Source of the DNA: a virus
IMG/VR virus record: IMGVR_UViG_3300023179_000046
Location: 1-64,000 of that record
Length of the DNA stretch: 64,000 nt
Direction: 5' to 3' (one strand)
In this document: piece by piece, positions 1-64,000 of the stretch
Layout: the number at the start of each line of letters is the position of its first letter
Numbering within the stretch: position 1 is the stretch's first letter
Program-made: the position numbers and the translations under genes
The notes under the pieces: generated by a model
Databases searched by the model: none
What the model saw: the letters and a program-made list of their open reading frames with translations, nothing else
What the model was told of the DNA's origin: nothing

Positions 1-630
1 CGTGCCGCCGTGCGTCTTTGCGCGATGCAAGTTAAACAATGTTTTGGATCGCGGCAAATTGCGACTATTTTTGAAAGTCTTTTCTGCAATACCTCTACCT
101 ACCAATCCTACAGGTAAACCTTGGGGGCTGTGAACCGGAACAATAATCATGTTCTGCTTCGCTGAATACCCCAACCTAAATAATTGTATAGCATCTAAAT
201 CAATAAACCTTGACTGCAAATACTTTAACGCCTCTATACCCTTACTGTCAAGTAGGGATGTGTGCATTTCATCAAGTTTTGATTGAGGAAACTCTACAAA
301 CTCAGGCTTATCTTCAAGAATCTTATCCAACTCATACTCAAACGACGACTCTGCGCTAGTCTTACAGGACTGAATCAGCCTCAACGATTCAAAGTCGTTA
401 CTCTCTGTAACCATAGACACTAGATCAAGGACCGTGCCGCTAGCCCCACACGAAGGATTAAAGCATAAATAGACACCCTTGGAATGACTTACAGAAAACG
501 AAGGAGTATTCTTGTTACCGTGAAAAGGACACAGGCAAAGAAAGTCGTTGTATGTTTCACCGTAAATGCTTAGATTTAATTTTTTAAGAATAGAACGAAC
601 GTGTGACTGGCTATAAACTTCAAGTAACAT
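1..630 (-). CDS. DNA primase (DnaG/CHC2 type), partial
   Basis: Partial gene: ATG at 630, 210 codons visible, open at the left edge of the window. It would make RNA primers at the replication fork with the DnaB-type helicase encoded upstream in the same leftward unit (992-2218). Residues 32-37 read CLCPFH and 56-61 read CFNPSC, the cysteine/histidine pattern of the CHC2 zinc-binding domain at the primase N-terminus. Around residues 150-190 the phrase RLGYSAKQNMIIVP followed by a G-L-V-G-R-G-I stretch matches the start of the primase catalytic core. The Toprim catalytic acidic residues would lie beyond the window. Confidence 0.85.
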   Translation of the reverse strand, partial: MLLEVYSQSHVRSILKKLNLSIYGETYNDFLCLCPFHGNKNTPSFSVSHSKGVYLCFNPSCGASGTVLDLVSMVTESNDFESLRLIQSCKTSAESSFEYELDKILEDKPEFVEFPQSKLDEMHTSLLDSKGIEALKYLQSRFIDLDAIQLFRLGYSAKQNMIIVPVHSPQGLPVGLVGRGIAEKTFKNSRNLPRSKTLFNLHRAKTHGGT

Positions 631-637
631 TAAATTC

Positions 638-910
638 CTATCTAGGAATAAATTCCTGACCAGTAAAACCTTCTACGATGTGAGACTTTTTCTTACCGAT
701 AAAGATACCAAACATTGTTAGAGAAAAAGTATAGTTATCTTGACTCATGTTGTATGATACAGAAAACTGCGGTAAAACGTCAAGGACCGGCACATACCCA
801 CCGTCTCTCATTCCTTGAACAATTGTTCTTTCAAACAACTCCCGGCATTTAATAAATTCAGAATCGCTAGGGATAATGCCGGTGACAGTAAAGTTATGTA
901 TTTTTCTCAT
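638..910 (-). CDS. hypothetical protein, 90 aa
   Basis: Not recognised. The open frame extends upstream to 988, but ATG at 910 is preceded by AGGAGAAAACTTAAT, a good ribosome-binding site, so the 90-residue start is preferred. The protein is a small mixed alpha/beta product with no Cys cluster or membrane segment. It lies between helicase and primase, ending 7 bases before the primase start, so a replication-linked role is possible but only inferred from position. Confidence 0.6.
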   Translation of the reverse strand: MRKIHNFTVTGIIPSDSEFIKCRELFERTIVQGMRDGGYVPVLDVLPQFSVSYNMSQDNYTFSLTMFGIFIGKKKSHIVEGFTGQEFIPR

Positions 911-991
911 ATTAAGTTTTCTCCTTATGTGTAAATTATACCAACGCAAAGGAGCCAAACAAAATTTAATTAAATTGTTTTTAATCATAAA

Positions 992-2218
992 CTACTCAAG
1001 AGGCAAATCAAACAGTTCCTTAACAACGCCCCTGTTAATATCCCAATCTAGATAGAATCCAAACTCTGAACCATGCCGATTTTTCCTACTCACGACTTCT
1101 ATGATATTAGTGTCAGTCTGACGATGAACGGCAAAAGCCATATCTGCATCATACTCAATTGCCTTAGACCAAGCGACCTGATTAAGCATCGGCGGTCCAT
1201 TATGGTCAGAAACATCATTAGCGGTAGCAGCAGTAATGTCAACAACAGGAAGATTATTTCTAACAGCCATCAACTTCAACTCCCGCGAAATATTACGGTT
1301 ACGCTCAACCTCAGAATTAGAACGCTTAGAGTCATTAAGTAGTTGATGATAGTCAACAATCACCAAATCGGGGCGATGTTGGTCAATCTTAGCCTGAATA
1401 GTTGAAGGAGTAACATCTGCAACACCCTCATTCGACACAATGATAAACCCGCGCTTGTCAGCCATCTTCTTCCTAGACCAAGAATTAAAGTCATCAATGT
1501 TTACTGTGCCCCTAGAGAAATCAGAAGCCTTAAACACCCCCGACCCCATCATGGTATACAAACGCTCACGCATATTCTCAGGAGACATTTCCATAGAAAC
1601 AATCATAGGCTTAAAGCCTTGCTCCCATGCCTTACATGCCATATATCCAGTAGCCCACGACTTACCGCGAGAAGGCCAACCAATAACAACAATAAGGTGG
1701 CCGGGAGCCATACCAGTAGGGTAAGCAAAATCCATAGCCTGAAAGCCAGTCTTAATACCGGGCTGCCCGCCCATCATATCCGAACGTTCACGCAGAGCAA
1801 CAAAATACTTTTCTGCCTGCTCATAGTCAGTAATGTCAACGTCCTTAACAGTATTGCTCAGCCTTGACAGTTTAGCGACCTCAGCCTGAATGTCATTCAA
1901 AACCCTAGCGGCAGCGTTCTTCTTTAGGTCGCCGCCTGCGGCGAGCAACATGCCCTTGATCTTAGAAGAAAGAAAGTCATTCTTTAACTCGTCCAAATAG
2001 TAGCCAGTTTCAGCATTAACGGACTGTGGCTCAAAATTACTATACCTATCAACCAGAACGGAAACCTCAGGGACGGAACCAAACTTTTTGTAGTAAGACT
2101 TCAAGCCCTCCCAAACATCACGATGCGACTCAAACAAGTCATCCACGTTATCTTGCATCAAAGTTGCAATGTCTTTGTTCTTGCATACGGCAGAAATCAC
2201 AGAAGATTCTGTACTCAT
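992..2218 (-). CDS. replicative DNA helicase, DnaB-like
   Basis: Hexameric RecA-fold helicase that unwinds the phage fork. The N-terminal 140 residues form a helical domain. The Walker A loop reads GWPSRGKS near residue 181 (a P replaces the more usual T/R of DnaB GRPSMGKT). Walker B is PDLVIVDYHQLL near residue 283. A downstream SKAIEYDADMAFAVHR stretch fits the DnaB H4/sensor region. The ATG at 2218 has a GGAGG site and overlaps the stop of the upstream 106-aa gene (ATGA), implying translational coupling. At 408 residues it is slightly shorter than bacterial DnaB, as usual in phages. Confidence 0.88.
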   Translation of the reverse strand: MSTESSVISAVCKNKDIATLMQDNVDDLFESHRDVWEGLKSYYKKFGSVPEVSVLVDRYSNFEPQSVNAETGYYLDELKNDFLSSKIKGMLLAAGGDLKKNAAARVLNDIQAEVAKLSRLSNTVKDVDITDYEQAEKYFVALRERSDMMGGQPGIKTGFQAMDFAYPTGMAPGHLIVVIGWPSRGKSWATGYMACKAWEQGFKPMIVSMEMSPENMRERLYTMMGSGVFKASDFSRGTVNIDDFNSWSRKKMADKRGFIIVSNEGVADVTPSTIQAKIDQHRPDLVIVDYHQLLNDSKRSNSEVERNRNISRELKLMAVRNNLPVVDITAATANDVSDHNGPPMLNQVAWSKAIEYDADMAFAVHRQTDTNIIEVVSRKNRHGSEFGFYLDWDINRGVVKELFDLPLE

Positions 2219-2535
2219 TGTGCCTCCATCATTTCCTTAGTAGCGGCCCTAATCTTTGCGCGGCGGCGCTCGTCATCTTTAATCTTCAACTGCATATCAT
2301 CTAGCCTATCAAAGTTATAGAAAAACCACGACAGGGGATGCCCTGCATTTTCTACAGTAAAATAATAATCTAGCAACTCTTTAGATCGGTCATAGCCGAT
2401 GCTATCAATAACGTCCTGCATCGCCCACTTCTCTCTGTGACGATTAATGACAGGTCGCTTACCATACTTTGAGAAGTAAAGAGTCTCATACTGACCAATC
2501 AGAGCAAAACATAGTTTTGCTGTATCCTTAGTCAC
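2215..2535 (-). CDS. hypothetical protein upstream of helicase (possible loader/accessory)
   Basis: Not recognised by family. The 106 residues are rich in aromatic and charged residues with a basic, helical C-terminus (DDERRRAKIRAATKEMMEAQ). It starts with GTG at 2535 in a GTGA overlap with the preceding gene and ends in an ATGA overlap with the helicase, so the three are translated as one coupled unit. Small helical proteins encoded next to phage helicases are often loaders. That is an inference from position only. Confidence 0.6.
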   Translation of the reverse strand: MTKDTAKLCFALIGQYETLYFSKYGKRPVINRHREKWAMQDVIDSIGYDRSKELLDYYFTVENAGHPLSWFFYNFDRLDDMQLKIKDDERRRAKIRAATKEMMEAQ

Positions 2536-2756
2536 TTACCCTTCAACTCTTTCTCAATCTCAGACATCTTATCAATAAGTTTCTTCTCAACAAAGGCATA
2601 GACACGATCCATAGCCACTGTCACGGACTCCCCGGCCCTAGCGGTATCCTCAACACCTAGCGTAACCTTGATGTTTTCATAATTACCTAGATTGCGGGTA
2701 TACGAAAGATCAACCTTAACAACTGTAGGCTGACTGCTATCTGACAACTGAGACAT
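2532..2756 (-). CDS. hypothetical protein, 74 aa
   Basis: Small soluble protein of unknown function. It reads as two or three beta strands (VKVDLSYTRNLGNYENIKVTLG) followed by a charged amphipathic helix ending in KMSEIEKELKGK. The ATG at 2756 follows GGAGCAATA. It is first in the coupled trio leading to the helicase, which suggests a role in DNA replication or early metabolism. No catalytic motif is visible. Confidence 0.6.
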   Translation of the reverse strand: MSQLSDSSQPTVVKVDLSYTRNLGNYENIKVTLGVEDTARAGESVTVAMDRVYAFVEKKLIDKMSEIEKELKGK

Positions 2757-2782
2757 TATTGCTCCGATCTAATAGTGTAAAT

Positions 2783-3304
2783 TTACCATTCAGGCTGCTT
2801 CCAGATGGGCATAAACTCTCCATCGGAATTCTTAGTGTATAGCACCTTCTCATTTCTGAGAAGTGCTTCTAGTTCTGCCTTGGACGGAATATCATGATGA
2901 GTAATTTGTCCATCATGCCTCGGACGCCCACGGTGAACCGTTAAAAAAAACTCTCTAACTTCACGAATGTCATCTTCGCTAAATAAATATCTAAGTAATC
3001 TATTAGTGCCATCTAGAGACATAGCAGTTTGTGGCTTTCTAATATCTCCCGCGAGCAAATGTCTTTTGACAGTATCAATGTGCCTGTTAACGAGACGAGC
3101 CACCTGTCCAGTAGTATAAGCACGTTGCCTACGATTATATGCATCTGCTAAATTATAGGCAACGCGCTTATTCATCTTAAAGTTCCAAGCGACTAAAATA
3201 TCTTCGGATTTATTTGCTTGTAGAGTTTTATGTAGATCGCCGTTCAGGTAGAAATAATTCCATGCCTGCCGCGATTTTTTCTGCGTTCTAACTCGTTTAA
3301 CCAT
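2783..3304 (-). CDS. helix-turn-helix DNA-binding protein (MerR/excisionase-like)
   Basis: Residues about 66-95 (TTGQVARLVNRHIDTVKRHL) form a MerR/Xis-type winged helix-turn-helix: an alpha-1 stretch of the form TTGQVA, a turn, then a recognition helix with T-V-K-R-H. The N-terminus is strongly basic (KRVRTQKKSR). It could be a transcription regulator of the late/replication unit or a DNA architectural protein. There is no integrase nearby to pair it with as an excisionase. The start at 3304 lies within the 3' end of the zinc-ribbon gene (61-base overlap). Confidence 0.65.
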   Translation of the reverse strand: MVKRVRTQKKSRQAWNYFYLNGDLHKTLQANKSEDILVAWNFKMNKRVAYNLADAYNRRQRAYTTGQVARLVNRHIDTVKRHLLAGDIRKPQTAMSLDGTNRLLRYLFSEDDIREVREFFLTVHRGRPRHDGQITHHDIPSKAELEALLRNEKVLYTKNSDGEFMPIWKQPEW

Positions 3305-3435
3305 ATTGTAAATCCGTTCAGTTTATTTTTAAGAATCCATCGCTTACCACACATCAAACAAAACAACTCTATCCTTTGAGCGGTGTGGAAAACCCTATCT
3401 ACAAAAACTCGTCCGTTACATTTCCTGCAAAACAT
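3244..3435 (-). CDS. small zinc-ribbon protein
   Basis: 63 residues with two CxxC knuckles: CRKC at residues 3-6 and CLMC around 26-29, spaced like a treble-clef/zinc-ribbon. The C-terminus is basic (ERRKNRGRHG). The ATG at 3435 is in a TAATG overlap with the stop of the membrane protein gene upstream, and its 3' end overlaps the helix-turn-helix gene by 61 bases, which supports a compact coupled cluster. Likely nucleic-acid binding; the precise role is unknown. Confidence 0.6.
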   Translation of the reverse strand: MFCRKCNGRVFVDRVFHTAQRIELFCLMCGKRWILKNKLNGFTIWLNELERRKNRGRHGIIST

Positions 3436-3812
3436 TATGCGCCTGTTGGTGATTCATCCTGAGAATCAGTAAGAGTACCTTGAAGTTCTTCCAATGCAGC
3501 CTCATCGTTATTACGGTTACCGCCAAAAATTGAGAAGGCAGTCAACACCTGATCCAGATTAGTACCACTTAGAAGGTACTGATAGATCAACTGAGACGAA
3601 GCATATACGGCTGCGAACGTTTGGGTAAGATGAGCAGTAGAGTAATCACCATCAAATTGATTCCAAGTCAGAGCAACACCACCCAATAGCGAAAGAACAA
3701 CCGCAATACTCTGGCGCTGTCTTGAATCTAGATTAATAGTCTTTAAAACTGAGGTAAGGATGGTGACGACAATACCGAAGCCTAACCCACCCACTACGAG
3801 CGATGTATCCAT
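3435..3812 (-). CDS. small membrane protein, possible holin
   Basis: 125 residues with two clear hydrophobic segments, about residues 5-22 (VVGGLGFGIVVTILTSVL) and 35-50 (SIAVVLSLLGGVALTW), and a weaker third near 65-85. These are followed by a soluble acidic tail. Size and topology fit a class I/II holin that would open the cell membrane at lysis. There is no recognisable endolysin beside it, so the holin call is tentative. The ATG at 3812 follows AAGGAGAAATA. Confidence 0.5.
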   Translation of the reverse strand: MDTSLVVGGLGFGIVVTILTSVLKTINLDSRQRQSIAVVLSLLGGVALTWNQFDGDYSTAHLTQTFAAVYASSQLIYQYLLSGTNLDQVLTAFSIFGGNRNNDEAALEELQGTLTDSQDESPTGA

Positions 3813-3828
3813 TATTTCTCCTTATTGT

Positions 3829-4638
3829 TTATTCAACGGAATATTTTTTACCGTCTACATAGCAAGAATAGTTTTTAATCTTTACAAGATTCATGTAATA
3901 GTCATTATCATCAATGTACCCGTAAATAAACCCTTGCTGCCAATTACGTTGATTTGAATAGTCAGCCTTATTAACGTCCATAAGGTGACCAATTTCATAT
4001 CCCTCTAACCTTTGCCCCGTCAATTCGTAAGTCTTGTGATAGTCACCTACACGGTGACTGTGACCACGAATAATCGAAACTCCCCAAGCATCAATGTCAG
4101 CCTTCACAGACTCACCGCTATGCTTAGAAACAGCACTACCATGATGAATATACATATCATGAAATCTTCTATAAGGTAGGGCGTCGTACCGATGAAAAAC
4201 AATATTGTTTTTGTCTAAGCCATATAAAGTGTCGGGAGTAATTTTTTCCAATAGCGCGGGAGCCTTAGACTTAAAATAATTCTCATGACGAGTCCATCCG
4301 TGATTACCGTCATGCAAATGAATATCTGCCTTAGGCGCAAGTTTACGAAGGTCCGCTAGAAAGTTCTTAGTATGCTGAGAACCATCATACTCCAAATTAG
4401 ACAAAGCAATTTTCTCTAATTCATCTGTAGTAGCCTTTTTAACATCAACGCCATAAAACAATTCATCTGATGACCCGGCTGCCCAACGGCTAGTCGCATC
4501 AGCATTATCAATATCGCCAACTAGGTCAATAATGTTAGGCTTAAAACCTTTAACAACATTAAGCCATAGTTGCACGGCTTTTTCATCGTGCAGCGGAAAC
4601 TGAATATCACTAACCGCTAAATACTTAAGGTCTGTCAT
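3829..4638 (-). CDS. calcineurin-like metallophosphoesterase
   Basis: Carries the metal-binding motifs of the family in order: SDIQFPLHD (D-x-H type, residues 10-18), GDIDNAD (about 41-47), GNHGW (about 116-120), HHG (about 166) and GHSHR (about 196-200). It should hydrolyse phosphodiester or phosphomonoester bonds with a two-metal centre. The substrate is unknown; phage members include nucleases and nucleotide phosphatases. The ATG at 4638 follows AAGGATAAAA and overlaps the end of the HNH gene by 14 bases. Confidence 0.82.
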   Translation of the reverse strand: MTDLKYLAVSDIQFPLHDEKAVQLWLNVVKGFKPNIIDLVGDIDNADATSRWAAGSSDELFYGVDVKKATTDELEKIALSNLEYDGSQHTKNFLADLRKLAPKADIHLHDGNHGWTRHENYFKSKAPALLEKITPDTLYGLDKNNIVFHRYDALPYRRFHDMYIHHGSAVSKHSGESVKADIDAWGVSIIRGHSHRVGDYHKTYELTGQRLEGYEIGHLMDVNKADYSNQRNWQQGFIYGYIDDNDYYMNLVKIKNYSCYVDGKKYSVE

Positions 4639-4903
4639 TTTTATCCTTTGTTTGGTGAGCCTTATTGTGCTGCTCGCGGGTACATAAAAAAAGATTAATT
4701 AAACTGTTATCTTGCTTGTTCTCATTGATATGATGAACAGTTTCCCACTCATGTAGTATTCTGTCAAGTTGACACTCTATCACAAGGCGGTGTTCATAGT
4801 ACCATCCCTTGAAAGACTTAGGATGTTCAGGTATTTCTATTAAAGTGTACCCGTCAAATATTTTCTTGGATCGCTTGCTCCAAGACTTTACGGGATGGTA
4901 CAT
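4625..4903 (-). CDS. HNH homing-type endonuclease
   Basis: 92 residues. The HNH core reads EHRLVIE...VHHINENKQDNSLINLFLCTREQH: the H-H-I pair, the N at the D-N-S-L-x-N-L step and the final H are the expected catalytic and zinc/Mg-binding positions. This is the compact free-standing HNH common as a mobile gene in phages. The ATG at 4903 overlaps the upstream stop (TAATG). It is a nicking/cutting enzyme, probably selfish; no group I intron is evident around it. Confidence 0.82.
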   Translation of the reverse strand: MYHPVKSWSKRSKKIFDGYTLIEIPEHPKSFKGWYYEHRLVIECQLDRILHEWETVHHINENKQDNSLINLFLCTREQHNKAHQTKDKNDRP

Positions 4904-5325
4904 TAAGTGCCAATAACAATAAAATGAACGTAGAACTTATCTTTTGTTTTATCCCAATTACCCTTGGCTGAGTTAATGTTCCAAGTTATAGAATCAGAAC
5001 TTTTGGAGTAGTCAACGTCAAAGCAGACTGAAACCCCGGCCTTTTTTCCATCATAGTTAGCAGTAACTACAGGGAAACTAGTAAAATTAGTTTTAAGTTT
5101 GTAGGTTCCAGTCAACAGTTGAGTGCCCCACCCCTTAGCCACTTGCTTTTCGCTAACATGAAAAGCCTCTATAAGCATCCTGCGAGAAGAACCATCAATA
5201 GGAATAGGGGCAGCATCCTTATCGCTAATCTTATAAGGATGACGGCGAGCGCCATTATCTAAATTATTAATCTTGGCAATAGCAACATTAATATCAGAAA
5301 GATTAACAACTATATTATTAGGCAT
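4903..5325 (-). CDS. hypothetical virion-associated protein, 140 aa
   Basis: Not recognised. A helical N-terminus (about 35 residues) is followed by a beta-rich region with alternating polar and aromatic residues (SVCFDVDYSKSSDSITWNI, then a KFYVHFIVIGT strand at the C-terminus). It follows the tail fibre block, so a minor structural or host-interaction role is likely. The ATG at 5325 follows GGAGGAATTTTAA. Confidence 0.5.
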   Translation of the reverse strand: MPNNIVVNLSDINVAIAKINNLDNGARRHPYKISDKDAAPIPIDGSSRRMLIEAFHVSEKQVAKGWGTQLLTGTYKLKTNFTSFPVVTANYDGKKAGVSVCFDVDYSKSSDSITWNINSAKGNWDKTKDKFYVHFIVIGT

Positions 5326-5704
5326 TTAAAATTCCTCCATATGGATGCAACTCTGCTTCTGATGAACTTACAAGAAGAATGTCATTAAATTTAAAACCTA
5401 AAACAGTTAAAGTATCAGGGTTGCTGATTAAATATTTTTTATAATCAGATACTAAGTATATCTTATTATTAGATATATCTCTAATGAGAGAACCATCACG
5501 GAATCCAACAAGCCCCGCATTTTTAACATCTCTCATGGCTAACTCAGTAGTTTTAACTACTTTAAGATTCCAAGTATTTAATGCTCTTGTTGAATTAAAT
5601 TTAAAGCGTTTATTTCCTTTTACAAGGAAGTAACCATTTTCAGTAAGAGCAATCAGGCCACCCGGTACACGGGGGGCATAGTTACGCAGTTCTCGCCGGA
5701 ACAT
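5318..5704 (-). CDS. protein with two cell-wall-type beta repeats
   Basis: About 128 residues containing two copies of a repeat of the form: hydrophobic strand, (K/Y)-K-(R/Y)-x-x-(F/I), then a turn with (L/W)-(G/K) and V-x-x-(T/S)-(T/S)-E. The second copy, IYLVSDYKKYLISNPDTLTV followed by LGF, resembles repeats in secreted actinobacterial wall proteins that bind peptidoglycan or polysaccharide. ATG at 5704 is preferred over the in-frame TTG at 5731. Either start overlaps the coiled-coil gene. Likely a virion accessory or adsorption protein. Confidence 0.5.
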   Translation of the reverse strand: MFRRELRNYAPRVPGGLIALTENGYFLVKGNKRFKFNSTRALNTWNLKVVKTTELAMRDVKNAGLVGFRDGSLIRDISNNKIYLVSDYKKYLISNPDTLTVLGFKFNDILLVSSSEAELHPYGGILNA

Positions 5705-5888
5705 TCGCCAAAGACCTTGACAATTCCTCAATGCGCTTATCCCGTGCCTGAATTTCCTGAGTAGCCTGAGCCTTCAAAATAGCCATTTGAGTTTCATACT
5801 GCGTAGTAACTTGACCAATTCTATTTTGCAATTCCTGCAAAATTAACTCTAAAGTAGAATTGTTGTTTTCAACGGGCTGCACTGACAT
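5682..5888 (-). CDS. small coiled-coil protein
   Basis: 68 residues, almost all heptad-like helix rich in Q, E, L and I (residues 12-60), with no catalytic motif. The ATG at 5888 has a strong AAGGAGAAAT site just upstream. It begins a new unit after the fibre gene terminator, so it may be a trimerisation or chaperone partner for neighbouring tail proteins. That role is an inference. Confidence 0.55.
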   Translation of the reverse strand: MSVQPVENNNSTLELILQELQNRIGQVTTQYETQMAILKAQATQEIQARDKRIEELSRSLANVPARTA

Positions 5889-5912
5889 ATTTCTCCTTAT
5901 AATATAATGTTG

Positions 5913-5933
5913 ACGGTTACTTACAGTAACCGT
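5913..5933 (-). terminator. hairpin after fibre gene
   Basis: Perfect 9-bp stem ACGGTTACT / AGTAACCGT with a 3-base loop, about 100 bases past the stop of the large fibre gene on the minus strand and followed by an AT-rich run. It probably separates the fibre genes from the small genes downstream. Confidence 0.55.
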
Positions 5934-6029
5934 ACTACCTAATTTTTATTAAAACTTTACTAGGCATACAGTTTTTCTATATATCCAAGTATAAATACTA
6001 TACCACAGAGGGTGATATTAATGTCAAGG

Positions 6030-9000
6030 CTAGGATAGTTGGACTGCTACAACGCCAACATAGGTAGCATTTGTAGCAACACTTGCGCTTAAGTCAAGCG
6101 GTACGGTTGATGAAGACCATTGAAACCTTAATCCAGATGTAAACGGCGTACCAGTACTTGCCGATAGCGTTCCAACTGGAGCGCCCGCTATCCTTCCCGC
6201 CCAGACGTATGCTGATGCAGATGATGCGCCATGACCAACCGTGCCAATCCAATGTCTACCTGTGGGCGATCCCGGTATGTTTAAGCCAGAAGAAGTATAC
6301 TGACCAGCAGAGGATGTGTCAAATAGTGCTGACCCCGTTAGAGTTGTAGGATATCCGTCAGGACCATCAGAATATACTACAACTCTAACGCTAGAAGTTG
6401 CTACTCCCGTAACAGCAGCATGTAAAGTTAATGCTTGAATGCTATTTCCACCCGTAATTACAGGTGCAATATTTAATTGATTAATTGTAAATGGTGTAGT
6501 TGTAAAACCAGTGCCGTCGTGGTATGTCCAAGTACCCGGCCTAAATTTGTTTCTTGATGTTGGTGCCCAGTTAGTACCATTCCATGTAGGAACGTTACCT
6601 ATTGATGCACTTACGCTAGATGATACATATGCGCTTGCTGCAATCCCGCCCAGCGATCCTGAGTTTACTAATGATGCTGTAGAAGTAATATTTCTTACAA
6701 ATGCCGTCGTTGCAATTTGAGTATTGTTTACTGACGCAGCAACAGTAGGTGCTAGTGGCGCACCAGTCAATGTTGGTGATGCCAATAAGGCATAGGCGCT
6801 AGCGGCTACGCCGCCTAGCGATGCACTATTAGAAGCAGTAGAAATAGAACCACTAGAGGTTAGGAAACCTAAAGAATTAACATAGGGCTGCGTAGCGACG
6901 GCTGCGCCGCCGACGCTAGCAGCAGTAAAGTTTGCTGATGCCAATAAGGCATAGGCGTTTGCACCAATACCACCAAGCGATGCACTATTGGCAGCAAAGT
7001 TATAAAGCAGTATAGTATTACCGGAGCCGGTAGTTGTTAAATTAGGTGTCATTGTAAAATCTTTTACAGCATTAGAAATAATAAGGTTTGATCTGCCAGA
7101 AGTAACAACATTTAGATCAGTGCCGTAACTTTGCTCTAACTGTAAATTAGCAATTAAGATAGTTGCAACACTATTGTTTGTATTTTGTATTTTAATTGCC
7201 CCTGCTTGACCTGTATCAGTATCAAACTCTGCTACTTGACGCATATGTAAATTGCCAATTGCTATAGATCCGTTTACGTTATTGAATAATATTCCATAGT
7301 CCCCCCCAAGGTATTGCAAGGCACCCGTAGATGACCGCATGGGGCCACGCCAGCGAACACCATCCGAATAAAAAGCCTTTGCGGTTCCATCAAGTGTAGT
7401 GTCACTGACAAGTGCCCATCTTCTAAGCCCGGTAGTGGCGGGTGGATAATTAGCGGTTAATGTCGCAACATCACTTTGTGTAGGAAGTAAAGTCGTACTA
7501 GCAGTAACTTGAACCCAAGTAGACGCACTATTGTACCGCTCTACTACACCAGTATCAGTAGAATAATAATTTAAACCTAAAATTGCGCTAGCCCCACTAG
7601 GCCTGTTCGCCGCTAGTCCCGAAATTGGCGCATGAGTATTAAGTCCATTAATAATAAGGTTAGGAATCTGTAATCCAGAAATCCATCCAGTAAACTCAAT
7701 CGCCCGCGCCGGGGCGGGAGTAATATACAGGTAATCTATAACAGAGTCAGACCAACGACAACGGACGAGGCTTCGGTCGGACGGAACATAATTAGAAGTA
7801 TCCAAGAATACATTTCGCATTACATTGTCAGATCCACCTAGTTCAAGATACCCTTCTGCTGTTGATGTTATTAAGTTAATTCCTGACCTGTTAACAGTAT
7901 AACCATTGTTTATGTAGAGATTAGTTAACTGTACGCGAGAACAAACCAAATCAATTTGAGTAAAATGTTTAAAGTGGCAACGATTAAAACGACAATCAGT
8001 TAATTGACTTATAGAACCATCTAAAAATAATGCTCGTCTTGTTGCAGCGTCATAGTTTGATTGATGTGCCCAGTGAGCAATATCTTCAATTTCAGCACCG
8101 TCAACAGAATTATCTGAGCCACCACCCCAATAGTAAGGACATTCAATGCTATAACTTGAATTAGTAACTGCTACCGCTACAGGCTGACCTTCTGACCCCG
8201 CCGGAAATAGGCCACGAATTTTAAGATTATCAAGAAATGGTAATGCCCTAACAATTGTGTAGGTGCCTGTGTGAATTTTTCCCTGTGAGAGTAATGGACC
8301 CGCCGATCGCGCAGCAAGGAAAAGAGTATTTCCACTTCTTGAATTAACGGTAACCCATTCTGCACCAGCACTTGTTGTAGGGTCAAGCGGGGCGGGGGAT
8401 GTTCGTGTAAAGTTACCTTCGGACAAACTTAGGGCGTCAAGGATTATAACAAAAGATCCAGAGGCGGGAAACATCGAAGAATTTGTGACTGTAATAGCAA
8501 AGTCGTTTCCAGAACTTGCAGAAAGCGCAGTTGATGATGTTGTCACACCGCCAGTTAGAGTCCATTTGCTACCCAACGCGCCGGGTTTTTGAGGAATAAG
8601 TAATGGTTGACGATTCCTACTAGCATCATAATATGCTTGCATCCAAGCACTCATTGCTACAGTGCCATCACTTGAATCATAGCCAGCGTATTGCGAAACG
8701 TTAATAGTTGTTCTATCAAGATTAGATAATTCATTTTTAATGAATAAAGTATTTGCTATTTGAGTTGTTGAAGCACCCGCCGCTGCCGTAGGAACAACAG
8801 GAGAACCACTAAAAGATGGAGAGGATAGTAAAGCATATGATGCTGCGGGAATCCCGCCCAAGGACGCACTGTTGCCTGTTGCAGATGCAGAAGTTAAATA
8901 TCCTTGTGAGGTAACAAATGCTTGGGTTGCAATAGCAGAACCAGAAATGCTGGCGGAAGTAAAATTAGAAGAAGATAGGAGCGCATACAAATTGGCCGGG

Positions 9001-9221
9001 ATATTATTTAAAGAAGCACTTGTTCCAGCAGAAGCAGTATAGTTACTAGAACCTGCACTACCCGAAGAAAAATATGATAAAGAATTCCAACTTAAACTAC
9101 CATCACCAATTTTAATCTTAGTGGTATCTAATTCTAAACCAACTTCCCCCGCCGCTAAAACGGGGTTAGCGGAAGTCCATTCCGCTGCGGAGCCTCGCCT
9201 TAACTGAATTTGAATCGGCAT
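6030..9221 (-). CDS. tail fibre / receptor-binding protein with beta-helix
   Basis: 1063 residues. Residues 1-50 (IQLRRGSAAEW then GEVGLELDTTKIKIGDG) are the phage fibre adaptor domain that attaches fibres to the baseplate, similar to the Mtd/T4-type N-terminus. Residues 55-170 and 750-860 hold repeats of the form SASLGG-x-x-A-x-x-YALL with a T-Q-I-A-x-T-x-F-V link. The middle (about 320-740) is rich in N and short strands, typical of a right-handed beta-helix spike. The C-terminal 200 residues form a separate beta domain, likely the receptor-binding tip. Bases 6655-6929 are identical to part of the next fibre gene. Confidence 0.8.
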   Translation of the reverse strand: MPIQIQLRRGSAAEWTSANPVLAAGEVGLELDTTKIKIGDGSLSWNSLSYFSSGSAGSSNYTASAGTSASLNNIPANLYALLSSSNFTSASISGSAIATQAFVTSQGYLTSASATGNSASLGGIPAASYALLSSPSFSGSPVVPTAAAGASTTQIANTLFIKNELSNLDRTTINVSQYAGYDSSDGTVAMSAWMQAYYDASRNRQPLLIPQKPGALGSKWTLTGGVTTSSTALSASSGNDFAITVTNSSMFPASGSFVIILDALSLSEGNFTRTSPAPLDPTTSAGAEWVTVNSRSGNTLFLAARSAGPLLSQGKIHTGTYTIVRALPFLDNLKIRGLFPAGSEGQPVAVAVTNSSYSIECPYYWGGGSDNSVDGAEIEDIAHWAHQSNYDAATRRALFLDGSISQLTDCRFNRCHFKHFTQIDLVCSRVQLTNLYINNGYTVNRSGINLITSTAEGYLELGGSDNVMRNVFLDTSNYVPSDRSLVRCRWSDSVIDYLYITPAPARAIEFTGWISGLQIPNLIINGLNTHAPISGLAANRPSGASAILGLNYYSTDTGVVERYNSASTWVQVTASTTLLPTQSDVATLTANYPPATTGLRRWALVSDTTLDGTAKAFYSDGVRWRGPMRSSTGALQYLGGDYGILFNNVNGSIAIGNLHMRQVAEFDTDTGQAGAIKIQNTNNSVATILIANLQLEQSYGTDLNVVTSGRSNLIISNAVKDFTMTPNLTTTGSGNTILLYNFAANSASLGGIGANAYALLASANFTAASVGGAAVATQPYVNSLGFLTSSGSISTASNSASLGGVAASAYALLASPTLTGAPLAPTVAASVNNTQIATTAFVRNITSTASLVNSGSLGGIAASAYVSSSVSASIGNVPTWNGTNWAPTSRNKFRPGTWTYHDGTGFTTTPFTINQLNIAPVITGGNSIQALTLHAAVTGVATSSVRVVVYSDGPDGYPTTLTGSALFDTSSAGQYTSSGLNIPGSPTGRHWIGTVGHGASSASAYVWAGRIAGAPVGTLSASTGTPFTSGLRFQWSSSTVPLDLSASVATNATYVGVVAVQLS
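6655..6929. repeat. 275-bp perfect direct repeat, copy 1
   Basis: Identical base for base to 10991-11265 in the second fibre gene (offset 4336). Encodes the same YALL-type shaft repeats (about residues 764-856 of this protein). A third, slightly diverged copy of the 3' part lies at about 10840-10950. Confidence 0.92.
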
Positions 9222-9282
9222 ACTTTAAAATCCCATCATGTGCTTTAATAAATTATATCACGAAGGCATAGTCTGAACATAA

Positions 9283-10020
9283 TTATAGAAGTATGCCCCA
9301 ACCAATTTTGGGAACAATAATTATTGCTGGTCCCCCTCCACCAGATGTAAATTCTTTAATCGCTAATAATATTGTTGTTGTAGAGCCACCTGTAACAGAA
9401 AGATTTGCAGTGAGTGAATTAACAACACCTGTATTGGTGCCACGATCTAGATAATATAAAGCAGCAGCAGGAGCCACTGATGTAGCAGAAGTTGATCGCG
9501 CTGCAAGAAATGTACCTGTAGGAGGGGTAGCGGACCATGACCTGCCACTAACAAGGTTTGCGCTAAAAAATGCCAATAGCATTGAATTATTTATTGCAGT
9601 GGTTATAGTTGATGTTGTTGCAAATGCGGGGGCTACGAAGGCGTGCGTCGTACCTATGTCACCATCAATAACTACTGGTCCCGCAGCACCAGTTAGAACT
9701 ACAGCAGTTATATTTAGACCTAGAGCACCAGTAAAAAATGTATTAGGAAAACTTCCAGTAACATAATAAGCGCCTACATATGTTTGATCCCCAACGGCTT
9801 CATTATCGGCCAACTGTAGGATAGTTGTCCATCCGGTTGAAGGTGATGGACCAGCAAAACTATAAGATCCATCACCGGCACCTCCCGTATCCGAAGCAAA
9901 TACCACCACTAAAGACCCCGCTGGCGGTCCAGACAGAGATGCGCTAGTTATAGTCGTAGAGGCAGTTCCCGCGACCGCAGGGATACTTAAAGATATAGCA
10001 CTAGTAACTCCAATAGGCAT
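9283..10020 (-). CDS. virion structural protein, Ser/Thr/Ala-rich
   Basis: 245 residues. A beta-sandwich-like composition rich in A, S, T, G and V, with short strands ending near residue 225 at ILLAIKEF and a Gly-rich, hydrophobic C-terminus. No enzyme motif. Position between two fibre genes and composition suggest a minor tail or decoration protein. The ATG at 10020 follows AGGATGATTTA. Confidence 0.55.
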   Translation of the reverse strand: MPIGVTSAISLSIPAVAGTASTTITSASLSGPPAGSLVVVFASDTGGAGDGSYSFAGPSPSTGWTTILQLADNEAVGDQTYVGAYYVTGSFPNTFFTGALGLNITAVVLTGAAGPVVIDGDIGTTHAFVAPAFATTSTITTAINNSMLLAFFSANLVSGRSWSATPPTGTFLAARSTSATSVAPAAALYYLDRGTNTGVVNSLTANLSVTGGSTTTILLAIKEFTSGGGGPAIIIVPKIGWGILL

Positions 10021-10024
10021 TAAA

Positions 10025-10324
10025 TCATCCTGTCAAGAAAGACCAAATGCCCGCAATACCCGAAGTCAACTCGGCATCAGTCGGCGCAGCAGAAGTCGTC
10101 GCAACGGTGATATTAGAGATTACCAGCGGCAGAACAGCATTAGCCTCACCAGCAGGATTGTTAGCAATACGACGAATGTAAGCGGCTTCCGATCCAGTAG
10201 CACCAGACAACCTAGTAGCGGCATACTTGATAAGGGCAACTTGTACGCGGGTTGACAAAGACGGGGAGCCTGTGGCAGATGTAGTAATCTGACCAGCAGC
10301 CTCAGTAATTGAATATGCAGGCAT
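10025..10324 (-). CDS. conserved-type small tail protein, 99 aa
   Basis: Residues 20-60 form a helix-rich core (RVQVALIKYAATRLSGATGSEAAYIRR) followed by short strands. Small proteins of this shape are frequent in phage baseplate/fibre clusters, but I do not recognise a named family. The ATG at 10324 follows AAGGAGAAAATATA. It ends 4 bases before the next gene, so the pair is probably co-translated. Confidence 0.5.
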   Translation of the reverse strand: MPAYSITEAAGQITTSATGSPSLSTRVQVALIKYAATRLSGATGSEAAYIRRIANNPAGEANAVLPLVISNITVATTSAAPTDAELTSGIAGIWSFLTG

Positions 10325-10341
10325 TATATTTTCTCCTTAGG

Positions 10342-11925
10342 TTAAGTCCACATTACTTGGACAACTAGATTAGATCCAGAATTTGTTGATCCGACTTGCT
10401 TTAGTGCAACAGTTAAATAGTCAGTGGTTAATACAGTAGAGCCAGAGTTAAAACCAGTAGTTACTAGGCCGGTAGTAACTGACCCAGACTGCAAAGTAAA
10501 TCCAGATGCAGTAAAAATAGTTGACCCGCTGTTTCTAACATCAATAATTATACTTGAACCCGACGAAGGAGTACCTACGCTAGCCCTGACACCTGTAATA
10601 ATTCTATTTTGCCCTGTATCATTGTATAATCTGTAATCCCACGGTCCCGCCGTGGATAAAGAACCTGAGACCGTAAATGCTAATGTTTGAGGATAAAGTA
10701 ATTGTTTTACGAATGCCGTGGTTGCAATTTGAGCATTGTTAACTGTACTTGCAGCGGTTGGGGCTAGCGGTGTACCGTTAAAACTTGGTGAGTTTAATAA
10801 AACATAGGACGATGATGAAATCCCGCCCAATGATGCACTATTAGAAGCAGTAGAAATAGAACCACTAGAGGTTAGGAAACCTAGGGAGTTAACGTAGGGC
10901 TGCGTAGCGACGGCTGCGCCGCCGACGCTAGCAGCAGTAAAGTTTGCAGAGGCTAGTAAAGCATATGCACTAGCGGCAATATTATTTAATGATCCTGAGT
11001 TTACTAATGATGCTGTAGAAGTAATATTTCTTACAAATGCCGTCGTTGCAATTTGAGTATTGTTTACTGACGCAGCAACAGTAGGTGCTAGTGGCGCACC
11101 AGTCAATGTTGGTGATGCCAATAAGGCATAGGCGCTAGCGGCTACGCCGCCTAGCGATGCACTATTAGAAGCAGTAGAAATAGAACCACTAGAGGTTAGG
11201 AAACCTAAAGAATTAACATAGGGCTGCGTAGCGACGGCTGCGCCGCCGACGCTAGCAGCAGTAAAATTAGAGGATGCTAACAATGCATATGCGCTGGCGG
11301 CTGTGCCGCCTAGCGATGCTGAATTAATAGAACTTGCAGAAGTTAAATAACCCTGTGATGTAACAAAGTTTTGAGTGGCAACTGTCGATCCAGAGATACT
11401 TGCCGATGTAAAGTTAGCGCCCGACAATAATGCATAAGAATTAGGGTTAAAACCGCTCAAAGATGCACTTACACCAGAACTTGCTGAATATGTAACTGAT
11501 GCAGGTGTCGGTGCTGCACCTGCTGATGCAGCATACCCCGCGTTTGCTATTGATCCACTAGACGTTACATATCCTAAAGAGTTAACATATGGAATGGTTG
11601 CTATTGCGGAACCGCTTACGCTAGCAGCATTAAAATTAGCAGAACTCAGTAATGCATAATTATTTTGATTAAAATTAGACAACGATGCTGAAATGCCACT
11701 ACTTGCAGAATAGGTAACGCTCGCTGGTGTTGGTGCAGCACCGGCAGATGCAGCATAAGAAACACTACCACTGGTTGTTTGATATCCACGACCTAATACA
11801 TATGGTTGAGTTGCTAAAGCACTTCCAGAAATGCTAGCACTTATAAAATTAGCACCTGACAATAGGGCGTACGCTGAGGCTGAAAATCCACCTAAAGAGT
11901 CAGCATTACTTGCCGACCCGCCCAA
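10342..11925 (-). CDS. tail fibre shaft, probably the 3' part of a frameshifted fibre gene
   Basis: 527 residues of tandem shaft repeats (SASLGG...YALL and TQIATTAFV units) ending in a C-terminal beta domain of about 120 residues. The only in-frame start is a TTG at 11925 with no ribosome-binding site. The same frame stays open upstream to about 11961, where a -1 shift from the collagen-like gene (11940-12188) gives the smooth junction GGGATL-KNNGSSVTINIPLGG. Together they would make a fibre of about 615 residues with a collagen-like neck. I read this as one gene split by a shift, natural or by sequencing error. Confidence 0.7.
   Translation of the reverse strand: MGGSASNADSLGGFSASAYALLSGANFISASISGSALATQPYVLGRGYQTTSGSVSYAASAGAAPTPASVTYSASSGISASLSNFNQNNYALLSSANFNAASVSGSAIATIPYVNSLGYVTSSGSIANAGYAASAGAAPTPASVTYSASSGVSASLSGFNPNSYALLSGANFTSASISGSTVATQNFVTSQGYLTSASSINSASLGGTAASAYALLASSNFTAASVGGAAVATQPYVNSLGFLTSSGSISTASNSASLGGVAASAYALLASPTLTGAPLAPTVAASVNNTQIATTAFVRNITSTASLVNSGSLNNIAASAYALLASANFTAASVGGAAVATQPYVNSLGFLTSSGSISTASNSASLGGISSSSYVLLNSPSFNGTPLAPTAASTVNNAQIATTAFVKQLLYPQTLAFTVSGSLSTAGPWDYRLYNDTGQNRIITGVRASVGTPSSGSSIIIDVRNSGSTIFTASGFTLQSGSVTTGLVTTGFNSGSTVLTTDYLTVALKQVGSTNSGSNLVVQVMWT
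10991..11265. repeat. 275-bp perfect direct repeat, copy 2
   Basis: Partner of 6655-6929. The bases just outside both ends differ, so the edges of identity are sharp. Expected outcome of recent gene conversion or unequal crossing-over between fibre genes. Confidence 0.92.
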
Positions 11926-11939
11926 GGGAATGTTGATGG

Positions 11940-12188
11940 TTACTGATGAGCCATTGTTCTTAGAGTGGCCCCGCCTCCGGTAAAGTTTAAATATGTGGCA
12001 GATGACGTAAGGACGTTATTAGAATTAGCGACTGCAATGCTTCCTCCACCGCCCCCGGTAGAACTTCCAGATGATCCGGCTACACCTTGCGGCCCCTGTG
12101 GGCCGGGTGAACTAATAATAACCCTATTTTCATTACTAGTAACTACAATATTGTTTACACTACTACTTACATTAATATTATCGGCCAT
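11940..12188 (-). CDS. collagen-like fibre neck (5' part of split fibre gene)
   Basis: 82 residues. Residues 1-27 form alternating strands (VSSSVNNIVVTSNENRVII), then a short collagen-type stretch GPQGPQGVAG and a Ser/Gly linker. Near the end the reading frame leaves the expected path: a -1 shift at CTA-A joins it in phase with the shaft repeats of 10342-11925. As written it stops at 11940 after TLRTMAHQ. The ATG at 12188 overlaps the upstream stop (TAATG). Confidence 0.65.
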   Translation of the reverse strand: MADNINVSSSVNNIVVTSNENRVIISSPGPQGPQGVAGSSGSSTGGGGGSIAVANSNNVLTSSATYLNFTGGGATLRTMAHQ

Positions 12189-12547
12189 TAGTCAATGACC
12201 CCGGCGTCTACCTGAAACCACCCTTTAAGTAAAGTTGTACTAGTAGTAGAAGTTTTAATTTGTACTTGGTAGGCTGATTTGGGTAAATTAAATTTGCGCG
12301 TTTTTGCGGGGGTTAGATTAATGTCAAGTTTTCCCGCTGATGCCGTTATAGTAATACCATCATTGTTTGCTGGCGTGGCTGCAAATCCACAGGCCGAGGC
12401 ACAAAATATACTGCCACCCGGCTGATCCGCAACTATCATCAGGGCGGAAGCGTTGGTAAGATTAATAGGGACACCCGAAGGGTCCGTATAAGTTATAGAT
12501 AGAGAAAAACTATCTCCTTGCACAATGTTATAATTAGTATCTTTCAC
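12188..12547 (-). CDS. BppU-like N-terminal/baseplate adaptor protein
   Basis: About 119 residues. The pattern Q-G-D-S-F-S-L-S-I-T-Y followed by N-L-T-N-A-S-A-L-M-I resembles the immunoglobulin-like fold found at the N-terminus of phage upper-baseplate and fibre-attachment proteins. GTG at 12547 with GGTGG upstream is preferred; an in-frame TTG lies at 12565. It ends in TAATG overlap with the collagen-like gene, fitting a role in anchoring that fibre. Confidence 0.5.
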   Translation of the reverse strand: MKDTNYNIVQGDSFSLSITYTDPSGVPINLTNASALMIVADQPGGSIFCASACGFAATPANNDGITITASAGKLDINLTPAKTRKFNLPKSAYQVQIKTSTTSTTLLKGWFQVDAGVID

Positions 12548-12548
12548 A

Positions 12549-13784
12549 TCAACCACCCAGACCAATTATATCATTTTGTAGTTGTGTGATACTCTCAGTC
12601 AATTGTTCAATTTGTATTTGTTGAAGTTGTATGGCTTTAGTTAAAATTGGTATGAGGGCGGTGTAGTCTAAATGATATCTACTTTCATATTCGCTTTCTG
12701 TCTCAGTCGGACCATAAACAATATTTGGAAAAACATCATTTATTTGTTGAGCAACAAAGCCAAATGATTTTCTATCATTTATTTCTCCAGTGTTACTTGA
12801 AATTAAATTGTATTCAACTGGTATTAAATTCTTTATTTTTGTTAATAGGTCGTGGTCATGAATAGGGTTAATGTTTCTTTTAATTCTAGAGTCTGACGGA
12901 GAGGTAATAGTGTGGCTACTTGTAAGTTGACTGGCCGAAGCGGTCCATTTAATGTAAGAAGAATGAGAACTTGAATCGCCACCGGAATACCCCAAATACA
13001 AAATACCATCAGTATCCGATGTTGAATATGCCGTACCATATCCAGACATTATACTTCCCCTAACAAGGATAGGGTCAGAAATTTCAATTTTTGATACTAA
13101 ACTACCACTTGTGTTCTTTAAACCTCCAAAACCGATGTAAGCATTTGCAGCACTACCACTAGATGATTTTCCAAAGTAAACATAGCCTCCGACCCCGCCC
13201 GGTCGTGATAGGCCTATGTCTCCAACCGAAGCGGTAAATGGCATATCAGCAGGATTAGTAGAGCCAGCCAATTTTAATGAGTTATAAACAATAATGGGTT
13301 GCTGTGCCCTCATTGTAATTGACCCAGTGGTATTAAAAATTTGTAACTCAGAGTCCGTACCACCACCCGCATTTGGAAGCAATGCAATTTTTGCATACTC
13401 TGTTCTAAATCCCTCACCCGGTGGTGTATATTGACCTGAATTATTCCATCCAAATGCAATTAGACCCGTTCCAATAGTAGTTCTAAAGAAACTCCCACTA
13501 CTTGAAAGAACGGGCGTGGAAATAATAAAATTTTCTATACCAGTGTCAGAATAACTAGAACTTGTAATTGCCATAAAGCCCGGTCCCTGAGTTACTGAAC
13601 CCGACAAAATATTTCCAGTTATAGGATGGGTAGCACTACCAAACGCAGTCTTAGCGTCCGGCGTAGAGAAACTGTAAGTGTTAGACCATTCACTAGCCTC
13701 ACCGTCCGTATTCCTACTTCTGATTTGTACTGCATAATTAGCACCCGGCTCTAGCCCAGTTAAAAGTTTAGAATAATCAGCCAT
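12549..13784 (-). CDS. tail fibre with S74 intramolecular chaperone
   Basis: 411 residues. The N-terminal 40 residues resemble a fibronectin type III strand set (YAVQIRSRNTDGEASEWS). The middle is a beta-structured stalk. From about residue 293 the sequence SDSRIKRNI then SFGFVAQQ marks the Peptidase_S74 / endosialidase chaperone domain, which assists trimer folding and then cuts itself off using a Ser-Lys pair (the S and K of DSRIK). The last 35 residues form a coiled coil (IQLQQIQIEQLTESITQLQN), as expected for the released chaperone. The mature fibre would be about 295 residues. Confidence 0.85.
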   Translation of the reverse strand: MADYSKLLTGLEPGANYAVQIRSRNTDGEASEWSNTYSFSTPDAKTAFGSATHPITGNILSGSVTQGPGFMAITSSSYSDTGIENFIISTPVLSSSGSFFRTTIGTGLIAFGWNNSGQYTPPGEGFRTEYAKIALLPNAGGGTDSELQIFNTTGSITMRAQQPIIVYNSLKLAGSTNPADMPFTASVGDIGLSRPGGVGGYVYFGKSSSGSAANAYIGFGGLKNTSGSLVSKIEISDPILVRGSIMSGYGTAYSTSDTDGILYLGYSGGDSSSHSSYIKWTASASQLTSSHTITSPSDSRIKRNINPIHDHDLLTKIKNLIPVEYNLISSNTGEINDRKSFGFVAQQINDVFPNIVYGPTETESEYESRYHLDYTALIPILTKAIQLQQIQIEQLTESITQLQNDIIGLGG

Positions 13785-14724
13785 CTATTAACCTTAACTT
13801 ATACTCTACTTCCATTGGTTGAGAAAAAACTTTACCAAACAAAGGTACGGTGGAGGATGAAGATATTGCTCTGCTAACTAATTTAAAATCATTTAATACC
13901 GGCGCTCCGTATGAAAACTTTAAATGATCCAGAATTACTGCACCGCTACTGCCAGAAAAGGTCACCGATACGCTAGTAAAATTATCAAAGTCATCGGGCT
14001 TTGGACCCATTAATGCTGATGAGGTATAGAATGCACTGGCAGCCTTGGCAGTTAAATTAACCGTAGAAGATGACCATACATTTTGTGGGGTAGAGTCATC
14101 ACCAAATTTTACTGAAAAGTTAATAGAAGAAGTTGTAGTGCTTGCGTAGTAAAGTATTTCTAGGCTACTTCCCTCATAGAAATTTTGGACGGGGAAATCT
14201 AGACCATTAATGATGGCAGTATTAGTTAAACTAGAAGCAGTCACTGACAGAACTATGTTGTTTGTGCCCGATCTTGTTGCGGGCAAAGTATCTCTCAATG
14301 TTGCTAGATTACCGTTTCCATATTTCCACAAAGTTGATCCAGAAGAAAATTCAGAAAAATCACTAATCTTAGTATTATCATAATAATTATCTAAATTAAC
14401 TTTTGCTGGTATGACACCTATTTCGTAGCAATCAAAATCATCAGCAGGATCAAGAGTCGTTTTTAAAACCATAAAGGATGACGAGCCGCTAGGACTATAT
14501 GTTTTAAGTGTGACGGGGTATCTTAATATTTCATACTGTAATCTTTCAGTAGAAGGAACAGTAGAAGATGAATTAAGACAACCTATCGCCAAAGACCCGG
14601 CCCAATCAAAAGTATTACCAGAAAGAAAAGCATTAATGGTAGAAATGCCATTAGAGGTCAACATATTTTTATATTCACCAATAACGACTCCATTAGAACT
14701 TACAGTATAAATTCCCTCTATCAT
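13777..14724 (-). CDS. minor tail protein, beta-rich
   Basis: 315 residues of unknown family. The N-terminal region (residues 1-110) has IGCLNSSSTVPS and LRYPVTLKTY, typical of baseplate wedge-like proteins of this kind of phage. Residues 150-280 look like a carbohydrate-binding jelly roll. It overlaps the previous gene stop (ATGA at 14721-14724) and the next gene start by 8 bases. Likely part of the tail tip. Confidence 0.55.
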   Translation of the reverse strand: MIEGIYTVSSNGVVIGEYKNMLTSNGISTINAFLSGNTFDWAGSLAIGCLNSSSTVPSTERLQYEILRYPVTLKTYSPSGSSSFMVLKTTLDPADDFDCYEIGVIPAKVNLDNYYDNTKISDFSEFSSGSTLWKYGNGNLATLRDTLPATRSGTNNIVLSVTASSLTNTAIINGLDFPVQNFYEGSSLEILYYASTTTSSINFSVKFGDDSTPQNVWSSSTVNLTAKAASAFYTSSALMGPKPDDFDNFTSVSVTFSGSSGAVILDHLKFSYGAPVLNDFKLVSRAISSSSTVPLFGKVFSQPMEVEYKLRLIDG

Positions 14725-15359
14725 AATTTAACAATCCTTATCTCAAAATCATCAGCGTTAAAACCATCAGGCACAGTAAACGATACTGGTGCGGTGTACG
14801 AAGGCTTACCGTCCGAAGAAACTCTTTTTTCTTCCAACGCTATGTCATAAACTGATATATTGCTAGGTGGAATCATATCGGGATTAACCGTAACGTCAGC
14901 CTCATCATATTTATCTATCGGGGCATACGGGTCACGCGCATTATCATCAAAAGCGGGATCGTATCCCTCATCTAAAATTTCAAAGAAGTCAAAATCTTTA
15001 TCCTGAGTTATTTCAGGGTCATTAAAAATATAGTAATCTTGTGCCTCTACATAATCTAAATCGTCTTCTTCTGCTAAAAGGATGCCGCTCCCCTCGGGAG
15101 CATCCAATGCAGAGGATAAAGGGTCAACGGGAATACTTCTTGATCTAACTTCCGGCCTATTCCTATCAACCACGTCTTGATCGAAAGTCTTTAAAATATT
15201 CGGAGGTAGCGTTCCTGAAAAAATAACCTCAGGATAACTTGCCCTAAAAACGTCGTTATTTCTTTGATCGTCAACGGTTAACGTTACTCTATAGAAATTA
15301 GAGTCGCCCTGACGATTATCAGAATTACCAGCCTTTGGTGGTGAATACGCTCTCAACAA
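14721..15359 (-). CDS. acidic tail-tip associated protein
   Basis: 212 residues, very rich in D and E in the middle (residues 95-160, many DD and ED pairs), with beta strands at both ends. There is no ATG near the front: tandem TTG codons at 15357-15359 and 15354-15356 follow TTTTGGAG, so a TTG start is likely. Function unknown. The acidic centre may bind divalent metals or act as a flexible tether. Confidence 0.55.
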   Translation of the reverse strand: MLRAYSPPKAGNSDNRQGDSNFYRVTLTVDDQRNNDVFRASYPEVIFSGTLPPNILKTFDQDVVDRNRPEVRSRSIPVDPLSSALDAPEGSGILLAEEDDLDYVEAQDYYIFNDPEITQDKDFDFFEILDEGYDPAFDDNARDPYAPIDKYDEADVTVNPDMIPPSNISVYDIALEEKRVSSDGKPSYTAPVSFTVPDGFNADDFEIRIVKL

Positions 15360-15415
15360 TACTCCAAAATAAATACATTAATACATTCATTATACATTTC
15401 TTTCAACATAAAGTG

Positions 15416-18400
15416 TTATTGTGGCAGTTGAAACATTGGCTTTAAGGTAAGTTGAGTCTTTAAGCCATTACTAAAGTCATGAGAAATACCTTTAACAAGG
15501 AAAGTTTTAACATTCTCATCTAGCCCACCCGTTGGGCTATTCGGATCATAGCCAATCTTTTTAAGAGAATAAACCAATTGACAGAAATCGCCCAACTGAA
15601 CTAAAGGATTACCATAAATACTAACATTAACCTCAGAGTTAAAAGACGAAGCAAATAGGGCTATGCGGTCAAGAAGAATCTCAGCATCCCGCTCAGTTTG
15701 AACCCAAGGGCTTTCAATATTAATAGACTGACTCAAATTAGCAGCATCCACAACTCTTTCTAATTGTTTAGCATCAGACAATTTGCTATAGAATGCTCTT
15801 ACCGTATAGGGAAAAATAACACCGTCACCGATTTTACCATCAGTAACCGACAAGAAAATGGCACCATTGTCTCGGTTTACCGCCGCCTGACTAAATCTAA
15901 AAGGCGATGCGTTAATTCTTGAAAAACCAATGCTGTCTGATCTAGCGACCCTAAGTTTACTTCTAGTGCCAGCAGTATAATGAGGATTGTAGCCACCATA
16001 CTCTGACCTAACAGTTTTAATAGAAATGGGATTAGTGTTAAAACTTTCATTCTCAATAAATTGAGCACCAGTCAAATACAATGGACCCCAAAAATAATAT
16101 TTAGGTTCAGCCTCAGGATCTTTATTCATAATTTTTCTTAAAAACTCGCTAGACTCCCAATGGTGCTTAACGCGCCTATTATCAATTTCTACGCCATTCC
16201 CTTCAAACCAATTCACACCATACAATTCATAAAAATCAACCTTGGCTGCCGACTTTAACGACTCTAACTGTTGTTTAGCGGTGGTGGTGCCCTTTGGAAA
16301 ATTTAAAGCCGTAGAGTTATTGCCAGCCCAACAACCCCACTTTGCTTGTAATTTAATATTTCTGGCACCGTCCACTATAAAAGTTCCATATCTTCTATCG
16401 TCAACATATACGGTACAATAACTTAGGGCACCCCCCGGTATATTTACTGTATTTCTATTATTTTCGTTATGAAAAATAACAGTCAGTCTGTGTGGCTTGC
16501 CATCAAAAACGTTTTTAGTATAAAATCCTGTAGCCTTAGTAGAAACTGGATTACCTTTTTGATCTATAGAACTTAATTTAATAGTGTTGCTAGTATTTAA
16601 TTTCCTTAAAAGTTTAGTGGTTTTACCAGCGTTTAAAAGTCTAAATAATAAAGGACCATAGTTAGTATCAACAAAAATTCCGAGAGCGACCTGCTTGTTA
16701 AACTTAGGATCTGGTGCCCTAAAGACTGTTGAAAATGTATTAAAGTTAGAGGCTGATGTTGGCACTGTTTTTTCACCAGAATCAGTAGAAGCAATTGGAT
16801 ATAAAACAATAGGCCTAGTCTGATTACCTACTGTAAATGTAGCAATATTTTTGTGAAATAGAATATTGGGCTTTATTGATTTCCCGCCCACAATTAAAGA
16901 GTTTTGAAAGTTACCCGCGCTATCAATCCACTGTTCTCTAAAATTACCTGCGGGATTTTCATATCCATTCAATGAGTCCCTTCCAGTTTCATCAAACATC
17001 TTATGATTTCTTACGCTAGTAAATCTTTGGCCTCTAGCGAGTCCATGTATTTTCCCTGTGAAATCATATTTCACAGTAGTAATGCTAGGATCTTGATTCA
17101 TTAAATCTTGAGTAATTTCAGTAAGGTCACTACCAGAACGAATAATTGCATTAAAAGCAAGGCTTTTGTTTGGATACGGTAGTTTACTTCTTACTGTCAG
17201 AACAACGTTATTTTGGATGGGCGTAAACTTGTAGGAAAGACCCTCATATGAGACTAACTCACCCTGTAAAAAGAATGTGCCCTTCTGACTGTCTAAGCCT
17301 TTGTTTGGGTCTAAGAATTTAGATGGTGAGATAAACATGGACTCTGCATTATATTTTACAGAAACGTCTGCTGTAGTTCTAGCAAGCCCCGTGGTAGTTT
17401 TGCTAGACCAAACCCCGACCTCGGCTGCCGATTGTGTCCCCGTGAGAAAACTATCACTCTTGTCGCCGGAATAATTAATTGTAGGTATCTGATACGATAC
17501 AGAAACTTTTCCTACTTGGGGCGTAACGTTTTCAGAATAAGAATCATTCATGATATTTGCTATATATCTAATTTCTTGACCCTCAGAATTTAAAAGAGTT
17601 AATTCTTTATCTGTTACTGCAAAGTCGGGAGATAAAGTTTCATCATAGTAATCTTTAACTATTTTTTCTAAATCAATAAATCTTAAAATTCCGTATTCAT
17701 CAATGTATGCTGATATTTGATGGGCGGCAAGGTAACCCTGTAACGCTTCAAATAATGATTGCTTACTTTTGTCACACCAAAAGTGCGTAGTCTTAGTCGC
17801 GCGGTTTTTTAATAAAACTCTTAATCCATCGTAATCATAATCAGAAAAACCGCTAACATCTAAAATAGTTGTTATAGTTTCAAACATGCTTTCAAATTCA
17901 CCAAAATAGTCAGGAGCCTGCTTAGACATTAAAATAGTCTTAGAGGCATCAAATAGATTAATTGAAACTTCAAAACCACTAACATTCCATTCTTCTGAAT
18001 ACATAGTAAAAAATGGAATGTATTCATAAAAACTATTAAGTCCAGATACTAGGCATACTGTAAATTTACAGTTCTTTTTAAGCATCCCGGCAAAAGTAGA
18101 AGAATCTGAATAATGGTCAAATATTGTGTGCGGGAAAGAGTTTAGGGTTACCGGAATGTTACTGAGAGTAATGTCTGCTGAGTTGGCATTAGAAATACCC
18201 AAGGGGAACCCCGCCGAATTACCGTTATCTAATTGTTTGTTAACATTAACACTTTTAGTTAAACCACTAACATCAATTTCTAGGCGAGGGGATATTTCAA
18301 AAATGTGTGCCCTGCGGTTAGAATCATAATCACCACTCTCAATAAGAGTTTTATTGCTCCAAGAAAGAGTATTCATATTAAATATAATTCCGGTTACTTC

Positions 18401-20281
18401 CGGCAAAACGTTTATCAAAACACCCGAATCGCTAAGGGCGGGAGGGTAGTTTAAGGAAGGCTTTGTCGTAGACCAAACAGCCCCATCATAATATAAGGTG
18501 AGTATTCCCGAAGCATTAAAATCACCTGCCCCGTAGGGAATTGTAACAGTGCTACCATCACCAATTAGCAATTTAACATTACCCGTTGACAGCCTAATGT
18601 CCGTTAAACAATTAGAGCCTTTAATAACAATTTTATTGATAGACATATAGTTATTGTATTGAGCGCGTATGGATATTTTTTGACCGCTATTGCCATCTTT
18701 AGGGTCAGTCAAAACATCTAACTTGTCGCTTACATAATATTTCAAATTAGTGTCAGTTAGAGAATTATACATTTGCTTGTATGGACGCAAAGAATTATAC
18801 AGAGCATCTGGACTAAAAACCATTAAGGACGATGGCTTCGCAAAGGTTGCACCGGATAGGCCAAGTTTATGTTTATTAATTAATTTATCATCACTCTGTA
18901 AGTAAGGGTTTAGTAATGCCTCTCCCGGCCTAAACCCCTCAAAGCAAGATTCTACTGGATAATACGGTGAAGTATAGAATTCCCAACTAGTTATTTTAAA
19001 TATTTGTGGGCGGTATAAAACCATTCTAGAACCAGCATTTTGAGAAACGACATTAAAGTTAAACCTAATAGTGTTAAATGCTTCTGTGGAACCAAAAAGA
19101 ATTTCTATCTTTTTAAAACCAATGCTGTCCAATTCAACTGAACCTTTATTGTATGTAGGTTCAGAATTTGGGGTTTCATAGACCTTTAAAAAACTTCTAG
19201 TTGTTTCAAGATAGGTTCCACTTGTTTGTAATGTAACCTCAGGAATAAGGGTACTATTGGTTGTTTTAATTACCGGCGCTAAACGCTTTAATGGAGTTGA
19301 TAATTTATCTCTATAAGTAATGGCGTATGTATTTGTTTTACCCCCGCGCGTGCGTTCTCCCGGCGCCTGTGGTAGGCGAATGGTGCCAGTCGAAGAAACA
19401 ACAGAAGCAGTAACAATCAAATTGACTGTATCAATCGCAGTAACCACCCACGTTGATCTTACGCTTTGCCCACCGCCTCTTTTCCCAGAGGGATTGTTTA
19501 AAACAAATTTCTGTCCAAGAAAGAAATCAGAAACATCGTCATAATAAAAAGTACCGATAGATCCAGTTAGGGATGCATCATTAACTAACTTTGGATTAAA
19601 TTTAACAGTAGTTACATAGGAAAGGTTACCGGGCGAAGTGCCTCTAAGAACATGATAAGAACCAGCCGCATACTTTTTGTTGCCAACGTAATCAATGCCT
19701 ACATCAATATAACCATTACCAGTTCTTTGAACTTGAACTGATTGAACATCTGCAAGATAGGGGTCGGGTGGTGCGACCTGTCCATCCGGCCCCACCGGAG
19801 CCAAACGATAGTAGTAGGTGACAGGTGAACCGGACGTATACGGGGTTTCTGGAGTTAAAATAATTTGATTTCTAGGAATGGCATTAAGTTGGGTGTAATT
19901 TGTTACATCACCAGATTTGACATAGAAAACTGCCTTGTAGTATGAATTTTTAGCAGGAGTTACATTGATAGCGTCGGATGCATACTCAGCATAGGTGTTT
20001 TTCCCATAAAAATATACGGTTTTATCATCGGGGTTAGTATCGCATGAGATACCTAAATTGTTGTAGTCATTAGAAATTGACTGCCCGCCACTGTCAACAA
20101 TATTCCATCCACTTTTATCTGACAATATGCTTGCCGCAGCCAGCGGCGCGGCAGAAGAAGTATTAACCACATAGGGCTTCTCTATTAAATTGTAATTCCA
20201 TTCAATATGAACAACGGGGTTGATGTTAATAGAGTTAGCAGAGGCAAATTCGGTTTCAGCATTTCCACCTATTTTAAGCAA
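15416..20281 (-). CDS. large tail-tip/hub protein (Tal/gpJ-like)
   Basis: 1621 residues, directly after the Dit-like gene, the standard place for the siphovirus tail hub. Residues about 780-1000 (AYIDEYGILRFIDL and following) resemble the hub domain shared by Tal, T4 gp27 and similar proteins. Residues about 1170-1310 form a LamG/concanavalin-like sandwich (FDGKPHRLTVIF, YCTVYVDDRRYGTFIVDG). The last 100 residues (WVQTERDAEILLDRIA, then PLVQLGDFCQLVY) are typical of minor tail proteins. Starts with TTG at 20281, six bases after GGAG. Likely contacts the host surface and opens the tail. Confidence 0.72.
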   Translation of the reverse strand: MLKIGGNAETEFASANSININPVVHIEWNYNLIEKPYVVNTSSAAPLAAASILSDKSGWNIVDSGGQSISNDYNNLGISCDTNPDDKTVYFYGKNTYAEYASDAINVTPAKNSYYKAVFYVKSGDVTNYTQLNAIPRNQIILTPETPYTSGSPVTYYYRLAPVGPDGQVAPPDPYLADVQSVQVQRTGNGYIDVGIDYVGNKKYAAGSYHVLRGTSPGNLSYVTTVKFNPKLVNDASLTGSIGTFYYDDVSDFFLGQKFVLNNPSGKRGGGQSVRSTWVVTAIDTVNLIVTASVVSSTGTIRLPQAPGERTRGGKTNTYAITYRDKLSTPLKRLAPVIKTTNSTLIPEVTLQTSGTYLETTRSFLKVYETPNSEPTYNKGSVELDSIGFKKIEILFGSTEAFNTIRFNFNVVSQNAGSRMVLYRPQIFKITSWEFYTSPYYPVESCFEGFRPGEALLNPYLQSDDKLINKHKLGLSGATFAKPSSLMVFSPDALYNSLRPYKQMYNSLTDTNLKYYVSDKLDVLTDPKDGNSGQKISIRAQYNNYMSINKIVIKGSNCLTDIRLSTGNVKLLIGDGSTVTIPYGAGDFNASGILTLYYDGAVWSTTKPSLNYPPALSDSGVLINVLPEVTGIIFNMNTLSWSNKTLIESGDYDSNRRAHIFEISPRLEIDVSGLTKSVNVNKQLDNGNSAGFPLGISNANSADITLSNIPVTLNSFPHTIFDHYSDSSTFAGMLKKNCKFTVCLVSGLNSFYEYIPFFTMYSEEWNVSGFEVSINLFDASKTILMSKQAPDYFGEFESMFETITTILDVSGFSDYDYDGLRVLLKNRATKTTHFWCDKSKQSLFEALQGYLAAHQISAYIDEYGILRFIDLEKIVKDYYDETLSPDFAVTDKELTLLNSEGQEIRYIANIMNDSYSENVTPQVGKVSVSYQIPTINYSGDKSDSFLTGTQSAAEVGVWSSKTTTGLARTTADVSVKYNAESMFISPSKFLDPNKGLDSQKGTFFLQGELVSYEGLSYKFTPIQNNVVLTVRSKLPYPNKSLAFNAIIRSGSDLTEITQDLMNQDPSITTVKYDFTGKIHGLARGQRFTSVRNHKMFDETGRDSLNGYENPAGNFREQWIDSAGNFQNSLIVGGKSIKPNILFHKNIATFTVGNQTRPIVLYPIASTDSGEKTVPTSASNFNTFSTVFRAPDPKFNKQVALGIFVDTNYGPLLFRLLNAGKTTKLLRKLNTSNTIKLSSIDQKGNPVSTKATGFYTKNVFDGKPHRLTVIFHNENNRNTVNIPGGALSYCTVYVDDRRYGTFIVDGARNIKLQAKWGCWAGNNSTALNFPKGTTTAKQQLESLKSAAKVDFYELYGVNWFEGNGVEIDNRRVKHHWESSEFLRKIMNKDPEAEPKYYFWGPLYLTGAQFIENESFNTNPISIKTVRSEYGGYNPHYTAGTRSKLRVARSDSIGFSRINASPFRFSQAAVNRDNGAIFLSVTDGKIGDGVIFPYTVRAFYSKLSDAKQLERVVDAANLSQSINIESPWVQTERDAEILLDRIALFASSFNSEVNVSIYGNPLVQLGDFCQLVYSLKKIGYDPNSPTGGLDENVKTFLVKGISHDFSNGLKTQLTLKPMFQLPQ

Positions 20282-21358
20282 CTAAATCTCCACAAACTGA
20301 ATACTCATATCAACATAATCTGTTGTATAAAATCTTTTATTTATAGTATAGGTAAAATCTTTCATAAAAACTTTCATCACATCACTAGATACTGCTGGAC
20401 CAACAACGGCGGGGGACAAAGAGGTTAAATTCTTATAAAAGGCAGAGGGCGAACTAATTATATAGCCATTGCCAGTATATCCAATTGACTGAGTGGCATC
20501 AGGATAAGAACCTATATTCTGTGCTACGAATAAATTATTGTTAATAATGCTAGTTACTGTCCAGTTACCATTAATATTTGAATACCCGCCCTCCACGCTT
20601 TTAGTATTAGAAATACCAACCACCATGCCTGTTTGAATAAAATCAGTATTATCAATATTAAACGTACAGTACCCACTAGAAGTATTGTAAGAGTTAAGAT
20701 GAAACCTTGCGGGAGAATTACCACTCATATTAAAGTTAAAATATAGTTGTAAATAATTAGCCGACGCACCTTTGCCCTGTAATTTCCATACGCCATTAAA
20801 CATTTGATCTACACCATTAACATAAATATATGGAGAGTTTGCGACAGTAATTTCATTTCTTGCCGTTGTCACAATTGTTGCAGTAGACACACCCGCCGAA
20901 GCAGCAGTCATAGCAACCCTATCAATAATATAGGGAACAGCCGAAGCACTCGTTACATTATTAAAATTTAAATAACTGTCATTAGTACCATCAGCATTAT
21001 TCCAGTTCCAATTCTCAGAAGCATAAGATAACTTAATCCAAATAGGTTTATTGTAGTTTTGTTCATAGAAGGACTTTAGCCATGCCGCCCCCAAATTACC
21101 ATCTGATGTATAAAGTTTGCCGCCAGCGGCGGGAACCATATTCCAGTTAACAGAAATATTCTTCTTATTGGCAGTAACATACTTCCTTAAAGTACCATCA
21201 GCCATCCTAGAGGCATCCTCAACAGTCTCATAAGTAATCTGTAAAGGATCACGATTATGGTCAGTCAAAGTAAACGGGGTCAACAAATCATTAGGAGCAT
21301 TAGTATTAGGAATGTTAGGGTCAACAGTAAAAATCTGCAACATTGGAGTTAGAATCAT
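20282..21358 (-). CDS. distal tail protein (Dit-like)
   Basis: 358 residues between the tape measure and the tail hub, where siphoviruses encode Dit. It begins with a beta-rich ring-type domain (PFTLTDHNRDPLQITYETVE) and has an inserted carbohydrate-binding-like region (about residues 120-300). It ends with a strand set characteristic of such proteins (TINKRFYTTDYVDMSIQFVEI). The ATG at 21358 overlaps the tape measure stop (TAATG). Assignment is mainly from position. Confidence 0.6.
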   Translation of the reverse strand: MILTPMLQIFTVDPNIPNTNAPNDLLTPFTLTDHNRDPLQITYETVEDASRMADGTLRKYVTANKKNISVNWNMVPAAGGKLYTSDGNLGAAWLKSFYEQNYNKPIWIKLSYASENWNWNNADGTNDSYLNFNNVTSASAVPYIIDRVAMTAASAGVSTATIVTTARNEITVANSPYIYVNGVDQMFNGVWKLQGKGASANYLQLYFNFNMSGNSPARFHLNSYNTSSGYCTFNIDNTDFIQTGMVVGISNTKSVEGGYSNINGNWTVTSIINNNLFVAQNIGSYPDATQSIGYTGNGYIISSPSAFYKNLTSLSPAVVGPAVSSDVMKVFMKDFTYTINKRFYTTDYVDMSIQFVEI

Positions 21359-24300
21359 TAACCTAATCTCCTATTAGTCCCCATAGCACTATCCCGCCTC
21401 TTAATAGTTCTCAATACTTTATCTGCAATCTCATCAGCGGAAGCATTACTGCCTGCAACGTTGACATTTATATTATACTCCACATTACTAGTATTACTAA
21501 TATTGGCATCACGAAGTTTAGCGTTCTGACGATTAAGCATTTCCTCTGACCTCTTTAAATCAGAACGATCAGCAAAACCTACATTAGAATTAAGTTGGTC
21601 AAAGAAGGCTGAACCATATTTTTTAACCGCCCCGGCACGCATAACATACTCGCCATTAGACAGCCGAGCCTTGACTCTATCATCGCTACCACCACCGGGG
21701 CCGGAAACTAAACCACCATCAGCAAAACGGAAAGCAGCATTAAGGTTACCGCCAGTCACCTTCATGTTTGAATAATCAAACCCGTCCCAGTCATCATCGT
21801 ATACTTGCTTAAGAGTAGGTATAGATGCAGCAGTACCAACAGAAGCCCCGCCGCTAGAAGGAGTACCCGCAGCCTTGCCACCGAAAATAGACAAAGGTTT
21901 CCCATTGTTACCAATCCAAGGAACCCGACCGCCAGACTCACGTTGAATCAAATCAGGAATATTCTTCCAAGCAAAGTGCAGGTGGGGGGAGGTCATCGTT
22001 CGGCCCTTTACAGGAGTTTTTTGCACACCACCGCGACCTAAGGATTCACCGGCCCGAACTTTACGCCCTGTCACTACATCAGGATTCATGTGAGCATATC
22101 TAATAGTTCCACCCAAACTATTAACTTCAACCCAACCGGGAAGATAGAACGGATCACCCGGCGCTCTACCAACCCTAGAAACTGTACCAGAAACTAATGA
22201 TCTAAAATCTTCGCCAAGAGGGGCATGAATGTCATTGACACCCCCATTGGAGGCTCCCCACCATCCTTCTGCGTGCCGACCACCACGATTATAGTACCGC
22301 CCATTTGTTACAGTGGTGGCTCTTACAGGAGGGGACCAATTATTACTGCTAGGAACATCATTGGCGGGGCCACCAACAAAACCGCCGGAAGCAAATCTAT
22401 TTTTATTAATTGCATCTAGCATTCCCCTTCCATAAGACTTAACTGAATCTGCCTTAATCACATATTCACCATTAGATAGACGAGCGGGAATATCATCAGA
22501 AGTACCTGTTCCCGGCCCTGAAATATATCCACCCTCAGCAAATGGTAGGGTCCGGCCTCCACCGTTTGGCGCTGGCGTTGGTTTTGGTCTATCTGCTCCC
22601 GGCTTCAAATTCCAAATAAGTTTACCGTCTGAATCAATAGTTACAGATATGTCTGGAAATTTCATATCCGTAATGGTGCCATTTGAATTAATAAAAATTG
22701 TATTTGCAGGGTCGGCTGTGTAGTCAGCCCAAGTTTTTTGAACTGCTTTAATTTGTGCAGTAGCCACGGCCTCTGCCTTGGGGGGAAGTTTCTTAACTGC
22801 CTCCTCTAACGCTTTAGCCGCCGTATCAATTTTATCCGTATTGCCAGTCATTAGGGCTTCTAGATATTTGGTTTGTGCGGTCTGAACCGCAGTCGAAGTT
22901 TTTTGAGCATTAGTAGCAGCATTCTCTAACTGTGTTTGAAGGACGCCCATTCTTTTCTGAGCAGCCGCATTTGACTTTGTTAAAGTCTTTGACTCAGCCT
23001 CAAAAGCCTTATCCCTAATGCCAGCCAACTTATTGATAGTGTCAACTCTCTCATTAAGTTTAGTTATTTCTTCCTGAGTAGAATCAAGTTTAGCCTGATC
23101 CTTTTCATCTGCCGCCTGCTTCTTCTTTAACTCTGCTTGCTTATCCAACTCAGCATTATAGGCACTCTGAGCAAGGGCGGCACCCAAAAGGTCACCATCA
23201 TTACGAGCCTTATTAATATTAAGCATTAAGCCTTCAAGAGTTAAATCTTGTTGGCGTTCCTGATCCTTCTTATCAAATAGTTTTTGGCGGGCATTCATTT
23301 CCTTCCGAATAGTATCCATATACTTATTCTTAGCCTTAATAGTGTCCTGAATGCCCTCTACTTCTTTATCATCTTTTTCCTTAAGCCTGTCCCTTTCCTC
23401 ATTAATCTGTTCCAAGCGGGCATTATTTGAATCAATACCGGCTTGCTCGTTTTTAAGGCTCCTAGAATATCCAGCAGAAGTTTCAGCGTAGATAGCATTA
23501 GAAGAAGTAACTTGTCCAAAGTCAGCCTTCTGCCCTGCCTCGCCACGGCGACCGCCCCTACTGTAATCTTCCTTACCATTAAAAATACCTTGAGTTTTGC
23601 CAAACATTGCATTTTCATTATCAACTGCTGTCCTGAAAGCGGAATCTTCAACATATGCTTTAGAAAAATTGACCCGCGCGGCCTCTGTCTGAAAGACAAT
23701 TCCAGCACCAGAAAAAGCATTTTGTACCGCGCCTAAAGACTGAACAAACAATTTGGCGCGGGCATTAGAATCTTCAAATGACGTAGCCACTGTTTGCATT
23801 TCAGTGGACATACCCTGAGTCATTCCTTTAACTAATAATGATATGCCTTGCGGGTCGTTGCCTGCTGCCGCAAAGGAGGCCTCTACTGCTCCCTTAAATT
23901 GCTCAGGGCCAGCCAATAGGGCATTTTGCAGATTAGCAACAATAGTTTTATTTGCTACGTCATACGCATTAACATATTTCTGTATTCCCGGTGCATAGTT
24001 TTTTAGATTATCAAGACTACCATTAATTTCTTTCATAAATGCTGCCCACTTGTCGTTGACCCCATTAATGTCATCCTCAGTAGTAATACCGGCTATTTTT
24101 GCAGCATTGGAAATATTATTGTCACTATTATTGACTAAATCGGCCCCTGTACGATTGCTTCCCATTGCATCCGTGATCTTGGCTATATTGTCGCTCTTAG
24201 TAAAATCACTTACATTAAAATCTTTTAAAAACTGAAATCTTTTTAATGTTGCATCTGAAAATGCAGTTTCATTTACAAATTCCGACAAGGGACGACGACC

Positions 24301-27300
24301 AGTGGGAGACATACTATTCTGCGGTTCCTCAATACCAAGTTTATTGCCTTGTGAATTATATGCAGCAGTAGCCTTTTGTATAGCATAATCGTAATCTTCT
24401 TTAGCATACGCAATAGTTCGCTCTAGTTCACCCTTCTGACCAAACATACCATTAACAATGCCAGAAGTTGCTTCACTCTGACTACCCTTTTGTATGGCCT
24501 GCTTTAAAAATTCATCTATTTTAGATTGGTCCCCATTAGTTATTAATTCAAGTATTTTTTCTTGAGTTACGCCTATCCCCTTTAACTTATCCCAATCCTC
24601 TACGCTAATTTGTTTAACAAGTGCTGTTTGTGCTGCGGAATTGCCGACAGTTATTGGCTTACCTTCACTCGTTAAATTATTAAATACTTTCTCTCCCGCG
24701 CCTGCGTAATATTGCTTAAATGCTTCGCTAGCAGTATCTTCTGGTTTTGTATTTTTATAATTAGACTCAAAATCCTTTACCATATTTTTTGCAATAGTTT
24801 CAGGAATACTAGCATTTTTAGCCAACGCAAGGACAACTTGGGATGCTTTTTCTAAAGTCCCGCCAGCCATCAAAATATTGTCATATTGAACTTTTAGATT
24901 ACCCTTTTGTTGTTCTGGCGTACCACCCTTAAGACTTTCAATTAAATTTTTGGTAGCATCAGTTCCATTAGCAAAGGCCTGAGCAAGATTATCAACTGCC
25001 GTTCTAAATTTATCAGTAACACCACCCATACCAGAAAATATTGATTTTGTTTTACTGAAAGAAAGACCAACCGTATTTAAAACATCCTGTGATCCAGTCA
25101 TTGTAGCGATATATTTTTTAGAAGCAGCAATACTACTATTAATAGCATTAGCCATTTGTCTTTCTTGTTCTTCCTGCTTTCCCTTAATGCCACCAATAAT
25201 GGCACCGCCAATAAGACCCGCCGCCATGCCATAGGGACCAAACATAGCACCAATTCCAAGGCCAGACATAGCCCCGCCCAAAGCGCCCGACACAGCGGTC
25301 TGACCACCAGCCTTTTCAGCCATATTAGCAGAAGCAACAGACCCTATCCCCGAAGCCCCCATAGCCCCCATAGAAGCCATCATGCCCACGCTACCCATCA
25401 TGCCGCCCATGCCGCCAAAGCCACCCCTTCCCTTACTCATGAGGCCACGTTGCTTGGCTTGTTCCTTTCCTGCTTCACGATCAACTTTATATTTTTCTTT
25501 TGCCGTTTTTAATTGTTCTTTCATTCCTTGAAGGTTTTCTTCATTTGCCTGTATTTGCTCTAGAATATTATCTGACACTTCGGCACCCTGTTCAATCATC
25601 TTTTGAGCAGTAGCCTGTAGAAGTTTTTGTTTCTTTTCCAATAAGGAAACTTCTTCTTTAAGTTGTTCAACAACGGTAGAGCCACCATTGACAAAACCCC
25701 TAACCTGCCCGCCATGACTAAACTTTTTAGCATTAATATTATCAATAAAGCCCTTACCATAGTGACCTACAGCATCAGCATTAATAACATATTCTCCATT
25801 GGAAAGAAGGGCGGGAATTAGATCATCTTTAGGACCGCCCGCCCCTGAAATATAAGAACCATTAGCAAAACCCATAACGCCTTTTGCCCAACCACGCGCA
25901 TCATTCAGGTGGCGTGTAGTTCTAGATGCATCAGACATTTTTGAAAGCAATTGCATGTTTGAGTTATATTGATCTACCCCACCCTCTAAAATTCTATCCA
26001 TAAAAGCAATTGATTCTTTTTCATATCGCCTCTGTGGATCAAACAATGTTGGTGTATTTCCAATCATAAGGTTAGTTGGATTCTCAGAAAGATGCATTAA
26101 AAATTTTTTGAATTCTAATGCTTCGGAATAAGTTGAAAATTGCCCTCTATATTTAAAAACATTGTTTGTTAATGGAAAATTTTTCATAAGTTCAGGATTG
26201 TCTTTTGACAAATGATACATTTGCCTAAGCAATTGATTTAATTCGCCCCGAACTAAAACAGTATTTCCTTCAACATATGGAATTTTTTCTCCATTTTCAT
26301 CGACTCCGTAAATATGTGATCTCTCAAAACCTGAACCTTGCCTACCACTAGCCAAGTTTCTAATTCTCATTCTTGCTTTTATTTCATTATCTTCGTCAAC
26401 TTTGCCCGCGCCCTGTAAATAAGCAAATTGTTGCAATTCATTTCTTGAACCGTCAGCAGCAGAAATTGCTCTATATAGTGCTGAACCTATAGATCGTGAA
26501 AATCTTCCAATGCCGCCGCCAATTCCAAATTTTAATATTCCACCATTTTTAAGGCCAGTAACCATAGCCTCAGAATACAACTTAGACATAAAACCGGGGC
26601 TATCAACAACACCATGACGCCCGTTATCAAAAACGCCAACATTATGATAATATCCTCTTAATACCTGCCAAAGTCGGCCCTCAACACCAATATCTGTTCC
26701 ATCAGATTTTAATAAGTTATAACGCTCGCTAGGGGACATTAATGCGCTTGCATCATTACCCGGCATAAAAAAGTTTTTAGCGTCAGATTTTCCATCAAAC
26801 CATTTCTCATATTTAGCCTTCTTTATTTCAGAAAAAGGAATACCATATTTCTTCTCAAAGTAGGCTTTAGCAAATTCTGCTTCATCTATTGAAATACCGG
26901 ATCTATTAGTATCCAAAGCCACCGGCCCGCTCATTAATCTACTATCATCAATGTCTCTGTCCGCAAATCGGTGACGCATAGCAATATCACGCAAAATTGG
27001 CTGAGCGTCTTGCAAGCCCCTAGGCTCAGCAAGCATACTCATAAAAGTACTCCAACCAGTATTCGGATCATGGTCCCTTGGATTAGCAGACAAACCACTT
27101 CTATTTATATACCTACTACCCAATTTAGAAAGCATTGCAGAATCAATAATAAATTCGTGTTCCTGCCTTGCCCCCGAATAGTTAGCACCCTGAATACCAA
27201 GAATCGCAGACTTAGGAACATCCATTTCAATTAATCTACCAGTAGTATTACTGTAACCATCACCACGCGCAAAATTAGCAGCAACAGAAGGATTAAGAGA

Positions 27301-30300
27301 CATAGAAATATATTTAGCAGAATCTTCCAAAGCACCACTAGAGAAACCATAATTCCCCATAGCATCCTGCCTCTGGTCCGCGCCCGCCCTCACAGCACGA
27401 TAAAGCCTTACGGTGTCACCCGGCATAGAATCTAATAACTCTGCAATAGAAGCCCGACCCTTAGCAATAACTGCTGGATCAAGAGAAGCCAAAGGCCGCT
27501 TGTCGCCCTGCCCCATAACGGCTAAAGAAGCATGAGCCTCCAAAGCATCACGAAGCATTTTTTCTTCTTCTGTATTTTTATAAGAGTGATTCTTTAATGC
27601 ATCCAATAAATCTTGCGTACTAATATTAGTTTTAGCGCCGAGCCGACGAGATTCAAAAAATTTATCTATATCCTTGCCCATATAGGCACTTTTATCTGAC
27701 TTCAAATAAGATTCAATAACATCATCATTAAATCTATCTGAACCGGCAGGCTTAAATATATCCATAAGCGACTTTGGAAATAGTTTACCTGTAGATAGCC
27801 TATTTATAATTCCGGCAATTCCACCAGAAGCAAATTTCTTAGCATTAATGGACTCCATAAAGCCTTTACCGTAATGCCCAACAGCATTAGCGTTAACGAC
27901 ATACTCTCCGTTAGAGAGAAGGGCAGGGATAACATCATCTCTAGGCCCGCCCGGTCCAGTAATATGACCACCCGATGCGAACTTCTTGCCACCGCCCCAC
28001 AGTCGGGCCACGGCAGCATCACGTTGGGCAGCAGCAGCGCGTGACGCAGCAGCAGCAGATTCAGCCTGAGCCGCCCTACGAGCAGCATCATCAGCAGCCT
28101 TAGCGGAACCAGTGGCCCACAAGGTAGACACAAAGGAAGATGGGCGGGCATTAGTCGGGGATACCGAAGCCGCTGCCGCAGCCTGCCTAACACTATTAGA
28201 TGCCTGATTAATTTGTGTAGCCAAAGTTTGAGAGGTTGACTTAATAGTATTAGCAAATTCAGCGAACGCCCGAACCGTTAAATCAATTCCACTAGTTGCA
28301 ACAGTAGCAGTATGAATAAGTCCCGGCGTCTGATTACGCATACCTTGACGCACAGCATCGGCCTGCTTTTGTCCAGCCTGACCAGAAGCAATACTTAAAT
28401 CTTTCTGCATACTTGCACTAAGAGAACTAAAAACGGAAGTGTAGGCTGTAGACAATGACTGTGCAAATGCTGTGGTAACTGCCCGCAAATCTTTAGCGGT
28501 TACACCTGAACCACCAGAAGCAACAATGGCCTGCTCGGTACTCTTGAATGCATCATTATACATAACGGCAACATCTCTAATGGCCTCCTTTCGCATTTTT
28601 TCCCAATTGTCTACTCCTAAAGATGAAGCAAACCAAGCCTGAACCTGCTCAGGGGATCTGCCAGCAGCAGCGATCTTAGCAAATTTTTTACCAATCTCAG
28701 GGTCAGCCTTTTCTAATTCTTTTAAAGCCCGCAGCGTTGCTAGTTGTTCGCCAGAGAATCTACTTGCGTTAATGACACCTAATTCTGGCGCAGCCGCCTT
28801 AATGTTGGCCTCGGTTGGCTTAATCTTTAAGTCATCTAAAACTTCTGAAATAATTTTTGAAGTCATCATGTGTGGAGGAATCAAAGGTAGTGCTTGATCT
28901 TGATTCCTTTGATTAATGATATCCCCCATGCCGCCTTGTCGGGTCCAAGTGCCGGGGACAATAGCCATAGACCCAAACATTTGTTGAGTCATTTCGTTAG
29001 GGACCATATGGGAGAATACTGTCCCTGAGCCATTCTTAGGGTCGCCTAATGCGTATCTACCAGATTGAGCCTTTTCTTGATTAAAGTAAATCTGAGACGG
29101 CCTAAGGCCTTCTTTAATAACATCAGCAACATCTGCCGGTCTACCAGTAAAAATTAATGGAGCGCCCCCTGAGCCTCCACCAGAGGGGCGAGGGCCACCG
29201 GGGATGAGTAAGCCTCCAGCGGGACCACCGGGGCCGGGAGGTTTAGGTCCAGCGCCAGCATTGATTGCTGCAATTCTATCAACCTGTGCCGCGTAGTCTT
29301 GAAGGGCACGGGTAAATGCAGACATAATTTTTTGTTGTTGATTCATCTGACGTGAAACGTTATTGTTTAATTTTTCTGTTGCTAACTGAGCCTTATCAAT
29401 TTCTTCAAAATAGTTGCTAAGGTTTTTAAGGCCAGCGGTAAAGGAGGTAAAGGGATCTTTAAACCCGCCCCCCGCCGAAAAACCCTGCTTAAACATTCTC
29501 ATGGTGTTTTGCATCTTAAACATTTGTCCCATAAGGTTAGTTAAAAGACCCGCAAACATGAGGACGGGGCCGAAGATAGCCGCACCACCCAAAAGCCCAC
29601 CAATAATATATTTCAGCGGACCTAGTTTTTGGAATACGTTAATAATAGAAGTAACAGTATCTAAAGTTTTAGAAGCAAGGTCAAGGAATACTTGACCAAT
29701 GGGGAGAAGTGCGGTTTTAAAACTTTCTAGGGCACGATTAAATTTACCAGAACTAGACTGTTGTAGAATTTCTGTTTGCTGCTGTGCTACATCGTTTAAC
29801 TGCTTTTGGCTCAACGTCATCATATTCATGACTTTGGCTGACTGTGTACCCTTAGCGTTAAAGTTATCTAGAAGGGCCGTAATACGAGCAGCCTGATATT
29901 TACCAAAGAGTTCTGAAATGGCCTGTGAGCGTTGGACTCCAGAAAGTTTACCTAACTCAACCTGTAATTGTTGAACCATGCCAACAACATTACCCTCATT
30001 AGCCTTAACTAAACCTTTAATGTCTATACCAAATTGTGAAAGTCTTTCCGACGCAGCCTTAGTTGGGCTAACTAATCTCTGCATAGAGTTCTTTAAAGCG
30101 TTAGCACCCTCAGTTGCGGGAACACCGCCCTCTTTCATAGCAACAATAAATGCAACAGTGTCCTTGTACGACCCGCCCAAGTTTCTAATAATTGGACCCA
30201 CGCGCGGGATGGCCTCAATTAAGTCTTTCATCGTTGTAGAGGTAGCAGCCTGTGCTGCTGAGAAGAAGTTCATAGCCTCAGCAGTCTGCTCAGTGCTTAG

Positions 30301-31230
30301 CCTATATGCGGTCTGTAAAGAAATGGTTGCTTTCATAGCAGATTGTTGATCTGTCTCACCCAAAACCATACCCTGCGTAACTGTTTTAGTTAAACCTAAT
30401 AATTGATCTTGTGTGTATCCTGCTGCTGCTAGGGCAGCCGCGACGCCAGTAGTATTAGCAGCGGACTGCCCATACATATTGGCTAATTCAGCAGAAAGTT
30501 CTTGAACCTTACCCTTAATCTCATTAAGGGCGTCAGCCGAAGGTAAAGAGGCTGAGAATTTTTCTCCCGCCTCCCCACCAACACCATAGGCTCTTTGCAA
30601 GGCCTGCATGCCCTTATCGACTTCATAAAACATTTTAGCCAAAGCCGCGCCGGATGCTAAAATTGGAACAGTAAAACCAACCATCAACTGACGACCGGCC
30701 CACTGAGTATTCTTACCAAGATTAATCATATGGTTAGCGGCATCACGCATAGTTGTATTTAAAAGTTGTTGCTGGATGCGGGTAACTTGAAGTTGCTTCC
30801 CAAGTTGCTCAGTGTTAGTAATAACATGAGCAAAGCCACCCTTAGTGGTAGAAGGAATAACGTTAGATTGTAAAATTTGTGCCTGAGCCTGAGCAACACG
30901 ATTAAGAACAGGAATAACTTCCTGTCCCCGATTTTTATAGATTTGAAAATATTGCTCAGTAGATAAACGACCACGATTAATTTTGTCTGTTAAGTTTTGT
31001 GTAGCATTAGATAACTTAACAGTTTCAACATTAAGGCCTCTTACAGAACTTAAAGTGTCTAGAAAAGATGCTTCTGCGCTTTTTAAGTTAGTCTGAATAT
31101 CCTTAGAGTAGGCTGTGCCGAATCTTTGGTTCGACAAATTAGCCATCGAAGCGCGTAGTTGAGCCAACTCCTTATATACAGGAGCAAAATTGGCAGTACC
31201 TACGAGTTCAATATTGATTTTTTCAGACAA
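21358..31230 (-). CDS. tape measure protein with LytM peptidase and ADP-ribosyltransferase-like module
   Basis: 3290 residues; the usual 0.15 nm per residue predicts a tail near half a micrometre. Residues about 180-430 are the TP901-type tape measure domain (GAGLTKTV-type helices, MKEGGVPATEGANALKNS). A motif of the form GPGGxxDDxIPAxLSNGEYV plus YGxGF recurs four times (near residues 1100, 1800, 2920 and 3185) and seems to punctuate modules. Residues 1265-1385 carry YRAV, SMSLNP and QEHEFII, an R-S-E signature. Residues 1930-2030 are Gly/Met/Ala-rich and membrane-like. Residues 2975-3105 are an M23/LytM peptidase (RH, ND, YAHM, HLHF). TTG start 12 bases after GGAGG. Confidence 0.92.
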   Translation of the reverse strand: MSEKINIELVGTANFAPVYKELAQLRASMANLSNQRFGTAYSKDIQTNLKSAEASFLDTLSSVRGLNVETVKLSNATQNLTDKINRGRLSTEQYFQIYKNRGQEVIPVLNRVAQAQAQILQSNVIPSTTKGGFAHVITNTEQLGKQLQVTRIQQQLLNTTMRDAANHMINLGKNTQWAGRQLMVGFTVPILASGAALAKMFYEVDKGMQALQRAYGVGGEAGEKFSASLPSADALNEIKGKVQELSAELANMYGQSAANTTGVAAALAAAGYTQDQLLGLTKTVTQGMVLGETDQQSAMKATISLQTAYRLSTEQTAEAMNFFSAAQAATSTTMKDLIEAIPRVGPIIRNLGGSYKDTVAFIVAMKEGGVPATEGANALKNSMQRLVSPTKAASERLSQFGIDIKGLVKANEGNVVGMVQQLQVELGKLSGVQRSQAISELFGKYQAARITALLDNFNAKGTQSAKVMNMMTLSQKQLNDVAQQQTEILQQSSSGKFNRALESFKTALLPIGQVFLDLASKTLDTVTSIINVFQKLGPLKYIIGGLLGGAAIFGPVLMFAGLLTNLMGQMFKMQNTMRMFKQGFSAGGGFKDPFTSFTAGLKNLSNYFEEIDKAQLATEKLNNNVSRQMNQQQKIMSAFTRALQDYAAQVDRIAAINAGAGPKPPGPGGPAGGLLIPGGPRPSGGGSGGAPLIFTGRPADVADVIKEGLRPSQIYFNQEKAQSGRYALGDPKNGSGTVFSHMVPNEMTQQMFGSMAIVPGTWTRQGGMGDIINQRNQDQALPLIPPHMMTSKIISEVLDDLKIKPTEANIKAAAPELGVINASRFSGEQLATLRALKELEKADPEIGKKFAKIAAAGRSPEQVQAWFASSLGVDNWEKMRKEAIRDVAVMYNDAFKSTEQAIVASGGSGVTAKDLRAVTTAFAQSLSTAYTSVFSSLSASMQKDLSIASGQAGQKQADAVRQGMRNQTPGLIHTATVATSGIDLTVRAFAEFANTIKSTSQTLATQINQASNSVRQAAAAASVSPTNARPSSFVSTLWATGSAKAADDAARRAAQAESAAAASRAAAAQRDAAVARLWGGGKKFASGGHITGPGGPRDDVIPALLSNGEYVVNANAVGHYGKGFMESINAKKFASGGIAGIINRLSTGKLFPKSLMDIFKPAGSDRFNDDVIESYLKSDKSAYMGKDIDKFFESRRLGAKTNISTQDLLDALKNHSYKNTEEEKMLRDALEAHASLAVMGQGDKRPLASLDPAVIAKGRASIAELLDSMPGDTVRLYRAVRAGADQRQDAMGNYGFSSGALEDSAKYISMSLNPSVAANFARGDGYSNTTGRLIEMDVPKSAILGIQGANYSGARQEHEFIIDSAMLSKLGSRYINRSGLSANPRDHDPNTGWSTFMSMLAEPRGLQDAQPILRDIAMRHRFADRDIDDSRLMSGPVALDTNRSGISIDEAEFAKAYFEKKYGIPFSEIKKAKYEKWFDGKSDAKNFFMPGNDASALMSPSERYNLLKSDGTDIGVEGRLWQVLRGYYHNVGVFDNGRHGVVDSPGFMSKLYSEAMVTGLKNGGILKFGIGGGIGRFSRSIGSALYRAISAADGSRNELQQFAYLQGAGKVDEDNEIKARMRIRNLASGRQGSGFERSHIYGVDENGEKIPYVEGNTVLVRGELNQLLRQMYHLSKDNPELMKNFPLTNNVFKYRGQFSTYSEALEFKKFLMHLSENPTNLMIGNTPTLFDPQRRYEKESIAFMDRILEGGVDQYNSNMQLLSKMSDASRTTRHLNDARGWAKGVMGFANGSYISGAGGPKDDLIPALLSNGEYVINADAVGHYGKGFIDNINAKKFSHGGQVRGFVNGGSTVVEQLKEEVSLLEKKQKLLQATAQKMIEQGAEVSDNILEQIQANEENLQGMKEQLKTAKEKYKVDREAGKEQAKQRGLMSKGRGGFGGMGGMMGSVGMMASMGAMGASGIGSVASANMAEKAGGQTAVSGALGGAMSGLGIGAMFGPYGMAAGLIGGAIIGGIKGKQEEQERQMANAINSSIAASKKYIATMTGSQDVLNTVGLSFSKTKSIFSGMGGVTDKFRTAVDNLAQAFANGTDATKNLIESLKGGTPEQQKGNLKVQYDNILMAGGTLEKASQVVLALAKNASIPETIAKNMVKDFESNYKNTKPEDTASEAFKQYYAGAGEKVFNNLTSEGKPITVGNSAAQTALVKQISVEDWDKLKGIGVTQEKILELITNGDQSKIDEFLKQAIQKGSQSEATSGIVNGMFGQKGELERTIAYAKEDYDYAIQKATAAYNSQGNKLGIEEPQNSMSPTGRRPLSEFVNETAFSDATLKRFQFLKDFNVSDFTKSDNIAKITDAMGSNRTGADLVNNSDNNISNAAKIAGITTEDDINGVNDKWAAFMKEINGSLDNLKNYAPGIQKYVNAYDVANKTIVANLQNALLAGPEQFKGAVEASFAAAGNDPQGISLLVKGMTQGMSTEMQTVATSFEDSNARAKLFVQSLGAVQNAFSGAGIVFQTEAARVNFSKAYVEDSAFRTAVDNENAMFGKTQGIFNGKEDYSRGGRRGEAGQKADFGQVTSSNAIYAETSAGYSRSLKNEQAGIDSNNARLEQINEERDRLKEKDDKEVEGIQDTIKAKNKYMDTIRKEMNARQKLFDKKDQERQQDLTLEGLMLNINKARNDGDLLGAALAQSAYNAELDKQAELKKKQAADEKDQAKLDSTQEEITKLNERVDTINKLAGIRDKAFEAESKTLTKSNAAAQKRMGVLQTQLENAATNAQKTSTAVQTAQTKYLEALMTGNTDKIDTAAKALEEAVKKLPPKAEAVATAQIKAVQKTWADYTADPANTIFINSNGTITDMKFPDISVTIDSDGKLIWNLKPGADRPKPTPAPNGGGRTLPFAEGGYISGPGTGTSDDIPARLSNGEYVIKADSVKSYGRGMLDAINKNRFASGGFVGGPANDVPSSNNWSPPVRATTVTNGRYYNRGGRHAEGWWGASNGGVNDIHAPLGEDFRSLVSGTVSRVGRAPGDPFYLPGWVEVNSLGGTIRYAHMNPDVVTGRKVRAGESLGRGGVQKTPVKGRTMTSPHLHFAWKNIPDLIQRESGGRVPWIGNNGKPLSIFGGKAAGTPSSGGASVGTAASIPTLKQVYDDDWDGFDYSNMKVTGGNLNAAFRFADGGLVSGPGGGSDDRVKARLSNGEYVMRAGAVKKYGSAFFDQLNSNVGFADRSDLKRSEEMLNRQNAKLRDANISNTSNVEYNINVNVAGSNASADEIADKVLRTIKRRDSAMGTNRRLG

Positions 31231-31231
31231 C

Positions 31232-31561
31232 TTATTCGTTTACCTCCATGAAGCCCAAGCCAAATCCGATACCGAAACCAGCCTGTGCCGCAGCCGTACC
31301 GCTAAGAGTTTTAATGTCTTGTTTGTTTTCTTCTGCTTTTGCAGTTTCTTCATCAAGATCAATCCCTTGCAGCATAGCCATAAATTTTTTATCTCTAGCG
31401 TCTTTATCCCTAATAGCATTAACAGTAATTAGTAACTCGTCAAAAGAAAGACTTTCTTCTAACTCGTCATAATTCTTCCAATGACCTAACAAAAACACTT
31501 CACCCTCTAAAGCAACGAGGTCTAATTTATCCCAACTAGACCCGTTGCCCCGAGATTTGGG
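31232..31561 (-). CDS. tail assembly chaperone, frameshift extension (gpT-like)
   Basis: The frame is open from 31561 to 31232 with no ATG at its head, only a GTG at 31498. Its coding quality (SSWDKLDLVALEGEVFLLGH, then many acidic helices) begins upstream of that GTG. It sits -1 relative to the chaperone gene 31522-31860, just before the tape measure: the classic gpG/gpGT arrangement in which a minority of ribosomes slip to make a longer chaperone that binds the tape measure. The stop (TAA at 31232) is adjacent to the tape measure TTG start. Confidence 0.72.
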   Translation of the reverse strand, partial: PKSRGNGSSWDKLDLVALEGEVFLLGHWKNYDELEESLSFDELLITVNAIRDKDARDKKFMAMLQGIDLDEETAKAEENKQDIKTLSGTAAAQAGFGIGFGLGFMEVNE

Positions 31562-31860
31562 TCATCGCCCATTTTCAACCCGCCAGCAATTTCAAGAATC
31601 TTCATCAAAGTAGGAACCTCAATGACATCTTCAAACTTTTCTCTATCCTCAGCCAACTCAGGTGAAAACTGATTCATACACACCATCCCGGCCTCAATAA
31701 AAACATCTAGCGCATCTTCTTCGGTCTTAACATCTTCGCTATCTAACTTTGCAATAACCTTAGTAAATTTCTTTAGATTTTTAATTGTTAACGGGCGAAC
31801 ATCAATTTCTTCCCCATTAGATAACTTAACTTCTACAATTTCGTAGACATAATCTGCCAT
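31522..31860 (-). CDS. tail assembly chaperone (gpG-like)
   Basis: 112 residues starting at ATG 31860, where GGAGGCAGTA lies just upstream (the first in-frame ATG at 31872 is less likely). A beta N-terminus (VYEIVEVKLSNGEEIDVRPL) is followed by acidic helices, the usual shape of the short tail chaperone encoded between the major tail protein and the tape measure. Ribosomes shifting -1 in the last 12 codons (31525-31561) would produce the longer form. No textbook XXXYYYZ heptamer is present; the GGGG and GGGTCTA stretches are the candidates. Confidence 0.72.
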   Translation of the reverse strand: MADYVYEIVEVKLSNGEEIDVRPLTIKNLKKFTKVIAKLDSEDVKTEEDALDVFIEAGMVCMNQFSPELAEDREKFEDVIEVPTLMKILEIAGGLKMGDDPNLGATGLVGIN

Positions 31861-31914
31861 TACTGCCTCCATCGACTTTAAATGATTATATCAATAATAG
31901 TCACTCAAATACAA

Positions 31915-31938
31915 ATACCCCCGTAAAAACGAGGGTAT
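31915..31938 (-). terminator. hairpin downstream of major tail protein gene
   Basis: Stem ATACCC / GGGTAT with further inner pairs around a TAAAAA loop, 20 bases after the major tail protein stop. Followed by AT-rich sequence. It may partially terminate so that the tail tube gene is transcribed more than the genes downstream. Confidence 0.5.
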
Positions 31939-31958
31939 CTGTACTGTAGCGTTAAATA

Positions 31959-32840
31959 CTATGAGTTACCGTAGATACGATCAACGATAAATCCGTATTC
32001 TGAACCGGCTGCGTAAACAGTACCACCAGATGCACGGTCAACGTCTGGAAGTAGACGGAACGAAACTGGGAACACTGTAGCAGAGTCACGCTTCAAAGAG
32101 TGTGCTGTGGATTCTGTCTGAACAGCACGACGGGCGTAATAGATTCTCTCTTTACGAGCGATAGCAGAAGCATCACCGTAAGCACTTACCGTACCAACCG
32201 AACCCGAAGTATTAGCAACAGGATATGTGGCGTTAGCCAAACCAGTCTGACCGGCAGCCTGACCAATAAACACTAATGATCTTTCGACCGGAGCAGCACC
32301 AAGGGCACCAACGTTCATGTTCAACTGAGTTGCTGCAACTGCACTGGCGGTGGGACTTGTACCGTAAGCAACAAGGTTAGCGTCTGAAAGAGGCGCACCT
32401 GCTGCAGTATCAGACAATGCTGATACGAATGCAGAACCATCAGCGTTAGGAACCTGTTCTTGCTGACCCCAAACAATGTTGATGTTTTCAAAAGTTCCTT
32501 CATCAAGTTCGGTCTTAATCATAATCTTAAGACTTTGCTGGAATAAACGGGCAGCGTCAAGAAGTTGGTCAACAACAACATCGCTGTAACCGGGTTCATA
32601 AGACAATTCAACACCATTGCTAGTAAAACCAAACTCTCTCCAATATGAACTAGCAGTAGTTAGAAGGTAGTTAGTTACAGAGTTCTTGACAGTGGAACCA
32701 GTTAATTCAGAGTTAGTACCCTGAGCAACAGACCAAGGGAATACTGCCGACATTGTGGGGTTGGGGCGGTTAGCACCTGCACCGTATGAAACGAATACGC
32801 GGGCCGCACCAACGAGAATATTTTTTGCACTTAAAGCCAT
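31959..32840 (-). CDS. major tail protein (tail tube)
   Basis: 293 residues. Position (between connectors and tail chaperones), size and a beta-rich sequence with A/S/T/G richness all fit the tail tube subunit. Starts at ATG 32840 after AAAGGTAGGTGAAAAAA; the in-frame GTG at 32849 lies inside that leader. The same AGGTGAAAAAA leader precedes the major capsid gene, so both abundant structural genes share a strong translation signal. No inserted Ig-like domain is obvious. Confidence 0.75.
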   Translation of the reverse strand: MALSAKNILVGAARVFVSYGAGANRPNPTMSAVFPWSVAQGTNSELTGSTVKNSVTNYLLTTASSYWREFGFTSNGVELSYEPGYSDVVVDQLLDAARLFQQSLKIMIKTELDEGTFENINIVWGQQEQVPNADGSAFVSALSDTAAGAPLSDANLVAYGTSPTASAVAATQLNMNVGALGAAPVERSLVFIGQAAGQTGLANATYPVANTSGSVGTVSAYGDASAIARKERIYYARRAVQTESTAHSLKRDSATVFPVSFRLLPDVDRASGGTVYAAGSEYGFIVDRIYGNS

Positions 32841-32925
32841 TTTTTTCACCTACCTTTTTCCAAAGGGGATATGTATTGTAGCACTTCCTCATATATATAA
32901 TAACATATTTATTTATGGGGGGCGG

Positions 32926-33435
32926 TTATTGAAACTTCCCGCCGCTATCTAATTTTCTAGTATATGCGTAAACAATGTCAATGTTGCCCACCATTAAGCC
33001 ACCTTCGCTTTTGAAGGGCGTGGGTGCTTCTACTCTTTCAATTGATGTATATTTAAAATTAAAAGTATTTGATATGGTGACGCTTTGAAAAATTTCATTT
33101 GCCGAATCATCATAGCGCCTAAAAGTATCTACTAGAAAGTTTAAGATTGTATTTATTTTGTCATAGTCATTAGATACAATCATTAATTGAATAGATTCTG
33201 TAGTCAGCCACCATTGGGCGGGAATTGGAAATGTTTCATAGGCATAGACAATATAGGTAGCGCCGGGAAGTAAATTGTTAAACTCGGGCATTTGTTGGGT
33301 TGGAATAATTGGAACTAAAGGTTCTGAAAAATTATCTGCATAGTAGTCAGATTCATTTAAGATGTTTGCAGCCTTAAGTTGATTCCATATGTAAGATTTT
33401 AATTCATGAACTGCTAGTAGCGAATAATCTGTCAT
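32926..33435 (-). CDS. tail terminator / tail completion protein
   Basis: 169 residues with an alpha N-terminus, a central strand region (ATYIVYAYETFPIPAQWW) and a C-terminal strand (GNIDIVYAYTRKLD), matching the general look of siphovirus tail terminators that cap the tube. It lies just upstream of the major tail protein and overlaps the previous gene (ATGA). The assignment is positional. Confidence 0.55.
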   Translation of the reverse strand: MTDYSLLAVHELKSYIWNQLKAANILNESDYYADNFSEPLVPIIPTQQMPEFNNLLPGATYIVYAYETFPIPAQWWLTTESIQLMIVSNDYDKINTILNFLVDTFRRYDDSANEIFQSVTISNTFNFKYTSIERVEAPTPFKSEGGLMVGNIDIVYAYTRKLDSGGKFQ

Positions 33436-34169
33436 AGCGTGTCCAAGTCTCTTGAATATGAATTATTAACTTGCTTTATAACTTCGTAAATATCATTTTT
33501 GTTAGAATTGCCAACGTTAATTCTTTTAGCCACAGCATTACCTATTTCTCTTATGAGTCTAGAGTTTTCAATGATAGCCGGTGCTTTTGTTGCATACCAA
33601 TAGTTGCTGTAATTTCTCAAAGCATGGGTTGTCTGCTTGCCGCCGGGATTGCTAGAATAAACTACCTTACCCTTAGGTACAAAGATTAACTTGACTCCCG
33701 CCGTCCTTTGACGCAGAAAAACAATAGTCCTTCTAGTCACAAAAGAGGTAGGGGTGTTATTTTCCATGACCGACATTTTGTTTCTAAAAACACTTCTTCT
33801 AGTAACAACTTTCCCAGTGGGACCGGGAACTAAAAGTGCGGGATGAATGGGAACAGGCTTAGTAGACTTTAATGGAACAAACTCAATAACTAGATTCCCG
33901 TACTGGACTTTGCTTCTCTTTATAAGAAAGAGTTTTCTGCCATTTCTACCTATCTCATTCCACTCGTAAAGGTGGTGATACCTGCCGGGATCTTGAATAG
34001 ATTCTCTAGCCAAATCCGAAAGAAACCTTTTCGCGGTAATAGTAAAAATAGACTTAGATATCTCAGTCATAGACTTAGGGCTAATAATAACTTCTGCCTG
34101 CTTTATTTTATCTTCTATAACTTTAGCAGCGACATTTATAGTGGCGGGGTTAACATTAACTGATATCAT
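33432..34169 (-). CDS. head-tail joining protein (HK97 gp10-like position)
   Basis: About 245 residues, basic, with an N-terminal helical region (VAAKVIEDKIKQAEVIIS) and a long helix near the C-terminus, as in minor neck proteins that link connector and tail. The frame is open up to 34241; ATG 34169 gives the shortest overlap with the gene before it, but none of the three possible ATGs has a good ribosome-binding site, so the start is uncertain. Confidence 0.5.
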   Translation of the reverse strand: MISVNVNPATINVAAKVIEDKIKQAEVIISPKSMTEISKSIFTITAKRFLSDLARESIQDPGRYHHLYEWNEIGRNGRKLFLIKRSKVQYGNLVIEFVPLKSTKPVPIHPALLVPGPTGKVVTRRSVFRNKMSVMENNTPTSFVTRRTIVFLRQRTAGVKLIFVPKGKVVYSSNPGGKQTTHALRNYSNYWYATKAPAIIENSRLIREIGNAVAKRINVGNSNKNDIYEVIKQVNNSYSRDLDTL

Positions 34170-34599
34170 TTTTTTGTACCGGCACTCTTTCAAGAGTAAC
34201 TTCATAGTGACTAATTCTGCCCAACGGATCAATGTCTGCATAGCAAGAGGTCACGTTAAAAATCATATCAGGCTGACCAATCCTGTCTAATTCTTTATAT
34301 ATAACTTCACCGTCGCTAGTTCTAATAGAAGAAACACGGCTTCTCCTACTTAAAGGAAACATACATTTCATTTTAAGTTGAAAGTTATCAGAAAAACTAT
34401 GAGTATCTTTATTAGTGCCAAAAGACTCATTGTTGGAATGACTTAAAGCGTTACCGCTACTCATAGGTTCTACTTTGCAAGCAAGGGAAGAACTGTAGAC
34501 CCATTCTCTTTGAATATTCCCGCTTTTATTTTGAGTGGCCTGCTGAATATAAACATCGGCAGACATATTCATAATACTACCAACTAAAGAATTTATCAT
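34156..34599 (-). CDS. head closure / stopper-like protein
   Basis: 147 residues. A helical start, then a beta core (REWVYSSSLACKVEPMSSG and ending in HYEVTLERVPVQ) resembling head-completion stoppers of siphoviruses. The ATG at 34599 overlaps the connector stop (ATGA). Called from neighbourhood and fold impression only. Confidence 0.5.
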   Translation of the reverse strand: MINSLVGSIMNMSADVYIQQATQNKSGNIQREWVYSSSLACKVEPMSSGNALSHSNNESFGTNKDTHSFSDNFQLKMKCMFPLSRRSRVSSIRTSDGEVIYKELDRIGQPDMIFNVTSCYADIDPLGRISHYEVTLERVPVQKNDIS

Positions 34600-35540
34600 A
34601 TAATAACAATCCCAACGTTCCTGTAACCGTCAAGAATATTATCTACAACTAGGTTTCCCGTCCCATTAAAAGCCCCTGAGTGCATAGTAAAATCAATCTC
34701 GCTCAAAGATACCTGCTTCAAATACTTGTTCCTCCAAGCGGCGTCATTTGAAAGCAAATCTCCCACTAAAAGAATAGAGCATAACTTAATGTCTTGGGGG
34801 ACATAACTCCAACCTATCTCACCAAAAAACTTATACCTAGAATGATCCCTGAATTTTCCGTAATACAAAATAGTTGGATCAACCATATTGTCGTATCTAA
34901 TATCAGAGTCAGTATTAATAATTCTAATTGTTTTACCAGTTTGAGTTATTTCTAAACCATAGCCAAAATTATTATACGCAGGACTAGCAGTATTATCAAT
35001 CATCAAAACGTTATTTTCATACATCTTGTCAATAGACAACATTCTTTCCGTTAACCATACCGCGTCAGAACCAACACCAAAAACTTCCTGACTACCATAC
35101 TTTTTATTAAAAGTTTGACCCGAATATCCATCAATAAGAGTTCTGGCTAGGCTTTCTGCCCGAAGAATCTTATTGGGAGAGCGATAATTTAAATCCTGAG
35201 GATTAGTTCCAAAATCATAATAATCAACGATATCAGAAACAGTAGCATAAGGGGTTAAAACACTCACAAAGTTAGTGGTTGAAGTGGCTACACCATCAAC
35301 AGAATATAGCCACTCAACCCGCAAAATTCTTTTAATGTCTGTAACAGTAGGACTTAAATAAAATGCATAAACTCCAAGCGGAGGCTCATTGATTGCATTC
35401 CCTGTCGAAACTAAGACATTGATGGCATCATCAGCATTATAAATGTTTACAACAACATTACCATCGGCATTTATCAACTTACCATTTTTATAAATAGCAA
35501 CCTGAATGCGAGACGACTCACCTTTCAGAATTTCTTGCAA
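34596..35540 (-). CDS. head-tail connector with N-terminal Ig-like domain
   Basis: 314 residues. Residues 1-100 look like an Ig/BppU-type beta domain (IQVAIYKNGKLINADGNVVV), similar to that of the protein at 12188-12547. Residues 105-145 form the helical region typical of gp6-like adaptors (TVSDIVDYYDFG, ILRAESLARTLIDGYSG). The C-terminal part resembles the DLLSNDAAWRNKYLKQV helix of neck adaptors. TTG start at 35540 with a strong AGGAGG seven bases upstream. Confidence 0.6.
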   Translation of the reverse strand: MQEILKGESSRIQVAIYKNGKLINADGNVVVNIYNADDAINVLVSTGNAINEPPLGVYAFYLSPTVTDIKRILRVEWLYSVDGVATSTTNFVSVLTPYATVSDIVDYYDFGTNPQDLNYRSPNKILRAESLARTLIDGYSGQTFNKKYGSQEVFGVGSDAVWLTERMLSIDKMYENNVLMIDNTASPAYNNFGYGLEITQTGKTIRIINTDSDIRYDNMVDPTILYYGKFRDHSRYKFFGEIGWSYVPQDIKLCSILLVGDLLSNDAAWRNKYLKQVSLSEIDFTMHSGAFNGTGNLVVDNILDGYRNVGIVII

Positions 35541-35556
35541 CTAAATTCCTCCTAGA

Positions 35557-35940
35557 TTAAGAGTAGTATTCCTGAATCTCTCTCGGAGTAGCAGGACGAA
35601 AACCCTCATTGCTCATGAATAGTTCATCAGCAAAATATTTTGGAACAGCCATGAAAGGATGTTCGCGCGTGAAGGTAACTCCACCTACCTGAAAAGAATG
35701 ATTCTCACGATCCATCTTAACCAAAATATTTTCTTCTGCGTTCAAGTTTAAAGTAGGGCGAACGGGAAGATCGGGCTTAACTTTTTCAACATTAGCAAAT
35801 CTTTCATAATCCTCATAAGTAACGCCTTCCTCTTGAAGAAGAAGAATGAGATCATTCTTAGTTACCTTCTGTGGCATATCAATTGCAAAGTTCTCTGCAA
35901 TTGCCTTAAGATCAGTCAATTTTAAATCTTTAAAAGACAT
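35557..35940 (-). CDS. SAP/Rho-N-like domain protein downstream of capsid
   Basis: 127 residues from ATG 35940 (AGAGGAAATACACA upstream; the longer frame to 35967 is unlikely). Residues 8-42 (LKAIAENFAIDMPQKVTKND) form a two-helix SAP/HeH/Rho-N-type motif often seen in phage proteins encoded beside the capsid gene. The rest is a small beta region (FQVGGVTFTREHPF) ending in a tail-like segment. Possibly a head decoration or head-tail adaptor component. Confidence 0.55.
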   Translation of the reverse strand: MSFKDLKLTDLKAIAENFAIDMPQKVTKNDLILLLQEEGVTYEDYERFANVEKVKPDLPVRPTLNLNAEENILVKMDRENHSFQVGGVTFTREHPFMAVPKYFADELFMSNEGFRPATPREIQEYYS

Positions 35941-35986
35941 TGTGTATTTCCTCTCTATTAATAACATTATAGCAAAAATAAAACAA

Positions 35987-36004
35987 GGACGGCAAGAGCC
36001 GTCC
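35987..36004 (-). terminator. terminator after major capsid gene
   Basis: Perfect 7-bp stem GGACGGC / GCCGTCC with an AAGA loop, extended by three more pairs after one mismatch, followed on the minus strand by TTTATTTTTGC. It lies 32 bases after the capsid stop: an intrinsic (probably partial) terminator raising capsid mRNA over downstream genes. Confidence 0.75.
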
Positions 36005-36035
36005 CTGTCTTATTGATAGAAACTATCAGGTATTC

Positions 36036-37214
36036 TTAGAATGTTACAGCAAAAGAGCCACCAGTTGTACCAGAAGCGTGAGATGCAGCAAACGAAGAAC
36101 CAAGAGAAGTACCACCGACAGCAATGTTACGCACGATAACGTGTGCATCATAGTTTTCGATAGCAGTACCGACACGAATGAATAGGGTGTATTCAATAGT
36201 GTCCTTCTTTGGGTGGAATTGACGATAAACAACTACGTCGCGCTTCACACCAACAATAAGATTTTGTGGGAAGGTCAGGTGAATGTCACCATAAAGAGTT
36301 CCCGTTGTATTGTTAGCAATGTTAGGAGTTCCATTAAGAGTCAAGTCCTCGCGCATAAGCGGAACGTTAACCACCGGAATACCAAAAGCAAACGGAGTTG
36401 TGACACCGGGACCACCATCGTTAGCGGCCTGCTGACCACGGATGATACCAGAAGTAACATCGAATGGAAGGAAGTTACCAGTAGTGTTAGTCAAATTGTA
36501 AAGGTAATCCTGTGCCAAGTTTGAACCAACGAAGAAGCGAAGTTGATTCCGGCGCTGCTTGTACTTACGAGGCATTTGCTTGATGGCAGCATTAAAGATC
36601 GGGAGGCCCAGTCCAGCGCCATTAGCATCTACAACGTGAGTTTTTTCAATCGCCAGTGCCCTAAAGCCCTTGAATGCACTATAAAGATCAGTACCAGTAC
36701 CATTACCATTGATTAGAACATCTTCCACGTCGTTACCGGCCTGAGTAGCCATAAGGCGTGCAATGTGATCTTCTAGGTCTGGACCCTCAATGTTATCTTC
36801 CAATGCTTCTGCTGAAAGTTCCCAGTCTAAACGCAATTTGCGAGTAGTCAAAGAAATCTTAGAGAAGGTAGCATTAGCAGCGGTATATGCACCAGAGCCA
36901 GTGTTGGAAACCCAGTTAACGGGCTGATCCTCAGTGGCAACGGTCATGATTCTCTGACCAACTGAAACACGATCAATTTCAGTGGTGTTTGAACGCATAC
37001 GGATGGTGCGACAAGCCTTAGCAAGAATGGTGGCATCCCACATATAGTCTAGGAAACGATTAGCCTGATCTGGATAGAGAAGGCCGTTACCTGAAAACTG
37101 GTTTGGTGCGCTAGCGCCAGTACTGTCACCAGAAGTGGCACTCTGACCTCTACCAAGACCACCAGCGTCAAGGTTACTTGTGTCAATTACTTTTTGTAAA
37201 AGTTCGTTACTCAT
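36036..37214 (-). CDS. major capsid protein (HK97 fold)
   Basis: 392 residues directly after the prohead protease and flanked by a terminator. The sequence has the features of HK97-type capsids: flexible N-terminal 35 residues, an E-loop/strand region (RIMTVATEDQPVNWVSNTG), long helix (ALEDNIEGPDLEDHIARLM) and G-N-G-T-G-T turn near residue 165. The Gly/Ser-rich C-terminus could be surface exposed. ATG at 37214 with leader GGCAGGTGAAAAAAT; AGG also lies in the loop of a small ACCTG/CAGGT hairpin. Confidence 0.85.
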   Translation of the reverse strand: MSNELLQKVIDTSNLDAGGLGRGQSATSGDSTGASAPNQFSGNGLLYPDQANRFLDYMWDATILAKACRTIRMRSNTTEIDRVSVGQRIMTVATEDQPVNWVSNTGSGAYTAANATFSKISLTTRKLRLDWELSAEALEDNIEGPDLEDHIARLMATQAGNDVEDVLINGNGTGTDLYSAFKGFRALAIEKTHVVDANGAGLGLPIFNAAIKQMPRKYKQRRNQLRFFVGSNLAQDYLYNLTNTTGNFLPFDVTSGIIRGQQAANDGGPGVTTPFAFGIPVVNVPLMREDLTLNGTPNIANNTTGTLYGDIHLTFPQNLIVGVKRDVVVYRQFHPKKDTIEYTLFIRVGTAIENYDAHVIVRNIAVGGTSLGSSFAASHASGTTGGSFAVTF

Positions 37215-37275
37215 ATTTTTTCACCTGCCTTTCAGGTTAAATTTTTGTTTATTAAGTTATATTATAACAAATAGA

Positions 37276-39153
37276 TCATAGTTCAGCAGTACCGAGGAAG
37301 TGCCCGCTCCATATGCTCTTTGTTATTTTTTTATCATCCGAGTATGCCGTTACAGCATCACCGGACTTTTTGATAGCCGTAGCAGTCTCTAAAGCGTTAA
37401 GGCGTTCGGCAATTTCAGAGATACGATCAACTAACTTGCTGATCTTACCATCAAATTCTCCAATTGAATCAGAGACATTTGCTGAAATACCTTCAACTGC
37501 CTTTTCCAACTTTTCAGAGTTGTCTGCGGTTTCGGCGTAATTCTTTTCAAAAGCAGAAGCAAGTTTTTCATTAAGTTCTTCTAACAACTTAACTACTTTA
37601 CCTTCTTCTGCCGGAATTTCAGAAACGGTTGCGGCCTTCTCAATCGGCTCAGGTGCAACTGTTTCTAAGAGTTCTGCTGCTTCCTCAACGGGAGCGGCCA
37701 CGTTATTATCGTTTTCCATTTCTTCATCCCCTCCTTTACTTAGGGCTTCATCTGCACTCTTTTTTATTGACATAGAAATTTTTGTCAAAGTGCTTAACTT
37801 GTGTCCAACCATTCTATCCGTTGGAACAAATTTTTCATCCTTCATAGTATACACGTTAATGGCGGCAGCGGGGTCATCCTCTGTGCCGGTGATGGTAAAA
37901 GATGAATCTGGAACATTATATGAACCATTCCTAATAATCTTTTTTACCTTGCCCCGAGCATTACCGCCGCTAGAACCCCATTTAACAAAATCTCCAACAC
38001 TAATGCCAGACTTTTCCAAAGATTCGTCCGACTCGTTATCTTCATATTGGTCAATTTTTTCTAAAGAATTATAAACTTTTTCTGACCAACTACGGCCAGC
38101 GTCACCGCCCCAAGCATCCCAAGCAACTCTGCCGGGGGACGGGTAGCCATCTTCACCAGAACTAAAACCTGTGGCCTTAGAGTCAACACCGTGACGAGCA
38201 AAAAAACTTTTCATCCTACCAATAGTTTCCGCAGAAACCGCTCTACCGGCTGCTAAATCTGCTGCGCGTTTGCGACCAACATCTGTAAAGCCACCGCCAG
38301 CCTTACCGTCTTTAATCCATTCAAGGGCGCGGCGGGCTGCTGATCGAACACCTTCGGGTGGAACAAAGCCGTCGCCTGCTTTTTCTAAAGAATCTTGGTC
38401 TGGATAAGGATTAATGGTAGTGCCACTGTCAATGGTCTTATCTACATCTTCTAAATCTTCTGGCATACCTTTTTGAAAATGACCTAAAATAAGTTTTCTT
38501 ACAGTTTCAGTTTTATTAATATCTTTGCTTTCAACCCAACCAATGCTTTTCATGTTGGCTCCACAAATGACACATTCCTTTTTATCGGTATCAGCAGTAT
38601 TAGCAACTTGATCGTTAGAACACCAAAAAACATTCTCTATAGAAACTTCTGTAGATATTCCGTTAGCAGTCAGTCCACCGTTGTTTTTTTGAATAGAAAA
38701 GATATTGGCTAATGGATTGGCGGGATTGTCAACTAAACTTAATTCAGTCAATTCATAATCCTTAATAATTCTTGTCTTGGATGATCCTTCTTCTTCGGAT
38801 TCGGAGTCATAACTTGCCTCTACAATATCCCCGCCAATAGAAAAACCTGTCAAGGTTCCATCTAAAACTTTTTCCCAAGTATTCTGTGCGCCAGTAGAAA
38901 TATATGCGTCAACATAAATACCTTTATAGTGAGCGTTTGTTTCAGGATCAAAAAAATCTTGTGGTTCAAAAGACACAACTTTACCGACAGCGATAGGCTG
39001 ATGCATTTCCCTTAGGTTGCCTCTAAAAGCACTAAAGGCTTTTTCGCTCGCCTCCGGCGAAACAATATCACCGTGGCGGTCTAGGTTGTCTAGGGTTGCA
39101 AATCCAGAGACGGTTCTTTTTTCCTTATCGACTTTTGCAATTGGAAAAGCCAT
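37276..39153 (-). CDS. prohead protease (S78) fused to Tudor-like and scaffold regions
   Basis: 625 residues from ATG 39153 (AAGGAAAAGATTAAG upstream; the frame is open to 39219). Residues 1-150 are an HK97-type S78 protease (VSGFATLDNLDRHGDIVSPE, FSIGG, ELSLVDNPANP). A CxxC segment follows (about 165-195: WCSND...CVICGANM). Residues 270-380 hold an Arg/Gly-rich domain (GVRSAARRALEWIKDGKAGG). Residues 385-460 resemble a hypervirulence-associated Tudor domain (VGDFVKWGSSGGNARGKVKK). The C-terminal 130 residues are an acidic coiled coil, probably the scaffold. The protease would cut the scaffold and capsid during maturation. Confidence 0.83.
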   Translation of the reverse strand: MAFPIAKVDKEKRTVSGFATLDNLDRHGDIVSPEASEKAFSAFRGNLREMHQPIAVGKVVSFEPQDFFDPETNAHYKGIYVDAYISTGAQNTWEKVLDGTLTGFSIGGDIVEASYDSESEEEGSSKTRIIKDYELTELSLVDNPANPLANIFSIQKNNGGLTANGISTEVSIENVFWCSNDQVANTADTDKKECVICGANMKSIGWVESKDINKTETVRKLILGHFQKGMPEDLEDVDKTIDSGTTINPYPDQDSLEKAGDGFVPPEGVRSAARRALEWIKDGKAGGGFTDVGRKRAADLAAGRAVSAETIGRMKSFFARHGVDSKATGFSSGEDGYPSPGRVAWDAWGGDAGRSWSEKVYNSLEKIDQYEDNESDESLEKSGISVGDFVKWGSSGGNARGKVKKIIRNGSYNVPDSSFTITGTEDDPAAAINVYTMKDEKFVPTDRMVGHKLSTLTKISMSIKKSADEALSKGGDEEMENDNNVAAPVEEAAELLETVAPEPIEKAATVSEIPAEEGKVVKLLEELNEKLASAFEKNYAETADNSEKLEKAVEGISANVSDSIGEFDGKISKLVDRISEIAERLNALETATAIKKSGDAVTAYSDDKKITKSIWSGHFLGTAEL

Positions 39154-39239
39154 CTTAATCTTTTCCTTGCTATTAGTCCAATTAACCTTGTTAATGTCCA
39201 TTTGAATTAATAATAACAATATTCTTTATGAAAACAAAA

Positions 39240-40820
39240 TTACGGGGTTTTGCGACCTTCGCCCTGAGGATTTCTTTCACCCTCAGAGTCAGAAGCATTA
39301 ATGCTGCGCTGTTGATCCCGCGCCCTATTTTTAGTGCCCTGAGCCGTCTGCTCAGCAGACTGCTGTGCATTAAGAACAACAGGGCTATCACCATCGGGGC
39401 GGGGAGATAGATTCTTCCTAACACGAATCTCATTAGGAACAACAACCTGCATACGAAGCAAAGATTCATCAATCTTGCTCTGAGTTAATTCATCAGTCAA
39501 AGTCAATTCATCAAGTTGCAAAGTAAAGGCATCTGTAAACTCTCTAATAATTAAGTTTACCTTTCTCTCCAACTCGTCCTGCATCGGACGACAAACTTGT
39601 TCCTTAAACGTTTTGTCTGCTGCCATTGATGCAGCATTACCAACACCATTAGGCATTCCTATTTTAGTAATAGGTACACCATTCGCAAATAGGATACGGT
39701 CGCGGTTTTCCGTTGTATAGTTTTGGAAAGAAGAATCTTGAATTCCTGACTCTACCGGCTCCATCTTAAACTCTACCCGCGAATTTTCACCATCTGACGG
39801 AAGTGGAATGTAAAGAGTTCTATGGTTTCTGCCACGCAAACCAGTTTGAAAAAATTCAAGCAGTTTTCTTTCAGATTCAGCAGAAAGTTTAGCGCCTTTG
39901 ACTGTGATAATGTATCGGGGTACTGCTTTATTCTCAAAATAGTCTAGGTTGAACCGGGAGGCAAATTCATCACCGGCCACAGCGTTCTTTGCGGATAAAA
40001 TATCTGGAATACCGTAATATGTATGAGTTGGACTGTATTTCTTAAAATGAATAACCTCATTCGGTTGAGGGTCAGTTCCAATCTGATCTATAGTTTCTTT
40101 GTCGCCAAAGTTTCTAAAGAATGTGTAGCGATTATAAACAACCTGAACAAAGCCGTCGCGGTGCCGACGAATTCTCATAGTTGTTGTAGGTATGTGGCCA
40201 ATGTATCCGATTCTACCAGTACTAGTCCTGCCAATTTCCATATAACCATTACCGCAAGTTTCAAGATCAACGTAGATTTTGTGCATGATCCATAAGAAAC
40301 TATCATCTGAATTTAACGACTCTAGGTATTCTCGCAGGTCGCTCTTGGCTGACGTAATTTTTCTTCTCAGTTTATCTAGTTTTTCTGGATTATTTAATAC
40401 GTCCTCAATCTTGTCTAAAACTTTTTGACTTTCCTGAAAATGATATCCAAGCCCAACAACATTAGATGCTTTAGCGTTTACCGCAGCATGTTGAATCGGA
40501 GACACATCATATAATTGTGCAAGATACATTAAGTTATACGGCGGCTGAACAATTTGAAATAAAGAATAACCAGTTAAATCTAGAGGGTCAAGTTTCTTAG
40601 ACTTTGCATCCTCTATGCCCTCATAAGCCTTAGCAATGCGATTAGTTTTTCTTTTAAAGTTAGCACTAAGGCCTTCCATTTTAGAGATTTGCTCCCAATC
40701 CTGAGAAAACAAATCTTCAAACTGAGATTCATTTATGGCAATAGAAGGTCCAGCACCGCCGACCCTAATTCTCACTAAATCAGAATCATCGTCTAAATCT
40801 TCTATTGGCACTAGTGACAT
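39240..40820 (-). CDS. portal protein
   Basis: 526 residues from ATG 40820 (TAATG overlap with the previous gene). Shows portal hallmarks: a long helical N-terminus, LAQLYDVSPIQHAAVNAKAS, then NGYMEIGRTSTGRIGYIGHI, and a stretch near residue 320 (GIPDILSAKNAVAGDE) common in phage portals. It forms the dodecameric DNA channel. The C-terminal 60 residues are Gln/Asn-rich and charged. Next to S78 protease and capsid, which confirms the call. Confidence 0.88.
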   Translation of the reverse strand: MSLVPIEDLDDDSDLVRIRVGGAGPSIAINESQFEDLFSQDWEQISKMEGLSANFKRKTNRIAKAYEGIEDAKSKKLDPLDLTGYSLFQIVQPPYNLMYLAQLYDVSPIQHAAVNAKASNVVGLGYHFQESQKVLDKIEDVLNNPEKLDKLRRKITSAKSDLREYLESLNSDDSFLWIMHKIYVDLETCGNGYMEIGRTSTGRIGYIGHIPTTTMRIRRHRDGFVQVVYNRYTFFRNFGDKETIDQIGTDPQPNEVIHFKKYSPTHTYYGIPDILSAKNAVAGDEFASRFNLDYFENKAVPRYIITVKGAKLSAESERKLLEFFQTGLRGRNHRTLYIPLPSDGENSRVEFKMEPVESGIQDSSFQNYTTENRDRILFANGVPITKIGMPNGVGNAASMAADKTFKEQVCRPMQDELERKVNLIIREFTDAFTLQLDELTLTDELTQSKIDESLLRMQVVVPNEIRVRKNLSPRPDGDSPVVLNAQQSAEQTAQGTKNRARDQQRSINASDSEGERNPQGEGRKTP

Positions 40821-41158
40821 TAAATAAGGCCCATTTTCTTTTGATTGTCTAAATCTTCCTTGATGGCCGGGACATCTAATTCGTCTGGAATTAGCCCCCA
40901 CTCCATTCTTTGCTTTTGTTCTTCATATTCATCTTCCGTAACTTGACGGTGGGCGCTAAACCATACAGGCTGACCTTCTTCTAAATCAAATTCTTTAGCG
41001 AATCTTTTGAGTTCATTAATTCTTTTAACGTCACCCTTTATGGCAGCAATATTCATGTAGTTGCCTTCATCGTCCATGACGAGGCTACCGTCTGGCATTT
41101 GCCAAAGATATAGGCCATAGGAAACTTCTTCTATTTGTGTAATATTAGACTTCTTCAT
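40820..41158 (-). CDS. hypothetical protein upstream of portal
   Basis: 112 residues starting at ATG 41158 (a TTG at 41164 is better spaced from AAAGGTGG and is an alternative). Reads as a small beta domain (SYGLYLWQMPDGSLVMDDEGNY) then charged helices. It is coupled to the portal gene by TAATG, which suggests a head-assembly or packaging role. No family recognised. Confidence 0.6.
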   Translation of the reverse strand: MKKSNITQIEEVSYGLYLWQMPDGSLVMDDEGNYMNIAAIKGDVKRINELKRFAKEFDLEEGQPVWFSAHRQVTEDEYEEQKQRMEWGLIPDELDVPAIKEDLDNQKKMGLI

Positions 41159-41208
41159 AGACAAATTTTACCACCTTTTAAACAAAACTGCACAATTTGT
41201 GCCGCCAA

Positions 41209-41850
41209 CTATCCAATTTTGTACGCAGTCACACCAGAAATGCTTGCAGAGTTCCAATTTGGTAACCAGTTGTATCCAACTGTACTATCTGTAACGACAG
41301 TTGGATCACTCCCTATAAAGTTTTTATATCTTGGCAAAGCCAATGATGATATATCGTTAAAGTATGTGACTAGTGTATCAACAAAATAACTAGCATTTGT
41401 TGGTGAAACACTGGCGGGAAATGTATTACCTGCACCATATGAATATAAACCGTTAACACCCCCGCCGGGGGCAGTTAAGTCTCCCGATACCAAATCTGAA
41501 TTAAAAATTGTATTACCATAAGTATACGAACCATCAGGAGAAAAATATGAAATTACATACAGAGTATTTGCAGTAATAGGTACTGGAACATTAAAGTAAA
41601 CATATTGCCACTTCCAACTAGCAGTAGTTATATTTGAAAAAGTTGCACTAGCAAGTAGGGTTCCGGCAGAAGTCCACAATGACGCAATATGTGTGCTGCC
41701 TGCAAGAGTTTCTGTATAAAACTTAGCACCAATAACCTGACCGTCCCTAGAGGATTTGAACTTTACCCCTAAAGTTACTGCACTACTAGGTCGTGCAACA
41801 AAGGCAGATGCTATTGTGCTGTCATTTATTAAGGAATATACACCGCTCAT
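41209..41850 (-). CDS. DUF4082-type structural protein
   Basis: 213 residues. Residues 20-160 match the DUF4082 pattern very closely: LGVKFKSSRDGQVIGAKFY, SLWTSAGTLLASATF, W-x-x-V-x-F-x-x-P-V-x-I-T-A-N-T-x-Y-V-I-S-Y, then YFVDTLV. This jelly-roll module occurs in secreted bacterial surface proteins, probably for sugar binding. In a phage it is likely a capsid or tail decoration that sticks to glycans. ATG at 41850 after AGGATAATTTT. Confidence 0.75.
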   Translation of the reverse strand: MSGVYSLINDSTIASAFVARPSSAVTLGVKFKSSRDGQVIGAKFYTETLAGSTHIASLWTSAGTLLASATFSNITTASWKWQYVYFNVPVPITANTLYVISYFSPDGSYTYGNTIFNSDLVSGDLTAPGGGVNGLYSYGAGNTFPASVSPTNASYFVDTLVTYFNDISSLALPRYKNFIGSDPTVVTDSTVGYNWLPNWNSASISGVTAYKIG

Positions 41851-41859
41851 AAAATTATC

Positions 41860-44346
41860 CTATTCATTAGAATTCCAAATATTAATAAAACCATATGACC
41901 CATGAGAATGTCTACCTGTAGTAATTTTACTTGCATTTAAATAGATAGAGTCACCAGTGTATGCCCCGTCAAAATCAAAGAACAGGTGGTGTGGGTCGGC
42001 TGTTGTTAAAGTAACCGTTCCAGATGGAGCATATTGTCCATTAACATATACATTAACATAAGTTGTACTGCCAGAATATGAAAATCCGCTAGCAGAACCA
42101 CCATCAATGAAGCGTGTGTACGTTGAGAGCGGGCTGCCGCCGTCGATGCTGCTATCAAAAATAATAGTAGAAGCAGAACCTCCGTCTATTGATGCTGAAA
42201 CAATCGCGTTTTCGTAAAATAATACACCAGACGCATTAGTATAAGCGTAAAAAGAAACACCACTTTCGACTCCCCTAGTATCAATAATAAAATTGGATGC
42301 AGATGGATAAGACTCAGGCCTAAACCAAAAATCAATAGCGATAGGATTGATTTCGGGTCGCCTCTTGTTTATCTCTATACCGCCCTCAACCTGACCTGAC
42401 GTTTTATCAAAACTTAGACCAAACTTTCTCTGCCTCTGTTGAATCGGATGAGAAAAAGATCCTATGACATAAGAATGTGACGAAGCAGTATCAACAATAC
42501 TATCTATCGCATAGTTACCATCATTACTTAAAATTGATAAATCTTTGTACAAAGAAACTTTTATGGAGTTAAATGATTGATTGTATTGCTCAATTTCATA
42601 TTCATAGGGAACAAGAATTCTGAGCATCGCATCGTCAGTTAAAGTATTGTATGGAATAGGAAGTTGCTCATTATTGTTTATTGTTGTCCAAGGTAGATAT
42701 CCAGATGCCGCATCAGAATACAAAGAGTATTGAACGAGGCAGTTGTCCATTCCGTCCCACGAAATTTTACTACCAACAATATCAGTGTCATAGTCGGATA
42801 ATTCTATTTGACTAATATATGTGGCAGCCTGACTAATTGAAAGGTCATCAGTAAATCTTGCCATATACATTCTATTTTCAGAAAAATTATATGTTGAGGC
42901 AGAAGTACCTAATTCGCTGGCAATAAAAGCGTCATTGTCCATTCCAAAATTTTTAATATATAAGGAATTAGCATAGGGCAATTCAGGCATATTGCCTATC
43001 GCTAATGATAAACTTTGAGGTATGGATAACTGTGGAATGGTGGCGCTTGCGGCTATGTTGTTTGCATATAGGTGAATATCTTCATCTTTTATGCAAAATG
43101 CTACATTGTATGTGCTTGCAGAATTTAACGTAGACGGTATATATATTATGCTTGACGAGGACGCCGAATCTGGATCATACTTCTGTATATAAAATCCACT
43201 TGCATTAACCGTGGCGTACAAATTTGTATTAGTCTCAACAACATCATTCATAGAGAAAATTGTTGACATTGATGCTGTTACATTTGAAATTTGAGTAGTA
43301 ATGGTTTTATATTTTTCTCCGCTAAACAATAAGCCGTAGTCTACCATTTGGGCGTATGCTGAGGCTGATACTTGAAGCCCCGCCGATGAAGTACTAATTG
43401 ATCCGCTAGACAGTGAACCTAAATTAATACTATTAATTCTTTTATAGGAAATACCTAACTCTGTTGAAAAGTTAGTATTGTTTTCATAGATATAGTTATC
43501 TTTAAATGAGTCACCTATAATAAATTTTTGATAAATTGTATTGTAGTCTTTTTCGGTTAAGTCAAAAAAGGAAGTATTATATGCGGCGGTAATTTGAGAA
43601 GGCTTTTCTGCATTATAGGCATATACGGCCCTGAGCCTTTGACGATCTTTAGGTAATATATAATTATATAGACCTAAATTGCTGATTATAAAACTTTTTG
43701 TTGAATCGTTAATTGAGTTAGAGTTAACGTTAAAGTTAATTTTTTCTACTGCACCGGTAAGTGGTTGAAACGCAAAATTATCTACAACTGCGCCTGATCC
43801 ACCATCATGACCGTTGACTGATAGTGTTAAAGACCCTTTAGTGTAGGTGGCACAAATATAAAAATTAGTGTCTAGGTTTCTTACTGGATAGATAGCATCA
43901 GTGTTACCCGTTCCATAAATTCTAAACCTAAATGTGTTTCTTTTGTAGTCGTAGAGAATGGCTCCTACATCAGTTGAGCCATTTTTTATGCTAACAATTT
44001 TTAACTCATTATTAATGTAGTATCTTGTTGAAGAATTAAGATTATTTAAATATCCAGAGCCATCCAAAGTTCCATTGAAAGAAAACCAAAACTCAATAGT
44101 AAAATTATTATTTTCAGTGCCCTTATAAAAACACTTAGGGTCGCCATACAGTCGATAAGAAAAATTATTAGTCTTAGTAAAAAGCGGAGTGGCACTTGAA
44201 CTGTTATCTACAATAATATTATTCTTTATCGAACTTCTAGTTCCAGAACTAGCACTTTGAATAAGTCCATTACTCGCGTATACGTCATTAAGGTCACCTG
44301 TATAGCCCACAGGTTGATCTGAAATGACTAAATTTTTATACGACAA
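41860..44346 (-). CDS. LamG-containing virion protein
   Basis: 828 residues. Residues 75-200 and 640-820 look like LamG/concanavalin A sandwiches (FTIEFWFSFNGTLDG; ISIDFWFRPESYPSAS-like segment; YVNVYVNGQYAPSGTVTL). The rest is Ser/Tyr/Asn-rich beta structure. TTG start at 44346 behind ATAGGAG. It precedes the DUF4082 gene by 9 bases; both are upstream of the portal, an unusual place for adhesion proteins, so a head-surface decoration is possible. Confidence 0.65.
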   Translation of the reverse strand: MSYKNLVISDQPVGYTGDLNDVYASNGLIQSASSGTRSSIKNNIIVDNSSSATPLFTKTNNFSYRLYGDPKCFYKGTENNNFTIEFWFSFNGTLDGSGYLNNLNSSTRYYINNELKIVSIKNGSTDVGAILYDYKRNTFRFRIYGTGNTDAIYPVRNLDTNFYICATYTKGSLTLSVNGHDGGSGAVVDNFAFQPLTGAVEKINFNVNSNSINDSTKSFIISNLGLYNYILPKDRQRLRAVYAYNAEKPSQITAAYNTSFFDLTEKDYNTIYQKFIIGDSFKDNYIYENNTNFSTELGISYKRINSINLGSLSSGSISTSSAGLQVSASAYAQMVDYGLLFSGEKYKTITTQISNVTASMSTIFSMNDVVETNTNLYATVNASGFYIQKYDPDSASSSSIIYIPSTLNSASTYNVAFCIKDEDIHLYANNIAASATIPQLSIPQSLSLAIGNMPELPYANSLYIKNFGMDNDAFIASELGTSASTYNFSENRMYMARFTDDLSISQAATYISQIELSDYDTDIVGSKISWDGMDNCLVQYSLYSDAASGYLPWTTINNNEQLPIPYNTLTDDAMLRILVPYEYEIEQYNQSFNSIKVSLYKDLSILSNDGNYAIDSIVDTASSHSYVIGSFSHPIQQRQRKFGLSFDKTSGQVEGGIEINKRRPEINPIAIDFWFRPESYPSASNFIIDTRGVESGVSFYAYTNASGVLFYENAIVSASIDGGSASTIIFDSSIDGGSPLSTYTRFIDGGSASGFSYSGSTTYVNVYVNGQYAPSGTVTLTTADPHHLFFDFDGAYTGDSIYLNASKITTGRHSHGSYGFINIWNSNE

Positions 44347-44397
44347 AGTAATGCTCCTATTGGAATATAATAATTATACCAAAGCAGAGGCGTTTTA

Positions 44398-47199
44398 CTA
44401 CTTTTTAACTTCTGCCGTGGAGCCAATGTCTACAATTTCACAAGCCCCGGCGCTACAGGCCAATTCTTGCGATCCAGTAGTTGAATCAATAGTCTCATAG
44501 AGAGGTAGCATTTCCCACTGAATATACTCAGGGAAATTCTTTACTGCCTCTAAATATGTTGATTCGTCTATTTCCTGATAGGGAGCCTGACGGTAGGTAT
44601 GCTCAGAATAAGGTAAGAATGAGATACCTGACACTTCATCAAAGTGCTTCCAAATCCAAGCACCTACCTCCATCCATTCTTCTTCCTTGACGGAAACGGT
44701 GATTGAAGGCTTATGTTCACACCATGCTCTTTGATATGCCAGCCAAATATCTAAATGCTGTAAAGCGTTAATGTTTTCGCGCAGTACCGCATTTTTGGGT
44801 GCTTTTATTGGAAACGAGAATACTGTAGTGTCATTAGGTTTCATAACGTCATCTTCTGCTGGAACACCGCAGTCAGTGAGGAAACGTGTTAAAGGATCTT
44901 TCTTATCGCCTCTGACAGTGCGGGTATAGTATTGTGAGTGCCACGGATGCATCCCTGAGGATACTCCTGTTAATTGTGATACTGTTCCTGATGGCTTGAC
45001 ACAGGTGATGGCGGCTGATGGGTTGATGCCTATTTTTTTGGCTTCTTCTACGTTTGCGGCTACTGCAATTTCTCGTAAATTGTAGAGGGTTCTTGTCAAT
45101 TTTGCTATGCCTTCTTGTCCTGACATTAGAGTGTTGCCGAATTGCCCGGTCAGTGAAACACCAAGTAGTCTTTCTTCTTCTGTGTTTTGACGCCAAATTT
45201 TTCTTAAGTATTTGAAATCTGTCAGTGTTGATTGCCATGTGCCTAGAATGGTTGCTAATTCAACCTTTCTGGATAGGGTTTCTTCATCATCATTTTCTCG
45301 CACAATCACTTCTGACAGGTTGCAGAATTGGTATGGGCGTAGAATGATTTCGCTGCATGGGTTGGTGCCATAGTTTATTGTTTCGTCCCGGCGACCATAT
45401 TTGGCTGCTTGACGTTGTGCGGCCTTAACATTATAGATGCCACGTTCACCTGATTTAGAATCATACAGGTTCTTCCACTCGTCCATAAATTCGCTCATTG
45501 AGGGTCGGTCTGAATATGCCACGGAGTTATTTGAAAGCGCCCTGTGACCGTCTGTGTTCCACCATGAGCCAAATTTTGCCTTAGCCATATCTCCGTCGCC
45601 TAGGTCAGATAGGCTAATCATGGCACTACGACGAACACCCCCAACTACGACCACTTCACCGATCTTGCACATAATGTCGTGGGCTTCGATTGGGCGCAGG
45701 CGACGACCAGCCGCCTGCTTAAAGATATGCACACAGAATTCGAATAAGTTGATGAGGGGTTCTGGGCCTGATGCCATACCGCCAAAGGTCTTAAGTCGTG
45801 CGCCTGCTGGACGTACCTTAGATGTATTCCATGTGGGGATTTGACCAGCGTAAAGCATAGCAATAAGTTCTCTTAAAGATCGTGCCCATCCCGCCTTTGA
45901 ATCCTCTACAACAATAGTTGTATCGGATTTCTCAAAATGCTCATTGACTACGGGCAGTTTGTTAATGTATTTTGCTTCTACGGAGAATCCTACTCCTGTC
46001 CCACACATGAGAATATACATTGCTTCATCGAAGGAGCGAGGGGAGTCAATTGGTAGGAAAGAACAATTTCCAGTAATCAGCCCCCCAGAAAGAACAAAGT
46101 TGCTAGTTTCTGGGACCACCAGACAGTAAACGTCCTGTTCTTCTAATTCAGATATTGACTCAACAACAAATTCCTTGCTGGCTCGCAGGCTAATTCTTGC
46201 TAGCGGGTTAGACCTTTCTCCAAAATTAGTTGGCCTATTGTTGTAGTTAATTCCAGTTACAACGTATCCGGCCAATGGTGCGTTCTTAACCAGCCACTCA
46301 TAAGCGCCCGGAAATTGTGAGTCCAATTTTGGAGAGGTGGAGCGAATCTGATTGCCATCGGCCAAAAGCCAGCCATAAATAAAGCCTGCAATGTAACTTG
46401 AGTTCTTAGAAGAAGGAAATTCTTTGCAGTTATCTGGTACAGTCCAATATCCAACTGCATCACCATCGTAAGATGGTGGGAAGGAATGTGATTCAAAGTA
46501 TGAAAGCATTTCATCCTTGTGCTGACCACAAAGCCTTACAAAATGTCCAATATTACCATTCGACTGGCGCTTGCTTATAGTTCCGTCGCCAAAAATAATA
46601 CCATGGCGCACCCCATTTCGGTAATCTTCATCCTCAACGACATCTGCCGAGATAGCAATAACTTTATCTCCAACAGAAAGCGCAGTAGTTTTTAGACCAT
46701 TGGACAAAATCCATCTATGGTCAGGAGTAACATCATAACTAAGTCTATGATTGCTTCTGTCAGAAGACGGCCTAAAGACTACCCTTTGAGTAGACTGAAC
46801 CCCAAAATATTCGGCACGCGCAGACTTCCATCCAAAAGGTGTAAGCGCCGTAACGGTCTGATCATAAATGTCATCTAGTCTAACCGAGCCGTACTCTTTC
46901 GTAACAACCTCAGTACTGCCCACAAAACAGTTATATCCTGCCACATTGTCACGATCCAACGCAACACCAGCAGTCATGACTGCACGCATGGAAGGCATAA
47001 TGTCCATTTTTAATACGGCAGACTTTAACTCAGTTACAAGGGCGGGGTCAGGAGTGTAATTCTTTTCACCTAAATGGGTAACCATAAAGTTAAAGTAACG
47101 GTCTACAGTTTCATCCCACGATTCGCGTCGGTTTTCATCTTCCAACCAACGGGCATAACGACTAACAGCAATAAAATTTTGAAACGGATTCTCAATCAC
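44398..47199 (-). CDS. nrdJ: ribonucleoside-triphosphate reductase, B12-dependent (class II), with intein
   Basis: 933 residues encoded; 645 after removal of the intein (residues 91-378). Reduces ribonucleotides to deoxyribonucleotides for phage DNA synthesis using adenosylcobalamin. The mature N-terminus IENPFQNFIAVSRYARW and the MCGTGVGFSVE stretch are typical of the monomeric RTPR family. The redox pair and radical cysteine are visible: NCSFLPID, NPCSEI and QFCNLSE, plus a C-terminal CSAGAC pair. GTG at 47199 follows TTTAGGTGCTTTTTT; an upstream GTG at 47253 adds 18 unlikely residues. Independence from oxygen and from a small subunit makes it a self-contained unit. Confidence 0.9.
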   Translation of the reverse strand: MIENPFQNFIAVSRYARWLEDENRRESWDETVDRYFNFMVTHLGEKNYTPDPALVTELKSAVLKMDIMPSMRAVMTAGVALDRDNVAGYNCFVGSTEVVTKEYGSVRLDDIYDQTVTALTPFGWKSARAEYFGVQSTQRVVFRPSSDRSNHRLSYDVTPDHRWILSNGLKTTALSVGDKVIAISADVVEDEDYRNGVRHGIIFGDGTISKRQSNGNIGHFVRLCGQHKDEMLSYFESHSFPPSYDGDAVGYWTVPDNCKEFPSSKNSSYIAGFIYGWLLADGNQIRSTSPKLDSQFPGAYEWLVKNAPLAGYVVTGINYNNRPTNFGERSNPLARISLRASKEFVVESISELEEQDVYCLVVPETSNFVLSGGLITGNCSFLPIDSPRSFDEAMYILMCGTGVGFSVEAKYINKLPVVNEHFEKSDTTIVVEDSKAGWARSLRELIAMLYAGQIPTWNTSKVRPAGARLKTFGGMASGPEPLINLFEFCVHIFKQAAGRRLRPIEAHDIMCKIGEVVVVGGVRRSAMISLSDLGDGDMAKAKFGSWWNTDGHRALSNNSVAYSDRPSMSEFMDEWKNLYDSKSGERGIYNVKAAQRQAAKYGRRDETINYGTNPCSEIILRPYQFCNLSEVIVRENDDEETLSRKVELATILGTWQSTLTDFKYLRKIWRQNTEEERLLGVSLTGQFGNTLMSGQEGIAKLTRTLYNLREIAVAANVEEAKKIGINPSAAITCVKPSGTVSQLTGVSSGMHPWHSQYYTRTVRGDKKDPLTRFLTDCGVPAEDDVMKPNDTTVFSFPIKAPKNAVLRENINALQHLDIWLAYQRAWCEHKPSITVSVKEEEWMEVGAWIWKHFDEVSGISFLPYSEHTYRQAPYQEIDESTYLEAVKNFPEYIQWEMLPLYETIDSTTGSQELACSAGACEIVDIGSTAEVKK
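46066..46929 (-). mobile_element. intein with LAGLIDADG endonuclease in the reductase
   Basis: 288 residues inserted between N and C of the extein AGYN|CSFLPID. It starts with Cys (CFVGSTEVVT), has a block-B TPDH at residues 68-71, two LAGLIDADG-like helices (GIIFGDG at about 111 and YIAGFIYGWLLADG at about 179), and ends with ITGN before the +1 Cys. The terminal Asn is intact but the usual penultimate His is Gly, which may slow splicing. Insertion is exactly at the redox-active cysteine, a conserved site typical of homing inteins. Confidence 0.9.
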
Positions 47200-47269
47200 A
47201 AAAAAGCACCTAAATTCACATAAAATATTTAACAGAGACACCAAGTGTAGCACGCCCCCTGCCTTAAAC

Positions 47270-48292
47270 TTACATATTTTTGTAAATTTTTCTCAACCGG
47301 GCGACCATAGGACGAGTGACCTTCACCCAATCATATTCTCTATGAATTTGTAAAGCATTTTTGAACGCAATCTTAGACCACTCATCATGCATGGCGGGTG
47401 CAGCGTGCATATACTCCCGTAACTGTGTGTGATCGGGGCGCAACATCAGGCCGGGATGGATAGACTGCCAAGGTGACGTAGCCCAAGTAGACCCCAACGG
47501 GGCGGTAATATAATCCCCATACTCAGCCCACCCATCAGTACAAATCGTAGGAATGCCCATAGCCATAGCCTGCAAAGGATTAAACCCGAACCCCTCACCC
47601 CACGACGGATAAACAAAAACATCAGCCATAGCATACAAAGAAACCATCTCATACTCTGAATACATATCCGTAATGACCAAAACATTACTATGAAACAACT
47701 CAGGACTAGCCGCGACACCATTATAGGCTTTAGTTTGAACCGTAGAAGAATTAGAACCCTTGACAATTAATCTAAACCTATCATCACCACCATAAAGGTC
47801 AAGAAAAGTATCAACTACACGCTGACCGTCCTTGCGAACCGCAGGTTCCCCCACAAACAAAAACGTAAACGGCCTATCCTTACTAAAACCATCAAACTTC
47901 ACCCGCCTCGGACTAAAAATTTTAGAAATACCATGCGGATAAACACAAATATCCTTACCGCCAACAAACGGTTTAAAAATATCCTTATTCCACTGAGAAG
48001 GAGTCCAAATCTCATCACACACAGCAGCACCCTCAACCCAACCCGGCAACCACTGAGTAGACTCCCAAGCAGTAAACCCAATCTTAAAACTAGACTCACA
48101 ATAAAACCTATAATGACTAGGATGAGTGAACGCAATCTCAAAATCAGCCCTCACACTATCACCATCCTCAGGACGACGACACACCACATCAACACCCAAC
48201 TCCTTAAAAGCATTAAACGACTGCGCCGCAGCCGTCCCATACCCAAAAGTCGAATTACAATGCTCAAACGCGCCAGACAAATAAACTCTCAT
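47270..48292 (-). CDS. glycosyltransferase (GT4-like)
   Basis: 340 residues. The C-terminal half has the GT-B nucleotide-sugar site YPSWGEGFGFNPLQAMAMG followed by P-T-I-C-T-D, and an earlier FLFVGEPAVRKDGQR loop. The N-terminal half (SGAFEHCNSTFGYGTAA) lacks a signal peptide, so it works in the cytoplasm. Possible targets are virion proteins or host surface sugars. It is the first gene of the leftward late block. The plus strand here is depleted in G and T, unlike the genes further left. Confidence 0.83.
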   Translation of the reverse strand: MRVYLSGAFEHCNSTFGYGTAAAQSFNAFKELGVDVVCRRPEDGDSVRADFEIAFTHPSHYRFYCESSFKIGFTAWESTQWLPGWVEGAAVCDEIWTPSQWNKDIFKPFVGGKDICVYPHGISKIFSPRRVKFDGFSKDRPFTFLFVGEPAVRKDGQRVVDTFLDLYGGDDRFRLIVKGSNSSTVQTKAYNGVAASPELFHSNVLVITDMYSEYEMVSLYAMADVFVYPSWGEGFGFNPLQAMAMGIPTICTDGWAEYGDYITAPLGSTWATSPWQSIHPGLMLRPDHTQLREYMHAAPAMHDEWSKIAFKNALQIHREYDWVKVTRPMVARLRKIYKNM

Positions 48293-48362
48293 GCTACACT
48301 TTCTCTATAAGTACTTAATAAGAACAAAATATAATATATATAAATTATAGTATATATTACTA

Positions 48363-48396
48363 TATAGTATAGTTAACTAAAGTTAACTATACTATA
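48363..48396. promoter_or_regulatory. perfect 16-bp inverted repeat between divergent genes
   Basis: Arms TATAGTATAGTTAACT and AGTTAACTATACTATA separated by AA, in the 156-base AT-rich gap between the leftward glycosyltransferase (start 48292) and the rightward operon (start 48449). Either an operator controlling both directions or a strong hairpin. Several TATAAT-like boxes lie nearby on the minus strand. Confidence 0.7.
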
Positions 48397-48448
48397 CCAC
48401 CCCCACCCTGAAAAATGATACACTAGGAATCTCCTTGAAAGGAACACC

Positions 48449-48673
48449 ATGTTAATCATTCCAATAAACAAACACACCCTAAGCCTCGTCACAGTACTAA
48501 ACGACGACGTAGAACCACCAATACCAGTACACGAAAAATTCCCCAACCTTGACGCCACATACCTCCTATGGGACAAAAAAGGCAACAACGTTTACACAAA
48601 AATAATCCACTGGACCGAACACGAACTCTTGAAAGAAGATGTCGGACACCCAATCTTCTTTAGAGAACAATAA
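48449..48673 (+). CDS. hypothetical protein, 74 aa, first of AC-rich operon
   Basis: Unknown function. Mostly beta with a charged C-terminus (KIIHWTEHELLKEDVGHPIF). The ATG at 48449 follows CTTGAAAGGAACACC. It is the first of four genes linked by TAATG or ATGA overlaps. Codons end almost only in A or C; the whole coding strand is poor in G and T. Confidence 0.6.
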   Translation: MLIIPINKHTLSLVTVLNDDVEPPIPVHEKFPNLDATYLLWDKKGNNVYTKIIHWTEHELLKEDVGHPIFFREQ

Positions 48674-48927
48674 TGCCCCAAAGCAACACACCAAAAAACC
48701 AAACCCTAACATACTACTTCGAATACACGCAACTAGTAGCCCAACAAAAAACAAAACCACTACTAGACTGCGCCAACAACCACCAAATGCTACACCCACA
48801 CTACGACACACAAAAAAACAAACTATACTTCCAATGCCTCACCTGCGACCAAAAAGTCCACCCCGGCCAAAACATCACACAAAAAATAAAACAAATAGTA
48901 AACCAACACCAAGAAAACAACCCATGA
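48673..48927 (+). CDS. small protein with CxxC pair, 84 aa
   Basis: Unknown function. A Cys at residue 33 (LLDCANNHQ) plus a CLTCDQKVH knuckle near residues 55-63 suggest zinc binding. Rich in Q, N, T, K and P, a by-product of the A/C-rich coding strand. The ATG at 48673 is in a TAATG overlap with the previous gene and it ends in ATGA overlap with the next. Confidence 0.6.
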   Translation: MPQSNTPKNQTLTYYFEYTQLVAQQKTKPLLDCANNHQMLHPHYDTQKNKLYFQCLTCDQKVHPGQNITQKIKQIVNQHQENNP

Positions 48928-49124
48928 ACCAACAACAAACAGACACCCTCCTAGAAATACTCACAGGCATCTACATACAAACACTCCGCATATACGACCA
49001 ACTCGCCATCATCGGAGACAAACTAGGAGCAGACACCACACAACTAGCCAACCTACACGAACAAGGACACACCATCGGCCCCGACCCCGCCCTCACAATA
49101 GACCAAGACCAAGGACAAACATGA
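48924..49124 (+). CDS. helical small protein, 66 aa
   Basis: Unknown function. Residues 1-40 form an amphipathic helix (TDTLLEILTGIYIQTLRIYDQ) possibly for self-association. ATGA overlap with both neighbours supports translation, and the frame is distinct from a longer overlapping open frame that is not believed. Confidence 0.55.
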   Translation: MNQQQTDTLLEILTGIYIQTLRIYDQLAIIGDKLGADTTQLANLHEQGHTIGPDPALTIDQDQGQT

Positions 49125-49321
49125 CACACTGGAACCAAAAAATAACAAACCTCCTATGGAAAGCCATAGACGACAACCACGAAACAATAAACAAACTAAG
49201 AATCAAAAAAGAAGAAGCACAACAAACAATCCAAACAATAAACCAAGAAATCGAAAACCTACACAACGACAACCACGAAATACAACAACAAATACTAAAA
49301 ATAGTCTCACCAAAAAACTAA
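49121..49321 (+). CDS. coiled-coil small protein, 66 aa
   Basis: Unknown function. From residue 20 on it is a single charged coiled coil (NHETINKLRIKKEEAQQTIQ and on) ending at residue 60. Last gene of the four-gene A/C-rich operon. The stop at 49319-49321 is followed at once by two direct repeats. Confidence 0.55.
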   Translation: MTHWNQKITNLLWKAIDDNHETINKLRIKKEEAQQTIQTINQEIENLHNDNHEIQQQILKIVSPKN

Positions 49322-49382
49322 ACCCAAAACGACAAAATGTTAACAAAAAAATTCAAACCCAAAACCACAAAATGTTAACAAA
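49322..49382. repeat. 26-bp direct repeat, two copies, 35 bp apart
   Basis: 49322-49347 and 49357-49382 differ at one base only (ACCCAAAAC-G/C-ACAAAATG-TTAACAAA). They lie directly behind the A/C-rich operon and before the first regulated cassette. Possible protein-binding sites; no hairpin with T-run is apparent. Confidence 0.7.
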
Positions 49383-49440
49383 TTTTTAAAATGTATGGAT
49401 ACGCCTTCGGCATAGCGGCGCGCGCTAAGGTAGTGCGCCC

Positions 49441-49480
49441 ATACGGGCGGCGTGTCAAGCCTTATGGCGTGTGACATACG
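49441..49480 (+). promoter_or_regulatory. intergenic module, copy 1 (GTGTCAAG + TGTGAC dyad)
   Basis: Contains CGTGTCAAGCCTTATGG then GTGTGACATACGCCACAT, the TGTGAC/GNCACA dyad seen upstream of nearly every operon in this arm. The AAGTACTT palindrome is degenerate here. It lies about 90 bases ahead of the first promoter of the series. Confidence 0.6.
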
Positions 49481-49493
49481 CCACATCGTGTTT

Positions 49494-49556
49494 GGTTGCA
49501 GAATGGTTGCAAACGCCCGTTTCGGGTCGCTGACTGTCGGACCCCTAGTGTAGTGT
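49494..49556 (+). promoter_or_regulatory. activator-type promoter A
   Basis: GGTTGCA at 49494-49500 and 49505-49511 (11-bp period), TGTCGG at 49535-49540, 10 bases, then -10 box TAGTGT at 49551-49556. No -35 hexamer at 16-18 bp. Distance from second GGTTGCA to TGTCGG is 24. Confidence 0.7.
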
Positions 49557-49595
49557 TCTACTTGTCAGAGAGAAACACTAATGAAAGGTTAGACA

Positions 49596-49778
49596 ATGAT
49601 CCACAAGTACCAAACTCGTCTCACGACCGCCGCTGCGTTGCGCGCCGGTCAAGTCCTTTACCACGGCGGGTCCATCTCGTCGGTGTCGTTCGATGGTCTT
49701 AGCGTCATCGTTCGCGCTTGCGGTAGGGAGTACACGTTCCAAGCGCGCGAGCGCGTTCGGATCTACCCTAACCTCTAG
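49596..49778 (+). CDS. YHGG-family small protein, 60 aa
   Basis: Small beta protein of unknown role. The pattern YQTRL...A..L..G.V.YHGG.I...RE..F...ERVRIYPNL is shared with the gene at 50991-51188 and more distantly with 57060-57221. SH3-like barrels have this size and strand pattern. Leader AATGAAAGGTTAGACA precedes the ATG. Confidence 0.7.
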   Translation: MIHKYQTRLTTAAALRAGQVLYHGGSISSVSFDGLSVIVRACGREYTFQARERVRIYPNL

Positions 49779-49830
49779 GTTGCAGTAGGGGTGCAACGTC
49801 ACCCCTACTGTCGGACCCCCGTGCTAGGCT
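49778..49830 (+). promoter_or_regulatory. activator-type promoter B
   Basis: GGTTGCA 49778-49784 and GGGTGCA 49789-49795 (11-bp period); TGTCGG 49809-49814; 10 bases; TAGGCT 49825-49830. Distance from second box to TGTCGG is 14, one helical turn less than promoter A. Leader TATCAACAACAACGAAAGG follows. Confidence 0.7.
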
Positions 49831-49860
49831 CTCACTATCAACAACAACGAAAGGCAAGAA

Positions 49861-50124
49861 ATGACCATCAAGGGCGAACGTCACCTTATCAACTACCGGG
49901 GCAGCGTAATCTTCGCTGGCCGCTCGCCGTGGGATCTCAATCACCCTGAGAAGGCTCTAGTTCGGGTTCACATCAACGGCCAGTGCTACTCGGACGGCGT
50001 ATGGTCAGACACTCGCACCGATGAGGCGATGGACTACATCGACCGCATCCTAGGCACCTATGGCCCCGACCTTATGCCACAGGGCAGGCTTGCCCAGTGG
50101 ATTGTCGAACGCGCCAACGTCTGA
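49861..50124 (+). CDS. hypothetical protein, 87 aa
   Basis: Unknown function. Beta-strand start (ERHLINYRGSVIFAGRSPW) followed by an acidic helix (TDEAMDYIDRILGTYGPDL) and a short C-terminal helix. Not similar to its neighbours. Leader CGAAAGGCAAGAA precedes the ATG. Confidence 0.65.
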   Translation: MTIKGERHLINYRGSVIFAGRSPWDLNHPEKALVRVHINGQCYSDGVWSDTRTDEAMDYIDRILGTYGPDLMPQGRLAQWIVERANV

Positions 50125-50166
50125 CCCCTGCACTACCCCTGCAATATCAAACACTAACGAAAGGTA

Positions 50167-50406
50167 ATGCCCATGTATTCATCCGGTGTCAACGCTTATG
50201 GACACGCTGTGGAGTTGGAACACTACACGCGCTTTGTCTACTCGGAGGATGGTCTAGATGAGACCGTTGTGCCGTGCGGTTTCGTTGGAATGGTGGATGC
50301 ATCATTCGATGGGTCTAACGGTATTCTTGACTGCCCCGCCTGTGGCGATGAAATCGAAATCGAAGATGGTAAAGCCCATTGGGCCGATGCTTGGATTAGT
50401 GCCTAA
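50167..50406 (+). CDS. small protein with CPACG knuckle, 79 aa
   Basis: Unknown function. Cys residues at CGFVG (about 37) and CPACGDEIEIEDG (about 60-63) suggest a small zinc site; the fold would be a beta ribbon. The ATG at 50167 follows ACGAAAGGTA; a second in-frame ATG is two codons later. Shares the operon of promoter B. Confidence 0.6.
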   Translation: MPMYSSGVNAYGHAVELEHYTRFVYSEDGLDETVVPCGFVGMVDASFDGSNGILDCPACGDEIEIEDGKAHWADAWISA

Positions 50407-50434
50407 TCATTCTCTAGAAAGAAAGAAGAAATAA

Positions 50435-50584
50435 ATGATGATGAAATACATTGACACATTCCCGCTTTGCGAGCATTGCGATATCGAAATGACCGAAGAA
50501 TGCAACTTCGGATATCGCCACTGGCAATGCAACTGCATTGTTTGTAAAGAATGTCTATGTGCATTCATCGCCCCAATGCATTAG
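50435..50584 (+). CDS. Cys-rich micro-protein, 49 aa
   Basis: Unknown function. Seven cysteines: CEHC, C, CNC and CKECLC in 49 residues, arranged like two interleaved zinc knuckles. Three in-frame ATGs open the frame (50435, 50438, 50441) after GAAAGAAGAAATAA. The stop is part of the terminator hairpin. Confidence 0.6.
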   Translation: MMMKYIDTFPLCEHCDIEMTEECNFGYRHWQCNCIVCKECLCAFIAPMH

Positions 50585-50608
50585 GGGGGATATTCTAATA
50601 TTCCCCCC
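50584..50608 (+). terminator. terminator hairpin GGGGGG..CCCCCC
   Basis: Six G pair with six C, extended by ATATT/AATAT with a single bulged T and a CT loop. Begins at the stop codon of the preceding gene. Confidence 0.65.
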
Positions 50609-50897
50609 GCCATTGTTTGATAAAAGAATAGCGAATAAAAAGAATGCATAAAAGAATGCATTCTAAAATAAAAAAGAATGCGATTTGACATTTTTTTAGA
50701 ATGCGGGCAAGTACTTTGCCCGCGAAATTAATACTTGTCAATGCTTTAAGATAACGATTATGTAACGCTTTTGTAAATGCATTTATTTAATTCATGAATA
50801 ACAATTCAATAACAATTCAATAAACATATTCATGAATAATATGCATAACCATGCATAATATACACACATGGCATGTGATGTAGGTCACATCGGCTTA
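50609..50897. other. AT-rich non-coding stretch with short repeats
   Basis: No gene seen. Contains several GAATGC words, an AAGTACTT palindrome (near 50712) inside GCGGGCAAGTACTTTGCCCGC, two AACAATTCAATA copies, two TTCATGAATAA palindromes and a TGTGATGTAGGTCACA dyad at about 50876-50891. Mixed regulatory DNA; could also hold replication-linked repeats. Confidence 0.5.
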
Positions 50898-50960
50898 GGT
50901 TGCAGAACGGTTGCAAACAGCCCGTTTAGACAAACTACTGTCAGACCCCCATGCTAGACT
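50898..50960 (+). promoter_or_regulatory. activator-type promoter C
   Basis: GGTTGCA 50898-50904 and 50909-50915; TGTCAG 50939-50944; 10 bases; TAGACT 50955-50960. Spacing from the second box is 24, as in A. No -35 box. Leader ATCAACAACAAGAAAGG follows. Confidence 0.7.
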
Positions 50961-50990
50961 GATACCATCAACAACAAGAAAGGCAAGACA

Positions 50991-51188
50991 ATGACTAAGA
51001 CCAACGTTCGTTACCAGACCCGCCTAGTGGCCGCCCGCAATTTGCAGGTCGGCACCGTGTGCTACCACGGGGGCGAGATTGTCTCGCGCGTGCCCAAGAA
51101 CGGCATCGGAATCGTTGTCACGTTCCGTGACGGTTCCGAGCGTTACTTTGCATACTCTGATCGGGTCAGAATCTACCCCAATCTCTGA
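50991..51188 (+). CDS. YHGG-family small protein, 65 aa (paralogue)
   Basis: Same family as 49596-49778: identical YQTRL start, YHGG-x-I, and the VRIYPNL end; the loop between strands 2 and 3 is longer. Unknown role, likely a small binding protein. The duplicated promoter (C versus A) shows that gene and promoter were copied as a unit. Confidence 0.7.
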   Translation: MTKTNVRYQTRLVAARNLQVGTVCYHGGEIVSRVPKNGIGIVVTFRDGSERYFAYSDRVRIYPNL

Positions 51189-51212
51189 CCTGTCAGCCCC
51201 CCATGCTAGGCT
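51185..51212 (+). promoter_or_regulatory. spacer-motif promoter D
   Basis: CTGACC at 51185-51190 as weak -35, TGTCAG 51191-51196, 10 bases, TAGGCT 51207-51212 (16-bp spacer). Intermediate type: no GGTTGCA pair. Leader TATCAACAACAACGAAAGG follows. Confidence 0.6.
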
Positions 51213-51240
51213 CTATCAACAACAACGAAAGGTAATCAAA

Positions 51241-51351
51241 ATGTGGGAAATCATCTGTGAATTCGGATCGTGCAAGAACGTTGCAGAGGTCACCTACCCC
51301 GATGGTCGGGGAGATCAAATCCACTATTGCGGATTCCACGAACCGAATTAG
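51241..51351 (+). CDS. micro-protein, 36 aa, three cysteines
   Basis: Unknown function. Sequence starts MWEIICEFGSCKNVAEV and ends YCGFHEPN; Cys 6, Cys 11, Cys 30 and the following His could bind one zinc. The leader TATCAACAACAACGAAAGG upstream decides this start within a longer open frame. Confidence 0.6.
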   Translation: MWEIICEFGSCKNVAEVTYPDGRGDQIHYCGFHEPN

Positions 51352-51380
51352 GTTCTCCCAACAACAAGAAAGGCAACACC

Positions 51381-51509
51381 ATGAATCAGGACATATGGGA
51401 CCAACTCAATGACCTGCACTGGCAGGATGAGTCGCTCTGGTGCCCCCAATGCTCCGAGTGCTCTCAGCCGTGGCCCTGCCTCACCCGTCAACTCCTAGAC
51501 CGTCTCTAA
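51381..51509 (+). CDS. WPC-family zinc micro-protein, 42 aa
   Basis: Unknown function. The end LWCPQCSECSQPWPCLTRQL is closely like that of 53761-53907 (LCNECGKSWPCPTRWLL). The C-x2-C-x2-C...WPC pattern suggests a zinc knuckle followed by a helix. Leader CAACAACAAGAAAGGCAACACC precedes the ATG. Confidence 0.65.
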   Translation: MNQDIWDQLNDLHWQDESLWCPQCSECSQPWPCLTRQLLDRL

Positions 51510-51524
51510 AGAAAAGGTAATACA

Positions 51525-51710
51525 ATGATCGTTCACAAATCAATTTCGTACAATGAGTACTTCAATTCCGTTGGCCTTGACCAATGCATTCCCTGTAACG
51601 AAATGTACATTGTTCTGGAATGCATTGAATGCGGCGATACAATTGGCTGCTACTATTGTGAGGATGACTATTCTATTCCTCACGATTGTTTCGCATACAT
51701 TTCGGAATAA
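51525..51710 (+). CDS. Cys-rich small protein, 61 aa
   Basis: Unknown function. Cysteines in CIPC, CIEC, CYYC and DC, the usual pattern for one or two zinc-binding knuckles. Starts at ATG 51525 after AAAAGGTAATACA. Last gene of the operon, followed by a terminator. Confidence 0.6.
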   Translation: MIVHKSISYNEYFNSVGLDQCIPCNEMYIVLECIECGDTIGCYYCEDDYSIPHDCFAYISE

Positions 51711-51716
51711 ATAGAA

Positions 51717-51738
51717 TACCCGCCGAAATTAGCGGGTA
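51717..51738 (+). terminator. intrinsic terminator TACCCGC/GCGGGTA
   Basis: 7-bp perfect stem with an 8-base loop followed by ATTCTTTT. Confidence 0.7.
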
Positions 51739-51854
51739 ATTCTTTTCCAAAAAAGAATGCAATTTGACTAAATTTTAAAAGGCGGGCAAGTTCTTGCCCG
51801 CTTGACCTATCTCTGTCAAGCCTTACGTTGCATACATTACATAGGCTTTTTGGC

Positions 51855-51883
51855 TTGCCATTGTCGGCCCCACCGTGTAGAGT
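51855..51883 (+). promoter_or_regulatory. sigmaA-like promoter E with TGTCGG in spacer
   Basis: -35 TTGCCA (51855-51860), 17-bp spacer containing TGTCGG at 51862-51867, -10 TAGAGT (51878-51883). No GGTTGCA pair. Confidence 0.7.
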
Positions 51884-51917
51884 TTGGCTACCAACCCAAC
51901 GAGCGAGAGGCCCGCCC

Positions 51918-52067
51918 ATGTTTGACGACCGCACCCCCGCGCTGGAAGAAATTGCCGAAATGTGGCTCTACGATTGGGCCGTCCTCTGGGCCGCGAACGA
52001 GTATTTCCCTGAGGATTGGGAGGACCGCGACCCGGCTGAATGGCTGGACGACGCGCCAGAATTCTAA
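51918..52067 (+). CDS. acidic WEDRDPAEWLDDAP-family protein, 49 aa
   Basis: Unknown function, very acidic. The second half (PEDWEDRDPAEWLDDAP) recurs almost unchanged in 53178-53354. The two genes also share the leader ACCAACCCA-C-GAGCGAGAGGC-CGCCC just before the ATG. Small acidic phage proteins often mimic DNA or bind basic host proteins; that is only a suggestion here. Confidence 0.65.
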   Translation: MFDDRTPALEEIAEMWLYDWAVLWAANEYFPEDWEDRDPAEWLDDAPEF

Positions 52068-52071
52068 AACC

Positions 52072-52091
52072 CTTGCCCCTTCGGGGGCAAG
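52072..52091 (+). terminator. CTTGCCCC-TTCG-GGGGCAAG terminator
   Basis: 8-bp stem with a UUCG tetraloop, the repeated terminator type of this arm. Confidence 0.7.
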
Positions 52092-52186
52092 CGGGTAAGT
52101 ACTTGCCCGCGCAGAGCGCGCTGTCAAGTACTTACGATAACGATTAAGTAACGCATTTATATTCACATTTATTGCATATTATTCAT
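52092..52186 (+). promoter_or_regulatory. intergenic module, copy 3
   Basis: AAGTACTT at about 52097 and 52125 in an inverted repeat with GCCCGCGC/GCGCGC arms and CTGTCAAG, followed by TACGATAACG. The TGTGAC dyad is missing and replaced by AT-rich DNA. Confidence 0.6.
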
Positions 52187-52249
52187 GGTTGCAGAATGGT
52201 AGCAAGATCAGTTTGGGTCTTGTGAACTGTCGGACCCCCATGCTACGCT
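52187..52249 (+). promoter_or_regulatory. activator-type promoter F
   Basis: GGTTGCA 52187-52193 and GGTAGCA 52198-52204; TGTCGG 52228-52233; 10 bases; TACGCT 52244-52249. Spacing 24. Confidence 0.65.
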
Positions 52250-52280
52250 GGCTCTATCAACAACGACGAAAGGTGATCGA

Positions 52281-52505
52281 ATGATTCCCCTCCCGCCCAT
52301 TCCCAACGATGCAATTAACGAGGCTACGGCAGAAGTATTCGCCATCACAAACTCGCTCACCCTAGCCGCACGGGTAGGACACGATGCACTAAACGCTGCC
52401 CTGCCTTACATTGTTATTGCGACGCTGCGCCACTTTGCTGACTGGAACCCCGATGGTGGACTTGACTTGCTGGCCGACGAGATTGAGGGGGAACTAAACA
52501 AATGA
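52281..52505 (+). CDS. hypothetical helical protein, 74 aa
   Basis: Unknown function. Mostly helix (INEATAEVFAITNSLTLAAR, then an AALPYIVIATLRHFA segment). Ends in ATGA overlap with the next gene. Leader ATCAACAACGACGAAAGG precedes the ATG. Confidence 0.6.
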   Translation: MIPLPPIPNDAINEATAEVFAITNSLTLAARVGHDALNAALPYIVIATLRHFADWNPDGGLDLLADEIEGELNK

Positions 52506-52654
52506 CCACCCTACGCTCATTCTGCGTTTGCCTTCACGAATCCTACATGCGATTCCAGTATAATGAAGAAACCGGGCTTATTCATTGCCCCAAATGCAAT
52601 TACCCGTCGTGGTACAGCCTGTACCCCGAAGAACTGTCTCAATCAGAATACTAG
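52502..52654 (+). CDS. CPKC zinc micro-protein, 50 aa
   Basis: Unknown function. A CVC pair at residues 8-10 and CPKC at about 29-32 followed by aromatic residues form a zinc-ribbon-like layout. Starts in ATGA overlap with the previous gene. Confidence 0.6.
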   Translation: MTTLRSFCVCLHESYMRFQYNEETGLIHCPKCNYPSWYSLYPEELSQSEY

Positions 52655-52670
52655 ACAACGGAGAAATAAA

Positions 52671-52859
52671 ATGACCTACACCATCATTAGCAACAAGGCA
52701 CAATGCGGAGAATGCGGATTCATTATCGAATCCCGCCACCGCCACGACTTCGCCTCCTGTAAATGTGGTAACATCTTCGTTGACGGAGGAAAAGAATACC
52801 TCCGCAGAGGATTCAAGAACGCAGACACATTCATCGAATTGTCAGAAACAGAGGGATAA
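52671..52859 (+). CDS. zinc-ribbon-like small protein, 62 aa
   Basis: Unknown function. CGECG at residues 12-16 and CKCG at about 30-33 with H residues between give a rubredoxin-like knuckle pair. ATG 52671 follows GGAGAAATAAA; a longer upstream frame exists but lacks a site. Shares an operon with its neighbours. Confidence 0.65.
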   Translation: MTYTIISNKAQCGECGFIIESRHRHDFASCKCGNIFVDGGKEYLRRGFKNADTFIELSETEG

Positions 52860-52865
52860 TAACTA

Positions 52866-53003
52866 ATGATGCGCTCCCGCCGAAATAGGGCACTATTGAA
52901 AAGCGCAGCCTGCCCGTGGTATTGCTGCTGCGAATTGGAACGCAACCGAACATATCGCACCCGCGAAAAAAACAATTGGCGTAAATGGCGAAAAGAATAC
53001 TAG
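52866..53003 (+). CDS. basic Cys-containing micro-protein, 45 aa
   Basis: Unknown function. Strongly basic (many R and K), with CPWYCCC at residues 16-22. Could bind nucleic acid. ATG 52866 lies 7 bases after the previous stop. Confidence 0.55.
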   Translation: MMRSRRNRALLKSAACPWYCCCELERNRTYRTREKNNWRKWRKEY

Positions 53004-53007
53004 AGAG

Positions 53008-53033
53008 CCGCTTGACCCTTCGGGGTCAAGCGG
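53008..53033 (+). terminator. CCGCTTGACCC-TTCG-GGGTCAAGCGG terminator
   Basis: Perfect 11-bp stem with UUCG loop. Confidence 0.75.
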
Positions 53034-53095
53034 GCAAGTATTTCCCCGCGCGAAATACTTTGTCAACCTCTTACGATGTGGCTTACGTCACACAG
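53034..53095 (+). promoter_or_regulatory. intergenic module, copy 4
   Basis: Degenerate AAGTATTT and AATACTTTGTCAA arms, then TACGATGTGGCTTACGTCACAC, the TGTG/CACA dyad. Confidence 0.6.
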
Positions 53096-53113
53096 AAATA
53101 ACACTGTTTTGAG

Positions 53114-53142
53114 TTGCATCTGTCAGTCCCGCCCTGTATCGT
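53114..53142 (+). promoter_or_regulatory. sigmaA-like promoter G
   Basis: -35 TTGCAT 53114-53119, 17-bp spacer with TGTCAG 53121-53126, -10 TATCGT 53137-53142. Confidence 0.7.
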
Positions 53143-53177
53143 TCTACCTACCAACCCACCGAGCGAGAGGCACGCCC

Positions 53178-53354
53178 ATGCTGCACCCCACCACCGACCA
53201 GTTCCTGCCCGAAGAATGGGAGGACCGCGACCCCGCCGAGTGGCTGGACGACGCGCCCGATGACGAGCCTCCCATGCCCGAGGACGACGAGGACTGGGGG
53301 GACCATTGGGAGGACGCCGCCGCCGAATATTTCTTATTCGGAGGTGACTACTAA
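53178..53354 (+). CDS. acidic WEDRDPAEWLDDAP-family protein, 58 aa
   Basis: Paralogue of 51918-52067: same PE-x-WEDRDPAEWLDDAP core, followed here by a longer acidic tail (DDEPPMPEDDEDWGDHWEDA). The N-terminal part differs. Extremely acidic; possible DNA mimic or metal binder, unproven. Same leader (GAGCGAGAGGCACGCCC) as its paralogue. Confidence 0.65.
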   Translation: MLHPTTDQFLPEEWEDRDPAEWLDDAPDDEPPMPEDDEDWGDHWEDAAAEYFLFGGDY

Positions 53355-53358
53355 AACC

Positions 53359-53378
53359 CTTGCCCCTTCGGGGGCAAG
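53359..53378 (+). terminator. CTTGCCCC-TTCG-GGGGCAAG terminator
   Basis: Same stem-loop as at 52072-52091. Confidence 0.7.
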
Positions 53379-53440
53379 CGGGTAAGTACTTGCCCACGGC
53401 AAGTACTTAGTCAACACCTTACGATGTGACATACGACACA
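53379..53440 (+). promoter_or_regulatory. intergenic module, copy 5
   Basis: AAGTACTTGCCC and GGCAAGTACTTAGTCAA arms, then TACGATGTGACATACGACACAC, the consensus dyad. Confidence 0.65.
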
Positions 53441-53461
53441 CTAAAATAACGCTGTTTGGGG

Positions 53462-53490
53462 TTCCATATGTCAGACCCATCCGGTAAAGT
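53462..53490 (+). promoter_or_regulatory. sigmaA-like promoter H
   Basis: -35 TTCCAT 53462-53467, 17-bp spacer with TGTCAG 53469-53474, -10 TAAAGT 53485-53490. Confidence 0.7.
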
Positions 53491-53532
53491 TCTACCTGTC
53501 AGCAAGAAACCCCAACCGAAAGGAAGTGCCCC

Positions 53533-53691
53533 GTGGGAATCTCATCCCCCACCGTCATCGTCTCCACCGAAATCTGGTCCACCAAGCACGGCAAGGTCAC
53601 CAAGGCCGTCGTTCGTACCCCCAACGGCACCTTCCTTGGAGCCACCAACCAGACCGCCGCGATTGCCCCGGTTGTAGTTGGTCGTCGGTAA
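53533..53691 (+). CDS. STKHGKVTK-family protein, 52 aa
   Basis: Unknown function. GTG start at 53533 after CGAAAGGAAGTGCCCC. The core WSTKHGKVTKAVVRTP and GTFLGATNQTAAIAP is nearly identical to 59947-60111, but with different synonymous codons (C-ending here, T-ending there). Small basic beta protein; probably a paralogous pair kept under selection. Confidence 0.72.
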   Translation: MGISSPTVIVSTEIWSTKHGKVTKAVVRTPNGTFLGATNQTAAIAPVVVGRR

Positions 53692-53706
53692 ATAGATCGA
53701 ACAATG

Positions 53707-53729
53707 GCCCCCCGCATTGTTCGGGGGGC
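53707..53729 (+). terminator. GCCCCCCG/CGGGGGGC terminator
   Basis: 8-bp perfect stem, 7-base loop, followed by ATTGTTGTT. Confidence 0.65.
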
Positions 53730-53760
53730 ATTGTTGTTACTAAAAGAATAGGATAAAGAA

Positions 53761-53907
53761 ATGTCATCAGTCTCCGACACGCTTGACGAACTTTTCGAAA
53801 TGCATGGCCCCGACCTTAGCAATTCGTGGATGCCCCCGTACCTCTGCAACGAGTGCGGAAAGTCATGGCCGTGCCCGACGCGCTGGCTGCTGAACCATCT
53901 AGCGTAA
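53761..53907 (+). CDS. WPC-family zinc micro-protein, 48 aa
   Basis: Unknown function. C-terminal LCNECGKSWPCPTRWLLNHL aligns with 51381-51509. One likely zinc site (C-x2-C-x4-C). The N-terminal half (DTLDELFEMHGPDL) is a different, acidic helix. Confidence 0.65.
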   Translation: MSSVSDTLDELFEMHGPDLSNSWMPPYLCNECGKSWPCPTRWLLNHLA

Positions 53908-53911
53908 CGAT

Positions 53912-53933
53912 GCTTGACCCTTCGGGGTCAAGC
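53912..53933 (+). terminator. GCTTGACCC-TTCG-GGGTCAAGC terminator
   Basis: 9-bp stem with UUCG loop. Confidence 0.75.
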
Positions 53934-53992
53934 GGGCAAGTACTTGCCCGCCAAAGGCGGGCTGTCAAGTACTTACGATGTGACATACGACA
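53934..53992 (+). promoter_or_regulatory. intergenic module, copy 6 (best example)
   Basis: AAGTACTTGCCCGCC and GGCGGGCTGTCAAGTACTT pair as a long arm with a CTGT bulge. TACGATGTGAC-ATAC-GACACAC follows as the dyad. Confidence 0.7.
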
Positions 53993-54003
53993 CACGATTA
54001 TGC

Positions 54004-54032
54004 TTCCATTTGTCGGCCCGCTGTGGTAGATT
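54004..54032 (+). promoter_or_regulatory. sigmaA-like promoter I (leaderless)
   Basis: -35 TTCCAT 54004-54009, 17-bp spacer with TGTCGG 54011-54016, -10 TAGATT 54027-54032. The ATG at 54039 is only 6 bases after the -10 box, so the mRNA should begin at or near its own start codon. Confidence 0.7.
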
Positions 54033-54038
54033 GCTCTC

Positions 54039-54751
54039 ATGACACAGACACTCACCCGCAGCAAAGACCGCAAGGTCGCCAACCTAGTTTCCCCTAATGG
54101 CAAGTCGGCAGTAATTGCTAATTCATTCGGTATTCCCGCCGGTAAGCAATTCTCTTGCCCCTCTGCCACCGATTTCTGTTCCACCATTTGCTACGCTGGC
54201 AAACTGGAGAAGATTTACACTAACGTCAAGTCTGCGCTAATTCGCAATTGGGAAGCGTTGCAGGATAAGTCCACCGAAGAATTGTATGACATTCTTTCGG
54301 GAATGATCGCAGAATTCAATTCGGAATGTGACAAGCGCGGAGCCGATAAACTATTCCGTATCCATTGGGACGGTGATTTCTTCGCCCCGCATTACACCGC
54401 CGCATGGTCTAAGGTAATTGCAAACAACCCACAGATTCAATTCTGGGTCTATACTCGCGTTGCCACCGCTGCCCTATTCTTGCACGCGCGCAAGTATTCC
54501 AACCTTGGATTGTATTTCTCTGCCGACCCTGACAATATTGAGGCTGCCCGCCTATTAGAGTCTAAAGGCATCAATATTGCCTATGTCGATAAGTCATTCG
54601 CTCAGGGTAAAGAACAATTCCCCAACGCTACCCGCTGCCCGAGAACAATAAGGCACTCCCGCTAATCACCGATAAGGGATCAGCCTGTGCCCGTTGCGGA
54701 TTGTGTATCAATGGCCGCAAGTCCGTGCTATTCTCCACTAGTAAGAAGTGA
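54039..54751 (+). pseudogene. GP88-like protein with frameshift near the C-terminus
   Basis: Residues 1-202 read cleanly: SFGIPAGKQFSCPSATDFC with STICYAG next gives three Cys of a cluster, followed by W-x-G-D-F-F and a YFSADPDN stretch, as in the phage GP88 family (function unknown). At about 54641 the frame goes to a stop at 54665. A -1 shift at CCC-G restores ENNKALPLIT and a CARCGLCINGRK end with three more Cys, stopping at 54751, where a GTGA overlap links it to the next gene. So the gene has a 1-base change or a real frameshift. No ribosome-binding site is needed because the message is leaderless. Confidence 0.7.
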
Positions 54752-54855
54752 GCATCCTAGACGTAATTGTGTTTCTATTCGTCTATCTCCCCGCAATGAT
54801 TGGCATGTTCATAGTAATACCATTTCTAATTGCATTCATCTTGCATAAAGAATAG
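54748..54855 (+). CDS. single-pass membrane micro-protein, 35 aa
   Basis: GTG at 54748 in GTGA overlap with the restored GP88 frame. Residues 4-31 (LDVIVFLFVYLPAMIGMFIV and on) form one hydrophobic helix with a basic C-terminus (HKE). Unknown function. Its start position is independent support that the GP88 gene really ends at 54751. Confidence 0.6.
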   Translation: MSILDVIVFLFVYLPAMIGMFIVIPFLIAFILHKE

Positions 54856-54897
54856 CGGTCATCTTGCATAAAGAATAGCGGTCATCTTGCATAATAG
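54836..54897. repeat. 23-bp tandem repeat, 2.7 copies
   Basis: Unit TCATCTTGCATAAAGAATAG plus CGG at 54836-54858 and 54859-54881, then a partial copy to about 54897. The first copy contains the end and stop of the membrane micro-protein gene. Confidence 0.85.
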
Positions 54898-54902
54898 TTA
54901 AC

Positions 54903-54928
54903 GGTGGGGCGGCTAATGTCGCCCCACC
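54903..54928 (+). terminator. GGTGGGGCG/CGCCCCACC terminator
   Basis: Perfect 9-bp stem, 8-base loop. Confidence 0.7.
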
Positions 54929-54930
54929 TA

Positions 54931-55017
54931 AGTACTTGACAGCCCGCCTGTCGGCGGGCAAGTACTTGCCCGCAGGGCAAGCACTTGTCAATACCTTACG
55001 ATGTGATCTTTGACACG
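54931..55017 (+). promoter_or_regulatory. intergenic module, copy 7
   Basis: Two AAGTACTT palindromes (54933, 54961) and an AAGCACTTGTCAA variant, then TACGATGTGATCTTTGACAC. Confidence 0.65.
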
Positions 55018-55023
55018 TTTTTT

Positions 55024-55076
55024 AGGTTGCAGAATGGTTGCAGGTGGTAGGGCACTGTCAGTCGGCTGTGCTAATC
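55024..55076 (+). promoter_or_regulatory. activator-type promoter J (WhiB gene)
   Basis: GGTTGCA 55024-55030 and 55035-55041; TGTCAG 55055-55060; 10 bases; TAATCT 55071-55076. Spacing 14 as in promoter B. Confidence 0.7.
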
Positions 55077-55120
55077 TTCTCTCAGTCGAAAGGTTCGGCT
55101 ACACAAGAACAGGAGTCACC

Positions 55121-55378
55121 ATGTGGCAGTTTGACGCAGCGTGCGACACGCAAGACACCGAAATCTTCTTCTCTGAACTCCGCAGCAAGGTTGTCAAGGC
55201 TAAGGCAATCTGCGCCACATGCCCCGTTCGTAGCCAATGCCTCTCATTCGCTATTGCCGAAGATATCGACACCGGAATCTTCGGAGGCCTCACCCCCGCC
55301 GAGCGTAAAGAATTGTTGCGCCCTAAGAACAACGAAGGCCCCCGCGCCCAATGGGAAATCGACCTACTTGACTCGTAA
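55121..55378 (+). CDS. WhiB-family transcription factor
   Basis: 85 residues with the diagnostic four cysteines at 8, 31, 34 and 40 (C-x22-C-x2-C-x5-C), which hold a 4Fe-4S cluster, followed by the turn GIFGG at 52-56 (usually GVWGG) and a basic tail. WhiB proteins bind the primary sigma factor and steer it to chosen promoters. They are found only in actinobacteria and their phages. The gene lies behind promoter J, itself of the activator-dependent class, so it may regulate itself and its siblings. ATG at 55121 after AGGAGTCACC. Confidence 0.9.
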   Translation: MWQFDAACDTQDTEIFFSELRSKVVKAKAICATCPVRSQCLSFAIAEDIDTGIFGGLTPAERKELLRPKNNEGPRAQWEIDLLDS

Positions 55379-55413
55379 TCCTGCAACATCAAACAACTAA
55401 TAAGGAGAAACAA

Positions 55414-55749
55414 ATGGGAATTATTCAGCACGACGCCGTTCTCGTCACATTCAGCGACTACGCAGAATCGCGGGGCACATTCGAACTTGAGAAATTGCGC
55501 GCTCTCCTGCCCGTAGAGGTCGCAAGCCTGCTCTCTGTCACCGATGCCGTATCCAACGGATACCGTACCCTATTCTTTGCCCCCGATGGGTCTAAGGAGG
55601 GATGGGAAACTTCTAACGATGGCGACGACGCCCGTGACATTATTCGCCAATACTGCGAAGAAACGTTGCCCTATTGCGAAGTTATTGTAGTTTCCTATGG
55701 AGAACTGGGAAACAGAATTTGGGATTACCCCGACGGATATGTAAACTAA
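55414..55749 (+). CDS. hypothetical protein, 111 aa
   Basis: Unknown function. Helix-strand mix with strands FFAPDGS and [15 protein letters not shown]; acidic overall. ATG 55414 after AAGGAGAAACAA. Co-transcribed with the WhiB gene. No motif recognised. Confidence 0.65.
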
Positions 55750-55763
55750 ACAATGGCACGATA

Positions 55764-56266
55764 ATGCCGAAATTGGGCGAACGCGCGCCGGTGGTTGTGT
55801 TGTATCTGCGCGGTCTGCTGGGTGTGCCGACTTTGCCGTGATGCGGCCTTTCGGACCCCCGGATCTTTGGAACGCCAATAGCCTGCAAACCCCCTGGTCT
55901 TTGGAACGTAAGTTGGTAGAGTTCAACCACGGCGATCCTTCGCGGTCCGGCCGCGTGGTCGCCAACATGGAAGCCTCGCTCGGCGTTCCCACCGCAACGA
56001 GCGTGCGCGGCGTGCCAGCGAAGTTGCTCATTGACAACCGAATCGTCATCAACAACCACCTCGCGCGCGCACGGCCGACAGTTGAGGCCAAGGAGGCGGC
56101 GTGGGCAGCAGCAGTCGAGAGTGACGAGTTGTCCAACGCGATCCTCGGCGCCACCGTGGGGGGCTTCAACCAGCCCGATCAGCGTGACCTGCTTCGTCCG
56201 TTCGTGGACAAGTACGTCGCCGCCCTGTCACGGCGGAGGTCACGGGTTCGAATCCCGTTAGAGTCG
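55764..56266 (+). pseudogene. GC-rich mosaic of host gene fragments
   Basis: Distinctly GC-rich island between two phage units. From 55949 to about 56074 the frame reads [20 protein letters not shown] then [20 protein letters not shown], very like the E2-type domain of actinobacterial Kgd (multifunctional 2-oxoglutarate decarboxylase). From about 56066 to 56227 it reads [32 protein letters not shown] and [13 protein letters not shown], like the C-terminus of aminopeptidase N. From about 56220 it becomes the 3' half of tRNA-Asp. Junctions lie in short shared words (GCGCGC; GCCGCCCTG). Upstream DNA (55764-55948) is unassigned. Not a working gene as a whole; an ATG at 55838 keeps one frame open across it. 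Confidence 0.7.
56220..56266 (+). pseudogene. 3' half of tRNA-Asp(GTC)
   Basis: Anticodon stem CCGCC/GGCGG with loop CTGTCAC (anticodon GTC), variable AGGTC, T-arm ACGGG-TTCGAAT-CCCGT, 3' acceptor TAGAGTC and discriminator G. The 5' acceptor and D-arm are absent: upstream sequence belongs to the PepN-like fragment. No GACTCTA lies at the expected place upstream. Confidence 0.85.
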
Positions 56267-56272
56267 CTTGAC

Positions 56273-56291
56273 ACCCGCCCTTCGGGCGGGT
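56273..56291 (+). terminator. ACCCGCCC/GGGCGGGT terminator
   Basis: 8-bp stem, TTC loop, starting 7 bases after the tRNA fragment. Confidence 0.65.
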
Positions 56292-56350
56292 AAGTACTTG
56301 CCCGCCAACGGCGGGCTGTCAAGTACTTTACGTTGTGACATTCACCACAC
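56292..56350 (+). promoter_or_regulatory. intergenic module, copy 8
   Basis: AAGTACTTGCCCGCC and GGCGGGCTGTCAAGTACTT, then TTACGTTGTGACATTCACCACAC. Confidence 0.65.
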
Positions 56351-56368
56351 ATTTTTTGCCGTTTATCC

Positions 56369-56397
56369 TTGACTCTAGGATAGCCGTACTGTAAAGT
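56369..56397 (+). promoter_or_regulatory. consensus sigmaA promoter (leaderless)
   Basis: -35 TTGACT 56369-56374, exact 17-bp spacer, -10 TAAAGT 56392-56397; no TGTCRG. The ATG at 56405 is 7 bases on, so the transcript is probably leaderless. Confidence 0.75.
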
Positions 56398-56404
56398 ACA
56401 TACC

Positions 56405-56560
56405 ATGAAGAACAAGCGCAGAGAGCAGAAGCAGAAAGAATACGTCGAACACGTCCAGAATCTCCGCAGAGGTTCTACCACTGACCGTCACAAGTCCGTC
56501 AAGGATTACCGCCGTAAGAATAAGTCAAACACTCTAGGATGGGAGAAAGAATATGCGTGA
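56405..56560 (+). CDS. basic small protein, 51 aa
   Basis: Unknown function. Highly basic (KNKRREQKQKEYVEHVQNLRR, shown in parts) with many R and K, likely nucleic-acid or nucleoprotein binding. Ends inside the next gene start (8-base overlap). Confidence 0.6.
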   Translation: MKNKRREQKQKEYVEHVQNLRRGSTTDRHKSVKDYRRKNKSNTLGWEKEYA

Positions 56561-56951
56561 CATTATTGTGTTCCACCCCGGCACAGGTACTATCCTGCCC
56601 CTGAACGATGAGGTTTACCTTATCGACTATGCCTCCCTTAGCGAAGAAGAACAGGGAATGGTTGACTACGGCAACATCGACCTTGACGAAATCGAAACCT
56701 ACCGTTTGTCCAACCACCTTGTCGGCTATCAGTACTTTGGCGACGAGATTGACGACTCCGATGACTACCTTGTTGGCATCCCGACTACCTCCATCCCGCT
56801 TGACGTTGTGGTTGACCCTAACGAGGACTTTGGCGAGTTGCTTGACGACGACGAAGATGAGGACTTTGGCGATTCGGAAGCGTGGACGGAAGAAGAAATA
56901 GAAGATCTCAAGAAAGTATTAGCAGAATGGACGCCCCCGGCACCCGAATGA
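56553..56951 (+). CDS. acidic protein, 132 aa
   Basis: Unknown function. Beta N-terminus (DIIVFHPGTGTILPLNDEVY) followed by a very acidic C-terminal third (DDDEDEDFGDSEAWTEEEIE, then KKVLAEW). Possibly pairs with the basic 51-residue protein encoded just before it, or acts as a DNA mimic. Ends in ATGA overlap with the next gene. Confidence 0.6.
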   Translation: MRDIIVFHPGTGTILPLNDEVYLIDYASLSEEEQGMVDYGNIDLDEIETYRLSNHLVGYQYFGDEIDDSDDYLVGIPTTSIPLDVVVDPNEDFGELLDDDEDEDFGDSEAWTEEEIEDLKKVLAEWTPPAPE

Positions 56952-57067
56952 GCGCATACGCTGTACTTGCAATCATAGTTTTAACTTTCGCTCCCGCCCT
57001 CACATACTACCTAGGCTATAAGCAGGGTAGATCAGACCTAAACTATGAATGGGGTAAAGATGCCTAA
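56948..57067 (+). CDS. single-pass membrane protein, 39 aa
   Basis: Residues 2-20 (SAYAVLAIIVLTFAPALTYY) form one hydrophobic helix, followed by a polar tail. Unknown function. ATGA overlap with the gene before and 8-base overlap with the gene after. Confidence 0.6.
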   Translation: MSAYAVLAIIVLTFAPALTYYLGYKQGRSDLNYEWGKDA

Positions 57068-57221
57068 TCTAGAATACATTGGCTCGCTAGCCCACTACCA
57101 CGGGCCATGCGAAATCGTAGACGAAGCCTACACACGACAGGGCCGCTACTCCATTGTTCTCCCCAACGGCAAAATGCTAATCAACGTCCGCCCCCAATCC
57201 ATTCTCATAATCCAAGACTAA
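57060..57221 (+). CDS. YHGG-family-like small protein, 53 aa
   Basis: Unknown function. LAHYHGPCEIV and LPNGKMLINVRPQSILI follow the same strand order as the YHGG family at 49596 and 50991 (YHG, hydrophobic strand, then a basic strand with R). A distant third member is likely. Starts in the 3' end of the membrane gene. Confidence 0.6.
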   Translation: MPNLEYIGSLAHYHGPCEIVDEAYTRQGRYSIVLPNGKMLINVRPQSILIIQD

Positions 57222-57224
57222 ACT

Positions 57225-57246
57225 GCTTGACCCTTCGGGGTCAAGC
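57225..57246 (+). terminator. GCTTGACCC-TTCG-GGGTCAAGC terminator
   Basis: 9-bp stem with UUCG loop. Confidence 0.75.
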
Positions 57247-57308
57247 GGGTAAGTACTTGCCCGCAAGGCAAGCACTTGTCAACCCCTTACGATGTGACAT
57301 TACGCACA
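57247..57308 (+). promoter_or_regulatory. intergenic module, copy 9
   Basis: AAGTACTTGCCCGC and GGCAAGCACTTGTCAA, then TACGATGTGACATTACGCACAC. Confidence 0.65.
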
Positions 57309-57318
57309 CCAAAAAAGG

Positions 57319-57347
57319 TTACAATTCTGGCCTCCTTGCCGTAAAGT
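57319..57347 (+). promoter_or_regulatory. sigmaA-like promoter without TGTCRG
   Basis: -35 TTACAA 57319-57324, 17-bp spacer, -10 TAAAGT 57342-57347. Confidence 0.6.
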
Positions 57348-57384
57348 TTGTCCTGTCAGAAAGCCCCCCACATAAGGAGTCACA

Positions 57385-57903
57385 GTGCCCAACTGGTGCA
57401 GCAACAGTATCCGAGTCAGCCCCAAGGGCTACAACTTGGCTATCTCTTACTCATTCATGCTCGCGCTAATGTCATACTACCCATTCTTCACACTCTCCGC
57501 TGTCAAGGGCAAGGCACCCAACGACACCGACTCCTATGACTGGAATGTCAAGAACTATGGCACCAAGTGGGACATTGACCCGGTGGCATGGAAGATTGAG
57601 ATTGACGATGTAGACTATTGGTACACCCTATGGGTTACCTTTGACACCGCATGGTCCCCGGCCACACCCGTCGTAGAACAACTGTCCATCGAATATCCCC
57701 AATTGGTATTCACCCACGCCTACTGCGAAATGGGAATGGACTACCTAGGCGTAGACCAATGGCAAGCGGGGGAAAAGACTGTAATTGAGGACAGCGCACC
57801 ATCTGAATATGATTGGGACGACGAAGATCCCTACTCTATGCCCGAAACCCCCTCAGACCTTGCTGAGTTTCTAGAGGCAAACCGCATCCACCTAGGAGGA
57901 TAA
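57385..57903 (+). CDS. Api92-like protein (ferredoxin-like fold)
   Basis: 172 residues. The N-terminus PNWCSNSIRVS, the NYGTKWD segment near residue 60 and a later WSPATPV and EMGMDYLG are the signature of the Api92/YubB-type family common in phages and plasmids; function unknown. GTG start at 57385 after AAGGAGTCACA. The C-terminal 40 residues are acidic. Confidence 0.72.
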   Translation: MPNWCSNSIRVSPKGYNLAISYSFMLALMSYYPFFTLSAVKGKAPNDTDSYDWNVKNYGTKWDIDPVAWKIEIDDVDYWYTLWVTFDTAWSPATPVVEQLSIEYPQLVFTHAYCEMGMDYLGVDQWQAGEKTVIEDSAPSEYDWDDEDPYSMPETPSDLAEFLEANRIHLGG

Positions 57904-57906
57904 CCA

Positions 57907-58119
57907 ATGGTATTCCAAGAAGCCTACGGAGAACTAACTAAAGAACAATGGAGACTCTACAAGAAACACTCCATTACTCCCGCCGAACACTACATGCTAG
58001 AATCATACGCAAACTATGACGCCCAACAAATAATTCAAATAATCAAAAACTCCATAAACAAAGCAGGCAAACTCTCCCCCTCATTCCTTATGAGCGCAAT
58101 TGCAGAAATAAACAACTAA
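57907..58119 (+). CDS. helical small protein, 70 aa
   Basis: Unknown function. Helices EAYGELTKEQWRLYKKHS and AQQIIQIIKNSINKAG; basic. Starts 4 bases after the previous stop, so it is translated with it. Confidence 0.6.
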   Translation: MVFQEAYGELTKEQWRLYKKHSITPAEHYMLESYANYDAQQIIQIIKNSINKAGKLSPSFLMSAIAEINN

Positions 58120-58125
58120 CAAGCC

Positions 58126-58145
58126 CTTGCCCCTTCGGGGGCAAG
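58126..58145 (+). terminator. CTTGCCCC-TTCG-GGGGCAAG terminator
   Basis: 8-bp stem with UUCG loop. Confidence 0.7.
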
Positions 58146-58211
58146 CGGGTAAGTACTTGCCCGCGCGGAGCGCGGCTGTCAAGTACTTTACGTTGTGACT
58201 TACGACACACT
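58146..58211 (+). promoter_or_regulatory. intergenic module, copy 10
   Basis: AAGTACTTGCCCGCG and CGCGGCTGTCAAGTACTT, then TTACGTTGTGACTTACGACACAC. Confidence 0.7.
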
Positions 58212-58241
58212 AAAATAACTACAAATATCCTAGAAAAACCC

Positions 58242-58270
58242 TTCCGTTTGTCAGACTGATGATGTAGTCT
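58242..58270 (+). promoter_or_regulatory. sigmaA-like promoter K
   Basis: -35 TTCCGT 58242-58247, 17-bp spacer with TGTCAG 58249-58254, -10 TAGTCT 58265-58270. Confidence 0.65.
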
Positions 58271-58309
58271 ATGACTACAAAGTTAGCCACTACCCACTAG
58301 GAGATTCAC

Positions 58310-59320
58310 ATGCATGGTCTAGAAACCAATGGCACAGAGGTCGCTTTCGCCCTCCGTGGTGCCCCCGCGTGGCACAACCTCGCAAACAAGACTTTCGGTG
58401 CCGATGAGACGGTCACTACCTCGCAGATGCTTGACGCTGCCATGCTTTCCAACTGGAACATCCAACTGCACGCCGTTTCGGAGTACGCGCCCGAGTCATT
58501 CCGTTTCTCGTCCGACTCGTACATGGTCACCCGTACCAACCCGTTCGACGGTGGCACTGACGTTCTCGCCACCGTTGGCGAGCGTTACACTGTCGTTCAG
58601 AACGAGAGCCTGTTTGAGTTTGCCGATCACATTCTGGACGGCGGCGCATCGTGGGAGTCGGCTGGCTCCATCAAGGGCGGTCGTCGTGTGTTCGGTTCGC
58701 TCGTCATCCCGCGCGAGATTGTTCTGGACCCCAACGGTGCCAACGACAAGACTGTCACCTACCTGCTCGTCAACACGTCGCACGACGGATCAACCGCTGT
58801 GCAGGCTTCCATCACCCCCGTTCGCGTGGTCTGCCAGAACACGCTCAACCTTGCGCTCCACAAGGTCAAGCAGACCTACAAGATCCGTCACACTCAGACC
58901 GTGGGCGGTAAGGTTGCTGCGGCTCAGTCTGCGCTTGGCCTGACCTACACCTACATGGACGCTTTCAGTGCAGAGGTTACTGCCCTGTTTGAGCAGTCCA
59001 TCACCGATCAGACTTTCGACTCCATCGTCAAGGCTATCTACCCTCAGCCTGAGAAGGACGCTAAGGGTGCCCTGACCAAGTGGACGAACAAGGTCGATCT
59101 CGTTCAGGACTTGTACCGTACCTCCCCCACTAACGCCAACATCAAGGGCACCGCGTGGGGCGCGCTCAACGCTCTCACTGAGCGCCTTGACTGGTTCCGC
59201 AACGGTCGCGGCGATGACTCTAAGGAGAACGTGGCCGCTGCCGCTACTGGCTTCGACCCCGTGACCAACACGGAGAAGAACCGCATCCTGTCCGTTGTCA
59301 AGGAACTTTCTTTCGCCTAG
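58310..59320 (+). CDS. DUF932 phage/plasmid-like protein
   Basis: 336 residues. Residues 14-40 (ALRGAPAWHNLANKTFGADE), YTVVQNESLFEFAD near 95 and CQNTLNLAL near 185 are the hallmarks of the DUF932 (phage/plasmid-like) family. Its role is unknown, probably nucleic-acid linked. Uses the C/G-ending codons of a GC-rich actinobacterium, unlike most neighbours. ATG 58310 follows AGGAGATTCAC. Confidence 0.83.
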   Translation: MHGLETNGTEVAFALRGAPAWHNLANKTFGADETVTTSQMLDAAMLSNWNIQLHAVSEYAPESFRFSSDSYMVTRTNPFDGGTDVLATVGERYTVVQNESLFEFADHILDGGASWESAGSIKGGRRVFGSLVIPREIVLDPNGANDKTVTYLLVNTSHDGSTAVQASITPVRVVCQNTLNLALHKVKQTYKIRHTQTVGGKVAAAQSALGLTYTYMDAFSAEVTALFEQSITDQTFDSIVKAIYPQPEKDAKGALTKWTNKVDLVQDLYRTSPTNANIKGTAWGALNALTERLDWFRNGRGDDSKENVAAAATGFDPVTNTEKNRILSVVKELSFA

Positions 59321-59338
59321 AGCGAACATGCAGCAGCA

Positions 59339-59360
59339 CCCCCCGGCTCACGCCGGGGGG
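59339..59360 (+). terminator. CCCCCCGGC/GCCGGGGGG terminator
   Basis: 9-bp perfect stem, 4-base loop, followed by AGTTGTTGTC. Confidence 0.75.
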
Positions 59361-59381
59361 AGTTGTTGTCAAATTGTTACC

Positions 59382-59472
59382 TAAAAGTACTTGACAAAAT
59401 TTTTTTGCGGGCAAGTACTTGACCGCGCGAAGCGCGGCTGTCAAGTACTTTACGGTGTGTATTACGACACAC
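59382..59472 (+). promoter_or_regulatory. intergenic module, copy 11
   Basis: Three AAGTACTT palindromes, CGCGGCTGTCAAG arm, then TACGGTGTGTATTACGACACAC. Confidence 0.65.
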
Positions 59473-59493
59473 ATTTTTTAGCACAAAAATGTA

Positions 59494-59522
59494 TTGACCT
59501 TGGGGTCGGGGGATGCTAAGGT
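59494..59522 (+). promoter_or_regulatory. consensus sigmaA promoter
   Basis: -35 TTGACC 59494-59499, 17-bp spacer ending in TGC (extended -10), -10 TAAGGT 59517-59522. Confidence 0.75.
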
Positions 59523-59555
59523 TTACCTACAACGACAGAGAGGGAGGTACAGGAT

Positions 59556-59753
59556 ATGGTTGTTACTATTCAGGCACCGTCATCTGCCGCACAGAAGCGT
59601 GCTTTTAGTCAGTGTATGATTATGGGTTTGGAAGCGACTGTTTTGGAGGACAATTGTATTGATTTGGTTGTTCAGCAGTTGTGGAAGGCTAAGCATGTTG
59701 CTGGTATGGTTGATGGTGAGATTGTTGCGGTTCATGACCGGGTTAAGATTTAG
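59556..59753 (+). CDS. hypothetical protein, 65 aa
   Basis: Unknown function. Helix then strands (MVDGEIVAVHDRVKI). The plus strand here turns G/T-rich, so codons end in T or G, opposite to the 48-49 kb operon. ATG 59556 follows GGGAGGTACAGGAT. Confidence 0.6.
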   Translation: MVVTIQAPSSAAQKRAFSQCMIMGLEATVLEDNCIDLVVQQLWKAKHVAGMVDGEIVAVHDRVKI

Positions 59754-59761
59754 GAGTTTGT

Positions 59762-59938
59762 ATGGCTGACAGTAATGATGCGCGTGCGATTCAGATTTTT
59801 ACTCAGGCTTGGAATAGTGGTTATGATGACGCTATTGCTGAGGTTATTGATTATTTATCTTCATTGTATGATATGACTAATAGTTTTGCGGAAAAGCAGT
59901 TGATTGATTCTATTATTGCCAATTTTGAGTCTAACTAA
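59762..59938 (+). CDS. helical protein, 58 aa
   Basis: Unknown function. Three helices predicted (RAIQIFTQAWNSGYDDAIAE and on); Asp/Ala-rich. ATG at 59762, 8 bases after the previous stop. Confidence 0.6.
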   Translation: MADSNDARAIQIFTQAWNSGYDDAIAEVIDYLSSLYDMTNSFAEKQLIDSIIANFESN

Positions 59939-59946
59939 GGAGTATT

Positions 59947-60111
59947 ATGTCTAACATTGTTTCTACCCCCGCCGTTGTTGTTTCTACTGAGGTTTGGTCT
60001 ACCAAGCACGGTAAGGTGACGAAGGCTGTTGTTCGCACCCCGTCCGGTACGTTCCTTGGTGCTACTAATCAGACTGCGGCGATTGCGCCGATGATTGTAG
60101 GTCGCCGCTAG
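59947..60111 (+). CDS. STKHGKVTK-family protein, 54 aa
   Basis: Paralogue of 53533-53691 with nearly the same protein but T-ending codons. Unknown function. ATG 59947 follows AGGAGTATT. Followed by a strong terminator. Confidence 0.72.
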   Translation: MSNIVSTPAVVVSTEVWSTKHGKVTKAVVRTPSGTFLGATNQTAAIAPMIVGRR

Positions 60112-60124
60112 ATTTAAGTCATTA

Positions 60125-60149
60125 GGGGGAGGCTGAGCCTCCCCCTTTT
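60125..60149 (+). terminator. GGGGGAGGC/GCCTCCCCC terminator with T-run
   Basis: 9-bp perfect stem, TGA loop, TTTT tail. The best intrinsic terminator in the arm. Confidence 0.85.
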
Positions 60150-60156
60150 GGCGTGC

Positions 60157-60238
60157 GCGGGTGTGGCGGAATTGGCACACGCAGCAAACTTAAAATTTGC
60201 CACCGAAAGGTATACGGGTTCAACTCCCGTCACCCGCA
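60157..60238 (+). tRNA. tRNA-Leu (TAA)
   Basis: Acceptor GCGGGTG/CACCCGC, anticodon stem GCAAA/TTTGC with loop CTTAAAA (anticodon TAA, reads UUA), a long variable arm (CACCGAAAGGTAT) and T-arm ACGGG-TTCAACT-CCCGT. Discriminator A, no encoded CCA. TTA is rare in GC-rich actinobacteria but common in the AT-rich structural genes of this phage. Confidence 0.93.
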
Positions 60239-60262
60239 CGCTAGTTTAGTTTAAGGAGAGAT

Positions 60263-60478
60263 ATGCCTAAATGTTTTGATTGTAATAATGTTACAATGTT
60301 TGAATTTTCTACTACACAATGGGATACAGTTTACTTTGACCCCGAGGGATTTATCGTTGACACCAAGAGGCTCTATAAGGTAGACTCATTCCTACCGCCC
60401 ACCTGTGGGCGGTGTGAAAGTACGAATATTGATGCCACATTCCTTGATGCTGCACTATTGGAGGTAGAAGATGAATGA
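60263..60478 (+). CDS. small zinc-ribbon protein, 71 aa
   Basis: Unknown function. CFDC at residues 4-7 and CGRC at about 48-51 pair as a zinc ribbon. ATG 60263 after AAGGAGAGAT. Overlaps the next gene start by 8 bases. Confidence 0.65.
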   Translation: MPKCFDCNNVTMFEFSTTQWDTVYFDPEGFIVDTKRLYKVDSFLPPTCGRCESTNIDATFLDAALLEVEDE

Positions 60479-60815
60479 TAGGGACTTCCTAAGGAGTTTA
60501 GGTTTTGTTGTTGGTGAGCGTGGTCGTTTCTCTAAGGAGATGGTGGCTGCCCTAGCATCTCGCAATTCTAAGACTGAGACATCTACCAAGTTTGACAAGA
60601 TTGATGAGGCGGGACTTCCTGAGAAACTAAAGCGAACACCTGTCAGGGAAGCCGAACAACTATATGGCTATGACAAGTATGGTCACAAGATTGCTTTCGT
60701 ACTTTGTAATTCATGTAATCAGCATATGATTTGGTGTACCTGCAAGGCAGGTATTCTCGCCCCGTCCCATATTATTCGTAGCGAAAACCCCCTAGTCACT
60801 GTCCGTGCGGCATGA
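60471..60815 (+). CDS. Lsr2-like DNA-binding motif protein, 114 aa
   Basis: Residues 5-30 (DFLRSLGFVVGERGRFSKEM) resemble the C-terminal DNA-binding domain of Lsr2, including the R-G-R minor-groove contact. Later, CNSCNQHMIWCTC (about 83-95) is a zinc-like cluster. The fusion of an Lsr2-type helix with a Cys cluster suggests a xenogeneic-silencing antagonist or regulator. Only the short motif supports it. Confidence 0.5.
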   Translation: MNDRDFLRSLGFVVGERGRFSKEMVAALASRNSKTETSTKFDKIDEAGLPEKLKRTPVREAEQLYGYDKYGHKIAFVLCNSCNQHMIWCTCKAGILAPSHIIRSENPLVTVRAA

Positions 60816-60848
60816 TACTATTAGACACCATCGACACTAGGAGGCAGT

Positions 60849-61181
60849 ATGGCTAGGACCACGGAAGATAAGGTAGCCAAGTATCTGATTGACGGATGCG
60901 CGGATTCTCGTCTCAACGAGGTTGCGTTGGCTCACACTATGGGGAGGCAGGCGTATGACGTACAGGCGCGGTTCTGGAACACTCTGGTTTCTTACATTTA
61001 CTTTCATGCTCACAATTATGAGCATGGTCTATTTGACGAAGGTACATATGAGATTGCTAGATTGTCTAAGAAGATCAAGGACTTAGCGTTTGCTGATGAG
61101 CGTAAGTATTCCTCTGATCCCGTTCATGAACGGTATGGAGATTTTGAGTTGCAAGATGGTCAATTGCGTCAAGGGTTTTAA
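60849..61181 (+). CDS. hypothetical protein, 110 aa
   Basis: Unknown function. Mostly helical (EDKVAKYLIDGCADSRL then VALAHTMGRQAYDVQARFW). ATG 60849 after ACTAGGAGGCAGT. Ends 1 base before the next gene. Confidence 0.65.
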   Translation: MARTTEDKVAKYLIDGCADSRLNEVALAHTMGRQAYDVQARFWNTLVSYIYFHAHNYEHGLFDEGTYEIARLSKKIKDLAFADERKYSSDPVHERYGDFELQDGQLRQGF

Positions 61182-61182
61182 T

Positions 61183-61308
61183 ATGAGTTTAATTTTAGAT
61201 TATATTTCTGTGCCTTGTGATGCTTGCGGGGCGGAAGTTGGAGAAATTTGTCGTCCCCATTGTATAGGTATAGTAAAATACTATGAGGTAGATACGCTAT
61301 CAGACTAA
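61183..61308 (+). CDS. CDAC zinc micro-protein, 41 aa
   Basis: Unknown function. CDACGAEVGEICRPHCIG carries C-x2-C...C-x3-C with a His, a probable zinc site. ATG 61183, inside a longer open frame that has no ribosome site. Confidence 0.6.
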   Translation: MSLILDYISVPCDACGAEVGEICRPHCIGIVKYYEVDTLSD

Positions 61309-61342
61309 TCAGTCAAGTGTTATAAAGAATTACATCTACCTA

Positions 61343-61371
61343 GGGCGGGAGTTTTTAACTCCCGCCCTTTT
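61343..61371 (+). terminator. GGGCGGGAGTT/AACTCCCGCCC terminator
   Basis: Perfect 11-bp stem with TTT loop and TTTTAG tail; ends the rightward arm. Confidence 0.85.
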
Positions 61372-62292
61372 AGTTTGCCTAAGTACTTGACACGGCCCGC
61401 TGGCGCGGGCAAGTACTTGACCTCACATATTTTTTTTGTCTAGACCTTTACGATGGGTTGTTTTTAGCACATTTTTGGCATGTTTTTATAGTTATGCAAG
61501 TAAGCATACTCTCATGTTTTTCTATTTTTATAGACATTACGATGATTTGATTTTGGCACTGTTATGAGGGTACAAAAAAAACTCATGTTATGGGATTCCA
61601 TAGCATGAGTTTGCATGCGTTTACGTATGCAAGCACGCCAAAGGCGTGTATATACTTTGTTTTAGCAAGAGAATATAGTTTGTATTAAGGTTTAATGGTT
61701 AACTCTTAATATGGGGCGGGTATATCTAGGGTTATCCCCCTTGTATATCTATAGGGATATACATATCATGCATCCCGCCCAATATATGCATAAACTACGG
61801 ATTTCGTTGTCTACCCCTAGAGCAAAACCATAATATCCGTTGTCTAACCCCCTTAAAACTACGGATTCCGTTGTTTAGGCTGCCTAGAACAACAATTTAT
61901 ACCCTAAAATGCTTACCAAAATAGGGTTAAAACGAGGCAGAATTGCTTAAAAAGCAACAAAAACCACCCAAAACCACCCAAAAATGCTCAAAAAACAACA
62001 AAAATGGCTAAACAATAAAATTTACTGTCTAAAGGGCATATCACAGGAAAATTTACGGAAAATAGGGTCAAATTCAGGAAAAAAAAGGGTTTACGGGGGA
62101 TATGTAACTAAGTTAATTACATAAATTTCTCTTTAACATTCGTATGTGTGTGTTTTTTTGGTTTGATGTGGCGTTTTATGCATGTGTTTGCATATTTATG
62201 CGTTTGTTTGCATACGTTTGTAGTCATTATTCATTTGTATTCGTTTGTTTGCATTGGTTTGGCACGCCTTTGGCGTGCATTGTATTCGTTTA
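61372..62292. other. gene-free region between convergent units, possible origin
   Basis: No convincing gene. Holds a last intergenic module with AAGTACTT at 61379 and 61410; an AAACTCATG/CATGAGTTT hairpin (61579-61612); the palindrome GCACGCC-AAA-GGCGTG (about 61634) and its inverted partner with TTT at about 62262; GGGCGGG/CCCGCCC arms at about 61714 and 61774 enclosing a GTATATC/GATATAC hairpin; three CGTTGTYTA boxes (61805, 61839, 61868); CCACCCAAAA repeats (about 61965-61985). Near 62100 the plus strand flips from A/C-rich to G/T-rich with GTTTGCAT repeats. Such a switch plus iteron-like boxes fits a replication origin or transcription boundary. Confidence 0.5.
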
Positions 62293-62913
62293 TCAGTAAA
62301 TACGAAATGTTTTCTGGGTGGGGATTGGCGTTTTCTGAGTGGGGATTGGTCCAACATAGTTCTTACTTTCAATATAGTCTTTACTCTGCTTTAATAGTTT
62401 GATTTCTTGGATTAGGGTTTCTAGTTCTCTCTCAGTCTCCCGCCCGATTCGCTTACGCTCATTCAAACTTTCATTAAGACGAGCAATCTCAACAGCCAAA
62501 ACCGCATTATGTTCCTTAGCAGTCTTTAATTGCAGAGCCAACACTTCCTCCTTAGTGACAGTTTTATAAGGGTCAGAGGGATCAGATGAGGATTCTAGTT
62601 CCTCCCACAAATCCCCCGCCGCGATAGAATACTGCTTATACTTCTCAGTCTTGTTAGACATAAAAATATATTCTTCATAAATCATCTTGTTAATGATTCT
62701 CAAAGCATCCTTAGTCTGATAGGTGCCACTCCAAACTCCCTCAGAGTCTAGAAAGGTTCTCGGTACATTAATTCCTAGACTGCGTGCCGCCCTGTCAATA
62801 TCATCCTCCTGAAAAAACAAAGCATCTTCCACACTATAAAGAAAATCAGCAATCATAGAATCACTAATCTCCTTGTTAGCGGCAAGAGCAACTAATCTCT
62901 CCTTAAATTCCAT
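62293..62913 (-). CDS. coiled-coil hypothetical protein, 206 aa
   Basis: Unknown function. N-terminal globular helices (about 1-90), then a long coiled coil (140-185). The C-terminus contains PIPTQKT twice in tandem (a 21-base DNA duplication). The ATG at 62913 overlaps the upstream stop (TAATG). Third gene of the leftward operon from the right edge. Confidence 0.6.
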   Translation of the reverse strand: MEFKERLVALAANKEISDSMIADFLYSVEDALFFQEDDIDRAARSLGINVPRTFLDSEGVWSGTYQTKDALRIINKMIYEEYIFMSNKTEKYKQYSIAAGDLWEELESSSDPSDPYKTVTKEEVLALQLKTAKEHNAVLAVEIARLNESLNERKRIGRETERELETLIQEIKLLKQSKDYIESKNYVGPIPTQKTPIPTQKTFRIY

Positions 62914-63395
62914 TACTTCCCTCCCTGTTTAATCGCATTACGCAAACAATCCATCAAACTAACAGTCTCATATGCCTTAAGAATTGTAATGGGTCCATGA
63001 TTTCTAATCAAGTCCTCCCAATAAAGAGACTCACGAAATCCCGGCCTAGTAGATGTAAAGTATTCATTGGATCTTTTCATTGGCACGCCGCCCCTACGCC
63101 ACAACGTACCATCGAATGTGACAACAGCAAGCACGTCATCGCCATAGGGAAAAACTAATTCAGGAGCGCGCTCAACTACACGAACATGAGTAAGCCAAGG
63201 AGGGGCCATTCCCTGATCGAAAAGTTGCCAACTCTGACCCATGAAGTTAAGGGTTGCCATTTTATATGGCAACTCATTTTCCACCACATGGACATCTCCA
63301 GTAACAATAATTTTACTTTTACCGTGGGACCAATGAGCCTCAATGGTATCCCCGTCGCGCAGCGAACGAAGAACGTCTAACAAATCATCAGACAT
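62913..63395 (-). CDS. hypothetical protein, 160 aa
   Basis: Unknown function. Mixed alpha/beta; strands SKIIVTGDVHVVEN and DDVLAVVTFDGTLWRRGG. No catalytic motif recognised. ATG at 63395 after GGAGGGACAGAAGTA, in TAATG overlap with the first gene; stop overlaps the next ATG. Confidence 0.6.
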   Translation of the reverse strand: MSDDLLDVLRSLRDGDTIEAHWSHGKSKIIVTGDVHVVENELPYKMATLNFMGQSWQLFDQGMAPPWLTHVRVVERAPELVFPYGDDVLAVVTFDGTLWRRGGVPMKRSNEYFTSTRPGFRESLYWEDLIRNHGPITILKAYETVSLMDCLRNAIKQGGK

Positions 63396-63925
63396 TACTT
63401 CTGTCCCTCCATAGTCATTTCAAACAACCTTGTCTGAGCAAGAAGTCTCACACCAAGATCCTCGTTGTTCAATTGCTCCTTAACGACCCATAGAGGCACA
63501 TTAGGGGCGTATAGAATTCCCGTAAGCATATCTGCGTTGAGGGTTTTGTAGAAGGCGTACAGAGCCTCTGCATCGGACGATACGGGGTCGGTAGTTGATG
63601 CCTGCTTCTCCGCTGCCTGCGCCTCCGCTGCCCTCTGCTTTTCAAGTACTCCTGCCATATATTCAATGTAATCCATATCATTTTCACACTCTCGTTCAAA
63701 GGAACGAAAACAATCCTGCTTAGCCTCAATGATGTAACGGAGAATGTCGATAGATTCTTCGGGAGTAAAGCAACGCACTCCATCCCAAGCAATATCCAAT
63801 TCAGAAACCCAAACCTTAAAGGCGGCGTGGCTAATGGGAAACAGGGGATCATTCACCTGTGCAATCAGTGCATCCATAGTCATAGGATAGAAAACAGGGT
63901 TTGCATCTCTCTTATTCAGTATCAT
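63395..63925 (-). CDS. hypothetical protein, 176 aa
   Basis: Unknown function. Helical, with a coiled coil near residues 95-115 (VLEKQRAAEAQAAEKQ). Looks like a small accessory protein. ATG at 63925 after AAGGAGATATCA. First gene of a leftward three-gene operon. Confidence 0.6.
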   Translation of the reverse strand: MILNKRDANPVFYPMTMDALIAQVNDPLFPISHAAFKVWVSELDIAWDGVRCFTPEESIDILRYIIEAKQDCFRSFERECENDMDYIEYMAGVLEKQRAAEAQAAEKQASTTDPVSSDAEALYAFYKTLNADMLTGILYAPNVPLWVVKEQLNNEDLGVRLLAQTRLFEMTMEGQK

Positions 63926-63958
63926 TGATATCTCCTTCTTGTTGAGGTTGTAGGTGCT

Positions 63959-63988
63959 ACTTTAGCATCCCGCCCCATATAGGGTCAA
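63959..63988 (-). promoter_or_regulatory. consensus sigmaA promoter for leftward operon
   Basis: On the minus strand: -35 TTGACC (63983-63988), 18-bp spacer ending in TGC, -10 TAAAGT (63959-63964). Resembles the promoter at 59494-59522. Confidence 0.72.
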
Positions 63989-64000
63989 GAGTTTTTAAGA

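What the first reader, a model, noticed from the sequence alone, without database searches (positions are those of the whole stretch)
27090..27430. ADP-ribosyltransferase-like module inside the tape measure protein
Residues about 1265-1385 carry, in order and spacing, an R in LYRAV, an S-x-S in SMSLNPSVAANFA and an E-x-E in RQEHEFII: the R-S-E triad of ART enzymes such as exotoxins and the T4 Alt/ModA proteins, with the strand LIEMDVPKSAILGIQG between. Tape measures are partly ejected into the host, so the domain could modify host proteins at the moment of infection. It sits between two copies of the tape measure punctuation motif, as a cargo module.
Basis: partly seen in the sequence, partly recalled or inferred. 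Interest (0 to 1): 0.8.

Follow-up and report, generated by a model that had tools for sequence, protein, structure and literature searches.

The report
ADP-ribosyltransferase cargo in phage tape measure
A giant tail protein of an uncultivated phage carries, as an exchangeable insert between two repeats, a domain of the ADP-ribosyltransferase family, and other phage tape measures do the same, so phage tails as well as phage heads may deliver host-modifying enzymes; enzyme activity has not been shown.

Summary
The 3290-aa tape measure protein (window 21358-31230, minus) has R1278, S1309-M-S1311 and E1357-H-E1359 in the order and spacing of R-S-E ADP-ribosyltransferases (ARTs). No Pfam, PDB or NCBIfam model finds the module directly, and the bare triad is near chance (4% of shuffles). 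The longer motif set is not: 2 of 5000 shuffles, 0 of 2725 decoy ORFs. Against 32 viral ARTs the module scores 93% (hhalign E 2.6e-7); other parts of the protein reach at most 1.7%. Caveats: those ARTs were collected with the window's own motif, and the alignment-based AlphaFold model (pLDDT 63) gives only weak matches, mostly to ART folds. The strongest support is independent: other viral tape measures hold ARTs that Pfam recognises (PF10145 plus PF03496 in L168, L186, L215). In all, as here, the ART lies between FxxGG/LSxGEYV punctuation. The last slot swaps M23 (window) for NlpC/P60 (L007). So this looks like modular cargo inside tape measures. Phage ARTs were known in heads (MuF fusions), and enzyme-bearing tape-measure relatives in contractile injection systems (Tme). 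An ART inside a phage tape measure appears undescribed. Activity, delivery and target are untested.

The parts
21358..31230 (-). tape measure protein gene, 3290 aa
   Evidence: PF10145 E 9.5e-33 at residues 249-443; TIGR01760 E 1.5e-28; PHROG tape measure families down to 2.7e-102
29902..30486 (-). PhageMin_Tail domain, conserved tape measure N-terminal part (residues 249-443)
   Evidence: 80 viral relatives of residues 1-620
27811..27981 (-). punctuation repeat copy 1 (residues 1084-1140), FASGGHITGPGGPRDDVIPALLSNGEYVV...
27061..27804 (-). ADP-ribosyltransferase-like module (residues 1143-1390)
   Evidence: hhalign 93.3% probability, E 2.6e-7 against 32 viral ARTs; AF2 model m26d42be3fe18
27142..27438 (-). 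ART core matched by the viral ART profile (residues 1265-1363)
   Evidence: hmmsearch E 3.8e-6, next decoy 0.54
27397..27399 (-). R1278, first member of the R-S-E triad
   Evidence: aligned with the invariant R column of 33 sequences
27298..27306 (-). S1309-M1310-S1311, the STS motif of ARTs
   Evidence: both Ser columns invariant in 33 sequences
27154..27162 (-). E1357-H1358-E1359, the ExE motif; E1359 is the predicted catalytic Glu
   Evidence: second Glu invariant, first at least 90%
26515..26529 (-). internal FxxGG spacer (FGIGG, residues 1568-1572) closing the ART half of the cassette
   Evidence: 7 such spacers against 0.63 expected in shuffles
25873..26496 (-). second, unidentified module of the same cassette (residues 1579-1786)
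   Evidence: no Pfam, PDB or NCBIfam match for regions that contain it
25702..25872 (-). punctuation repeat copy 2 (residues 1787-1843)
   Evidence: 71% aa identity to copy 1
22372..22542 (-). punctuation repeat copy 3 (residues 2897-2953)
21964..22233 (-). Peptidase M23 domain between copies 3 and 4 (about residues 3000-3089)
   Evidence: PF01551 E 2.2e-7
21562..21732 (-). punctuation repeat copy 4 (residues 3167-3223)

Best explanation
The module is a divergent ADP-ribosyltransferase of the R-S-E (exoenzyme, PF03496-like) class, inserted as one cassette of a modular tape measure. Punctuation repeats and FxxGG spacers act as joints between cassettes. The last cassette is a peptidoglycan hydrolase (M23 here, NlpC/P60 in the nearest relative). 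The proposed course: the tape measure lies in the tail lumen, is expelled at infection, its hydrolase helps open the wall, and the ART reaches the cell envelope or cytoplasm and mono-ADP-ribosylates host proteins using host NAD. From the E-x-E motif, arginine is the likeliest acceptor. Shown here: sequence relationship, triad, cassette layout, recurrence in other tape measures. Inferred: fold in detail, activity, delivery, target.
For: Profile of 32 viral ARTs finds the window tape measure at E 3.8e-6, best decoy 0.54, with R, SxS and ExE in register. hhalign with the lone module: 93.3%, E 2.6e-7; 11 other tape measure segments and 5 shuffles at most 1.7%. All nine of the collected ARTs checked in Pfam are PF03496, and the profile retrieves solved R-S-E ARTs such as Vip2 and the C3 group. 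The AF2 model places R in a strand, SxS in a strand followed by a helix, and ExE in a strand, core pLDDT about 72-92; its leading PDB matches are mostly ART folds. Independent tape measures with ARTs: L168 PF10145 7.8e-23 and PF03496 1.8e-15, full R-S-E; L186 1.2e-24 and 4.7e-7; L215 2.5e-22 and 4.9e-5; L245 at E 3e-4 with the local profile. In all, FxxGG spacers flank the ART. M23/NlpC-P60 swap in the last slot. Tape measure ejection and enzyme-bearing tape-measure relatives are published (PMC7296036, PMC11126660, PMC13277306).
Against: No curated model (Pfam, NCBIfam, PHROGs) recognises the module, and no close relative was found in any collection. The reference ARTs were gathered with a pattern derived from this motif; with the motif masked the profile gives only 7.4 bits, rank 2 of 5001 against shuffles. 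Without an alignment AF2 fails (pLDDT 36); with one it may be steered to the ART fold, and Foldseek gives nothing at E <= 0.001. The residue between the serines is Met, not the usual Thr. None of the 80 nearest tape measures retrieved has it. The tape-measure ARTs of L162, L186, L215 and L245 have LYSGI or LYSAI in place of YRG, so some may be inactive.
Confidence: 0.6

Rival explanations
1. ART fold but no catalysis: a domesticated or decaying ART that now serves as a structural or NAD-binding element of the tape measure.
For: Four other tape-measure ART contigs (L162, L186, L215, L245) carry S where the R is expected; the window has M instead of T in STS; the cassette has somewhat lower GC3 than the rest of the gene; the nearest PDB fold match, IcmQ, is from own knowledge a NAD-binding protein with an ART-like fold.
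Against: The window module keeps R, both Ser and both Glu, and L168 has the complete motif set.
Confidence: 0.22
2. Active ART that works elsewhere than in the newly infected host: for example on the producing cell late in infection, or self-modification during tail assembly.
For: Tape measures are made late in the producing cell (established knowledge); nothing here shows delivery.
Against: Association with wall hydrolase cassettes in the same protein and published ejection of tape measures (PMC7296036) fit entry better.
Confidence: 0.1
3. Chance resemblance: an unrelated domain or structural spacer in which R, SxS and ExE fall in ART-like spacing.
For: The bare triad occurs in 4% of shuffles; masked-profile score is weak; poor alignment-free model.
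Against: hhalign contrast of 93% against at most 1.7%, profile rank 1 by five orders of magnitude in E over decoys, and the same kind of cassette position occupied by Pfam-recognised ARTs in other tape measures.
Confidence: 0.08

Closest known systems
MuF-ART head fusions of phages (VIP2-like ADP-ribosyltransferase domain on the MuF minor capsid protein), and T4 Alt
   Same: R-S-E ART on a virion protein, thought to be delivered with the DNA (PMC9503650, PMC7302621; one search shows ART matches annotated as MuF-like fusion, head morphogenesis or capsid maturation protease)
   Different: Carried in the head on MuF-type or internal head proteins; here inside the tail's tape measure between punctuation repeats
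Polyvalent proteins of phages and conjugative elements
   Same: Large virion proteins with strings of effector domains, ART being the commonest macromolecule-modifying enzyme (PMC5512222, PMC9503650)
   Different: Neither paper mentions tape measures; here the carrier is the tape measure
Tape measure-related effectors of contractile injection systems: Tme of Streptomyces davawensis, Sle1 of S. lividans
   Same: Tape-measure-like protein carrying an exchangeable functional domain, endonuclease in Tme (PMC11126660, PMC13277306)
   Different: Bacterial injection systems, C-terminal domain, no ART mentioned in the Sle1 paper; here a phage, internal cassettes
Muralytic tape measures (M23, NlpC/P60 or transglycosylase modules)
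   Same: Enzyme module inside a tape measure; the window itself has M23 and L007 has NlpC/P60
   Different: Act on the cell wall, not on host proteins
Stanwilliamsviridae tape measures (Streptomyces phages TunaTartare, Belfort, Wofford)
   Same: N-terminal 600 residues 31-35% identical
   Different: About 2100 aa, no LSxGEY repeat and no ART found

Membership tests
ADP-ribosyltransferase, R-S-E exoenzyme class (PF03496-like) | R in the first core strand, SxS motif, ExE, in order and with family spacing | tested here: met
ADP-ribosyltransferase, R-S-E exoenzyme class (PF03496-like) | Score above the PF03496 gathering cut-off | tested here: not met
   No hit for the window module, whereas the L168 and L186 modules pass. 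I therefore call the window module ART-like, not a PF03496 member
ADP-ribosyltransferase, R-S-E exoenzyme class (PF03496-like) | Profile similarity to verified family members | tested here: met
   partly circular,
ADP-ribosyltransferase, R-S-E exoenzyme class (PF03496-like) | ART fold | tested here: inconclusive
   ART folds lead the PDB list, none at E <= 0.001
ADP-ribosyltransferase, R-S-E exoenzyme class (PF03496-like) | R, S and E in one NAD pocket | not testable with these tools
   model coordinates are not released to the session
ADP-ribosyltransferase, R-S-E exoenzyme class (PF03496-like) | NAD hydrolysis or ADP-ribosyl transfer | not testable with these tools
   needs the bench
Phage tape measure protein | PF10145 / TIGR01760 domain, very long protein in a virion gene cluster | tested here: met
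Polyvalent protein | Several effector domains in one injected virion protein | tested here: inconclusive
   ART-like and M23 modules found; second cassette module unidentified; injection untested

The most novel reading that the evidence does not exclude
Tape measures of many phages are general cargo carriers: punctuation repeats and FxxGG spacers form joints at which enzyme cassettes (ART, metallopeptidase-like, HAD-like, P-loop, wall hydrolases) are exchanged, so the tail lumen delivers a set of host-modifying enzymes ahead of the DNA, a tail-borne counterpart of head-borne polyvalent proteins.
Probability: 0.4. Interest if true: 0.85.

Novelty: new variant of a known kind. Interest (0 to 1): 0.62.

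Why it matters
Phage-delivered ADP-ribosyltransferases have been tied to the head. If the tape measure, which leaves the tail before the DNA, also carries them, the host could be modified at the first moment of infection, before any phage gene is expressed, and in siphophages that were thought less equipped for protein injection (PMC9503650). It also offers a sequence signature (punctuation repeats) for finding unknown effector domains in the longest genes of phage genomes.

Tried and rejected
Direct searches with the module in Pfam, PHROGs, NCBIfam and PDB sequences, phages, plasmids, viral and genome contigs: nothing. Two pattern scans were one base out of frame and returned only noise; they serve as a random control, 0 ARTs in 33 loci. 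The corrected SxS scan gave 38 hits that passed strict R and ExE filters. A corrected scan for the SMS form gave noise only. The PDB sequence search of the single module returned designed helical repeat proteins, an artefact of the helical stretch. Alignment-free AF2 was unusable. Domain readings by eye for the rest of the cassette and for residues 680-860 found no support in Pfam, PDB or NCBIfam. Pfam on 30 inter-repeat segments gave an enzyme family in only three (window M23, L007 NlpC/P60, L168 ART), so the general cargo claim rests on a few cases. Isolate phages searched with the L168 and L186 tape-measure ARTs gave no tape-measure ART (the single weak hit, Variovorax phage VPv64, sits in a MuF-like protein by eye).

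Full report
What the window is. It lies in a 102,989-base IMG/VR virus record. The gene at 21358-31230 (minus) encodes a 3290-aa tape measure protein without interruption, recognised by PF10145 and TIGR01760, next to head and tail genes. Its first 600 residues are 31-35% identical to tape measures of Streptomyces phages of Stanwilliamsviridae, and 80 viral relatives were fetched, the nearest 51% identical (L007).

Check of the observation. All named peptides are at the stated places. The punctuation repeat, LSNGEYV with its GPGG and YG..N surroundings, occurs four times, at residues 1084-1140, 1787-1843, 2897-2953 and 3167-3223; the first two, which bracket the module, are 71% identical. The bare triad with loose spacing is found in 4% of shuffles of so long a protein, so on its own it is weak; the longer motif set is found in 0.04% of shuffles and in none of 2725 other ORFs.

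Relationship to ADP-ribosyltransferases. No curated family finds the module. I collected viral ARTs through a DNA pattern for the SxS motif, with Thr in place of Met; 38 had the R and ExE motifs, and all nine examined in Pfam are PF03496. A profile of 32 of them finds the window tape measure at E 3.8e-6, next decoy 0.54, aligned over residues 1265-1363 with R, SxS and ExE in register. hhalign of the module alone gives 93.3% and E 2.6e-7, against at most 1.7% for 11 other parts of the protein and 5 shuffles. This is partly circular, because the collection used this motif: with the motif masked the score falls to 7.4 bits, rank 2 of 5001 among shuffles. A profile of the 33-row alignment retrieves solved R-S-E enzymes.

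Fold. Without an alignment AF2 fails (pLDDT 36), though secondary structure fits and the first PDB match, at E 0.26, is IcmQ, which from own knowledge has an ART-like NAD-binding fold. With 66 rows, pLDDT is 63, with the R strand, the SxS strand and helix, and the ExE strand at about 72-92. Its PDB list is led by IcmQ (E 0.033) and is mostly ART folds, but nothing reaches E 0.001; the viral library likewise gives nothing at that level. The alignment may steer the model. Pocket geometry could not be measured.

Independent cases. L168 (contig IMGVR_UViG_3300047319_000941) is a tape measure (PF10145 7.8e-23) with a clear ART (PF03496 1.8e-15; VYRG, FLSTS, EDE), placed directly after its first punctuation repeat and before the second. 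L186 and L215 combine PF10145 with PF03496 (1.2e-24 and 4.7e-7; 2.5e-22 and 4.9e-5, the last just under cut-off), and L162 carries nearly the same ART. L245 and L247 have a divergent one. In all of these and in the window, FxxGG spacers lie on both sides of the ART, and such spacers are several times commoner than in shuffles, 7 against 0.63 in the window. L162, L186, L215 and L245 have Ser in place of the Arg; the window and L168 keep the full set. Whether these are separate acquisitions or old common inheritance was not tested. None of the 80 nearest tape measures has the module.

Cassette view. The C-terminal slot between repeats 3 and 4 holds M23 in the window, and the matching slot holds NlpC/P60 in L007. 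The slot between repeats 1 and 2 holds the ART-like module and a second, unidentified module, parted by FGIGG. Most other inter-repeat segments tested have no Pfam match, so the generality of enzyme cargo is open.

Mechanism. Tape measures leave the tail before the DNA and enter the periplasm or membrane (PMC7296036; discussed in PMC11126660 and PMC13277306). The likeliest course is that the module is expelled with the tape measure and ADP-ribosylates host proteins; ExE points to arginine (own knowledge). A folded domain of this size is a tight fit for a tail lumen (own knowledge), so it may be unfolded or at the tip; PMC13277306 makes a similar suggestion for the globular domain of Sle1. Every step after the sequence relationship is inferred.

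What is known. Reviews place phage ARTs in heads, on MuF or in polyvalent proteins, and do not mention tape measures in that role; isolate records show the same (PMC7302621). Tape-measure-related effectors exist in contractile injection systems. I found no report of an ART in a phage tape measure in the library searched, which lacks most subscription journals. So the parts are known, the combination appears new: a new variant of a known kind.

Noticed in passing
window 28850-29160 (tape measure residues about 691-794): LIFTGRPADVADVIKEGLRPSQIYF...GTVFSHMVP resembles by eye the start of PARP/KptA/DarT-like domains; no Pfam, PDB or NCBIfam support.
   Followed up: partly
window 25873-26496: Second module of the ART cassette with ERSHIYG and NPTNLMIGN stretches, HNH-like by eye only; no database match.
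   Followed up: partly
L168:3-8876:-, residues about 905-1110: HELIH metallopeptidase-like module between the ART and the next punctuation repeat.
   Followed up: no
L186:1-11892:-, residues 1710 and 2661: HAD-like DFDRTL and metallopeptidase-like HEMTH motifs in the same tape measure as the ART.
   Followed up: no
L215:3-4106:-, residue 1296: Walker A motif GVAGSGKTT after the ART in a tape measure.
   Followed up: no
L263:8561-12166:+, residues about 534-650: Segment between two punctuation repeats that looks by eye like a staphylococcal-nuclease-type domain (DGDSYNI...DAPEL...YGYDSFGR); Pfam gave no match.
   Followed up: partly
L162, L186, L215, L245: Tape-measure ARTs with LYSGI or LYSAI where YRG is expected: loss of the triad Arg while STS and ExE stay.
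   Followed up: partly
L135:3-3602:+, L179, L184: Arrays of ART domains: five profile hits in one 1200-aa ORF (L135), and many hits in L179 and L184.
   Followed up: no
phages collection: The tape measure punctuation repeat is widespread among isolate phages (688 records matched a query that contains it, most best hits on the repeat), yet no Pfam family matched over it.
   Followed up: no
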